From Clostridia bacterium (GTDB lineage Bacteria > Bacillota > Clostridia > Oscillospirales > Acutalibacteraceae), in contig JAFURT010000004.1 of assembly GCA_017471765.1 (NCBI GenBank), positions 1 through 36,937 on the forward strand: a stretch of DNA of 36,937 nucleotides, written 5' to 3'. The stretch's first letter is position 1. Each line of letters starts with the position of its first letter. Made by a program: the position numbers and the translations under genes. Shown piece by piece: positions 1-36,937 of the stretch. Below the pieces are notes generated by a model. It was not told where the DNA came from. It worked only from the letters and a program-made list of their open reading frames with translations, and did not search any database.

Positions 1-2
1 GC

Positions 3-118
3 ATTCAACCAGGGAGGCAAAGCGCACTTCCGCAAGACTGCTCGATAAGGTAAGCAGTGGTTGAATATAAAAAGTTTCCCTTGTTCCTGCTGATAAGGGC
101 AAAAACAAGGGAAAATAC
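3..118. repeat. Paired inverted repeats, possible structured RNA end
   Basis: A perfect 9-bp inverted repeat (ATTCAACCA at 3-11, TGGTTGAAT at 58-66) encloses two smaller stems: GGAGG/CTTCC with one G-T pair, and ACTGCT (37-42) with AGCAGT (53-58). This looks like a three-way junction. A second inverted repeat follows (TTTCCCTTGT near 76 with ACAAGGGAAA near 108). No open reading frame covers it. It could be the tail of a structured RNA or of an element that begins left of the window. The AAACCC...GGGTTTTT pair at about 145-171 may be a terminator. Confidence 0.35.
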
Positions 119-235
119 ATAACAGTTGAGTTGAAAACCACGGAAAAACCCAGTAATATCAAGGGTTTTTAGAGAGATTGTATTTTTAATTAATATTTAT
201 TGAACAGATTATATCACGCTTTGCTGCGCTTTTCA

Positions 236-405
236 ATGATATATCGCTGGCGCAATATGATATACGGCGTTGCCGTATGATATACTTGCCTGCGGCAAGC
301 ATGATATACTATCCGTTCCTCCATATGCCGAAGGCATATATCATCGCTCGCAGAGCGATATCATATCGAAGATATATCACCCGTTCCGGCAGGAACGGAT
401 ATCAT
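236..405. repeat. Cluster of short hairpins joined by ATGATATA linkers
   Basis: About seven short palindromes sit head to tail. Stems seen are ATACGGC-GTT-GCCGTAT, CTTGCC-TGC-GGCAAG, ATATGCC-GAA-GGCATAT, ATCGCT-CGCAG-AGCGAT, ATATC-GAA-GATAT and CCGTTCC-GGCA-GGAACGG, plus a weaker CGC-TG-GCG. The linkers read ATGATATA in the left half and ATATCAT in the right half, so the whole cluster is itself roughly inverted. There is no credible coding frame. Stretch 1-450 holds no gene. Confidence 0.7.
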
Positions 406-408
406 TGT

Positions 409-447
409 AAAAAACCTCTTTTGTCTGGTAGACAAAAGAGGTTTTTT
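409..447 (-). terminator. Intrinsic terminator after tRNA-Gly
   Basis: A near-perfect stem (AACCTCTTTTGTC / GACAAAAGAGGTT) with a 5-nt loop, followed on the minus strand by a T run, lies 4 nt past the CCA end of the tRNA gene. It is symmetric and could act in both directions. Confidence 0.8.
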
Positions 448-450
448 ACA

Positions 451-524
451 TGGAGCAGGGTACGAGAGTCGAACTCGCCTTAACGGCTTGGGAAGCCGCT
501 GTAATACCGATATACCAACCCTGC
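451..524 (-). tRNA. tRNA-Gly (anticodon CCC)
   Basis: The minus strand folds as a 74-nt cloverleaf with acceptor stem GCAGGGT/ACCCTGC, discriminator U and encoded CCA (451-453). The anticodon stem-loop GCGGC-TTCCCAA-GCCGT gives anticodon CCC, which reads GGG codons. The T loop TTCGACT is typical. The gene stands alone with its own promoter and terminator. Confidence 0.95.
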
Positions 525-552
525 GTATAGGCTTTTTCTGCGGAACGGGTAG

Positions 553-581
553 ATTATAGCACACTCCGCAGGAAAAAGCAA
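553..581 (-). promoter_or_regulatory. Promoter of tRNA-Gly, inside an inverted repeat
   Basis: On the minus strand TTGCTT (576-581), a 17-nt spacer and TATAAT (553-558) place the start near 546, about 21 nt before the mature tRNA. An inverted repeat (GCTTTTTCTGCGGA at 531-544 against TCCGCAGGAAAAAGC at 565-579, one bulge) brackets the -10 box. Confidence 0.75.
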
Positions 582-611
582 GGGGAATTTTGTCACCGGG
601 ACAGATTATTT

Positions 612-899
612 TCAAATATTTTCCGTCACCATACGCTCATATTGCTGCTGTAGCCAACCCTTCGTCTGTTCCAGGCCGTCCACATCCAAGGGAAACTGCT
701 CCCTGGCCGCCATCTCGCTCAGGTCACTGCACAGCATCCCATACCACACCGCCACCTCTAAGTGGCTGTCGATATCCTTCTCCACATTTGCCTTCACCGG
801 GACGACACGGTAATTGAGCCCTTTATAGCTTCCGCTAAAAGGATTACCGCTGATAAAAAACTGGATGCCGGGGATAAAAAACGGCTCTACTGCTGCCAC
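612..899 (-). CDS. Hypothetical protein, 95 aa
   Basis: I do not recognise this family. The product is a soluble, mixed-charge protein of 95 residues without signal peptide or membrane segment. The start chosen is GTG at 899, because AAGGA lies 7 nt upstream and no in-frame ATG is better placed. It begins 20 nt after the stop of the SLOG-family gene and so is probably the second gene of that transcript. The C-terminal half is predicted helical (EQTKGWLQQQYERM). There is no evident terminator before the tRNA-Gly promoter region. Coding status rests on the conserved spacing, ribosome site and normal composition. Confidence 0.6.
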   Translation of the reverse strand: MAAVEPFFIPGIQFFISGNPFSGSYKGLNYRVVPVKANVEKDIDSHLEVAVWYGMLCSDLSEMAAREQFPLDVDGLEQTKGWLQQQYERMVTENI

Positions 900-919
900 T
901 GTTCATTCCTTCTTTCTGT

Positions 920-1486
920 TTAGTCCATAGGAAACATTATCTGCTGCACAGTCTCCTCCACCACCGCCAAAGTGCGTGGGTGGATATACAAGATCCGCCG
1001 CTGTTTTTTACGGGCATACCGCACGGTGGAAGCTGTGCCACTGCGGCGGTCGGTATCCTCCAGGGCATACACCGCCAGCACGGTATCCGCCTGGTCAACC
1101 ATCCAGTGGTTACGCCCCCGGTAGCAGGCGGCCGGGTCTGTCTGGGCGGCCTTCTCATCGTACAGCACCTCCACCCTTTGGCAGGCGTCCAGCACCCGGC
1201 GATACACCGCCTGTATCGGCACAGACCAGCGGCTCTCCTGGCCACGGAACGGCACCGCCGCCCACAGTTCCACCTCCGGATGTGCCTGCTGAAAGGAAAG
1301 CACCGCCTCGGCGGCCCATAAATCTACCCCGGCACACATACCGGTGATGAACACCCGGCACCCCTCGTCATAGAGGACGGCAATCTGCCTTCCCAACGCC
1401 CGGGCAACCTGCTCGGGACACAACCCATCGGCAGAGAAGGCAAACCGATGGGGCCGATACCCAGTAAAACAACAGACATGGCTCAT
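920..1486 (-). CDS. SLOG-family (DUF1273/YpsA-like) protein
   Basis: The 188-residue protein has the hallmarks of the SLOG Rossmann-like nucleotide-binding fold seen in YpsA/DUF1273 proteins: an N-terminal CCFTGYRPHRF motif, a GCRVFITGMCAGVD segment (about residues 42-55) where a Gly-rich loop would bind a nucleotide-like ligand, and a late DTVLAVY strand. The molecular role of the family is not settled; in Bacillus subtilis YpsA has been tied to cell division. The start is ATG 1486, which has AAGGAGG 7 nt upstream; a longer in-frame GTG start exists but lacks a site. It shares a transcript with the 95-aa gene downstream. Confidence 0.8.
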   Translation of the reverse strand: MSHVCCFTGYRPHRFAFSADGLCPEQVARALGRQIAVLYDEGCRVFITGMCAGVDLWAAEAVLSFQQAHPEVELWAAVPFRGQESRWSVPIQAVYRRVLDACQRVEVLYDEKAAQTDPAACYRGRNHWMVDQADTVLAVYALEDTDRRSGTASTVRYARKKQRRILYIHPRTLAVVEETVQQIMFPMD

Positions 1487-1549
1487 GCGGTTACCTCCTT
1501 TTCCCTCTTTTGTCACCAGTATAACACATCCCCAAGCGTTTGCCTAGAT

Positions 1550-1580
1550 GAAAAATAAAAAAAGCTCCCGGTGGGAGCCA
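1550..1580 (-). terminator. Intrinsic terminator of the CarD-like gene
   Basis: On the minus strand GGCTCCC-ACC-GGGAGC is followed by TTTTTTTATTTTT, 11 nt after the stop codon. Confidence 0.9.
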
Positions 1581-1590
1581 TTTTTATGAT

Positions 1591-2097
1591 TTATCCGTCC
1601 AGTCGTTGCCGGATAAACGCCCCCACCTCATACTGGGGGATATCTAGGGCAAGGGCGAATTCTTCCTCCACTAGCCGGATACATTCCTGTAACAGCGTCT
1701 CGTCCATAGAGGACAGCCGTTTGCCATCGGCCACCTTTTCCTGCTTTTTGCGGTATAGGCAACGAATGAGCCGCAACAACTCCTGTCGGTCGCCGGAGGA
1801 CACCACCGCCCGAAAGGCCGCACTGCGCTGGTTACGGTCATCGACCCAATCAATCTGCCGATTATCCACATCATCCAGCATGGCTTCAATCTCCTGGTGG
1901 GTCAGCAAGGGACGCAACCGCCCCATCAGCTGGACGTTATCACAAGGAACATACACGGAGGAACGCGGATCGCTGACCGGGCCAAGAACATAATACTCCC
2001 CTTTTTCGCCACCAATCGCCATCACCTGACGGTCCAGCACCTCACAGACGCCCATTTTTCCATACACAACATAACTGCCCTTTGCAAACTGGCTCAT
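1591..2097 (-). CDS. CarD-like transcriptional regulator
   Basis: The 168-residue protein opens with the CarD/CdnL/TRCF RNA polymerase-interaction domain: FAKGSYVVYGKMGVCEVLD, a strand-rich first 55 residues, then YYVLGPVSDPRSSVYVP, the usual signature. The rest is helical and charged, as in the C-terminal DNA-contacting part of CarD. Family members bind the polymerase beta subunit and stabilise open complexes, so a global effect on transcription (rRNA, stress) is expected. Start ATG 2097 is preferred over the GTG two codons earlier because of the purine-rich GGTGGGGTG upstream. It has its own promoter and terminator, so it is monocistronic. Confidence 0.85.
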   Translation of the reverse strand: MSQFAKGSYVVYGKMGVCEVLDRQVMAIGGEKGEYYVLGPVSDPRSSVYVPCDNVQLMGRLRPLLTHQEIEAMLDDVDNRQIDWVDDRNQRSAAFRAVVSSGDRQELLRLIRCLYRKKQEKVADGKRLSSMDETLLQECIRLVEEEFALALDIPQYEVGAFIRQRLDG

Positions 2098-2128
2098 CCT
2101 CACACCCCACCGTCAAAACTGTGATACC

Positions 2129-2157
2129 AGTATACCATAACCCGCTACTTTTCGCAA
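2129..2157 (-). promoter_or_regulatory. Promoter of the CarD-like gene
   Basis: On the minus strand TTGCGA (2152-2157), a 17-nt spacer and TATACT (2129-2134) sit about 32 nt before the start codon. Confidence 0.65.
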
Positions 2158-2211
2158 AGGGCAAAATTCACAAAAAAACCGTGAAAATTTCCGTCACAGA
2201 GGGGCAAGAAC

Positions 2212-3240
2212 TCAGTTCGTCACATTGTCCGACAGCCTGTATGAGAAGCTACCCAGATCATACACCGCCGAGAAGGAGGAAGCGTACTGCAACGCCTTTC
2301 CTGCTCCAATGGCCACGCACTGGGCCGGGTTCTCCGCCACATGGCAGGGGATGCCGGTAGCATGCTGTAAAAGCAGAGGCAGATTTGCCAACTGTGCCAG
2401 ACCACCGGTCAGCCAGATGCCGTTCTCCATAATATCTCCCGACAGTTCCGGGGGGGTGACCTCCAGCACCTGTCGCAGCATATCCACCGTAGCCTGTAAC
2501 GGCTCACAGATAGCCTCGCACAGTTCATCCGACGTAACCGGCTGGACACGAGGCAAACCGGTCAGGGCATCCCGGCCCTTGGCCTGCACCGTCACCTCCG
2601 GCACACGGGGCAGGGCACAGCCGGCCGCAATCTTCAGCCGTTCTGCGGTGGGGAGGCTGATATGCAGGCCGTGCTTCGACCGGATATACCGCACAATGGC
2701 CTCATCCATCGCCACACCGGCCACCCGGACGGAAGAACTCACTGCCTCCCCCTTGAGGGAAAGCACCGACACATCCACCGTACCGCCACCGGCATTGACA
2801 ATCATCTGCCCCAGAGGCAGGCTGACATCCATCCCGGCACCGATAGCAGCGGCCACCGTTTCCGGCACCAGCGTAACCCGTCTGGCGCCGGCCGACACCA
2901 CCGCCTCAATAAACGAGCGCTGTTCCACCTCTGTCACTTTTTCGGCAATACTCACCGCTACACAGGGCTTGGTGATACGGTTGGAGCACACCCGGTGCAG
3001 GCAATGGCGCAATAATTTTTCCGCCAGCTCAAACTCGGCAATAACACCCTTTTTCACCGGGTATTCCGCCCGGATGGAATCCGGCGTGCGCCCCAGCATC
3101 TCCCGGGCCTCATTGCCAAAAGCAATCATATCACCGGTGCGGCTGTCCACCGCAATCACCGAGGGCTCATCCAGCACAACGCCGGCCCCCGGCTCATAAA
3201 TCACGATCCGGGAGGTACCCAGATCAATGCCTAAATTCAT
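2212..3240 (-). CDS. MreB/Mbl-type actin homologue (divergent)
   Basis: The 342-residue protein has the usual MreB length and the actin-fold order. Phosphate-1 reads GIDLGTSRIVIY, the connect-1 region reads KKGVIAEFELAEKLL, phosphate-2 reads NAGGGTVDVSVLSL, and the adenosine motif reads WLTGGLAQLANL. MreB proteins form membrane filaments that guide cell-wall synthesis. Several signature positions differ from canonical MreB: Asn for the Asp that opens phosphate-2, Val for Thr within it, Glu for Asp in connect-1, and a shorter Gly run in the adenosine motif. It is therefore probably a paralogue rather than the main MreB. No MreC/MreD genes are adjacent. ATG 3240 has AAGGAG 8 nt upstream. Confidence 0.85.
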   Translation of the reverse strand: MNLGIDLGTSRIVIYEPGAGVVLDEPSVIAVDSRTGDMIAFGNEAREMLGRTPDSIRAEYPVKKGVIAEFELAEKLLRHCLHRVCSNRITKPCVAVSIAEKVTEVEQRSFIEAVVSAGARRVTLVPETVAAAIGAGMDVSLPLGQMIVNAGGGTVDVSVLSLKGEAVSSSVRVAGVAMDEAIVRYIRSKHGLHISLPTAERLKIAAGCALPRVPEVTVQAKGRDALTGLPRVQPVTSDELCEAICEPLQATVDMLRQVLEVTPPELSGDIMENGIWLTGGLAQLANLPLLLQHATGIPCHVAENPAQCVAIGAGKALQYASSFSAVYDLGSFSYRLSDNVTN

Positions 3241-3273
3241 AGTTTCGACTCCTTGTTTTCCCGATTATCCCCT

Positions 3274-3301
3274 ATTATACACCATTTTCCGCCTTTTGCA
3301 A
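3274..3301 (-). promoter_or_regulatory. Promoter of the mreB-like gene
   Basis: On the minus strand TTGCAA (3296-3301), a 16-nt spacer and TATAAT (3274-3279) overlap the last codons of comF, so the mreB-like gene can be transcribed apart from it. Confidence 0.65.
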
Positions 3302-3973
3302 GAGGGCGGCGGCCGCAGTGACGGCGTACACCTCCACCGCTCCGTATATTTTCAGCATTTTGGCGCATTCGTCCAGCGTTGCGCCGGTCGTAATCACATC
3401 ATCCACCAACAGCACCGTCCGGTTTTCCACCAGTTCCGGCTGTGTGACCTCAAACACACCCAGCAGATTACCACTGCGTTCCAGGGCTGACAGTTCCTTT
3501 TGCGGACGGGTAGGGGTAATTTTCGTCAACACCGGCCGGTAGGGCAGTCCCAATTTATTCGCCAGCTCCCGCCCCAACAGGGCCGCCTGGTCAAATCCTC
3601 GGCGACGGCGCTCCTTGGGATGCAGGGGCACGGAAGTAACCAGCGTAAACGGCAAGCCGCCGTATTCCCGGCGAACCACCTCGGCCATCTCTCCGGCAAA
3701 TCCCTCTACCGTATGGATGTACCCCTCGTTCTTGAGGGCGGCAATCCCTCTCTTAGCCTGTTCGGTGTGATAAAAAGGACTGACACAACGCTCGTAAGCG
3801 TGGTGGCGGCCACCGCAGGTGCAGGTCTCCTTCCCTCGGCCACACAGATCACACACCGGCGGCAACACAAAAGGAGCCTTGTCCCGACAATCGGCACACA
3901 GGTACTGACGGGGCAGGAGCACCTGACCACACAGAAAACAGCGATGGGGGAACATCGCCGACAGCCTACTCAC
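3275..3973 (-). CDS. comFC: ComF-family phosphoribosyltransferase-like protein
   Basis: The 232-residue protein has the ComF/GntX layout: an N-terminal double zinc-finger region (CFLCG...CADC, then CDLCGRGKETCTCGG, residues about 12-54) and a C-terminal phosphoribosyltransferase-type domain with the PRPP loop VLLVDDVITTGATLDEC near residue 190. Members act in DNA uptake for transformation, probably at the cytoplasmic face, and are kept in many species not known to be competent. The start GTG (3971-3973) overlaps the recD2 stop as GTGA, indicating translational coupling to the helicase gene. An internal Met at residue 7 is an alternative start. Confidence 0.85.
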   Translation of the reverse strand: MSRLSAMFPHRCFLCGQVLLPRQYLCADCRDKAPFVLPPVCDLCGRGKETCTCGGRHHAYERCVSPFYHTEQAKRGIAALKNEGYIHTVEGFAGEMAEVVRREYGGLPFTLVTSVPLHPKERRRRGFDQAALLGRELANKLGLPYRPVLTKITPTRPQKELSALERSGNLLGVFEVTQPELVENRTVLLVDDVITTGATLDECAKMLKIYGAVEVYAVTAAAALLQKAENGV

Positions 3974-6180
3974 AGGAACACCTCTGCCGCCTGGCTGAGA
4001 AAATGTTTCAGTCCGGTATACCGGAGGGTTTTCCGGTCGTTGTTAATCATCTGCTGCGCCGTGTCCTTGCTTCCCACCAGGATGAGCAGTTTCTTGGCCC
4101 GGGTCACCGCCGTGTACAGCAGATTGCGGTAGCACAGGTGAGGATTGTTACGGAAAAGAGGCAGTACCACCGCATCAAACTCACTACCCTGGCTCTTATG
4201 TACGGTGATGGCATAGGCCAGTTCTAAATCCTGGGCGTCCTGCTTGGTATAGGTGGCCACCCGGTCCTCGTACCGCACCGTCAGGGTGTCCTCCCGCAGC
4301 CGCACATCCTCCAGCACACCGATGTCGCCATTGAAGATACCACTGCCCATCTCACCGTCCTCACGAACCCAGGGAATGTCGTAGTTGTTGCGGTTGTGCA
4401 TCACCTTATCCCCCACACGGAGGGTGATGCCCTCCACCGTTACCTCCGCCTTCTTCTTATCCGGAGGATTGAGTAGCTCCTGCAGACGGCGGTTCATCTC
4501 ACCGGTACCCATCTCCCCCTTGCGCCCGGCGCACAGCACCTGCAGACCTTCAAAGACCGTGTAGCCATAGGCCGCCGGCAAACGAGTACCGCACAGCTCC
4601 AGTACCGTGCGGGTCACCTCCTGGGCGGAAGGACGGGGCATAAAAAAGCAATCCCCCTTGTTGTCCAGCTCCATAGGCTGGCCGCTGACGATGCGGTGGG
4701 CATTGTACACAATGCGGCTCTCCAGCGCCTGGCGGAACACCTGCGTCAACTGGACCACCGGCACCTTGCCGCTGTCGATAAGGTCCTGCAGAACACAGCC
4801 GGCGCCCACTGCCGGCAACTGGTCGGTATCGCCTACCAGAATCAGGCGGCAACCGGTCTTGGTGGCCCGTAAAAGACTCTCAAACAAATGCACATCCACC
4901 ATGGACATCTCATCCACTACCACCGCATCTGCATCCAACTGGTTACGTTCATTGCGGTCAAACACCGGGGAGTCGCTATCGTCCCACTTCACCTCCAGCA
5001 GACGGTGCAGGGTTTTTGCCTCCCGGCCGGTAAGCTGGGATATGCGCTTGACGGCACGGCCGGTAGGGGCGGCGATAGCCACCGTCTCCCCCATGCTCTC
5101 CAGCAGGGTGATAATCCCCCGCAGGGTGGTGGTCTTACCGGTGCCGGGGCCGCCGGTCAGAATCAGCACGCCCTTGGCGATGGCCTCCACCATGGCCTGG
5201 CGTTGCTGTTGCTCATATACGATATGGAAATTCCGTTCCATCGCATCAATACGCAGGGAAATATCCTGTGTCGATACGGTGTCTACTCCACTCATCAGTT
5301 GCATCCGCACAGCGATAAAGGCCTCTGCCTCATGCAACCTCGGCAGAAAGATAAATACGCGGCCGTCTATGGTCTCCTGCCGGAGCTCCAGCCCGGTCAG
5401 CATCCGTTCCATGGCGGTCTCTACCGCCTCGGTGGGCACATCCAGCAGGGTGACGGCAGTGGGCACCACCTTATCCTTGGGCAGGCAGGTGTGGCCGTTG
5501 TTGAGATTGTGCCGCAATACATACTGGATGCCTGCCTCCAGCCGGTGAGGATCCAGTTTATCCCCCTGCAGGGACATACACAGCGCATCCGCCCGTTCAA
5601 AGCCGATGTACAGCCCCGGCGTGCACAGCAGATAGGGATTGGCCTTAATGCGAGTCAGCGTCATGGGGCCAAACTTTTTCCAACAGCGCAGCGCTTCATT
5701 CGGGGTCAGACCGTAAGAGGCAAAGGTCATAACCACCTCACGCAGACCGAACTGCGAGGCAAAACTCCGCCCCATCTCCATGGCTTTGGACAGGGAGATG
5801 CCCTTAATCTGGGCCAGCTCCTGAGGCTCCTCCTCCAATATCCGCAAGGAGTCCGCCCCGAACTTATCCACAATGCGTGCGGCGGTGGCCGGGCCGATGC
5901 CCTTCACCGCCCCACTGGCCAGATACCGCAGAATGGCGGTGGCATCGGTGGGCAGAGTGCTCTCGCAGGCACTGGCCTTAAACTGCCGGCCGAAAGAAGG
6001 ATGCTCCGTCCACTCTCCCTGCAGGCGCAGGGTCTCTCCGGCCTGCACCTGGGGCAGAACGCCCACCACCGTTTCCAGCGTGGTGCCGGTATCCAGCTCC
6101 AGTACCGTCCAGCCGTTATCCTCGTTACAAAATACGATGTGCTCCACCGTACCAACAAGCTGTTCACTGCACTCTGCCAT
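3970..6180 (-). CDS. recD2: RecD2-type ATP-dependent DNA helicase (SF1B)
   Basis: The 736-residue protein has the RecD2 architecture: an N-terminal OB-like segment, helix-hairpin-helix repeats (LASGAVKGIGPATAARIVDKFG, then LAQIKGISLSKAMEMG), and a C-terminal superfamily-1 helicase core. The core shows Walker A GGPGTGKTTT (about residue 345), VVVDEMSMVD, GDTDQLPAVGAG, the SH3-like insertion, and motif VI TVHKSQGSEF with VTRAKKLL at the end. RecD2 unwinds DNA 5'-3' outside RecBCD and acts in repair and replication-fork maintenance. ATG 6180 was chosen: it has AGGAG 9 nt upstream and does not overlap the preceding gene, although the frame is open further. The stop overlaps the comF start. Confidence 0.93.
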   Translation of the reverse strand: MAECSEQLVGTVEHIVFCNEDNGWTVLELDTGTTLETVVGVLPQVQAGETLRLQGEWTEHPSFGRQFKASACESTLPTDATAILRYLASGAVKGIGPATAARIVDKFGADSLRILEEEPQELAQIKGISLSKAMEMGRSFASQFGLREVVMTFASYGLTPNEALRCWKKFGPMTLTRIKANPYLLCTPGLYIGFERADALCMSLQGDKLDPHRLEAGIQYVLRHNLNNGHTCLPKDKVVPTAVTLLDVPTEAVETAMERMLTGLELRQETIDGRVFIFLPRLHEAEAFIAVRMQLMSGVDTVSTQDISLRIDAMERNFHIVYEQQQRQAMVEAIAKGVLILTGGPGTGKTTTLRGIITLLESMGETVAIAAPTGRAVKRISQLTGREAKTLHRLLEVKWDDSDSPVFDRNERNQLDADAVVVDEMSMVDVHLFESLLRATKTGCRLILVGDTDQLPAVGAGCVLQDLIDSGKVPVVQLTQVFRQALESRIVYNAHRIVSGQPMELDNKGDCFFMPRPSAQEVTRTVLELCGTRLPAAYGYTVFEGLQVLCAGRKGEMGTGEMNRRLQELLNPPDKKKAEVTVEGITLRVGDKVMHNRNNYDIPWVREDGEMGSGIFNGDIGVLEDVRLREDTLTVRYEDRVATYTKQDAQDLELAYAITVHKSQGSEFDAVVLPLFRNNPHLCYRNLLYTAVTRAKKLLILVGSKDTAQQMINNDRKTLRYTGLKHFLSQAAEVFL

Positions 6181-6197
6181 CAGGGTCACTCCTTTCT

Positions 6198-6575
6198 TTA
6201 ATCGTCCGTGTTGTTTTCCTCCGCCGCCAACTGCAACAGCATAGCGTACAGCTGTGTGGCTGTTACCGGGATAACCGATGGCGCCTCCCGGAAAAGCAGG
6301 GCCACATCCTCTCGTCCCACCGTCTCCTCCGGCAACAGCACCAGTGTGCGGCGACAGCAGGCCGGGGCGCCGTCCCAATCCTCCCACACCGCCTGGCTCT
6401 CCAGACACCGCAAAAGGGGCGCCAACGCCGTCCGGTCACGAGGCACCGCCAGCCGACAGCACCAGGCGCATCCCGGACACCGGAATGCCCACAAACACAC
6501 CCGGCGAATAAGCTGGGCACAGCCGTACAGCGCCAATAACAGCGCCAGTATCATCGCTATGGCTTCTCCTACCAT
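6198..6575 (-). CDS. Small Cys-rich single-pass membrane protein, unknown
   Basis: A 125-residue product with one N-terminal hydrophobic segment (about residues 5-24) followed by a Cys-rich stretch (RCPGCAWCCRL, then ACCRR) and an acidic tail. I do not recognise the family. It sits 56 nt after the spoVAF-like gene and 17 nt before recD2 on the same strand, so it is probably cotranscribed with the germination gene. ATG 6575 has AAGGAGG 9 nt upstream. The CxxC pairs could bind a metal or form disulphides, but this is inference only. Confidence 0.6.
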   Translation of the reverse strand: MVGEAIAMILALLLALYGCAQLIRRVCLWAFRCPGCAWCCRLAVPRDRTALAPLLRCLESQAVWEDWDGAPACCRRTLVLLPEETVGREDVALLFREAPSVIPVTATQLYAMLLQLAAEENNTDD

Positions 6576-6631
6576 CTACACCACCCTCCTTGCCCCATCC
6601 TATGCGATGGACAGGGGGTGCGTGCGTGTCC

Positions 6632-8050
6632 TCAGGAGCCCTTCTTCTCCGCATTGTAGCGGCTGATAGGCTGCCTCCACAGTAATCTCCCCAACGCCTT
6701 GGCGTTGAAGGGAATGACCGGATACAGATAGCTGCCCCCCACGGCAGTACGGGTGGTGACCAGCACCAGCAGCATGATCCCCATGCCCAGCAGCAGCCCC
6801 CAACCGTGGAGCAACCAGGTGCACAGCAGAAACACCAGCCGAAACAGTTTGAAAGCGTAGGTCAGCTCGTGGCTGGGCTGAGTGAAGGAGGCGATGGCTA
6901 CAAAGGCCATATACGCCAGCAGCTCCGAAGCAAACAGCCCGGCCTGCACCGCAAACTCGCCGAAGACCAACGCCCCCACCAGGCTGAGAGCATTGCTCAG
7001 GGAGGTAGGCGTGTTCAGGGCGGCCAGCTTGATGGCGTCGATGAGTAGCTCCACCAAAAACAGCTGCACAACCAGCGGAATGTGACCCATCTCATCAATA
7101 CGGATAAATTCCAGTGCCGGGGGGATGTGCTCCGGATTCTGCATCAGCCAGTACCACACCGGAGTAAGAAATAGCGTGGCAAGAAAAATCAAGCTCCGCA
7201 CGAAGCGCAGATAGCTCCCCACGATGGGAGGAAAATAAAAATCGTTGGTATCTTGAGAAAAATCGAAAATCGAGGTGGGCAACAGCATGGCCGCCGGAGA
7301 ATTATCCACCAGCACTACGATCTGCCCCTCGGCAACGGAGGCGGCGGCGCTGTCAGGGCGCTCGGTATAGCGGATGCGAGGGAAGGGGTTGTACCACTGT
7401 CCCTTCAGCAAACATTCTGCTAAGCTCTCCTGCCCCATGGTCAGGGCGGGGATCGTTATGCTCTGTAAGCGTTTGCGGAGCTTCTTAAGATAGGCATTGT
7501 CCACCCGGTCTGCCATATAGCACAGGCACACGTCCGTAGAAGACAGCCGCCCCACCTTGATGATCTCAAAGGTGAGCATGGGGTCACGCAGGCGGCGGCG
7601 GATGAGGGCGGCGTTGAACACCAACGTCTCCACGAAGCCGTCCCTGGCCCCTCGTAGCACCCGGTCGCTCTCCGGCTCCTCCACACCACGCACCGGGTAG
7701 GTGCGTGTGTCGATGAGGATGACCCTGTCCATCCCCTCCACCACCAGCGCCAGTGCGCCGGACAGCACCTGGGTGACCATCGTGTCCATATCGGCGGTGT
7801 GATCCACCTCGATAAAGGTGACAAAACGGGCAATGAATTCCGTAGCGCTGTGCACATCGGCCACATCCTCCGGCGGAACACTGGCCAAAAACTGCAGCAT
7901 ACGCTCCAGCACCTCGTCCTTGGACAGGCCGTCCACAAAAAAGATGGTCGCCGGACGGTGCCCTACGGTGATCTGTCGGCTCATCAGGTCAAAGCTGGCG
8001 TCTACCCGCAACTTTTGCCCCAGCCGTTCCACCGTTTCTTGATAGGTCAT
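6632..8050 (-). CDS. spoVAF: GerA-family spore membrane protein, SpoVAF-like
   Basis: The 472-residue protein matches the GerA/SpoVAF family. It has a cytosolic N-terminal half with the family signatures RVILIDTRTYPVRG, VLRGARDGFVETLVFNAALIRRRLRDP and VGRLSSTDVCLCY. A C-terminal membrane half follows with about five hydrophobic segments (FVRSLIFLATLFLTPVWYWL through LLLGMGIMLLVLV). The wording of the RGARDGFVE block is closer to SpoVAF than to GerAA or GerBA as I recall them. SpoVAF works with the SpoVA dipicolinate channel in the spore inner membrane. No other spoVA or ger B/C genes are nearby. ATG 8050 is preceded by GGGGA held in a small hairpin. Confidence 0.8.
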   Translation of the reverse strand: MTYQETVERLGQKLRVDASFDLMSRQITVGHRPATIFFVDGLSKDEVLERMLQFLASVPPEDVADVHSATEFIARFVTFIEVDHTADMDTMVTQVLSGALALVVEGMDRVILIDTRTYPVRGVEEPESDRVLRGARDGFVETLVFNAALIRRRLRDPMLTFEIIKVGRLSSTDVCLCYMADRVDNAYLKKLRKRLQSITIPALTMGQESLAECLLKGQWYNPFPRIRYTERPDSAAASVAEGQIVVLVDNSPAAMLLPTSIFDFSQDTNDFYFPPIVGSYLRFVRSLIFLATLFLTPVWYWLMQNPEHIPPALEFIRIDEMGHIPLVVQLFLVELLIDAIKLAALNTPTSLSNALSLVGALVFGEFAVQAGLFASELLAYMAFVAIASFTQPSHELTYAFKLFRLVFLLCTWLLHGWGLLLGMGIMLLVLVTTRTAVGGSYLYPVIPFNAKALGRLLWRQPISRYNAEKKGS

Positions 8051-8060
8051 AAGCACACTC

Positions 8061-8074
8061 TCCCCTTTCGGGGA
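8061..8074 (-). promoter_or_regulatory. Hairpin sequestering the ribosome site of the spoVAF-like gene
   Basis: In the mRNA the sequence UCCCC-GAAA-GGGGA forms a 5-bp stem closed by a GNRA tetraloop. Its 3' arm is the GGGGA that must serve as ribosome site for ATG 8050, ten nt downstream. Confidence 0.55.
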
Positions 8075-8100
8075 TAGTATGGGTATTTTGGCAGAAAATA

Positions 8101-8931
8101 TTATACCAGCCCGATAAAAGCCGCCAGGCTGCCCCGCTGACCGCCGGTGGCCCGATGGGACCAGAACACATCCGGGTGACACCGGGTGCACAGGTCAGTC
8201 ACTGTAATGTTCTCTGCCTTTACACCGGATTCCAGCATAAACCGGCGATTGACTGCCCACAGGTCGATGTGGACCTTGTCCCCACCCTTAGGGGTGTAGT
8301 ACTGTTCGTCAAAAAACGGTAATTTTGCAAACTCCGTGTACACCGGGGTGTCCACCTCAAAGCAGCACCGACCGATGGAGGGACCAATAGCGGCCAGGAT
8401 ATCCTCCCGGTGGCAACCGTAGTCAGCCACCATGCGTTCCACCGTCACTGCCGCCATGCCGGCCACCGTGCCACGCCACCCGGCATGAGAGGTAGCCACC
8501 ACCCGACGCACCGGGTCGGCAAAAAACAGCGGCACACAGTCGGCATACTGGGTGCACAGCACCACCCCCGGCTGGTCGGTAATAAGCCCATCCACGTCGG
8601 TATAGCCACGCTCCCGGGTCACCCCGCGGCCACAGTCGGCGGCGGTCACATTCACCACGTTCACAGTGTGGGTCTGGGCGGACACCACCACCTGCTCCGC
8701 TTCCACCCCGATAGCGGCACAAAACCGGCGGAAATTCTCCGTCACCGCCGCCGGGTCATCCCCACGGGTAAAGGAGAGATTCATCGACTGGAAAATCCCC
8801 TCGCTAACGCCGCCCAGCCGGGTGGAAAACCCGTGCCGTATACCGGCAAGCCGGTCAAATGCCGGGAAAGTGTAGTAAAGTAGTTCCCCTTGCCGGTGCG
8901 GAGTGAGGGTATTTGTGACGGGCAAAACCAT
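8101..8931 (-). CDS. pgeF: YfiH/PgeF-family peptidoglycan editing factor
   Basis: The 276-residue protein belongs to the YfiH (DUF152, formerly polyphenol-oxidase laccase) family. The metal-site residues are visible: His88 in SAQTHTV, Cys132 in YADCVPLFF and His149 in SHAGWRGTV. HGFSTRLGG near residue 33 is also diagnostic. In Escherichia coli the protein (PgeF) keeps non-canonical amino acids out of peptidoglycan precursors, and other members are reported as purine nucleoside phosphorylases/deaminases. ATG 8931 has AAAGGAG 8 nt upstream; the frame extends further up but into the promoter. It leads the minus-strand block with the spoVAF-like gene 50 nt behind. Confidence 0.9.
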   Translation of the reverse strand: MVLPVTNTLTPHRQGELLYYTFPAFDRLAGIRHGFSTRLGGVSEGIFQSMNLSFTRGDDPAAVTENFRRFCAAIGVEAEQVVVSAQTHTVNVVNVTAADCGRGVTRERGYTDVDGLITDQPGVVLCTQYADCVPLFFADPVRRVVATSHAGWRGTVAGMAAVTVERMVADYGCHREDILAAIGPSIGRCCFEVDTPVYTEFAKLPFFDEQYYTPKGGDKVHIDLWAVNRRFMLESGVKAENITVTDLCTRCHPDVFWSHRATGGQRGSLAAFIGLV

Positions 8932-8963
8932 AACGCTGTCTCCTTTCAGGATATAACAGGTAT

Positions 8964-8992
8964 AGTATACGAAATTTCCCGAGAAAGTGCAA
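8964..8992 (-). promoter_or_regulatory. Promoter of pgeF
   Basis: On the minus strand TTGCAC (8987-8992), a 17-nt spacer and TATACT (8964-8969) lie 33 nt before ATG 8931. It is back to back with the plus-strand promoter at 9030. Confidence 0.8.
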
Positions 8993-9029
8993 GAGAAAAA
9001 CGAAAATATGTTTGGTTTTTTAATAATGG

Positions 9030-9058
9030 TTGCATTTTTTAGCAAGGAGTGGTATACT
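9030..9058 (+). promoter_or_regulatory. Promoter of the structured leader RNA and LRR gene
   Basis: TTGCAT (9030-9035), a 17-nt spacer and TATACT (9053-9058) give a start near 9065. That is the first base of a long inverted repeat, so the RNA 5' end would be base-paired. Confidence 0.8.
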
Positions 9059-9064
9059 AATCAT

Positions 9065-9281
9065 GCCAAACTAACTGAATAGGTGTGAAATTGGGTGTAT
9101 TTTTCTTTTTAGGGATAAATGCGCTCTGTTTTGCAATCACTATTATTGTGAATTTGATAAAAATGCAAATTCCAACGATAATAGTGATGGGCGTATCACC
9201 CATTTCACATCGGTTAGTTTGGCGACTATCGGAGTTTGCGTTTTTTGTGCGTCTGCTTCGGTAGGCGCACTTTTTATTTTT
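9065..9281 (+). ncRNA. Candidate structured leader RNA or small RNA with terminator
   Basis: The predicted RNA is one long interrupted hairpin. GCCAAACTAAC (9065-9075) pairs perfectly with GTTAGTTTGGC (9213-9223). GTGTGAAATTGGGTG (9083-9097) pairs with CACCCATTTCACAT (9197-9210) with one bulge. ATGCGCTC (about 9119) can pair with GGGCGTAT (about 9189). TCACTATTAT (9137-9146) pairs with ATAATAGTGA (9178-9187). A large unpaired U-rich bulge lies on the 5' side (about 9098-9118). A TTCG-loop terminator hairpin (9247-9270) with a T run follows and ends just before the LRR ribosome site. I do not recognise a known riboswitch; a 6S-like RNA, an attenuator leader or a hairpin mobile element are alternatives. 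Confidence 0.6.
9247..9281 (+). terminator. Intrinsic terminator/attenuator ahead of the LRR gene
   Basis: GTGCGTCTGC-TTCG-GTAGGCGCAC (two G-T pairs) is followed by TTTTTATTTTT. It lies between the only visible promoter and the start codon at 9297, so expression of the LRR gene needs read-through. Confidence 0.85.
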
Positions 9282-9296
9282 AAGGAGGAAGAAACA

Positions 9297-10916
9297 ATGA
9301 AAAAGCAAGCACTATCTCTAATTCTATTCATAGCAATCCTTTTGGCATGTCTGCCAGTAAGCGGCTTGACCGCAGGAGATCGCATGGTTGTTGACAGCGG
9401 AACCACCGGTGACTGTTCTTGGGAGGAAACCGCCGTCTTAGATTACCAGTATGGGTGGAGAAACCATATTCTGACCATCTTCGGCAACGGAGCGATGGCG
9501 GACTACGGCGAGGAGCAAAAACCGTGGTCCGGCATGGTGGAGCAGATACACATTGAAAAAGGTGTCACCAAAATCGGATCCCATGCGTTTGCTGGTTTAT
9601 CTGAATTAGTTACGGTAAACATTCCCGATAGTGTAGTTGAGATGGGGGACAGTGCATTTAGTGATTGTTGCTCTCTCGCCTCGGTGACGATTCCAAATCA
9701 GGTTACGAACATCGGCCGTTCTACTTTTTCTTCTTGCTCTTCTCTCACCTCCATAACCATTCCGGACAGCGTGACGACCATAGGATTTTGGGCGTTCCGA
9801 GATTGTACCTCCCTTAAGACTGTACAGTTTGGTAATGGCTTAACGACTATTGACTCGGCGTTTACTGGATGTACATCACTCAACGCCATAGTTATCCCAA
9901 ACAGCGTGACGCTGATGGGTAGCCAAGTGTTTGAAGATTGCACCGCACTTACCTCTGTGACCCTCCCAAATGATTTGACAGAAATTTGGTCCGGTATGTT
10001 CCGCGGATGCACTTCACTCCGGTCGGTAACCCTCCCTACCAATGTAAAGAAAATCTGGTTTGGCACATTCGAAAACTGCAAAAGTCTGAAAGACGTATAC
10101 TACGGCGGTACAGAAAAGCAATGGCAAGAGGTTATCGTTGAGCAAGAAGCGAACGAGTGCTTGCAAAACGCGACCATCCACTACGCCCAAAACCCAACCA
10201 CCACCAAGCAGCCCACCACGACCACCACAACCACAAAAAAGCCTCCCGTGCCCGGCTCGACTATCACTGCGGCCAGCACAACCACCGACGCCGCAAGCGG
10301 AGCTACCTCCGCCACCGGTACGCCCACCACAGGGACGACCACCGCCCCCGAGAAGCTGGTGGTGCTGGTACAGACCGATTCTGCCACGGTGGAGGCGGCT
10401 CCTGATGCCTTCCCCAAGGAGGCGGTAGTGAAGCTGGAGGCGTTAGCGGCAGACGCCCTCTCTGCTCCCGTCAAAAACGCCCTGCAGAAGCTGGCGGAAA
10501 AATTCGTTGCCTACGAGATTACCGCCACCGTCAACGGTGCGGCAGTACAGCCCGACGGCACGGTGAAGGTCACCTTTACCATCCCTGCGGAGTACGATTT
10601 GGACAAGGTGGCGGTGCTGTACGTGTCTCCCGACGGCAAAACGGAGACCATCGCCTCCACCATCGACCGGGCAAGTGGCACGATTGTAGCCGAGCTGAGC
10701 CATTTCAGCACCTATGTAGTGGCAGAGCTGGACGAGGCGGTGGTCTCTACGACCACCACAACCAAAACGACCGCTATCACCGATGCCGACACGGAAACAC
10801 CGGATGATGACGCGGCACCCGGTGGCTTCCCGTGGGCGACCATCATCATCCTCGCCGCAGTGGTGATTGCCGGCGGTGTGGCGGCGTGGTATTTCCTCAT
10901 TTTCCGTAAAAAGTAA
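9297..10916 (+). CDS. BspA-type leucine-rich-repeat surface protein
   Basis: The 539-residue protein starts with a signal peptide (residues 1-26). About eight LRR_5/BspA repeats follow (roughly 88-285), each with an aFxxCtSL-xxvxiP-xxvtxI core. Then come a Thr-rich linker (TTTTTTTKKPP near 305), an Ala-rich beta-type domain (about 350-470), a second Thr run, a membrane helix (WATIIILAAVVIAGGVAAWYF, about 512-532) and a basic RKK tail. It is therefore exported and membrane-anchored at the C terminus. BspA-like repeats are common in adhesins and surface proteins of gut anaerobes; the ligand is unknown. ATG 9297 has AAGGAGG 8 nt upstream. The gene lies behind a structured leader and terminator. 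Confidence 0.88.
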   Translation: MKKQALSLILFIAILLACLPVSGLTAGDRMVVDSGTTGDCSWEETAVLDYQYGWRNHILTIFGNGAMADYGEEQKPWSGMVEQIHIEKGVTKIGSHAFAGLSELVTVNIPDSVVEMGDSAFSDCCSLASVTIPNQVTNIGRSTFSSCSSLTSITIPDSVTTIGFWAFRDCTSLKTVQFGNGLTTIDSAFTGCTSLNAIVIPNSVTLMGSQVFEDCTALTSVTLPNDLTEIWSGMFRGCTSLRSVTLPTNVKKIWFGTFENCKSLKDVYYGGTEKQWQEVIVEQEANECLQNATIHYAQNPTTTKQPTTTTTTTKKPPVPGSTITAASTTTDAASGATSATGTPTTGTTTAPEKLVVLVQTDSATVEAAPDAFPKEAVVKLEALAADALSAPVKNALQKLAEKFVAYEITATVNGAAVQPDGTVKVTFTIPAEYDLDKVAVLYVSPDGKTETIASTIDRASGTIVAELSHFSTYVVAELDEAVVSTTTTTKTTAITDADTETPDDDAAPGGFPWATIIILAAVVIAGGVAAWYFLIFRKK

Positions 10917-10930
10917 TGTCCCGTAACCCA

Positions 10931-10963
10931 AACGGCGGCCGAGAGTCCTCGGCCGCCGTTTTT
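10931..10963 (+). terminator. Intrinsic terminator of the LRR gene
   Basis: AACGGCGGCCGAG and CTCGGCCGCCGTT form a 13-bp stem with a 4-nt loop, followed by TTTA, 14 nt after the stop. Confidence 0.9.
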
Positions 10964-11047
10964 ACCGGGACGTCGTGAACGCCGTCCCCTACACGCTCTC
11001 TACCAACCGAAGCGCAAAGGAAATCCTGATAAAATCCGAATTTTCTC

Positions 11048-11076
11048 TTTACAAAAGCCCATAATTCCAGTATAAT
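11048..11076 (+). promoter_or_regulatory. Promoter of prfB
   Basis: TTTACA (11048-11053), a 17-nt spacer and consensus TATAAT (11071-11076), 34 nt before the start codon. Confidence 0.85.
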
Positions 11077-11110
11077 AGATGGGTAAATTTGAAAATTGGG
11101 AGATCATACC

Positions 11111-12247
11111 ATGCTGCAATACGAAGAACTGCGTTTAAAATTAGAGGGGATGCTACCGGCTATCGAAGACCTGGCCGATTCCATCGGCCTTAATCAGTTG
11201 CGCCGGGAGGCAGAGGAGTTGGACGCACAGGCGGCCGCCCCCGGCTTCTGGGATAACATGGAATTTGCCCAGAAGATCACCCAGAAGGCGGCGGCGGTCA
11301 AAGGCAAGATCGAGGCCTACGAGCGTCTGCAGGCGGACTACCAGGATACCTTGACCCTCATTGAGCTGGCGGACGAAGCAGAGGATCTCTCCCTGCTGGA
11401 TGAGTGCGTCGAGGGCGTAGACAAGGTGGCATCTGCTATGGAGACCCAGCGTCTGGCTACCCTGCTGTCCGGCGAGTACGATGCCAAGAACGCTATCCTC
11501 ACCTTCCACGCCGGTACCGGCGGCACCGAGGCCCAGGACTGGGCAGAGATGCTGTACCGCATGTACACCCGCTGGGCAGAACGCCACGGCTACAAGTACA
11601 ATATTCTGGACTACCAGGACGGCGATGAGGCCGGCCTGAAAAGCGCCTCTATTGAAATCCTGGGCGAGAACGCTTACGGCTATCTCAAGGGCGAGGCCGG
11701 TGTGCACCGTCTGGTGCGTATCTCTCCCTTTGATTCCTCCGGTCGGCGGCACACCTCCTTCTCCGCCCTGGAAGTCATCCCCGAAATCGACGAGGACACC
11801 GAGGTGGATATTCGCCCCGAGGACATCAAGATGGACGTGTTCCGCGCCTCCGGCGCCGGCGGTCAGCACATCAACAAGACTTCCTCGGCCGTCCGTCTGA
11901 CCCACATCCCCACCGGCATCGTGGTGGCCTGCCAGAACGAGCGTAGCCAGTTCCAGAACCGGGACAAGGCTATGGCCATGCTGAAATCCAAGCTGATTGA
12001 GATCAAGGAGCGTGAGCACCTGGATAAGCTGGACGATATCAAGGGCAACCAGGCACAGATCGCCTGGGGCAGTCAGATTCGCTCCTATGTATTCATGCCC
12101 TATACCCTGGCCAAGGACACCCGTACCGGCTTTGAGTCCGGTAACATCCAGGCGGTGATGGACGGCGAGATCGACGGCTTCATCAACGCCTATCTTCAGG
12201 CGCTGGCCAACGGCACGCTGGGCAAGGCTTCTGCCGCCGAGGACTAA
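11111..12247 (+). CDS. prfB: Peptide chain release factor 2
   Basis: The 378-residue protein is RF2. The stop-codon recognition motif SPF (residues 205-207) marks it as RF2 rather than RF1, so it should read UGA and UAA. The catalytic GGQ (250-252) sits in GAGGQHINKTSSAVRLTHIP. Length and the N-terminal helical domain (PGFWDN near residue 44) are normal. The coding frame is continuous from ATG 11111, with GGGAG upstream. The in-frame UGA with CUUUGA slippery site that many bacteria use for autoregulatory +1 frameshifting is absent; the protein runs straight through that region (SIGLNQLRREAEELD). It has its own promoter and terminator. Confidence 0.97.
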   Translation: MLQYEELRLKLEGMLPAIEDLADSIGLNQLRREAEELDAQAAAPGFWDNMEFAQKITQKAAAVKGKIEAYERLQADYQDTLTLIELADEAEDLSLLDECVEGVDKVASAMETQRLATLLSGEYDAKNAILTFHAGTGGTEAQDWAEMLYRMYTRWAERHGYKYNILDYQDGDEAGLKSASIEILGENAYGYLKGEAGVHRLVRISPFDSSGRRHTSFSALEVIPEIDEDTEVDIRPEDIKMDVFRASGAGGQHINKTSSAVRLTHIPTGIVVACQNERSQFQNRDKAMAMLKSKLIEIKEREHLDKLDDIKGNQAQIAWGSQIRSYVFMPYTLAKDTRTGFESGNIQAVMDGEIDGFINAYLQALANGTLGKASAAED

Positions 12248-12261
12248 TACTGCATAATCCG

Positions 12262-12300
12262 GTGAGCCGGTATCGGAAGGATACCGGCTCACTTCCCTTT
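12262..12300 (+). terminator. Intrinsic terminator of prfB
   Basis: GTGAGCCGGTATC (12262-12274) and GATACCGGCTCAC (12280-12292) form a 13-bp stem followed by TTCCCTTTT. Confidence 0.9.
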
Positions 12301-12335
12301 TCCTAAAAGTTTTTTTATTTTTTTGCATTTTCCTA

Positions 12336-12364
12336 TTGACATTTCCTGTGTTAGCGAGTATAAT
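12336..12364 (+). promoter_or_regulatory. Consensus promoter of tRNA-Arg
   Basis: TTGACA (12336-12341), a 17-nt spacer and TATAAT (12359-12364), 24 nt before the mature tRNA. It is a perfect match to the primary-sigma consensus. Confidence 0.92.
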
Positions 12365-12388
12365 ATCAAGCGTTGTGAACAACAGCAT

Positions 12389-12465
12389 GCGCTCGTAGCT
12401 CAGCCGGATAGAGTGTTTGACTACGAATCAAAAGGTCAGGGGTTCGAATCCCTTCGGGCGCGCCA
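12389..12465 (+). tRNA. tRNA-Arg (anticodon ACG)
   Basis: A 77-nt cloverleaf with acceptor GCGCTCG/CGGGCGC (one T-G pair), anticodon stem-loop TTTGA-CTACGAA-TCAAA giving ACG, T loop TTCGAAT and encoded CCA (12463-12465). A34 would need conversion to inosine by TadA to read CGU, CGC and CGA. Confidence 0.95.
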
Positions 12466-12504
12466 AAAAGCCTTGAAGCCACCAGGTTTCAAGGCTTTTA
12501 TTTT
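12466..12504 (+). terminator. Intrinsic terminator of tRNA-Arg
   Basis: AAAAGCCTTGAA and TTCAAGGCTTTT form a 12-bp stem around a 10-nt loop, followed by ATTTT. It starts directly after the CCA. Confidence 0.9.
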
Positions 12505-12548
12505 GCACTGTTCAACCAGAAAGGCATAAAATACAGGGGGGGACACAC

Positions 12549-13103
12549 ATGTTAGCGTTCTATTTAAGTTTACTGGATTCCGAAGAGGAAAAATCCAAAT
12601 TTACGCAGTTGTATAAAAAATACGGAAAATTGATGATGTGCATCGCCAACCAAAAACTGCATGATTCCTATCTGGCAGAGGACGCCGTGCACGATGCCTT
12701 TATTAAGCTCACCCGTTACATAAATACCATTGGAGAGGTGGATAGCTGTACAGCAAAACGCTTTGTCTGCATCGTTACCGAATGTGTAGCAACGGATATG
12801 CTACGCAAGGACAAGCACTATCCGAGGGACAACTACGAAGAACTGGAATCCACCATCGCCTATGAGGAGGATGCGTTGGACAGGATCGCTGTGCAAGAGC
12901 TGGCAGACATCATCGCTCATCTCCCGGAAACCTACCGGGTGGTGCTGGAGCTACGAGCTTATCACGCATTGGAGGAGAAGCAGATCGCAGACGTACTGGG
13001 GATCAGCTATGCGGCCACCAGAAAGCGGCTGGAACGGGCCAGGTCTCTCCTATCTCAAAAACTACGGGAGGAGGATGGTTACTGTGAGCAAAAATCTGTA
13101 TAA
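12549..13103 (+). CDS. ECF-type sigma-70 family RNA polymerase sigma factor
   Basis: The 184-residue protein has only sigma regions 2 and 4. Region 2 spans about residues 22-88 (MMCIANQKLHDSYLAEDAVHDAFIKLTRYI), and the region 4 helix-turn-helix spans about 115-170 (LPETYRVVLELRAYHALEEKQIADVLGISYAATRKRLERARSLL). This is the ECF arrangement, expected to direct polymerase to a small envelope- or stress-related regulon. ATG 12549 has GGGGGGA 7 nt upstream. The 3' end overlaps the DUF4367 gene, its likely anti-sigma partner. A weak possible promoter (TTGCAC, 18 nt, TAAAAT at 12503-12532) sits too close to the ribosome site to be convincing. Confidence 0.87.
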   Translation: MLAFYLSLLDSEEEKSKFTQLYKKYGKLMMCIANQKLHDSYLAEDAVHDAFIKLTRYINTIGEVDSCTAKRFVCIVTECVATDMLRKDKHYPRDNYEELESTIAYEEDALDRIAVQELADIIAHLPETYRVVLELRAYHALEEKQIADVLGISYAATRKRLERARSLLSQKLREEDGYCEQKSV

Positions 13104-13773
13104 GCACCCAAAACTGTACGAGGCGTTTGACCTCTACTGTCAGCAGTGGTGCAATGACCTCCCTACGGATGAGGAGCTGGAGGCGATTACCTTTTCCCCC
13201 TCCTTCGAGGAGAAGATGCGCCGGATTTTGCGGCGGCAAAAGTGCGGCTACTACGTGCTGTTCGGCACTGTGGGGCGGTGTGTAGCCTCGGTAGTGCTGT
13301 CACTTCTTGTGGGTATGACCATCACCACCTTCAGCGTCAAAGCACTGCGTGAGCCGGTGGTGCGGTTTATTACAGAGGTGTTTGAGAGCTTCACCAGCAT
13401 CCTGTTTGTCAACGATGAGCCGGCCGAATCGGAGATAGAGATGAACCCCGTCGTTCCCGCCTACATCCCGGAGGGATATGTGCTGGAGAGTGAGAACAAA
13501 ACGGGCATTTTGTATAGGGTTGTATACCATAATGCAGAGTTAGATGCTGACCTTGTTTTCACACAACGAAGTACCAAAAGCGGAAATTTGGGTACCAATA
13601 CCGAGGACGTTGAATATCACCCCGTCACTGTGAATGGACTAGAGGGGGTTGCATACACTCAAAATGATTCTACAGCCATTATATTTTCGCATAACAACTA
13701 TACATTTACAATAAAAGGGCCTCTTTCGGAGGAAGAACTACTGCACATCGCCGCCTCCATTCCGCTGGAATAA
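13075..13773 (+). CDS. DUF4367-type membrane protein, probable sigma-factor partner
   Basis: From ATG 13075 the protein has 232 residues: an acidic cytoplasmic head (1-57), one membrane helix (about 58-86), a linker, and an extracytoplasmic DUF4367-like domain that begins PAYIPEGYVLES and ends EELLHIAASIPLE. Single-pass proteins of this kind are routinely encoded after ECF sigma factors in Clostridia, and a role as anti-sigma factor or sensor is inferred from that. The ribosome site GGGAGGAGG (13066-13074) abuts ATG 13075, so GTG 13084, at a better spacing, may be the true start. The gene overlaps the sigma factor by 20-29 nt, implying coupled translation. Confidence 0.8.
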   Translation: MVTVSKNLYKHPKLYEAFDLYCQQWCNDLPTDEELEAITFSPSFEEKMRRILRRQKCGYYVLFGTVGRCVASVVLSLLVGMTITTFSVKALREPVVRFITEVFESFTSILFVNDEPAESEIEMNPVVPAYIPEGYVLESENKTGILYRVVYHNAELDADLVFTQRSTKSGNLGTNTEDVEYHPVTVNGLEGVAYTQNDSTAIIFSHNNYTFTIKGPLSEEELLHIAASIPLE

Positions 13774-13790
13774 AAAAATTTAAAAATTTT

Positions 13791-13820
13791 TGTCACAAAG
13801 CATCTCTTTCTGTCGTTATA
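13791..13820 (+). promoter_or_regulatory. Candidate ECF-sigma promoter
   Basis: TGTCACAAAG (13791-13800) and TGTCGTTATA (13811-13820) resemble the TGTCAC/TCGT two-box layout of ECF promoters, with 15 nt between TGTCAC and TCGTTA. It precedes the small secreted-protein gene and follows the sigma/DUF4367 pair. Confidence 0.45.
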
Positions 13821-13854
13821 TTGGGTAGGAGTGGTCAACACCGCCCCAATATAA
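13816..13854 (+). promoter_or_regulatory. 10-bp inverted repeat over the ECF-like promoter
   Basis: TTATATTGGG (13816-13825) and CCCAATATAA (13845-13854) are perfect inverted repeats with a 19-nt spacer. They start in the putative -10 box and end 21 nt before the start codon. This could be an operator, or a 5' hairpin in the transcript. Confidence 0.5.
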
Positions 13855-13875
13855 ACCGGAAAGGGATGTTTTGCT

Positions 13876-14310
13876 ATGTCAAAAAGAACGAAAACCATTG
13901 TCTGCCTGCTGATGAGCCTAGTGTTGCTGTTGCCGCTGAATGTGATGGCCAGCGCCGCTACAGCCACAAAGAACCAGGTCCAGCCCCGGTGGAGCTATAC
14001 CGATATGGCATATGTTGGACTGGACATTACCACTGGTGGCACAGCCTATAGCACCGCTGATGCAGAAGGCTACCCCGGAACCACCACCAAAATCTACATC
14101 AAGATGACACTACAGAAGCACACCCTTCTGTGGTGGAGTAAAGTAGAGACCTGGGAAGGAACGTTCAATAACTTTTATGGCACGCTGTGCGAGACTACCC
14201 AGGTGGGTAGCGGCACTTATCGGGTGAAAGCGGAGTTCACCGTATACAGCGGAAGCAGTAGCGAGGACATCACCCTATACAGTCAAGAGTTAAAGTTTAC
14301 CAAATCCTGA
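13876..14310 (+). CDS. Small secreted protein, unknown
   Basis: The 144-residue protein has a clear signal peptide (basic start, hydrophobic 8-22, cleavage likely after ASA near residue 27). The mature part is about 115 residues, rich in Thr, Tyr and Gly, with alternating strand-like segments (TTKIYIKMTLQKHTLLWWSK, TYRVKAEFTVYSG), which suggests a small beta-sandwich. It has no Cys pairs and no lipobox, so it is released or surface-bound. I do not recognise a named family with confidence. Its position behind an ECF-like promoter next to the sigma/DUF4367 pair suggests it is the output of that pathway. ATG 13876 has AAAGGGA upstream. Confidence 0.75.
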   Translation: MSKRTKTIVCLLMSLVLLLPLNVMASAATATKNQVQPRWSYTDMAYVGLDITTGGTAYSTADAEGYPGTTTKIYIKMTLQKHTLLWWSKVETWEGTFNNFYGTLCETTQVGSGTYRVKAEFTVYSGSSSEDITLYSQELKFTKS

Positions 14311-14416
14311 CAGCGCACCAGGCCGGATGGGCTTGTGGAGCGAAGCTCCCCGCCGTAACATAAAAAAGAAATCTGAAACCTTGCGTAGTTAAACCAGCTA
14401 TTCTCCAATCTTTAGA

Positions 14417-14468
14417 AAAGGGCATTGATGTCCTCGCGATGGCGACGATGTTAATGCCCTTTCTCTTT
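14417..14468 (+). terminator. Probable terminator after the secreted-protein gene
   Basis: AAAGGGCATT (14417-14426) and AATGCCCTTT (14453-14462) form a 10-bp stem with a 26-nt partly structured loop, followed by CTCTTT. Within 14311-14581 I also see a micro-hairpin GGAGC-GAA-GCTCC (14337-14349) but no start codon for a gene. Confidence 0.55.
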
Positions 14469-14581
14469 AGAAACAGCCGAAAGAGCGTGCCGCACCTGAC
14501 TGCAATACCCTGTACAAGCCGGTTTCCTATCTTCAGGCCTATCTAAAAGATTTCTTTGAAGAAAAATACGGAAGTCCCTCC

Positions 14582-14881
14582 GTGGTGTATGAAGGTAAAC
14601 TGTCATATACTGTCGTTGTGGGTGATTGTTTGACGAAACAACGAGATGAACGATACATCGGACTGAATGTGTATTACATTCGCAAACAGGTTCTACGGGT
14701 ATCGCAGGAAGAATTCGGATATATGACCGGACTAAGCAAGGACACAGTAAGCAATATCGAGAGAGGTATATATATCCCCAGTGTACACAACCTGGTGAGA
14801 ATTTCAAACTGTGTGAACATGCCGGTTGATTTCTTTCTATACAAAATCGAGGAGCCAATATGTACTATACATACCGAATGA
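14582..14881 (+). CDS. XRE-family helix-turn-helix regulator
   Basis: The called product has 99 residues. The HTH_3 domain covers about residues 29-85: YIRKQVLRVSQEEFGYMTGLS, then KDTVSNIERGIYIPSVHNLV, and an ending VDFFL. Such small repressor-like proteins bind operator DNA as dimers. The start is uncertain. GTG 14582 has no ribosome site, and the frame is open for a further 37 codons upstream to a stop at 14468. That upstream part reads like coding sequence (LYKPVSYLQAYLKDFFEEKYG) but has no start other than CTG. The gene may thus be a 5'-truncated remnant of a longer protein. The end overlaps the next gene by 22 nt. Confidence 0.65.
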   Translation: MVYEGKLSYTVVVGDCLTKQRDERYIGLNVYYIRKQVLRVSQEEFGYMTGLSKDTVSNIERGIYIPSVHNLVRISNCVNMPVDFFLYKIEEPICTIHTE

Positions 14882-15099
14882 ACGAGGACCGTCTATATGA
14901 TGAACAGGGCATGGAATGGACGGTATACGGAATTGAAGCGCTGGATACCGCCGGCAATATTCTTTGCTGTTTCTCAGACATATTCTTTGAGCAAGAAAAA
15001 GCAAAGGAATTTGTGCAGATGTGTAATGAACAGGCCGTGGAACCGGTACACATACAGGACGTAATCGATGATGTCCTGGCACAGCTGTATTCCGTATAA
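14860..15099 (+). CDS. DUF6514-like small protein
   Basis: The 79-residue protein resembles the small clostridial DUF6514 group: a TVYGIEAL core strand, a DIFFEQEKAKEFVQMCNEQ helix, and a conserved end VEPVHIQDVIDDVLAQL. The function of the group is unknown. There is no signal peptide or membrane segment. ATG 14860 has GAGGAG 7 nt upstream and lies inside the 3' end of the XRE gene, so translation is probably coupled. The regulator and this protein would be made together. It is followed by an intrinsic terminator at 15183. Confidence 0.7.
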   Translation: MYYTYRMNEDRLYDEQGMEWTVYGIEALDTAGNILCCFSDIFFEQEKAKEFVQMCNEQAVEPVHIQDVIDDVLAQLYSV

Positions 15100-15182
15100 A
15101 TGGCTGACTTCCTGCCGGGCAGGTCCTGCTCCGTGTTTATCTTGTTGTCGATCGCCGTGATGGCTATACCACAAAACAGTGA

Positions 15183-15217
15183 AAGAAGCACCCCTCCCGG
15201 TGGTGCTTCTTTTTTTC
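15183..15217 (+). terminator. Intrinsic terminator
   Basis: AAGAAGCACC (15183-15192) and GGTGCTTCTT (15202-15211) form a 10-bp stem with a 9-nt loop and a T run. It closes the XRE/DUF6514 transcript. Confidence 0.9.
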
Positions 15218-15240
15218 GTTTGTACGCATTCCCCTATCTC

Positions 15241-15269
15241 TTGATTACTGCTAAAAAATGTGCTATAAT
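15241..15269 (+). promoter_or_regulatory. Promoter of the metF-metH operon
   Basis: TTGATT (15241-15246), a 17-nt spacer and TATAAT (15264-15269). The leader is only about 25 nt, so no S-box or cobalamin riboswitch fits between promoter and metF. Confidence 0.85.
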
Positions 15270-15298
15270 GATAAAAACAGCATCAGGAGGCATGGCCT

Positions 15299-16177
15299 AT
15301 GAAAATTAGTGAACTGTTAAAACAAAATACCCTCTCCCTCTCCTTCGAGGTGTTCCCGCCTAAAACGGAAACGGCCTTTGACAGCGTGCGGACAGCCACC
15401 GAGGAGATTGCCAAGCTGCGCCCTGCCTTCATGAGCGTAACCTACGGTGCCGGCGGCGGCACCAGCCGCTATACGCTGGACATTGCCAAGAACATTAAAC
15501 AACTGTACGGCGTTCCCACACTGGCGCATCTGACCTGCGTTTCCTCCACCAAGGAAACGGTGCAGGAGAAAATTGCCGCCATCCGGGAGGCCGGCATTCA
15601 AAATGTGATGGCTCTGCGTGGCGATATTCCGGAGGCACTGCAAAGCACCGACCGGAACGGATGGGATTATAAGAATGCCATCGAGCTGGTGCGAGAGCTG
15701 AAAAACAGCAACGCTGACTTCTGCATCGGCGGCGCCTGTTACCCCGAGATTCACCCGGAAAGCGCCGACCAAAAGACGGACATCCGCTACCTGAAAGAAA
15801 AGGTGGAGGCCGGGTGCGATTTTCTCACCACCCAGATGTTTTTTGATAATAATCTGCTGTATAATTTCCTGTACAAAATCCGGGAGGCCGGCATCACCGT
15901 ACCGGTCATCCCCGGCATCATGCCCATCACTGCCGGCAATCAAGTGGAACGGGCCATTAAGCTATCCGGCTCCTTTATGCCCCAGCGGTTCAAGAGCCTG
16001 GTGGATAAGTTTGGGCACGACCCGGCGGCCATGAAGCAGGCTGGTATTGCCTATGCCACCGACCAGATTATCGACCTATATGCCAACGGCATCACCAACG
16101 TACACGTGTATTCCATGAACAAGCCCGATGTGGCGGCTCATATTCAGAGCAACCTGTCGGCCATTTTGGGGAAATGA
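15299..16177 (+). CDS. metF: Methylenetetrahydrofolate reductase
   Basis: The 292-residue protein is a MetF-type flavoenzyme. It reduces 5,10-methylene-THF to 5-methyl-THF, the methyl donor for MetH. Family signatures are SLSFEVFPPKTE at the N terminus (catalytic Glu), MSVTYGAGGG, PTLAHLTCVS, NVMALRGDIP, FCIGGACYPEIHPE and the C-terminal VPVIPGIMPI. Length is normal for the bacterial single-domain enzyme. ATG 15299 has AGGAGG 8 nt upstream. It is first in an operon with the MetH activation protein (4-nt ATGA overlap) and metH. Confidence 0.96.
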   Translation: MKISELLKQNTLSLSFEVFPPKTETAFDSVRTATEEIAKLRPAFMSVTYGAGGGTSRYTLDIAKNIKQLYGVPTLAHLTCVSSTKETVQEKIAAIREAGIQNVMALRGDIPEALQSTDRNGWDYKNAIELVRELKNSNADFCIGGACYPEIHPESADQKTDIRYLKEKVEAGCDFLTTQMFFDNNLLYNFLYKIREAGITVPVIPGIMPITAGNQVERAIKLSGSFMPQRFKSLVDKFGHDPAAMKQAGIAYATDQIIDLYANGITNVHVYSMNKPDVAAHIQSNLSAILGK

Positions 16178-16833
16178 GCCCCGTTATCACCATCACGCTG
16201 CCCCCTCCCCCCTTCTGCGAACGGGAAGCCTTGCGCTATGCCGGGTGTGGGACGGCAGAGGAGGAAACCCGGCAAGCTATACTGGCGTGCTATACCGCCA
16301 TACAGGATGAGCTGATATATAAGGTATGCTACCGGGAACTACCGGTGAAAATCACCGGACAAGTCTGTGATTTCGATACTTTTTCGGTAACATCACAAAA
16401 TCTGGCCGATACGCTTGCCGGGTGCAATGCCATCCTGCTGATGGCCGCCACGGTGGGGGTCGGGCTTGACCGCTACATTGCCCGCTTTGGACGAATCTCC
16501 CCCTCAAGGGCGCTGTTGTTCCAAGCCATCGGCACCGAGCGCATTGAGGCGTTGTGCGACGCCTTTTGTCAGCAGTATAGCCAGCAAAACCAGGTAGGCT
16601 TGCGCCCACGCTTCAGCCCCGGCTATGGCGATTTGCCGTTGGAAACACAGCGGCAAATCTTCGCCCTGCTGGACTGTCCACGTCAGCTTGGCCTGTGTCT
16701 GAATGATAGTCTGCTTATGTCCCCCTCCAAGTCGGTCACCGCCATTGTGGGGATTACGGCACAGAGCGTCACAGAACATCACAAGTGCAAACGGTGCCAA
16801 AACACCGCCTGCCCTTTCAGGAGTAACGTATGA
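16174..16833 (+). CDS. Stand-alone MetH reactivation-domain protein
   Basis: The 219-residue protein resembles the S-adenosylmethionine-binding activation domain that in Escherichia coli is the C terminus of MetH. The clearest match is RFSPGYGDLPLETQ (about residue 148), the counterpart of the RxxPGYpacPd loop, followed by LNDSLLMSPSKSVTAIVG. It would supply the methyl group and docking surface to convert inactive cob(II)alamin back to methylcobalamin on MetH. The tail has a CKRCQNTACPF cluster not found in the E. coli domain, which suggests a metal centre or redox contact. ATGA overlaps at both ends couple it to metF and metH. Confidence 0.85.
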   Translation: MSPVITITLPPPPFCEREALRYAGCGTAEEETRQAILACYTAIQDELIYKVCYRELPVKITGQVCDFDTFSVTSQNLADTLAGCNAILLMAATVGVGLDRYIARFGRISPSRALLFQAIGTERIEALCDAFCQQYSQQNQVGLRPRFSPGYGDLPLETQRQIFALLDCPRQLGLCLNDSLLMSPSKSVTAIVGITAQSVTEHHKCKRCQNTACPFRSNV

Positions 16834-19250
16834 ATTTTCGAGAGTTTTTACAACAGCACATCGTCTATCTGGACGGCGGCATGGGCACCCTGCTTCAGCA
16901 GCAGGGGCTTACCCCCGGCGAACAGCCGGAGCGCTGGAACATCACCCACCCGGAGGTCATCACCGCTATCCAGCGCCGGTATTACGACGCCGGAAGTCAT
17001 GTCGTCTGCACCAACACCTTCGGCGCAAACCGGCTGAAATTCAGCGAGGCCGAGCTGGAGCAGATTGTCAAAGCTGCCATTGAAAATGCCGCCAAAGCCC
17101 GGGCAACCAGCTCCGGACAACAGGAAAAATTCATCGCCCTGGACATCGGCCCCTCCGGAAAATTGCTGAAGCCCCTTGGCGACCTGGATTTTGAAGCGGC
17201 GGTAGAGCTGTTTGCCCACACGGTGCGGTTGGGCGTGCGGTATGGCATCGACCTCATCGTCATCGAGACCATGAACGACGCCTACGAAACCAAAGCAGCA
17301 CTGTTGGCTGCCAAAGAAAACAGCGACCTGCCGGTGCTGGTAACCAACGCCTACGGCGAGGACGGCAAGCTGATGACCGGTGCTGACCCGGCGGCTATGG
17401 TAGCCCTGCTGGAAGGCATGGGTGCAGACGCCCTGGGAGCCAACTGCTCCTTGGGCCCCAAACAGCTTATTCCGGTGGCAGAGGAGCTGCTACGGCTGGC
17501 CTCTGTACCAGTCATACTTAAACCAAACGCCGGCCTTCCTCGGTCGGAGAACGGGAAAACCGTCTTTGACGTGACCGCAGAGGAGTTCGCCGGAGAAATG
17601 GCCTCCCTCATTGCTAAGGGCGTCCGTGTAGCCGGCGGTTGCTGTGGTACTACACCGGCTTACATTCAGGCGCTCACCGCCAATACAAAAGAGACCATCC
17701 CCGTCCCTGTGACCGACAAGGGGCTGACGGTGGTATCCTCCTACACTCACGCCGTTTCCTTTGGCGATGCCCCTATCCTCATTGGCGAGCGCATCAACCC
17801 CACCGGCAAAAAGCGCTTCAAACAAGCCCTGCTGGAACAGGATATGGACTACCTCCTGTCCGAAGGTGTCAACCAGCAGGAAAAGGGCGTTCACATTCTG
17901 GATGTGAACGTGGGCCTGCCGGATATCGACGAGGTGACCATGCTGACAAACAGTGTGTGCGAACTGCAAGCCATCATCGATCTGCCGCTACAAATCGACA
18001 CCGCTGATGTGACCGCTATGGAAGCCGCCCTGCGCCACTACAACGGCAAGGCGATGATCAACTCCGTCAACGGCAAGCAAGCCAGCATGGAGGCAGTATT
18101 TCCGCTGGTGAAAAAATACGGCGGCGTGGTAGTTGCCCTGACGCTGGATGAAGAAGGGATCCCCTCCACCGCTGACGGGCGGGTGAAAATAGCCCAAAGG
18201 ATACTGAAAACAGCGGCCGCCTACGGTATTCCGAAAAAGGATATTATCTTTGACACCCTCGCCATGACGGTCAGCGCCGACCCTGCCGCAGCAAACACCA
18301 CCCTGGAGGCTCTGCGTCGCATTAAATACGAACTGGGCTGTCATACCTCGCTGGGGGTATCCAATGTGTCCTTCGGTCTGCCTAACCGGGATGCGGTGAA
18401 TGGCACATTCTTTGCCCTGGCCCTGGCCAACGGCCTGTCTGCGGCCATCATGAATCCTTATTCTGCCGATATGATGAAGACCTACTACACCTACTGTGCG
18501 CTGACCGGGCTGGATGAAAACTGCGCGGCGTACATCCGCACGGCAGACCGCTATATCGCCGCCCCCCAAGCACCGGCTCCGGTGACGGGCGGCAGTGCGG
18601 TAGAGGACACGCTATCTGCCCTGCAACAGGCTATTATCAAAGGACTCAAGGACAAGGCCGCTGACCTCACCCGAGCCCTGCTGGCTACCCTGCCGCCGCT
18701 GGACATCGTCAATGGCGACATCATCCCCGCCCTCAACACAGTGGGAATCGGTTTTGAGAACAAGACGGTATACCTGCCTCAACTGCTGATGAGCGCCGAG
18801 GCCGCCAAAAGTGCCTTCGCCTGCATTAAAAATCATATTGCCGGCTCCGGGGAGCCCTCTGCCCACAGAGGGGTATTCATCCTGGCCACCGTACACGGCG
18901 ATATTCACGATATCGGTAAAAACATTGTAAAGCTTCTGTTGGAAAACTATGGCTTCCAGGTCATCGACCTGGGCAAGGATGTTCCCCCGGAAAAAGTAGT
19001 GGAGGCCGTTCAGCAGCATCACGCCCCACTGGCCGGGCTGTCTGCCCTGATGACCACCACCGTACCGGCTATGGAAGAGACCATCCGTCTGCTTAAACAG
19101 CAGACCCCCTGGTGCAAGGTGGTTGTGGGCGGCGCTGTGCTGACACAGGACTATGCAGATAAGATTGGCGCCGACCACTATGCCAAAGATGCCATGGAAG
19201 CCGTGCGCTATGCCGAAACAATTATGCGGAATTTTGCGGAAAAGACTTGA
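16830..19250 (+). CDS. metH: Cobalamin-dependent methionine synthase lacking its activation domain
   Basis: The 806-residue protein transfers the methyl group of 5-methyl-THF through cobalamin to homocysteine. The homocysteine/zinc domain (about 1-290) carries Cys206 (GANCSLGP) and Cys271-Cys272 (GGCCGTTP). The pterin-binding domain (about 310-570) starts at GERINPTGKKRF. The helical cap is about 600-680. The cobalamin domain (about 685-806) has Asp691, His693 and Gly696 of DxHxxG, with His693 the lower cobalt ligand. The roughly 330-residue activation domain of E. coli MetH is absent and is supplied by the preceding gene. The start overlaps that gene by 4 nt. Confidence 0.96.
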   Translation: MNFREFLQQHIVYLDGGMGTLLQQQGLTPGEQPERWNITHPEVITAIQRRYYDAGSHVVCTNTFGANRLKFSEAELEQIVKAAIENAAKARATSSGQQEKFIALDIGPSGKLLKPLGDLDFEAAVELFAHTVRLGVRYGIDLIVIETMNDAYETKAALLAAKENSDLPVLVTNAYGEDGKLMTGADPAAMVALLEGMGADALGANCSLGPKQLIPVAEELLRLASVPVILKPNAGLPRSENGKTVFDVTAEEFAGEMASLIAKGVRVAGGCCGTTPAYIQALTANTKETIPVPVTDKGLTVVSSYTHAVSFGDAPILIGERINPTGKKRFKQALLEQDMDYLLSEGVNQQEKGVHILDVNVGLPDIDEVTMLTNSVCELQAIIDLPLQIDTADVTAMEAALRHYNGKAMINSVNGKQASMEAVFPLVKKYGGVVVALTLDEEGIPSTADGRVKIAQRILKTAAAYGIPKKDIIFDTLAMTVSADPAAANTTLEALRRIKYELGCHTSLGVSNVSFGLPNRDAVNGTFFALALANGLSAAIMNPYSADMMKTYYTYCALTGLDENCAAYIRTADRYIAAPQAPAPVTGGSAVEDTLSALQQAIIKGLKDKAADLTRALLATLPPLDIVNGDIIPALNTVGIGFENKTVYLPQLLMSAEAAKSAFACIKNHIAGSGEPSAHRGVFILATVHGDIHDIGKNIVKLLLENYGFQVIDLGKDVPPEKVVEAVQQHHAPLAGLSALMTTTVPAMEETIRLLKQQTPWCKVVVGGAVLTQDYADKIGADHYAKDAMEAVRYAETIMRNFAEKT

Positions 19251-19275
19251 CAAACCTTCTCTTTTTCCGCATAAT
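19247..19275 (+). promoter_or_regulatory. Promoter of rex
   Basis: TTGACA (19247-19252), overlapping the metH stop, a 17-nt spacer and CATAAT (19270-19275). I see no clear palindromic Rex operator next to it. Confidence 0.7.
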
Positions 19276-19308
19276 ATATTGGTTGTGTATAAAGTGAGGT
19301 GATTGTCT

Positions 19309-19947
19309 ATGGCGAAAGAATCCAATATTTCTATGCCGGTTATCCGCCGTCTGCCCCGCTACTATCGGTTTCTGTACGATCTGAAAGAGAACGGGGTCAC
19401 CCGCATTTCTTCCCGGGAACTGTCCCAGCGCATGGGCCTGACCGCCTCCCAGATCCGGCAGGACCTTAACTGCTTCGGCGGCTTCGGCCAGCAGGGCTAC
19501 GGCTATATGGTTAACCAGCTGTACGAAGAGATTGGCCGTATCCTGGGGATGCACTGTCCCACAAAGGCTATCCTCCTGGGTGTTGGCAATCTGGGCAAGG
19601 CTGTGGTCAACCACATGAACTTTGCCTCCCGTGGTTTTCAGCTGGTGGGGCTGTTTGACGGCAATGTTGCCCTGGAGGGACAGACTTTAGGGGAACTGCC
19701 CATCCGTTCCAACAACGAGCTGGAACAGTTCTGTCAACAGGAGCATCCGGAAATGGCCGTGCTATGTATCCCCAAAGAGGCGGCGCCTCACTTGGTGGAA
19801 CGGCTGGTAGCTTGCGGCATTAAAGCCTTTTGGAATTTCTCCCACTACGATATCGCCTATGACCATCCGGAGGTTATTGTAGAGAATGTCCACATGGGAG
19901 ACAGCCTGATGACACTCTCCTATTTAATGACCCAAAAAGACCTTTAA
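19309..19947 (+). CDS. rex: Redox-sensing transcriptional repressor Rex
   Basis: The 212-residue protein is Rex. It has an N-terminal winged helix (VIRRLPRYYRFL, then RISSRELSQRMGLTASQIRQDL, and the wing FGGFGQQGYGY). A Rossmann domain follows with the NADH loop ILLGVGNLGKAVVNH (about residue 90), and a C-terminal swap helix reads SLMTLSYLM. Rex represses fermentation and respiratory genes when NADH is low and releases DNA when NADH binds. ATG 19309 has GAGGTG upstream; a TTG two codons earlier is less likely. It has its own promoter and terminator. Confidence 0.96.
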   Translation: MAKESNISMPVIRRLPRYYRFLYDLKENGVTRISSRELSQRMGLTASQIRQDLNCFGGFGQQGYGYMVNQLYEEIGRILGMHCPTKAILLGVGNLGKAVVNHMNFASRGFQLVGLFDGNVALEGQTLGELPIRSNNELEQFCQQEHPEMAVLCIPKEAAPHLVERLVACGIKAFWNFSHYDIAYDHPEVIVENVHMGDSLMTLSYLMTQKDL

Positions 19948-19950
19948 TCT

Positions 19951-19982
19951 ATACGGTGTGCTATTGCACACCGTATATTTTT
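19951..19982 (+). terminator. Intrinsic terminator of rex
   Basis: ATACGGTGTGC (19951-19961) and GCACACCGTAT (19966-19976) form an 11-bp stem with a TATT loop, followed by ATTTTTT. Confidence 0.92.
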
Positions 19983-20020
19983 TGCCCTGCCGCACACGCT
20001 ATATGCGAGGTGAGGAAAAC

Positions 20021-20266
20021 ATGGATAAAGAACACGAAAAACAGCCTGTGCAGGCAGATATGTATGCCGATGCCCCCTTTGTCTATCCTGTACCCGGTGA
20101 GCCGGTAGATGCCTGGGATCAAATCAACAAATACGGCACCTATGAGGTGCAGGACACCACCGATACCGACAATGTATTCCCCTGTATCGGGCCGGAAGGC
20201 AGTTGGCGGGCCTGCCTGGACCTGCCGGATGCGGTCAAGGACAAGCAACGGCCGGAAAAGCCATGA
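20021..20266 (+). CDS. Hypothetical small acidic protein
   Basis: An 81-residue product with no recognised family. It is acidic, rich in Asp, Pro and Val, and lacks a signal peptide or membrane helix. ATG 20021 follows GAGGTGAGG at good spacing. The gene lies after the rex terminator without an obvious promoter, so it may depend on read-through. It ends inside a bidirectional terminator. The evidence for coding is the ribosome site and the tight fit between two terminators. Confidence 0.55.
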   Translation: MDKEHEKQPVQADMYADAPFVYPVPGEPVDAWDQINKYGTYEVQDTTDTDNVFPCIGPEGSWRACLDLPDAVKDKQRPEKP

Positions 20267-20295
20267 AAAAAGACCACCCGGATGGGTGGTCTTTT
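20266..20295. terminator. Bidirectional intrinsic terminator
   Basis: AAAAAGACCACCC and GGGTGGTCTTTTT form a stem with a 4-nt loop and T runs on both strands. It serves the small plus-strand gene and the converging Na/Pi transporter gene. Confidence 0.92.
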
Positions 20296-20307
20296 TGTCT
20301 GCCTAAA

Positions 20308-22080
20308 TCAATTCAAAGCATACTTCTGCGAATAGGTTTGGAAGGCGGTGCTAAATTCCTCATTCCCATGCTTAACATCGTTGAGGTAGTGGTGAGTATC
20401 AAAGGTATTATGCTCCACCTCGATAATGGCTACCGCCACGTTGGAACAGTGGTCGGACACACGCTCAAAGTTGGTGAGCATATCCGACAGCACAAAGCCC
20501 ATCTCGATGGTGCACTCGCCCTGGCGCAGACGGCGGATGTGATTGCTACGAATCTGGGAGGTCAGACCGTCGATAACCTGCTCCAGAGGCTCCACCTGGG
20601 AGGCCAGGCGCAGATCATTCTGGGCATAGGCATTGTCCGTAATCTCCAGGATCTCCCGGATAGCGTGGGTCAGCACCCGCAGCTCCTGCTGGGCCTGGGG
20701 TGTAAAGGAGATGCCCTTGTCGTGCAACTCCCGGGCGGATTTCAGCAGGTTGAGTGCGTGGTCGCCCAAACGCTCGAAGTCGCCCACGGCGTGCAACATC
20801 TTGGATACCACCTGGGAGTCCTTCTGGGACAGAGACTGGGAGGAAAGCTGTACCAAGAAGGTATCCAGCTTGTCCTCGTCCTGATCCAGGATTTCCTCCG
20901 TCTCTTCAATCTGTAGCGCCAGCTTCTCATCGTATTTATCAAACATATCCAGCGCACGCAACACATTCTCGTGAGCCAGGTGGCACATCTTGACGGTAGC
21001 GTTGTTGCTCTCCGTCACCGCCACAGAGGGGGACAGAAGCAGACGCTGATCCAGGAAGACGCCCTTGGGCTGGGCAGGCAAATCCCTGCTGGGCACCAAC
21101 AGCATAGCAATCTTTTCCATGAGTTTATTCATGGGCAACAGCATCGCCGCGGTGAGCACATTAAAGATGGAGTGACAGATGGCCACGGTAAAGGGAGAAG
21201 CCTGCGCCACATCCGTTAGGAAGGGGATAGCGGGAATAAAGGCCGTCACGATCATATACACTGCCAGCCACACCACCGTACCGATAACATTCATCGTCAG
21301 GTGAAGCACCGCCACCCGACGGGCGTTGCGATTGGTACCGATGCTGGAGATCATGGAGGTAACACAAGTACCGATATTGGCGCCCATCACCAGCGGAATC
21401 GCCATTCCGTTGGTAATCATGCCCTTCAGGGCAAAGGTCTGCACGATACCGATGGTGGCCGCCGAGGACTGGATCACACCGGTGAACAGGGTGCTGACCA
21501 GCAGAAGTACCAGAGGATTGTCAAAGCTGCTAAGCATATCCGCAAAGCCTGGCAGTTTTTCAAACTCACCGGCCGCATCCCCCATCATCTCCATGCCGTA
21601 AATCAGCACCGCAAAGCTGATGAACACCGTGCCGATGCTCTTCTTCCGGTCATTCTTGGAGAACATACACATAGCGGTACCGATAAGGGCCAGCACCGGA
21701 GCAAAATTCTCCGGCTTCAGCATCAGGACGGCGATATTGCCACTCTCAATCCCGGCCAAACTGAGGATCCAGGAGGTGAAGGTGGTGCCGATATTGGCGC
21801 CATAAATGACAAATAAGGTCTGGGACATGGTCATCAGGCCGGAGTTGACCAAGCCAACCAGCATAACCGTCGTCGCAGACGAAGACTGCACCGCAATGGT
21901 AATGGCCGCACCCAGCAGGATGCTGACAAAGGGATTGGCCGTCATCTTCCGCAGGGTACGCTCCAGCTTACCACCAGCCATCTTCTCCAGGCTGCCGGAC
22001 ATCACATTCATACCGAACATGAAGAACACCAGGCCCACAATAAGGCCAATAATGATCTTCAACCATTCTGCACTTGACAT
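20308..22080 (-). CDS. Na/Pi cotransporter with C-terminal PhoU domain
   Basis: The 590-residue protein is an NptA/PNaS-type sodium-phosphate symporter. Two inverted transport repeats in the membrane half carry the paired QSSSATT (AITIAVQSSSATTVMLVG) and QSSAATIG (GVIQSSAATIGIVQTF) signatures, with GANIGTTFTSW and GANIGTCVTSM following them. From about residue 345 the protein is cytoplasmic and helical, with PhoU-like repeats (VSKMLHAVGDFERLGDHALNL; ALSDMLTNFERVSDHCSNVAV-type). ATG 22080 has GGAGG 11 nt upstream. It is the last gene of the HD-phoB-phoR transcript, so phosphate-responsive control is likely. Confidence 0.92.
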   Translation of the reverse strand: MSSAEWLKIIIGLIVGLVFFMFGMNVMSGSLEKMAGGKLERTLRKMTANPFVSILLGAAITIAVQSSSATTVMLVGLVNSGLMTMSQTLFVIYGANIGTTFTSWILSLAGIESGNIAVLMLKPENFAPVLALIGTAMCMFSKNDRKKSIGTVFISFAVLIYGMEMMGDAAGEFEKLPGFADMLSSFDNPLVLLLVSTLFTGVIQSSAATIGIVQTFALKGMITNGMAIPLVMGANIGTCVTSMISSIGTNRNARRVAVLHLTMNVIGTVVWLAVYMIVTAFIPAIPFLTDVAQASPFTVAICHSIFNVLTAAMLLPMNKLMEKIAMLLVPSRDLPAQPKGVFLDQRLLLSPSVAVTESNNATVKMCHLAHENVLRALDMFDKYDEKLALQIEETEEILDQDEDKLDTFLVQLSSQSLSQKDSQVVSKMLHAVGDFERLGDHALNLLKSARELHDKGISFTPQAQQELRVLTHAIREILEITDNAYAQNDLRLASQVEPLEQVIDGLTSQIRSNHIRRLRQGECTIEMGFVLSDMLTNFERVSDHCSNVAVAIIEVEHNTFDTHHYLNDVKHGNEEFSTAFQTYSQKYALN

Positions 22081-22136
22081 AAACTGTTCATCCTCCAATA
22101 ATTCTCAATTCTGCTCTATGTTATGACCTTGCCAGT

Positions 22137-23504
22137 CTAAATTTCCTGCCGTTGTACTGCCGGGGGGAAGAGCAGATGCATCGCCGTGCCCTCCCCCACT
22201 GTGCTGTCCACAGACACCTCTACGCCATGATAGGAGGCGCCGTGTTTGACGATAGATAAACCGAGGCCGGTCCCCCCCACATCACGGGAGTGACTCTTAT
22301 CCACTCGATAGAAACGTTCAAAGATCCGTTCCACATCTTCCGGCGGAATCCCGATGCCGGTGTCTGCCACCGTCAGGCACACCCGACCGTCTTTCTGCTC
22401 CAGCGTCACGGTAACGCTACCGCCCGGGCGGTTGTACTTGATGGCGTTATCACACAGGTTGTACACCATCTCATAGAGGGTAGACTCTGCCCCAAACACG
22501 GACATAGGCTGGCCCATCAGCGAGAGGGATACTGCCTGCTTTTTGGCCACCGGCTCCAAGTGCGACAGAATCATATCACACAGCTCGTACAGATCTACCA
22601 TGTGCTTGTCCGGCATCTCCAGCCGACTCTCTAACCGGGAGAGTTTAATAATATCCCCCACCAGTGTCATGAGCCGCTGGCTTTCGTCATAGATACGGCC
22701 GCCGAAAACCGGTACATCCTCCGGACGCACCAATCCGTCACGCAGTAATTCTGCCGACCCGGAGATGGTGGTCAACGGAGTTTTCAGCTCGTGGGATACG
22801 TTAGCGGTGAATTCCCGTCGCAGAGTATCCTGACGCTCGTGTTCGGCTTTCAGTCCCTCCATCTGGCGATAGATCTGCCGATTTTGAGTATTAATACGCC
22901 GCACCAAAGGGCGCAGCTCCGGGTACACGTCCCGCTCATCGGTGCCGGACAGCTCCAACTCCTCGATGGGACGCAGTACACTGCGGGACACTTGCATAGC
23001 CAATAGCCCAGCCAGCACCCCGGCCAGTAACAAGGCAACGAGCAAAGGGGTAAACAAATTAAACAACAGAGCAGCTCCGCCGTATGGAGGGGCGGCCACA
23101 CGCAGTACCGTCCCATCTGTCAGCCGCACAGCGGCATACACCATGGTCTCCCCGGTGCTGGCGGAAAACCGTCGCCCTTCACCGGTGCCATTGAGCAACG
23201 CCTCCTGCACCTCTTCTCTGTCGGCGTGGTTTTCCATACGGTCGGCCTCGCCGGAGGAGTCATACAGCACCTGTCCGTCGGCGGCGATCCAGGTCACGCG
23301 GGCGGTCAGCATTCCGCCGATATCCGGCAATACGCTGTCACCGGCCGCCTCCAGAGCAGCGGCGGCACACAGCGCTTCCTCCCGTAACTGGGCGGCATAG
23401 GCTTTCACGCTGTATCGATAAAAGGCGAGTACAAATAGCAGACAGCAAAGGAGAAAGAACACCATTGCCGTCCGGAACACGCATTTGAACACCTTACGCT
23501 TCAT
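22137..23504 (-). CDS. phoR: Sensor histidine kinase, PhoR-like
   Basis: The 455-residue kinase has two membrane helices (about 11-31 and 146-170) around an extracytoplasmic domain, then a HAMP-like linker (SRSVLRPIEELE). The H box TANVSHELKTPLTTISG has phosphoacceptor His238, followed by N box LCDNAIKYNRPGG, G1 DTGIGIPPEDVERIF, F box RFYRVDKSHS and G2 GTGLGLSIVKHG. It phosphorylates the PhoB-like regulator encoded just upstream. No obvious PAS domain is seen between HAMP and H box. ATG 23504 lies inside the regulator's last codons (11-nt overlap), so the two are translationally coupled. The PhoR name rests on the adjoining phosphate transporter. Confidence 0.9.
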   Translation of the reverse strand: MKRKVFKCVFRTAMVFFLLCCLLFVLAFYRYSVKAYAAQLREEALCAAAALEAAGDSVLPDIGGMLTARVTWIAADGQVLYDSSGEADRMENHADREEVQEALLNGTGEGRRFSASTGETMVYAAVRLTDGTVLRVAAPPYGGAALLFNLFTPLLVALLLAGVLAGLLAMQVSRSVLRPIEELELSGTDERDVYPELRPLVRRINTQNRQIYRQMEGLKAEHERQDTLRREFTANVSHELKTPLTTISGSAELLRDGLVRPEDVPVFGGRIYDESQRLMTLVGDIIKLSRLESRLEMPDKHMVDLYELCDMILSHLEPVAKKQAVSLSLMGQPMSVFGAESTLYEMVYNLCDNAIKYNRPGGSVTVTLEQKDGRVCLTVADTGIGIPPEDVERIFERFYRVDKSHSRDVGGTGLGLSIVKHGASYHGVEVSVDSTVGEGTAMHLLFPPAVQRQEI

Positions 23505-24177
23505 GGACGGAGCCTCCGATTTTGTAGCCGACGCCACGCACCGTCTCGATGCATTCACCGGCAGTCCCCAGCTTCTGGCGAAGGGTGCGGATGTGGACAT
23601 CCACTGTACGGCTCTCGCCGTCAAAGGCATAGCCCCAGATTGTATTAAGCAACTGATCCCGGGTATGTACCATGGCCGGTTTTTTCAGCAACGTACACAG
23701 CAGTTCGAACTCTTTGTAGGTCAGGGACACCGTCACTCCATCCACCGTGGCAATATGCTTGTCCGGGCAAACACACAGTCCGCCCACCCGGTATTCCACC
23801 GGGTGCACACCGGTATCCGTACGGCGCAAAAGCGCCTTAATGCGAGCCAGGAGTTCCATCATACCAAAGGGCTTGGTGATATAATCATCCGCACCGCTTT
23901 CTAAACCGATGACCTTATCGTATTCACTGTCCTTGGCGGTCAGCAGGATAACCGGGATACGGCTGGTCTCCCCTTCACTGCGCAGACGCCGCAGTACCGA
24001 CAGGCCGTCCTCCCCCGGCAACATCAGATCCAGCAAGATAAGCTGGGGCAACGACCGGGACATGGCGTCCCAAAAATCAGCCGGATGGGCAAACCCTACA
24101 GCCTCCAGGCCACTGTTGCGCAGGGTGTACAGCACCAATTCCCGGATGTTGGTATCGTCCTCTACTAAATAGATCAT
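23494..24177 (-). CDS. phoB: OmpR/PhoB-family response regulator
   Basis: The 227-residue regulator has a receiver domain with acidic pocket EDD (6-8), phosphoacceptor Asp50 (LILLDLMLPGEDG), Thr80 and Lys102 (DDYITKPFG). A C-terminal winged helix follows (LTYKEFELLCTLLKKP, then TVDVHIRTLRQKLG and VRGVGYKIG). It is expected to bind tandem direct repeats at phosphate-starvation promoters. It follows the HD-domain gene by 9 nt and overlaps phoR. Assignment to the PhoB branch rests on sequence and on the Na/Pi transporter in the same transcript. Confidence 0.92.
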   Translation of the reverse strand: MIYLVEDDTNIRELVLYTLRNSGLEAVGFAHPADFWDAMSRSLPQLILLDLMLPGEDGLSVLRRLRSEGETSRIPVILLTAKDSEYDKVIGLESGADDYITKPFGMMELLARIKALLRRTDTGVHPVEYRVGGLCVCPDKHIATVDGVTVSLTYKEFELLCTLLKKPAMVHTRDQLLNTIWGYAFDGESRTVDVHIRTLRQKLGTAGECIETVRGVGYKIGGSVHEA

Positions 24178-24186
24178 CCGTCTACC

Positions 24187-24843
24187 TCACATCAAGGGCT
24201 GGCCGTTGATAATCAGCTTAAACTGCAAACAAAGGGACTCCGCCGCCTTGCGGCAGAGGATCATCCGCTGTAGGAAAATTTCGAAGTAATCCATCACAGA
24301 ACTGTACTGGGAGTCTACCGTCAAATTCAGCGTGATGGTGGTCTTGCTGTCGTCAATCTCAAGAGTTGAGTTGATAACCGAATAATTCACCCGGTCGTGG
24401 ATATCAAAGGTGGTCACATCCTGGTTGCGCACACGGCTGCGGCGCACGTCCGATTTATCCGCCAGAATCAAGGCGGCAGCCACCGGATTCACCGGCACGC
24501 CGGTACCCTCATCGTGGTTGCCAATGGCGGTGACGATGGTGGCAATATCCTCCGCCGGCATATCCGTCTTTTCCAGAATGCAGAAGGCCATCGTGGCACC
24601 GCTCTGACTATGCTCGATGCGGTTGACCAGATTGCCGATATCGTGAAGATAGGCCGCCATGCAGGCCAACTCTATCTGATGAGCAGAATAGCCCATTGTC
24701 TCCAGGATATACCCAGCCGTTTCCGCTACACGGCCTACATGGGCGAAACTATGCTCGGTATAGCCTAACGCCTTCAGCGACTCATCAGCCTGCTGAATAA
24801 ACGCCCGGATTGACGGATCCTTTTTCAGTTCTGCATACGTCAT
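24187..24843 (-). CDS. HD-domain metal-dependent phosphohydrolase
   Basis: The 218-residue protein has the HD-superfamily metal site: His in SFAHVGRVAETAG (about residue 35), the HD pair in AAYLHDIGNLVNR (about 72), and a later His in VTAIGNHDEG, followed by ALILADKSDVRRSRV. The N-terminal part is all-helical, while the last 80 residues form a strand-rich tail (KTTITLNLTVDS). HD enzymes of this type usually cleave nucleotides or cyclic-di-nucleotides; the substrate here is unknown. It leads the phoB-phoR-Na/Pi operon. ATG 24843 has AGGTGA 5 nt upstream; an in-frame GTG three codons earlier is the alternative. Confidence 0.8.
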   Translation of the reverse strand: MTYAELKKDPSIRAFIQQADESLKALGYTEHSFAHVGRVAETAGYILETMGYSAHQIELACMAAYLHDIGNLVNRIEHSQSGATMAFCILEKTDMPAEDIATIVTAIGNHDEGTGVPVNPVAAALILADKSDVRRSRVRNQDVTTFDIHDRVNYSVINSTLEIDDSKTTITLNLTVDSQYSSVMDYFEIFLQRMILCRKAAESLCLQFKLIINGQPLM

Positions 24844-24891
24844 ATCAATCACCTAATTGCGAAATTTTGCGCTCTATCCCACGATGCTATC

Positions 24892-24921
24892 ATCATACCA
24901 TGAATAGCGTCGGAAAGTCAA
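24892..24921 (-). promoter_or_regulatory. Promoter of the HD-phoB-phoR-Na/Pi operon
   Basis: On the minus strand TTGACT (24916-24921), an 18-nt spacer and TATGAT (24892-24897), about 48 nt before the HD start. No clear PhoB direct repeats are visible. Confidence 0.65.
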
Positions 24922-24931
24922 TCATTAAAGC

Positions 24932-24961
24932 AAAAAAGAGCCGGTTTTCCGGCTCTTTTTT
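24932..24961. terminator. Intrinsic terminator of the EF-G-like gene
   Basis: AAAAAAGAGCCGG and CCGGCTCTTTTTT form a 13-bp stem with a TTTT loop, 9 nt after the stop. It is symmetric. Confidence 0.92.
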
Positions 24962-24970
24962 GGAAAAATC

Positions 24971-27034
24971 TTATTCAGCTTTTGCTCTGGCGGCGATGAC
25001 CTTATCGGCCACCGGCTTGGGGGCTTCCTCGTACCGTTCAAAAGCCAAGGCGAAATAGCCGCGACCCTGGGTGGTAGAGCGAAGCATAACCGCATAATCA
25101 CCCATCTCGCCCTCCGGGACCTCCGCCTCGATGCAGGTCAACTCATCCTCAGCCGGATTCATGCCCAGCACACGGCCACGGCGCTTGTTGATATCGCCCA
25201 TGATGTCGCCGGTGTTGTCCGACGGCACATACACGCTCAGGTGGCAGATGGGCTCCAGCAGGATGGGGCTAGCCTCGGTGATACCGGCCTTATAGGCCAG
25301 GGCGGCGGCGGTCTTGAACGCCATTTCGGAGGAATCCACCGGGTGATAGGAGCCGTCCACCAGGGTGGCCTTGACACCCACCAGGGGATAGCCGGCCAGC
25401 ACACCCTCTTTGGCGCAGTCCTGCAGGCCCTTTTCAACAGCCGGGAAGAAGTTCTTAGGCACAGCGCCGCCGAACACCTTCTCCTCGAACACCAGCTCGT
25501 CGCCCTCCCACGGCTCAAACTCGATCCACACATCGCCGAACTGACCGTGACCGCCGGACTGCTTCTTGTGGCGGCCCTGCACCTTGACCTTGCGGCGGAT
25601 GGTCTCCCGATACGCCACCTGGGGGGTGGTCAGCATGACCTCGGCGCCGAACTTGCTCTTCAGCCGGGATACGATCACATCCAGGTGTTGCTCGCCCATG
25701 CCGGACAAAATCAGCTCCTGGGTCTCGGTATTCTTCTCCACCTTGATGGTGGGATCTTCTTCCGCCAGCTTAGCCAGACCGGTGGCCACCTTCTCCTCAT
25801 CCCCCTTCTTGACGGTGTTCACCGCCATGGACAGACAGGGCTGGTCAAAGGGCACACCGGGCAGCACCACCGGGCAGCTTGGGGCGCACAGGGTGTCACC
25901 GGTGCCGGTGCCCACCAGCTTGGCCACGGCACCGATATCACCGGCGCCGATAAAGGGGGCTTCCTCCTGCTTTTTGCCCCGGATATAGAATAGCTTGCCC
26001 AAGCGCTCCGTATCGCCGGTGCGGGTATTGAGCAGTGCCATATCCGGCACCACTTTGCCCCGGATGACCTTGAAATACAACAGCTTGCCCACGAAGGGGT
26101 CGACCACCGTCTTGAATACGGTTGCCACCGTCGGCGCATCCTCATCCACCTCCAGGTCGATGGGCTCGCCGGCGGCGTCTGTGCCGGTCTCTCCGGCTAC
26201 CGTCTCGGCCCAAGGAGCCAGCCATAGCAGGCCGGTCAATAGCTGGTCCACCGCCTCCAGTTCCTGCGCCGAGCCGCAGAATACCGGCGCAATCTCGCCC
26301 TTACGCACACCGGAGGCGATACCGTGGATGAGCTCATCCGGCGTAAACTCTTCGCCGGAGAAATATTTGTCCATCAATTCCTCGCTGGTCTCCGCCACCG
26401 CCTCGTTCATGGCAGTACGTAAACCCTCCAGGCGGTGTCCCATATCCGGGATAGGTACTTGCTTCGCCTTGCCACCCTCGTAGGTATAGGCACGGTACTC
26501 CAGCAGGTTGACATAGCACTGCACCTTGTGATCCACCACATAGGGCACCACCAGCGGGCACACCATAGGGCCGAACTTGGTCTTCAGATCCTCGAACACT
26601 TTATAGAAATCGGCACTCTCGCGGTCCAGTTTGTTAATGAAGAAGATGGTGGCAATCCCCTTCTTCTGGGCGGCGGCAAAAGCTTTTTCCGCACCGACGG
26701 TGACACCGCTCTTACCGGAAACGACCACCACAGAGCTACCTGCCGCACGGACGCCCTCACGCAGGCCGCCCACAAAATCAAACAGACCGGGAGTGTCCAA
26801 CAAATTAATCTTGGTTCCCTTCCACTCCACCGGCACCAGGGAGGTGGAGACGGAGACCTGACGGCGGACTTCCTCCGCGTCAAAGTCACTGATGGTGTTT
26901 CCATCCGCAATTTTTCCCAGTCGGTCAGTCAGCCCGGCCAGATAACACATCGCCTCAGCCAGCGAGGTCTTACCGGAACCGGCATGACCGGTCAGTGCCA
27001 CATTACGGATGGTTTTTGCGTTGTAGTTTTTCAT
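24971..27034 (-). CDS. Elongation factor G-like GTPase
   Basis: The 687-residue protein has the five EF-G domains. G1 is GHAGSGKTSLAEA (canonical EF-G has AHIDAGKTT), G3 is LLDTPGLFDFV and G4 is INKLDRESADF. The C-terminal IV/V region has SGGHGQFGDVWIEFEP, HPVDSSEMAFKTAAALAYK and a VPEGEMGDYAVMLRSTTQGRG end. The altered G1 and the VSVSTSLVPVEW segment in place of the RGITI switch place it with the EF-G-like (EF-G-2/FusA2) group, whose cellular role is unclear, rather than the housekeeping factor. ATG 27034 has AAAGGG 13 nt upstream; GTG 27046 is an alternative. It is monocistronic. Confidence 0.9.
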   Translation of the reverse strand: MKNYNAKTIRNVALTGHAGSGKTSLAEAMCYLAGLTDRLGKIADGNTISDFDAEEVRRQVSVSTSLVPVEWKGTKINLLDTPGLFDFVGGLREGVRAAGSSVVVVSGKSGVTVGAEKAFAAAQKKGIATIFFINKLDRESADFYKVFEDLKTKFGPMVCPLVVPYVVDHKVQCYVNLLEYRAYTYEGGKAKQVPIPDMGHRLEGLRTAMNEAVAETSEELMDKYFSGEEFTPDELIHGIASGVRKGEIAPVFCGSAQELEAVDQLLTGLLWLAPWAETVAGETGTDAAGEPIDLEVDEDAPTVATVFKTVVDPFVGKLLYFKVIRGKVVPDMALLNTRTGDTERLGKLFYIRGKKQEEAPFIGAGDIGAVAKLVGTGTGDTLCAPSCPVVLPGVPFDQPCLSMAVNTVKKGDEEKVATGLAKLAEEDPTIKVEKNTETQELILSGMGEQHLDVIVSRLKSKFGAEVMLTTPQVAYRETIRRKVKVQGRHKKQSGGHGQFGDVWIEFEPWEGDELVFEEKVFGGAVPKNFFPAVEKGLQDCAKEGVLAGYPLVGVKATLVDGSYHPVDSSEMAFKTAAALAYKAGITEASPILLEPICHLSVYVPSDNTGDIMGDINKRRGRVLGMNPAEDELTCIEAEVPEGEMGDYAVMLRSTTQGRGYFALAFERYEEAPKPVADKVIAARAKAE

Positions 27035-27154
27035 GGATGGATGCACGCCCTTTCTATTCACCCACCCCATGATTTAGTCAATTCGCATAGACCAAATCAC
27101 GAAAATGGGATAATTTGCACAAATCACTTTAACGAAGCGACTATGTTTTATACG

Positions 27155-27183
27155 ATTATACTACAATCCACCAGAAAACACAA
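27155..27183 (-). promoter_or_regulatory. Promoter of the EF-G-like gene
   Basis: On the minus strand TTGTGT (27178-27183), a 17-nt spacer and TATAAT (27155-27160), giving a leader of about 115 nt. Confidence 0.7.
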
Positions 27184-27243
27184 CACTTTTTTGTGCTTTT
27201 TCGGAAAAAATATGCGGTTTCATTTTGTCAAGGATGAACAACC

Positions 27244-27591
27244 AATAAGAATCCCCCGGCTTAGCCGGGGGTTTTCCGTATGCGGGCAAAGCCCTACGAT
27301 ACTAGCGGCGCACAAGTGCGCTTAAATTTACCGACACTTGCGCACGAAAGGTCTGCAGAAAGCCACGAAGGCTCCCCTTGAGGACGCAAGGGGAACTGGC
27401 GGCGCCAGCCGACTGAGGGGATTTGAAAAAGAACACAACCCCTCCACCGCCGTTTGGCGGTCCCCCTCCCCTTACACAGGGGAGGCACCCTCTCCGTCAT
27501 GGCTGTGCCGTGACACCTCTCCCAGAGGGAGAGGCAAGAGAACGCTGAAAGCTATACAGAACCCCCGGCACTGCCGGGGGTTTTCAATTAC
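27244..27591. repeat. Composite dispersed repeat, copy 1
   Basis: A non-coding block that recurs at 30962-31293 in the same orientation. It opens with hairpin CCCCCGGC-TTA-GCCGGGGG and closes with CCCCCGGCA-C-TGCCGGGGG. It contains GCGCACAAGTGCGC and an inner unit with terminal repeats GGCTCCCC (27370-27377) and GGGGAGGC (27479-27486). Shared stretches include GTCTGCAGAAAGCCACGAAG and the GGCGGCGCC palindrome region. This copy alone carries a 20-nt hairpin (27496-27515) flanked by direct repeats CCTCTCC. Apart from the promoter at 27155, the gap 27035-27663 holds no gene; the frames across it are incidental. Confidence 0.85.
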
Positions 27592-27636
27592 AAAAAAGTT
27601 TGCCGCCATGGGCAAAAGAGCCTATGGCGGCAAAAG
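27592..27636 (-). terminator. Terminator of the cohesin/binding-protein gene
   Basis: On the minus strand TTTGCCGCCATAGG pairs with CCCATGGCGGCAAA around an 8-nt loop, followed by CTTTTTT. It directly abuts the end of repeat copy 1. Confidence 0.85.
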
Positions 27637-27663
27637 ATAACAAGGTATTCTTTTTTTGGGGGG

Positions 27664-29829
27664 TTACACACCGGAGAAATCCCACTGCTTCAGCACGGCC
27701 TCTAACGAAGCTTTTTTATTCTTCAGCACCGTAGACCACGTGTTGCCGTTGGAGATAACCTCGGTGATGCCGGGGAACTGGACGCTGCCAACCCAGCCGC
27801 CCCACAGGTTGTTGGCCACCACGTCATAGCCCTGGCTGAGCATCTCCTGGGTGTACTGGATCTCCGCCGCCGTCAGCGTGCCTCCATTGACATCCATCTT
27901 CTCGCCGAACTCACGGGTATAGGCGGTGTCGGTGAAGGGCAGATACTCGTTCAAGGGGTAGTTCAGGAACGCCCACTTGCGGAGTTCAATCAAATAAGCG
28001 GCCCCCTCGGGGTTTTTGGCGCCCTTCACCAGGCCGAAGGTCTGCTGCAGGTTAACATTGTAATAGTGCTTGGACGTGTCATCCAGCTTGGGTAAAATGA
28101 CCCACTCCAGTTCGCCCCTCTCACGGGCGGCGTTCATCTCATTGGTCATCGCCCAGCCGGCGGTCTGCGCCATGGCGACGGTGCCCTTAGCCACACCCGT
28201 GGGAGCATCAAAGCCAGCGGACCTGGTGCCCTTGACACCCATATTGTACATGATATTCATCAGAGTCTTATACTTGGTGTTGGAGATGTTCAGCTTGTAG
28301 CCGTAGGTCCGGTTATACTCCACCAGCTCCAAACCGGTGATGGCACCGATATTGCCGGGCACGAAGCCAAGACGAGTGACATTGCCACTATCATCAATGG
28401 CTACCAGCGCATTGGCCATTTTCTGCAACGCCGTCAGCGTCCACTTGCCCTCACGCCACAGTTCCAGGGGGGTCTCCAGAGCATATTGCTTGAAAAGCTC
28501 GGGGTTGTAGTACACGAACTCGGCAATCTGCATATACTCCACCGAGAAGAAGGTCTTGCCGTTGATCTGGTACTTGGCAGTCAGTTCACGGACATCGTCC
28601 CAGATAGGGGCGGAGAAATCAATGTAAGCGTCAATGGGCACCACCAGCCCGGACTCGATGGCCGCCGGATACATCTGGGTGGTGTTCCACTCCACCAGGT
28701 CAGGACTGTCACCGGAGGCCACCGCCACAGCCAGTCTGTCCACATAGATATCGTGGGTAGCCTGATACCACTTGGTCTCCAGGCCAACCTTGTTGTACAC
28801 CTTCCGCATATCCGGCTTGGAGGCACCATAGCAGTTTTCCGACTGCTGGTCACGCCAGGAGAAAACGGTCACCGTCTTGTTCTTCAGGTCGCGGGTGGGC
28901 ATGGGGATATTCTGGGGATCACTTGGGCTTGTGGTATTACTGGTCGTGGTCGTCGCTACTCCGGTAGTATTTCGTTGTGTTGTGGTGGCCGCTTTAGAAG
29001 TAGTCATTGTGGTAGCATAGCTACCTGCCGCGGTGGTTTTGTTCGCCGCTGATGTGGTATAGTCATCGCCGCCTGCCGTGGTGGTGGTGTTGGTCACGGT
29101 CAGTCTGCCGGTGGCCGGCATCCAGGACAGGGGGTAGTTTTCCGACAACATCACGTGGTACAGCAGATAGATGGCGTCATCCGTCGTGGCCATCCCATCC
29201 CCATTCAGCTCCAGCGGCTGGGCCACCGAGTATACCTCCGGCAGCATCAGGCGATACAGCAGGCAGATGGGGTCCATGGGCTCCAGTACGCCGTTGCCGT
29301 CTATATCTCCGGGAATCCCCACAGTGATGGAGCCGGCGGTGGCTGTCACATCCACATTGCACTCACGGCCGTCTGCCAGCCGTTTTTTGGCGGTTGCCTG
29401 ACAGCTCACAGGCAACACCTCGCCATAAGGCACCGTCTCCTTAATACGGAAGGTCAGGGTGAACACCACCTTGGCCACGTCGGTATTCTCCTCGAAGGCG
29501 ATCACCGCCGCTTCCATGTCCTCATCCCAGTGCGCCAGGCTCTGCCCCATCTCCGCCCACTCGCCGGAAACCAGTTCCAGCTTCTTGCGGTTATAGGTCA
29601 GCCCGGACAGGGACAGGGCCTTCAGGTTGCCGGTGCTCTGCACGCCCAGGTGGAGCTGCACCGTCTCCCCGGCCTGTGCGACACAGTTGGCGACATTCAG
29701 CCGTGCCTCGTCCTCCGATACGGAGCTGGCCACAGCCGGCGTCGCATCTCCCACGGCAAACACCATCATCGGTACAGCCGCCACAGCTACGACCACCGCC
29801 AGCACAGCGGATAACCAGCGTTTTTTCAT
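27664..29829 (-). CDS. Secreted cohesin-dockerin-solute-binding-protein chimera
   Basis: The 721-residue protein reads in order as a signal peptide (1-25), a cohesin-like beta-sandwich (about 42-170: QAGETVQLHLGV, YNRKKLELVSGEW, VVFTLTFRIK, TAGSITV), a type-I dockerin-like pair (174-233: GDIDGNGVLEPMD with LLYRLML; LELNGDGMATTDD with LLYHVML), a Thr-rich linker (246-305) and a family-1-type extracellular solute-binding protein (312-721: VTVFSWRDQ, ASGDSPDLVEWNT, FYYNPELFKQY-like, WAFLNYPL). The first dockerin loop has ideal Ca2+ positions (Asp175, Asp177, Asn179, Asp186). No lipobox is present and no ABC permease genes adjoin. ATG 29829 has AGAGGGG 7 nt upstream. Confidence 0.82.
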   Translation of the reverse strand: MKKRWLSAVLAVVVAVAAVPMMVFAVGDATPAVASSVSEDEARLNVANCVAQAGETVQLHLGVQSTGNLKALSLSGLTYNRKKLELVSGEWAEMGQSLAHWDEDMEAAVIAFEENTDVAKVVFTLTFRIKETVPYGEVLPVSCQATAKKRLADGRECNVDVTATAGSITVGIPGDIDGNGVLEPMDPICLLYRLMLPEVYSVAQPLELNGDGMATTDDAIYLLYHVMLSENYPLSWMPATGRLTVTNTTTTAGGDDYTTSAANKTTAAGSYATTMTTSKAATTTQRNTTGVATTTTSNTTSPSDPQNIPMPTRDLKNKTVTVFSWRDQQSENCYGASKPDMRKVYNKVGLETKWYQATHDIYVDRLAVAVASGDSPDLVEWNTTQMYPAAIESGLVVPIDAYIDFSAPIWDDVRELTAKYQINGKTFFSVEYMQIAEFVYYNPELFKQYALETPLELWREGKWTLTALQKMANALVAIDDSGNVTRLGFVPGNIGAITGLELVEYNRTYGYKLNISNTKYKTLMNIMYNMGVKGTRSAGFDAPTGVAKGTVAMAQTAGWAMTNEMNAARERGELEWVILPKLDDTSKHYYNVNLQQTFGLVKGAKNPEGAAYLIELRKWAFLNYPLNEYLPFTDTAYTREFGEKMDVNGGTLTAAEIQYTQEMLSQGYDVVANNLWGGWVGSVQFPGITEVISNGNTWSTVLKNKKASLEAVLKQWDFSGV

Positions 29830-29870
29830 ATGCAACCCCTCTTTCACCATAAAATGGCTATACTGGTTTA

Positions 29871-29899
29871 ATTATACCTCCGTTTCACTGAAATTGCAA
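29871..29899 (-). promoter_or_regulatory. Promoter of the cohesin/binding-protein gene
   Basis: On the minus strand TTGCAA (29894-29899), a 17-nt spacer and TATAAT (29871-29876), 42 nt before the start. It is back to back with the promoter at 29937. Confidence 0.85.
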
Positions 29900-29936
29900 G
29901 GCTTTTCTCCATTTTGCTCCATCCGACAAAAAAGAC

Positions 29937-29965
29937 TTGACGGAAGCGGGGATAGGCCGTAAAAT
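29937..29965 (+). promoter_or_regulatory. Promoter of the WG-repeat-like lipoprotein gene
   Basis: TTGACG (29937-29942), a 17-nt spacer and TAAAAT (29960-29965), about 42 nt before the start. Confidence 0.75.
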
Positions 29966-30006
29966 AAAGAGGTAACATAAAAACTGCATTTTAGGAGGCT
30001 TCTGTT

Positions 30007-30909
30007 ATGAAACGATCTTGGCTTGCACGGCTGGCGCTGGTTCCGGCGCTGGCACTGGTGCTGACCGGTTGCCGGGGTGAGGACAAGCCCGACGCTCCCA
30101 GCGGTTCCTCGGAGCCGACTGTCACCACCGCCACCGGCACCTATGCCGGGCAGAACGTGACCCTTTCTCTGGTTAAGGAGACAGACTACCCCACCGACCA
30201 GGACGGTCTGTACTTCCACAACGGCTATGTGGTCTTCCTCAACATCAGCGAACGGGATGATATCGATGGGCTGGAGAACAACTACACCTGCCTGGATGCC
30301 GGTGCCAACCACATTTTCACCGTTGCCTCCACCGATATTCTGCACATCGGAGACAACAACTGCACCTACGTCACCACCGAGGACGGCTCCTATCGCCGGG
30401 TCAATCTCAACGGCGATATGACCGAGGTGGACGAAGAAGAATACATGAATGCCGTATCCGCTATGTATGAGACACTCACCTGGGAGCAGACGCTGTACGG
30501 CACCTTCCAGCAGGTCACCAGCGACAGCGGCAAACCTTGCTACCGGCTCACCCAGGTCGATGGGACGCCCGCCGGCGATTTCCCCACCGACGAGGGACAG
30601 CCCACCCTCCTGAATGAGAAATTAGTAACCACCTGCACGGAGGACGGCAAGCATTACCTCTACGGCTATGACGGCAAACGCATTTACGAAGAGAGCTTCG
30701 AAAATATCGGCACCTTCTACAACGGCCTGGCTCCCTTCTGGCAGAACGGAAAACTGGGTCTGCTGGGCGAGGACGGCAGCGTGGTTATTCCGGCCACCGT
30801 GCACAGCCCCATCTACTCCATCTCCACCGTCTACTTCAACGAGGATATGCTGGCCGTGGTCAACAGCGAAACCTCCCATGTTTCCATCTACAAAGTGACC
30901 CGCACATAA
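30007..30909 (+). CDS. Lipoprotein with WG-repeat-like C terminus
   Basis: The 300-residue protein has a signal peptide with lipobox LVLTGC (lipidated Cys22) and a Ser/Thr/Pro-rich spacer, so it should be tethered to the outer face of the membrane. The rest is strand-rich with many Asp, Tyr and Gly turns. Near the end, FYNGLAPFWQNGKLGLLGED and GSVVIPATV match the WG/KWG repeat pattern (one clear repeat, with a weaker EDGKHYLYGYDGKRIYEE before it). Function is unknown; WG proteins are generally taken as beta-propeller or binding modules. It is divergent from the cohesin/binding-protein gene and may share its regulation. ATG 30007 has TTAGGAGG upstream. Confidence 0.82.
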   Translation: MKRSWLARLALVPALALVLTGCRGEDKPDAPSGSSEPTVTTATGTYAGQNVTLSLVKETDYPTDQDGLYFHNGYVVFLNISERDDIDGLENNYTCLDAGANHIFTVASTDILHIGDNNCTYVTTEDGSYRRVNLNGDMTEVDEEEYMNAVSAMYETLTWEQTLYGTFQQVTSDSGKPCYRLTQVDGTPAGDFPTDEGQPTLLNEKLVTTCTEDGKHYLYGYDGKRIYEESFENIGTFYNGLAPFWQNGKLGLLGEDGSVVIPATVHSPIYSISTVYFNEDMLAVVNSETSHVSIYKVTRT

Positions 30910-30912
30910 GCA

Positions 30913-30948
30913 CACAGCCCACCGGTCAATAGCCGGTGGGCTGTTTTT
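30913..30948 (+). terminator. Intrinsic terminator of the lipoprotein gene
   Basis: CAGCCCACCGG and CCGGTGGGCTG form an 11-bp stem with a short loop, followed by TTTTT. Confidence 0.92.
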
Positions 30949-30961
30949 CTGTATATGGACA

Positions 30962-31293
30962 AATAAGAATCCTCCGGCTTAGCCGGGGGTTTTCCGTATG
31001 CGGGCAAAGCACTACTACACTAGCGGCGCACAAGTGCGCTCAAATTTATCGACATTTGCGTACGAAAGGTCTGCAGAAAGCCACGAAGCCTCCCCTTGAG
31101 GACGCAAGGGGAGCTGGCGGCGCCAGCCGACTGAGGGGATTTGAAAAAGAATACAACCCCTCCACCGCCGTTTGGCGGTCCCCCTCCCCGACTTCGCCAC
31201 AGCGAATGTCGAACACAGGGGAGGCACCCTCTCCCAGAGGGAGAGCGCTGAAAACTATACGGAACCCCCGGTACTGCCGGGGGGTAAATTACA
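30962..31293. repeat. Composite dispersed repeat, copy 2
   Basis: This is the second copy of the block at 27244-27591, in the same orientation and diverged at scattered bases. Its inner unit has perfect terminal repeats GCCTCCCC (31088-31095) and GGGGAGGC (31218-31225). It lacks the 20-nt hairpin of copy 1. Instead it has a different extra hairpin GACTTCGC-CACA-GCGAATGTC (31190-31210) at a place where copy 1 has none. The gap 30910-31333 holds only this repeat and two terminators. Confidence 0.85.
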
Positions 31294-31296
31294 AGA

Positions 31297-31328
31297 ACAG
31301 CGGCAACAGGAATACCTGTTGCCGCTGT
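31297..31328 (-). terminator. Probable terminator of the oadB transcript
   Basis: CAGCGGCAACAGG and CCTGTTGCCGCTG form a perfect 13-bp stem with a 4-nt loop, 6 nt after the stop of the small peptide gene. The following T tract is weak. Confidence 0.75.
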
Positions 31329-31333
31329 GTGAA

Positions 31334-31468
31334 TCACTGCTTCTTGGAGGGGATGGCGTTGAGGGTGTATACCACCGCCACAATGACCGCCGTCACGATG
31401 AAGATGCCCAGCATTCCCTTGCCCATAATCGGCAGGGAATTGAGGAAATACTCTACGTTAATACCCAT
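31334..31468 (-). CDS. 44-residue membrane peptide downstream of oadB
   Basis: A short frame starts at ATG 31468 and ends at TGA 31334-31336. AAGGAGG lies 8 nt upstream, overlapping the oadB stop region. The product begins MGINVEYFLNSLPIMGKG and has one membrane helix (GIFIVTAVIVAVVYTL, about residues 21-36) and a basic end PSKKQ. Na+-pumping decarboxylases have small membrane subunits (OadG, or the epsilon subunit of methylmalonyl-CoA decarboxylase); this could be a minimal version that stabilises OadB, but the sequence is too short to assign. It lies 13 nt after oadB and before the terminator, so it is clearly the second gene of that transcript. Confidence 0.8.
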   Translation of the reverse strand: MGINVEYFLNSLPIMGKGMLGIFIVTAVIVAVVYTLNAIPSKKQ

Positions 31469-31481
31469 ATTCGTTTCCTCC

Positions 31482-32579
31482 TTACTTAACAAACGCCAGA
31501 ATCAGACCGCCAGCGATAACCGAGGCAATCTGTCCGGACACGTTGACACCGATGGAATGCATCAGCAGGAAGTTCTGCGGATCTTCCTGCAGGCCCATCT
31601 TATGCACCACACGAGCGGACATGGGGAAGGCCGAAATACCGGCCGCACCGATCATGGGGTTGATCTTCTTCTTGGAGAACAGGTTCATCACCTTGGCCAG
31701 CATCACACCGGCAAAGGTATCGAACACGAAGGCAAACAGACCCAGACCGATGATGAGCAGAGTCTCCCATACCAGGAACTCATCCGCACGCATACGGGCA
31801 GCAATGGTGATACCCAGGAAAATGGTGATCAGGTTAGCCAACACCTTCTGGGCGGTTTCGGACAAAGAGTTGAGCACGCCGCACTCCCGGATGAGGTTAC
31901 CGAACATCAGGAAGCCGATCAGCGCCACGGCATCCGGAGCCACCAAGCCCACGATAACCGTCACCACGATGGGGAACAAAATCTTGGTGGTGCGGGATAC
32001 CGGCTTGCCGCCGGAATTATCCATCCGGATCAGCCGTTCCTTCTTGGTGGTACACAGCTTGATGATGGGGGGCTGGATGATGGGCACCAGCGCCATGTAG
32101 GAATAGGCGGCCACCATGATGGCGGCAGAGTAGGAAGAGCCCAGCACACCCGACACATAGATGGCGGTGGGGCCGTCAGCCGCACCGATGATACCCACCG
32201 AGGCGGCATCATTAAGCTCAAAGCCGAACAGGGACGCCATACACATGGTAAAGAAAATACCAAACTGGGCCGCCGCACCGAACAGCATCAGCTTCGGGTT
32301 GGTGAGCAAGGGGGTAAAATCAATCATGGCACCGATACCGATAAACAAAATCAGCGGCATCAGCTCGCCTTTTTCGATACCTACCTCAAACAGGCGGTCG
32401 ATGACCTCCTTGGCACCCGAGTTGGGCAGGTTGATCAGAATCGCACCGAAGCCCATGGGCAACAGCAGAGTGGGCTCCATTTCCTTCTTGATGGCCAGGA
32501 AAATCAGCACGCCGCCGATAATCCACATCACCACCTGCCGCCAATCCACGGCGACAATGTTTTCCAGCAAAACTTCCAT
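31482..32579 (-). CDS. oadB: Na+-translocating decarboxylase beta subunit
   Basis: The 365-residue protein is the polytopic beta subunit of oxaloacetate, methylmalonyl-CoA or glutaconyl-CoA decarboxylase sodium pumps. It couples decarboxylation of carboxybiotin to Na+ export. Family hallmarks are LILFIGIGAMIDFTPLL, the segment GIIGAADGPTAIYVSGVL, the NP/D pair around GFELNDAAS, and a C-terminal NPMIGAAGISAFPMSARVVHK with NFLLMHSIGVNVSGQIAS. About nine hydrophobic helices are visible. ATG 32579 has AAAGGAG 8 nt upstream. The carboxyltransferase (alpha) and biotin-carrier subunits are not in the window, so substrate cannot be told. Confidence 0.93.
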   Translation of the reverse strand: MEVLLENIVAVDWRQVVMWIIGGVLIFLAIKKEMEPTLLLPMGFGAILINLPNSGAKEVIDRLFEVGIEKGELMPLILFIGIGAMIDFTPLLTNPKLMLFGAAAQFGIFFTMCMASLFGFELNDAASVGIIGAADGPTAIYVSGVLGSSYSAAIMVAAYSYMALVPIIQPPIIKLCTTKKERLIRMDNSGGKPVSRTTKILFPIVVTVIVGLVAPDAVALIGFLMFGNLIRECGVLNSLSETAQKVLANLITIFLGITIAARMRADEFLVWETLLIIGLGLFAFVFDTFAGVMLAKVMNLFSKKKINPMIGAAGISAFPMSARVVHKMGLQEDPQNFLLMHSIGVNVSGQIASVIAGGLILAFVK

Positions 32580-32633
32580 TATTCTTCTCCTTTGCAGAAA
32601 AATTAAAAGACCTCTCTAAAAAACGTACAGGAT

Positions 32634-32662
32634 AGTATAGCAAATTTTTCTGTATTTAGCAA
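32634..32662 (-). promoter_or_regulatory. Promoter of oadB
   Basis: On the minus strand TTGCTA (32657-32662), a 17-nt spacer and TATACT (32634-32639), 55 nt before the start. Confidence 0.78.
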
Positions 32663-32695
32663 CCCTATAATATTAAAAAATTGTAAAATCATCGC

Positions 32696-32728
32696 AAAAA
32701 ACGACCCATCATAAAATGGGCCGTTTTT
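32696..32728 (-). terminator. Intrinsic terminator of the acyltransferase gene
   Basis: AAAAACGACCCAT and ATGGGCCGTTTTT form a stem with one A-C mismatch and a short loop, followed on the minus strand by T's, 10 nt after the stop. Confidence 0.8.
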
Positions 32729-32738
32729 CATAACCGGA

Positions 32739-34004
32739 TTAGGTATGCACCACACTATTTGCGGCATTCTGATAAACAATCTCTGTCGCAAAAGCCAGCT
32801 TGGTGACAACATTCTCCTGCTTGGGATAGCAGTAGTAGGAATCGTTCTCGGTGGAAATATCCACACAGTCAAAAGGCTTAATATAGCAGTAGTCATACTC
32901 AATGTGAAGGCTGTTGGTCTGCAAGGGAGTACGCTGGATGCGGTAATCCTCCCCCCGATAGTGCCCCTCCAGGCAGAAGCCGGACTCCGGGTCGTGTGTC
33001 AGCCGCCCTGCGCCCAGTTTAATAAACCGCCAGCACCGAGGAAGGGAATACACCTCCACCTCATCCTCAAAGCGGTAGGTACCGGCCTCGATCTGGCTAC
33101 GCACCTGCTCCCGCTCCCACGCAAACCAGTCGGGGATGTGAGAAAACTCCGTCTCCCCGGTCAAGGCCTCCAGATTGCCATCCTCATTCCAGTTCCAACG
33201 CTTACCGCAGGCGGTGCAGAACAGCTCTGTACCCTTGGAATCCATCTTGTGCTCCGTCAGACAATGGGGGCACTGGTACAGCACCTTGTGCAGTCCCTCC
33301 GCCCGGTAAGGCTCCCGGATGCGAATGCCGGCCTCTTTCTGATAGCGGTAATCATCATAGGCGAAAGCCTCCCGGATGACGGCATTGATCTCGGCTGCCG
33401 ACATGGACTTTACCTGCTCCGCTGTCAGCACCTGGGTCAGGGTGGTGTGCAGCGGCACCTTCCGCTTCTTGCGGAAGTCCCAGAAGGGAGAGTGCAGGTG
33501 GTTACCGTGGTGAATCGCCACCACCACCGGCACTTTGTTCATCCGGATAAGCTTGCCCAGCGCCTCCGGCATATAGGAGGTGGTCCCACAAGGGGAATAC
33601 CGGGCCTCCGGGTACATGGATAGGATATCCCCCCGCTTGAGCACCCGGTTGATGGACTTCACCAGATGCAGGTCCATGGTAAATTTCCGGGTGCAGATGG
33701 CACCAATCAGCTCCAACAGCCAGGGACGGCGGTAGAAGCCGTCGATGCTCACCACATTATTCATCCGGTGCGGGAGGGTGGCCATGGCTATCAGTTCAAA
33801 GTCGATAAAATACATATGGTTACTCAGCAACATATAGGGGGGCTTCAGCCCTTCCATATTGACCTTTTCCACTTTGTAGTCCTTGCCGATGAGGACGATC
33901 TTAGACAGAAGCCAGATGAGCCACACGATAATCTTCGGCTGCCGAATGGGGTATTTCGCCGTATTATAGCGTTTTTTGTTTTTGTAGTTTACTTCCTTAT
34001 TCAT
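32739..34004 (-). CDS. PlsC-type acyltransferase with internal zinc ribbon
   Basis: The 421-residue protein has a lysophospholipid (1-acylglycerol-3-phosphate-type) acyltransferase core. The HX4D motif is His63...Asp68 (LLSNHMYFIDFE), with GAICTRKF, the MYPEARYSPCG block (counterpart of FPEGTRS) and VPVVVAIHHGNH following. The N terminus has an amphipathic or hydrophobic helix (IIVWLIWLLSKIVLIG). After the core, at about 247-270, a CxxC...CxxC zinc ribbon (YQCPHCLTEH, then LFCTACGKRW) is followed by a roughly 150-residue C-terminal domain without a family I recognise. Standard PlsC proteins are about 200-250 aa, so the second half is an addition. ATG 34004 has AGAGGAG upstream. Confidence 0.82.
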   Translation of the reverse strand: MNKEVNYKNKKRYNTAKYPIRQPKIIVWLIWLLSKIVLIGKDYKVEKVNMEGLKPPYMLLSNHMYFIDFELIAMATLPHRMNNVVSIDGFYRRPWLLELIGAICTRKFTMDLHLVKSINRVLKRGDILSMYPEARYSPCGTTSYMPEALGKLIRMNKVPVVVAIHHGNHLHSPFWDFRKKRKVPLHTTLTQVLTAEQVKSMSAAEINAVIREAFAYDDYRYQKEAGIRIREPYRAEGLHKVLYQCPHCLTEHKMDSKGTELFCTACGKRWNWNEDGNLEALTGETEFSHIPDWFAWEREQVRSQIEAGTYRFEDEVEVYSLPRCWRFIKLGAGRLTHDPESGFCLEGHYRGEDYRIQRTPLQTNSLHIEYDYCYIKPFDCVDISTENDSYYCYPKQENVVTKLAFATEIVYQNAANSVVHT

Positions 34005-34042
34005 ATCATTCTCCTCTCATACTCTAAAATGCCGCAGTCCAC

Positions 34043-34071
34043 ATTGTACTGTATTTCGACAAAAAAAGCAA
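34043..34071 (-). promoter_or_regulatory. Promoter of the acyltransferase gene
   Basis: On the minus strand TTGCTT (34066-34071), a 17-nt spacer and TACAAT (34043-34048). Confidence 0.65.
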
Positions 34072-34106
34072 GGTCTATCTTTTTTCCAGTTTCCCCTTTC
34101 GCCGGA

Positions 34107-34135
34107 TTGCAAACATGCAGAAACTGTGGTATAAT
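34107..34135 (+). promoter_or_regulatory. Promoter of the alpha/beta hydrolase gene
   Basis: TTGCAA (34107-34112), a 17-nt spacer and TATAAT (34130-34135), divergent from the acyltransferase promoter. Confidence 0.82.
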
Positions 34136-34160
34136 TAACCGGATAAAAGGAGATGGTCAT

Positions 34161-35108
34161 ATGGAATGGTATTGTATCCTCCTGCTTTTGGTTGGCGGAT
34201 TGCTGGTAGTAGGGCTTTCCGCTATGCTGTTTTGTTACCGGATGGCGTTCTACTCTCCCCCACGGACGCCCCGCGGGGAGGACGAGTATCCGCTACCGGA
34301 GGGGGATATTTATCTGCCCTATGCCGAAACGATGGTGGGCTGGATGAAGGATATGCGGTCAATGCCTTGTGAGGCGTTCAGCATCTCCTCCCACGACGGA
34401 CTGACCCTGCGAGGAAAATTCTTTGAATATGCGCCCGGGGCGCCGATAGAACTGCTCCTCCACGGCTACCGTGGGGATGCGGAACGGGATATGTGCGGCA
34501 GTATCCCCCGTTGCTTCGCTCTGGGGCACAGCGCCTTTATCGTGGAACAACGTGCCAGCGGCGGCAGTGACGGCAACACCATCACCTTCGGCGTAAAGGA
34601 GCATCGGGACTGTTTGGCGTGGGTACAGTTCATAGTGGAGCATTTCGGCCCGGATGTGAAAATCATCCTCACCGGCATTTCCATGGGGGCGGCCACCGTC
34701 CTGCTGGCCGCCGGTCAGCCGTTGCCTCCGCAGGTGAAGGGGGTGCTGGCTGATTGCGGGTATTCCTCCGCACCGGAGATGATCCGCAAGACCATCCGGG
34801 AGATGAAATTGCCCTGCCTCCTCGCCTACCCCTTTGTACGGCTGGCGGGCATGCTGTTTGGGGGCTTCGATATTGAAGAAGCCATCCCTCTGGAGGCGGT
34901 CAAGCATAGCAGAGTGCCGATCATCTTTATCCACGGCGAGGCAGACGACTTTGTTCCCTGCGCTATGAGCCGGGAAATGCACCGCCACTGTGCCTCCCCC
35001 ACCCGCTTGCTGACCATCCCCGATGCCGGACATGGGCTGGCCTATCCCAAAGCACCGGAGCTGTATGTCCGCACCCTGCGGGAATTTTGGGACGAGCACA
35101 TGAACTGA
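34161..35108 (+). CDS. Membrane-anchored alpha/beta hydrolase
   Basis: The 315-residue protein has an N-terminal membrane helix (about 5-26), then an alpha/beta-hydrolase fold. The oxyanion segment is LLLHGYRGDAERD, the nucleophile elbow is GISMGAA with Ser174, the acid is Asp262 or Asp263 in HGEADDFVP, and His291 is in PDAGHGLAY. RASGGSDGNTITFGVKEHRD is typical of the YqkD/BAAT-like group found in Firmicutes. It probably acts as an esterase or thioesterase at the membrane surface; the substrate is unknown. The divergent acyltransferase hints at a lipid link, which is inference. ATG 34161 has AAAAGGAG 9 nt upstream; the frame is open further back, into the promoter. Confidence 0.88.
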   Translation: MEWYCILLLLVGGLLVVGLSAMLFCYRMAFYSPPRTPRGEDEYPLPEGDIYLPYAETMVGWMKDMRSMPCEAFSISSHDGLTLRGKFFEYAPGAPIELLLHGYRGDAERDMCGSIPRCFALGHSAFIVEQRASGGSDGNTITFGVKEHRDCLAWVQFIVEHFGPDVKIILTGISMGAATVLLAAGQPLPPQVKGVLADCGYSSAPEMIRKTIREMKLPCLLAYPFVRLAGMLFGGFDIEEAIPLEAVKHSRVPIIFIHGEADDFVPCAMSREMHRHCASPTRLLTIPDAGHGLAYPKAPELYVRTLREFWDEHMN

Positions 35109-35139
35109 CACACGATACCGCGTATATAGGTATAGATAA

Positions 35140-35177
35140 AAGGATAAAGGCACCCCTTTGGGGGTGCCTTTATCCTT
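35140..35177. terminator. Bidirectional terminator hairpin, copy 1 of a repeat
   Basis: AAGGATAAAGGCACCCC and GGGGTGCCTTTATCCTT form a 17-bp stem with a 4-nt loop, between converging genes. A nearly identical hairpin is at 35896-35933. Confidence 0.85.
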
Positions 35178-35207
35178 GGCTAATAACTATAATTTTGATA
35201 CAATACT

Positions 35208-35741
35208 TTATTGTGTTTTCTCGATTTCAGCAATATACAGAATTATATTTCTACTTTCGCCACTTTCATATTCACTAACAATATATTTGATTTTCAAATA
35301 CTGACCATCTTGTGTAACAACACCGCCGTGAGATGAGGTAGTGTTGTAACCGTTCATGATTTCATAATCGGTGTATTCAAAGTAGATACCGTCTATTTCA
35401 AAATGCTCCGTATCGTGCCCTTCGTATGGCATGGGATGGAAATTTTCAACATATCCCTCCACGTAACAAACACGATTCGTTTCCAATAATTCTTTATATT
35501 CAATGTGCTCAACCGCCATCCCAAGGGTGGAAATAAGAAACAAGAGCACACCCAAAGGTCCTACAATAAAGCCGGCTACTTTGAAAAACGCAGGATGAAA
35601 GCCGCGCACATCCTCACCGCGCTTCTTCGCTTTTATAATAGATATTGATGTTGCAAAAAAGCCTATGCCAACGATCAAGGGAATTAAATTCGATAAATAT
35701 TCTGATAAATCGAACCCGTATTCATATAGAACCTTTTCCAT
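35208..35741 (-). CDS. Hypothetical membrane protein, two helices
   Basis: The 177-residue protein has two membrane helices (about residues 16-34, LIPLIVGIGFFATSISI; and about 50-72, VAGFIVGPLGVLLFLIST) separated by a short basic loop KAKKRGEDVRG. A strand-rich C-terminal domain of about 100 residues follows (VCYVEGYVENFHPMPYEGHDTEHFEIDGIYFEY). I do not recognise the family, but the layout recalls small immunity-like or accessory membrane proteins. Base composition is more A+T-rich than the neighbours to the left, which may point to recent acquisition. ATG 35741 has AAGGAGG 6 nt upstream. Confidence 0.75.
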   Translation of the reverse strand: MEKVLYEYGFDLSEYLSNLIPLIVGIGFFATSISIIKAKKRGEDVRGFHPAFFKVAGFIVGPLGVLLFLISTLGMAVEHIEYKELLETNRVCYVEGYVENFHPMPYEGHDTEHFEIDGIYFEYTDYEIMNGYNTTSSHGGVVTQDGQYLKIKYIVSEYESGESRNIILYIAEIEKTQ

Positions 35742-35769
35742 AGCTCTCCTCCTTGTGTTTCTTCGCTTC

Positions 35770-35798
35770 ATTATACCACAAAAAAACAAAAACCGCAA
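35770..35798 (-). promoter_or_regulatory. Promoter of the two-helix membrane protein
   Basis: On the minus strand TTGCGG (35793-35798), a 17-nt spacer and TATAAT (35770-35775). The -35 box is one arm of a perfect 10-bp inverted repeat (AAACCGCAAT at 35790-35799, ATTGCGGTTT at 35814-35823). Confidence 0.7.
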
Positions 35799-35827
35799 TC
35801 CTTTTGTATCAGAATTGCGGTTTATGT

Positions 35828-35880
35828 TTGGCGGAGTAGGAGAGACTCGATTCCCCTCTTGCGGTGCCCGAGTTCGAGTG
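35828..35880 (-). pseudogene. Possible degenerate tRNA 3' end
   Basis: Read on the minus strand, the block ends GGGGAATCGAGTCTCTCC-TACTCCGCCA, which resembles a T arm, a 3' acceptor strand and CCA. There is no matching 5' half, and the T stem has a mismatch. It may be a tRNA remnant or an old attachment-site scar. Confidence 0.25.
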
Positions 35881-35895
35881 TTATTTCTGACTACA

Positions 35896-35933
35896 AAGAA
35901 TAAAGGCACCCCTTTGGGGGTGCCTTTATTCTT
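35896..35933. terminator. Terminator hairpin, copy 2 of a repeat
   Basis: AAGAATAAAGGCACCCC and GGGGTGCCTTTATTCTT form the same stem as at 35140-35177, with two compensating base changes (GG/CC versus GA/TC), so pairing is kept. It is downstream of the S66 peptidase gene on the minus strand. Confidence 0.8.
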
Positions 35934-36033
35934 GAAAGAAGTGACCTGTTCTGATACGAAATGCACACCCCTCCGACCTTTCGATAAAAGGTATAGGAAT
36001 CATTAAATGGTGCACACCATACTGTCATTTGTA

Positions 36034-36937
36034 TTAGTGAGCAATCATGACTATTTCAGTTTTTTCTTGATTTGCTTGAATACGCACGCTTCCTCCGATA
36101 GGAAAAGTAATCATTGGGAAAACATGGCCAAAATCAGCACCAAATACAACGGGAATATAGGATGGAACCTTGTCCCGGATAATGTCTGTAATTGTCTCTA
36201 CAGTTAGTCCACAGCTATCATCAAAACGTCCGAAGATAATACCTTTGATCGTGTCTGCACCTTCAACCTGTAAGAGTGATTCCAGATTACGGTCGAACTC
36301 GTAACAGAAGTACTCGCCCATAATGTTGTCATCTTCCAGAAATAATACTTTATCTCTGATGTCAGGCATATATTGAGTGCCTTGCAATAGGTTCAGTGTG
36401 CAGAGATTGCCGCCGATAATTGTTCCCTCGCAAACACCCTCTTGAATGGTATGATACTTTACAGCAGATTTAGAGGGCACAACAGTAACAGGTCCATCCT
36501 TGATAACACAATCCACAAATGCATTTCTTGTGTACTCAGTTTCTCTGTCAAATCCAAAAGTGCTGAAATGCGGTCCGTGATATGTGACAAGGCCAGTCTT
36601 AGCATAAATTGCGTTGTGCAGTGCAGTAATATCAGAATAACCACACAAAATTTTGGGGTTCTTTGCAATCAGATCATAATCAAGGTGGCGCAGAAGCTGA
36701 TTGGTATTAAACCCTCCAAGACAAGTTATGATCATCTTTACATTGGGGTCGCAAAACGCTTCGTGGATATCCTCCACACGGGCTGCAATGCTGGATGAAT
36801 GAAATTTACCAACCTCCCGGCTGTTCTTTGAAAAAGTAAGATTAAAGCCCTCTTTTGTCCAGAAGTCAACCGCATGATGATGTGCAACATGCCATACTTC
36901 CGTTAGATTTCTTGATGGTGCAATGACTCTGATTTCA
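36034..36937 (-). CDS. S66-family LD-carboxypeptidase (MccF-like), truncated by the window
   Basis: At least 301 residues are present; the true N terminus lies beyond 36937, and the visible part begins EIRVIAPSRNL, which is normally within the first 20 residues. The S66 catalytic elements are present: nucleophile Ser in LCGYSDITALHNAIYAKTG, Glu in VLFLEDDNIMGEYF and His in FGADFGHVFPMITFPIG. Members cleave LD-peptide bonds in murein recycling (LdcA) or inactivate microcin C-type peptide nucleotides (MccF); the TYHGPHFSTFG and EGTIIGGNLCTL segments fit the MccF-like branch better. Its composition is more A+T-rich than most of the window. A hairpin at 35896 may terminate it. Confidence 0.9.
   Translation of the reverse strand, partial: EIRVIAPSRNLTEVWHVAHHHAVDFWTKEGFNLTFSKNSREVGKFHSSSIAARVEDIHEAFCDPNVKMIITCLGGFNTNQLLRHLDYDLIAKNPKILCGYSDITALHNAIYAKTGLVTYHGPHFSTFGFDRETEYTRNAFVDCVIKDGPVTVVPSKSAVKYHTIQEGVCEGTIIGGNLCTLNLLQGTQYMPDIRDKVLFLEDDNIMGEYFCYEFDRNLESLLQVEGADTIKGIIFGRFDDSCGLTVETITDIIRDKVPSYIPVVFGADFGHVFPMITFPIGGSVRIQANQEKTEIVMIAH

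Follow-up and report, generated by a model that had tools for sequence, protein, structure and literature searches.

Cohesin and dockerin-like modules joined to a sugar-type solute-binding protein in a Clostridia genome: a possible exchange of a lipid anchor for a protein tether

The window, that is the whole stretch of DNA that was analysed, comprises 36,937 nucleotides of a Clostridia genome assembled from a metagenome, and the gene under study occupies positions 27664..29829 of its minus strand. The 721 codons and the stop form a single unbroken frame running from 29829 to 27664, and the ATG lies six bases downstream of a ribosome-binding site, AAAGAGGGG (29836..29844, minus strand). A consensus scan additionally detected a sigma-70-like promoter, TTGCAA-17-TATAAT, at 29871..29899 of the same strand, with 10 of 12 positions matching; the region holds five such sites, and shuffled versions averaged 1.9. 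As both a promoter-like site and AAAGAGGGG precede the start, the gene appears to stand as an independent unit.

The encoded protein opens with a predicted Sec-type signal peptide (approximately residues 1-25; 29755..29829, minus strand), which has a basic start, a hydrophobic core and a VFA end and whose cleavage site was placed by eye. It is followed by a cohesin domain (residues 46-170), a dockerin domain (approximately residues 173-235), a Thr-rich linker (approximately residues 236-308; 28906..29124, minus strand) and a solute-binding protein (SBP) domain of the sugar type (residues 309-721). The linker was delimited from the sequence and from the DNA matches to two relatives on other contigs of the same genome (C4 and C34), which start at about codon 306-309. 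The first Cys of the protein is residue 49, and the lipobox that anchors SBPs as lipoproteins is thus missing, in agreement with the original prediction. When the full-length protein was compared with Pfam and NCBIfam, nothing scored above any cut-off, and the domains were therefore excised and scored singly. Weak matches to DUF7831 and DUF6297, with scores under their cut-offs, were set aside, and a reading as a defence system was dropped as PADLOC returned no match. The predicted structure of the whole protein, computed from a two-row alignment (the protein itself and the SBP of one relative, L069), has a mean pLDDT of 30, too low for a usable model.

The cohesin domain (29320..29694, minus strand) was identified with Pfam PF00963 and with a genus profile compared with solved cohesins. 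The excised N-terminus scored 24.7 bits against PF00963, above the cut-off of 24.1, and the same domain scored 24.4 bits in the genome scan. A hmmscan of the whole 721-residue protein did not list a cohesin even at E<=1, so that the Pfam support is marginal. The assignment is strengthened by three other proteins of the genus, whose cohesins share 40-46% identity with this domain, and a seven-row genus cohesin profile matched the solved structures 5nrm (7.5e-6, over the first third of the domain only) and 1g1k (1.3e-5).

In the dockerin region (29125..29313, minus strand) two 12-residue calcium-type loops can be recognised by sequence, DIDGNGVLEPMD and ELNGDGMATTDD, the first repeat being divergent. 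Neither the excised domain nor the genome scan at the window matched PF00404, the Pfam family of type-I dockerins. From the genus, 14 further dockerins can be aligned with the region, giving a 15-row alignment that defines a distinct dockerin family with the signature DAIYLLYH..LP..YPL. The profile built from this alignment (A3) scores the window dockerin at 100.7 bits, which is so by construction since the window sequence is one of its rows. Among solved structures, the profile retrieved the dockerins 2y3n_B (2.2e-6, in two short pieces), 3ul4_B (5.5e-5, positions 2-55) and 1daq (9.5e-5), and plain EF-hand proteins came after them, at 0.007. By its duplicated calcium-type loops and this profile link, the module can be regarded as dockerin-like in the wider sense. 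The original prediction had been made dependent on profile support for both modules; the cohesin received it narrowly, and the dockerin received it from the lineage profile and not from PF00404. Matches of the A3 type are concentrated in the window genome (11, one of them partial) and in a sister genome, G008 (six); of the eight other genomes of the genus, three contribute four matches in all, one or two apiece and one of the four at E 6e-4, and the remaining five contribute none.

No other of the 15 sequences is as altered as the window dockerin, which departs from 8 of the 28 conserved columns; the next four rows depart from four each. The first repeat holds six of the eight changes, namely A to P and T to L, at positions where all 14 other sequences have A and T, respectively, H to R and D to N (the replaced residue being present in 12/14 others), and Y to C and P to S (11/14). 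The second repeat has D to E at loop position 1 (D in 14/14 others), and near the end of the domain P is replaced by S (P in 14/14 others). The helix DDAIYLLYH of the second repeat is unchanged. The first-repeat departures suggest that one of the two putative binding faces may have been lost, or that its specificity may have been re-targeted.

The SBP domain (27667..28905, minus strand) is the most firmly supported part of the protein. In a search with the single sequence, the best three matches among solved sugar-binding proteins had E-values of 5.3e-5, 8.2e-5 and 2.5e-4, the solved relatives including 5ysb, 4r9f and 4g68, and a family profile found 5f7v (1.5e-18) and 4r9f (1.9e-14), together with 214 further solved sequences at E<=0.001. 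Judged by this homology, the domain belongs with the SBPs of ABC importers. The central claim of the original prediction, a cohesin, a dockerin and a complete sugar-type SBP in one polypeptide, is consequently upheld by the PF00963 score, the A3 profile and the match to 5f7v.

The closest relatives of this SBP are in the same genome (81% protein identity to the 547-residue C4 protein and 67% to the C34 protein) and in G008 (73% and 69% to two proteins); four tandem copies on another contig of the window genome (C39) are 29-32% identical. All of these have a signal peptide of the lipoprotein type at the start and, behind it, a Thr-rich linker. A lipobox-type pattern was present in 20 of the 24 relatives scanned. 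Two others (L045 and L020) have a Cys behind a hydrophobic stretch that the pattern missed, and the remaining two (L081 and L082, from another family of the order) lack a lipobox and carry three S-layer homology (SLH) domains (PF00395, E ~4e-29), their SBPs being 24-25% identical to that of the window over ~150-190 residues. The SLH-bearing relatives suggest that the anchor was swapped more than once in this SBP family, a lipid anchor having probably been replaced by a protein anchor at least twice, in different ways. In a phylogenetic tree, the window SBP clusters with the four closest lipoproteins from its own and the sister genome (support 100/99), where the grouping holds and the exact place within the cluster is unsupported. 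A scan of genome contigs yielded one relative, a lipoprotein of the sister genome, and two scans of viral contigs for further alignable relatives yielded none.

The SBP is under purifying selection. The dN/dS between the window SBP and its C4 relative is 0.21, all ten pairs range from 0.15 to 0.24, and the value on the window branch is ~0.16 when the distances are split with the C18 protein of G008 as third point. These values bear on the possibility that the fusion is real but is a redundant or decaying paralogue, a minor secreted SBP with a dockerin that no longer works. Such decay would fit the eight altered columns of the dockerin, twice as many as in any other of the 15 rows, the Asp to Glu change at loop position 1 of the second repeat, and the 81%-identical lipoprotein in the same genome. 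It is at odds with the low dN/dS, the unbroken frame preceded by a promoter-like site and a ribosome-binding site, and the retention of DDAIYLLYH; moreover, a type-I dockerin in cellulosomes requires no more than a single face at any one time. We therefore consider this explanation unlikely.

The original prediction also stated that permease genes are missing beside the gene, which was borne out, as none of the 36 matches to PF00528 in the genome is on the window contig (C31). The closest lipoprotein relatives on C4 and C34 likewise have no directly adjoining permease, so that this absence is not special to the fusion. Another relative, on C29, adjoins permeases, and the contig of the C4 relative carries a GH95 gene (Pfam) upstream and two permease pairs further up; on these grounds the SBP family is a transport family. 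Additionally, lipoprotein relatives adjoin very large proteins, for which no Pfam name was obtained above cut-off. The proposal that the protein concentrates sugars at the substrate and does not pass them to a transporter loses ground in view of the 36 permease matches elsewhere and of the equally permease-less C4 and C34 genes; it is possible and not favoured.

The cohesin-dockerin part of the protein has its own relatives. Elsewhere in the genus, a cohesin is paired with a window-type dockerin in three proteins, always as a C-terminal cassette; two of these, in the window genome (C5 and C19), end BspA-type leucine-rich repeat (LRR) proteins, and the third, in G008 (on its C4), is on a 500-residue protein. 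In other genera of the order, cohesin-dockerin modules are near the N-terminus, just behind the signal peptide (L053, L089 and L091), and the pair also stands alone as a 219-residue protein (L090). Since the closest relatives of the SBP are lipoproteins and those of the cohesin-dockerin part in the same genome end LRR proteins, the window gene can be read as the product of a fusion that replaced the lipid anchor. Judged from these sequence relationships, it is a recurrent cohesin-dockerin cassette joined to what would formerly have been a lipoprotein.

An artefactual origin has to be considered here, in which the assembler would have joined a cohesin-dockerin gene with an SBP gene. The fusion is known from one metagenome-assembled genome, 78.6% complete and in 41 contigs, and it was not found in the nine other genomes of the genus that were searched (66-94% complete). 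At eight EF-G loci of other genomes of the genus, no relative of the fusion was found near EF-G; the only one of these loci that shares the decarboxylase neighbour is that of G008, where EF-G and the decarboxylase subunit gene enclose a different gene. Against this stands the junction itself: in the genome-wide DNA comparison, similarity to the SBP relatives does not set in before about codon 306, and within residues 171-330 the exact words shared with 14 loci of the same genome reach at most 24 nucleotides (in the SBP) and 21 nucleotides (in the dockerin), so that an assembler would have had no long repeat in the linker on which to slip. Moreover, the frame is kept, the GC contents of the cohesin, dockerin and SBP parts are similar (0.63, 0.59 and 0.57), and a signal peptide directly before a cohesin-dockerin pair exists in other genera too. 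We regard a chimera as improbable. It is important to mention that two direct repeats of 231 nucleotides, 95% identical to each other (27241..27471 and 30959..31189, both plus strand), flank the fusion gene together with its divergent lipoprotein neighbour, and that related copies occur elsewhere in the genome. This suggests that the gene pair came as a block, or that the repeats mark a possible site of misassembly outside the gene.

The rarity of the architecture, another point of the original prediction, was supported by searches in which the joined architecture was found in one of 60 relatives, one of 394 genomes of the order and one of 398 genomes of the phylum, each time the window genome itself; these sets overlap, and up to 18 candidates per genome were scored for the relatives and two for the order and the phylum. 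Because only two candidates per genome had been scored, a set of 27 genomes from the order, chosen for their cohesin-dockerin matches, was searched again with all candidates scored, and among the matches listed none spans both halves or pairs an SBP with a dockerin in one frame. The result for the order thus holds among the matches listed, and distant fusions could escape at the sensitivity of the search. In the accessible literature on cohesins or dockerins together with solute-, sugar- or substrate-binding proteins, with partial coverage of subscription journals, titles and abstracts describe no such fusion, and three articles (PMC8542988, PMC4300822 and PMC6628489) mention SBPs and dockerins only separately in their available text. 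The combination looks new.

A genome search for interaction partners, proposed along with the original prediction, retrieved membrane cohesins and same-family dockerins besides the permease matches mentioned above. In ten genomes of the genus, the cohesin profile gave 25 matches, 23 of which were found again as reading frames; two weak matches (G004:C46 and G007:C4) were not recovered as frames and are excluded from the 23. Five of the 23 proteins have a dockerin of their own, and none of the five has a membrane helix at the C-terminal end. Four of these dockerins are of the window type (the window protein, C5, C19 and C4 of G008), and the fifth protein (L114) ends in a dockerin that looks canonical by eye. 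Among the 18 cohesin proteins without their own dockerin, 12 end in a membrane helix according to a simple hydropathy analysis, most of them having a basic tail; four are truncated by a contig end (L100, L110, L111 and L113) and two have no helix (C26 and L099). A dockerin-bearing gene is located immediately upstream on the same strand for nine of the 18 (L103 being borderline, E 3.7e-4), and the genes before L106 and L108, not called by the profile, have a dockerin-like end by eye. The same arrangement of a dockerin protein followed by a membrane cohesin was also found in other families of the order (L091 and L093). This is circumstantial evidence that dockerins in the genus hold secreted proteins at the membrane.

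In the window genome, two single-pass membrane cohesins deserve attention. The C41 protein has 294 residues, a C-terminal membrane helix and no dockerin gene directly upstream, and its cohesin is 27% identical to that of the window; the C3 cohesin is 16% identical and follows a protein whose dockerin is canonical (PF00404) and is probably its partner. Being the closer of the two, C41 is the candidate receptor. The six cohesin matches of this genome are six separate proteins, and no multi-cohesin scaffoldin was found in it, which at 78.6% completeness could mean that one is missing from the assembly. Five dockerin proteins of the genome were scanned (767, 944, 679, 369 and 514 residues) and yielded an SH3 domain, LRRs, LRRs, nothing and a transglutaminase domain, respectively, with no glycoside hydrolase domain on any of the five. 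The suggestion that the SBP is displayed on a cellulosome-like complex therefore survives as surface display through cohesins and dockerins, to which the membrane cohesins and the dockerin/cohesin gene pairs point; a cellulosome proper finds no support in six cohesins in six proteins and no glycoside hydrolase on the five dockerin proteins scanned.

The same partners bear on whether the protein is cell-bound at all. It could instead be a secreted adaptor, not mainly attached to the cell, whose SBP would serve like a carbohydrate-binding module (CBM) and bring a dockerin protein to oligosaccharides or glycan ends with no role in transport. The missing lipobox, the lack of permeases on the contig and the presence of both cohesin and dockerin are all compatible with such an adaptor, as are the very large Pfam-less proteins that adjoin the lipoprotein relatives, one such stretch including the GH95 gene. 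The membrane cohesins C41 and C3 in the genome and the helix on 12 of the 18 dockerin-less cohesins of the genus nevertheless make a surface partner available, and the SBP belongs to a family of transport proteins; we hold the secreted adaptor to be a minor possibility. It is near to the idea of the original prediction.

We favour a lineage-specific fusion in which a lipid anchor was exchanged for a cohesin-dockerin tether to a membrane cohesin, leaving a free cohesin arm, and give this reading a probability of roughly one half. The gene of a surface sugar-binding lipoprotein would have been duplicated, and the lipoprotein signal peptide of one copy would have been replaced by a Sec signal peptide and a cohesin-dockerin cassette. 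The dockerin of the secreted product would dock on a membrane-anchored cohesin, C41 being the candidate, and the SBP, on a flexible Thr-rich stalk, would catch oligosaccharides close to the surface. The N-terminal cohesin would be free for one more dockerin-bearing surface protein, so that the molecule would act as an adaptor with one cohesin, one dockerin and a sugar-binding cargo, and the sugar would probably be passed on to a permease encoded elsewhere in the genome. Several points count against such a tether: more conserved columns are changed in the window dockerin than in any of the 14 dockerins aligned with it, and C41, at 27% identity, has no dockerin gene directly before it. The partner assignments are predictions, as cohesin-dockerin specificity cannot be read from the sequences here.

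The free arm would be lost if the dockerin bound the cohesin of its own chain, the pair forming a rigid stalk and no connector. The four other rows of the pair alignment show the same close junction between the two domains, which could be taken as a sign of such a lock, but the stretch from the cohesin end to the first calcium loop is only approximately four residues long, and this would leave little slack for docking in cis; we consider the lock the least probable of the alternatives. A further reading is a self-assembling chain. The window genome has three cohesin-dockerin proteins of one subfamily (the SBP fusion and the two LRR proteins). It also has eight more matches to dockerins of this subfamily (one partial), in proteins without a detected cohesin, and one membrane cohesin with no dockerin gene beside it. 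These could assemble head to tail into a surface chain, from a membrane-bound starter through cohesin-dockerin links to dockerin-only ends, which would display the SBP. We put this forward tentatively, as a minor possibility.

In Gram-positive bacteria, SBPs are normally tied by a lipid to the membrane near their importer. If the window SBP plugs into a cohesin-dockerin network, sugar capture would itself be organised in modules, much as cellulosomal enzymes are, and cohesins and dockerins would serve gut Clostridia that lack a classical cellulosome as a general code for surface attachment. Should the chain be real, solute capture would be of a modular "plug-in" kind, with a protein chain in place of the lipid anchor.

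Several known systems share features with the fusion. The ScaC-type adaptor scaffoldins of Ruminococcus flavefaciens also combine a cohesin with a dockerin in a single secreted protein and bridge a scaffold and a dockerin protein (PMC5301203, PMC4959524, in the parts available), and the fusion, with one cohesin and one dockerin, has the composition of such an adaptor. They differ in that the available text names no SBP for them and in that they belong to a proven cellulosome with measured partner specificities, whereas the fusion is known from sequence alone. In the same species, CttA is a glycan-binding protein held on a surface cohesin by a C-terminal dockerin dyad; unlike the fusion, it carries CBMs, and the accessible part of the source mentions no SBP (PMC5301203). 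The dockerin inventory of R. flavefaciens FD-1, which includes LRR, transglutaminase and serpin proteins, resembles the window genome in having dockerins on LRR and transglutaminase-type proteins (PMC2930009, as far as its text is available). The terms "solute", "ABC transporter" and "sugar-binding" are absent from the available inventory text, and as 118 of the inventory proteins have unknown regions, an unrecognised case with an SBP is possible there. The sugar-binding proteins of ABC importers (5f7v, 4r9f, 5ysb and 4g68) have an SBP domain homologous to that of the fusion, and its relatives are mostly lipid-anchored, the fusion having a cohesin and a dockerin where the lipobox would be. The SLH-bearing proteins L081 and L082, which differ in the nature of the anchor, S-layer homology domains, and in an identity of only 24-25%, resemble the fusion in having an SBP whose lipobox is replaced by a protein anchor module.

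The fusion gene (27664..29829, minus strand), which encodes the cohesin-dockerin-solute-binding protein (SBP), and a divergent neighbour are flanked by a 231-nt direct repeat pair (27241-27471 and 30959-31189), whose copies are 95% identical to each other and contain a terminator-like stem-loop. When the stretch 27235-27640 was compared with the DNA of the window's own genome, 11 matches were obtained, counting the query itself. This may be a small element that is mobile or undergoes recombination. The adjoining divergent gene (30007-30909, plus strand), which shares this block with the fusion gene, encodes a lipoprotein-like protein of 300 aa, for which a Pfam search gave no match.

Relatives of the SBP were observed in other settings. 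On another contig of the same genome (C39), at least seven lipoprotein genes lie in tandem (L037 1582-14162), four of them encoding SBPs of the same family as that of the fusion gene, and no permease matches were found within this array. Two SBP relatives from another family of the same order (L081 235-2373 and L082 244-2343) carry three N-terminal SLH domains, and neither has a lipobox. Very large proteins are encoded directly upstream of SBP lipoprotein genes (L069 127-7569, 2480 aa; L035 1600-7428, 1942 aa); Pfam gave no matches for either, and a C-terminal membrane helix was recognized by eye in the 2480-aa protein.

At nine loci of the genus (L009, L097, L098, L099, L102, L103, L104, L105 and L107), a two-gene unit was identified, in which a gene for a secreted dockerin protein is followed by one for a cohesin protein; the latter has a C-terminal membrane helix at every locus except L099. 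Elsewhere, two small secreted proteins encoded in tandem (L090 2604-4054) have little besides their signal peptide, dockerin and cohesin, the last of these being detected in one of the pair. In L114 (1-891, plus strand), a canonical-looking dockerin closes the frame of a cohesin protein; this is another cohesin-dockerin protein of the genus, with a dockerin type differing from that of the fusion gene.
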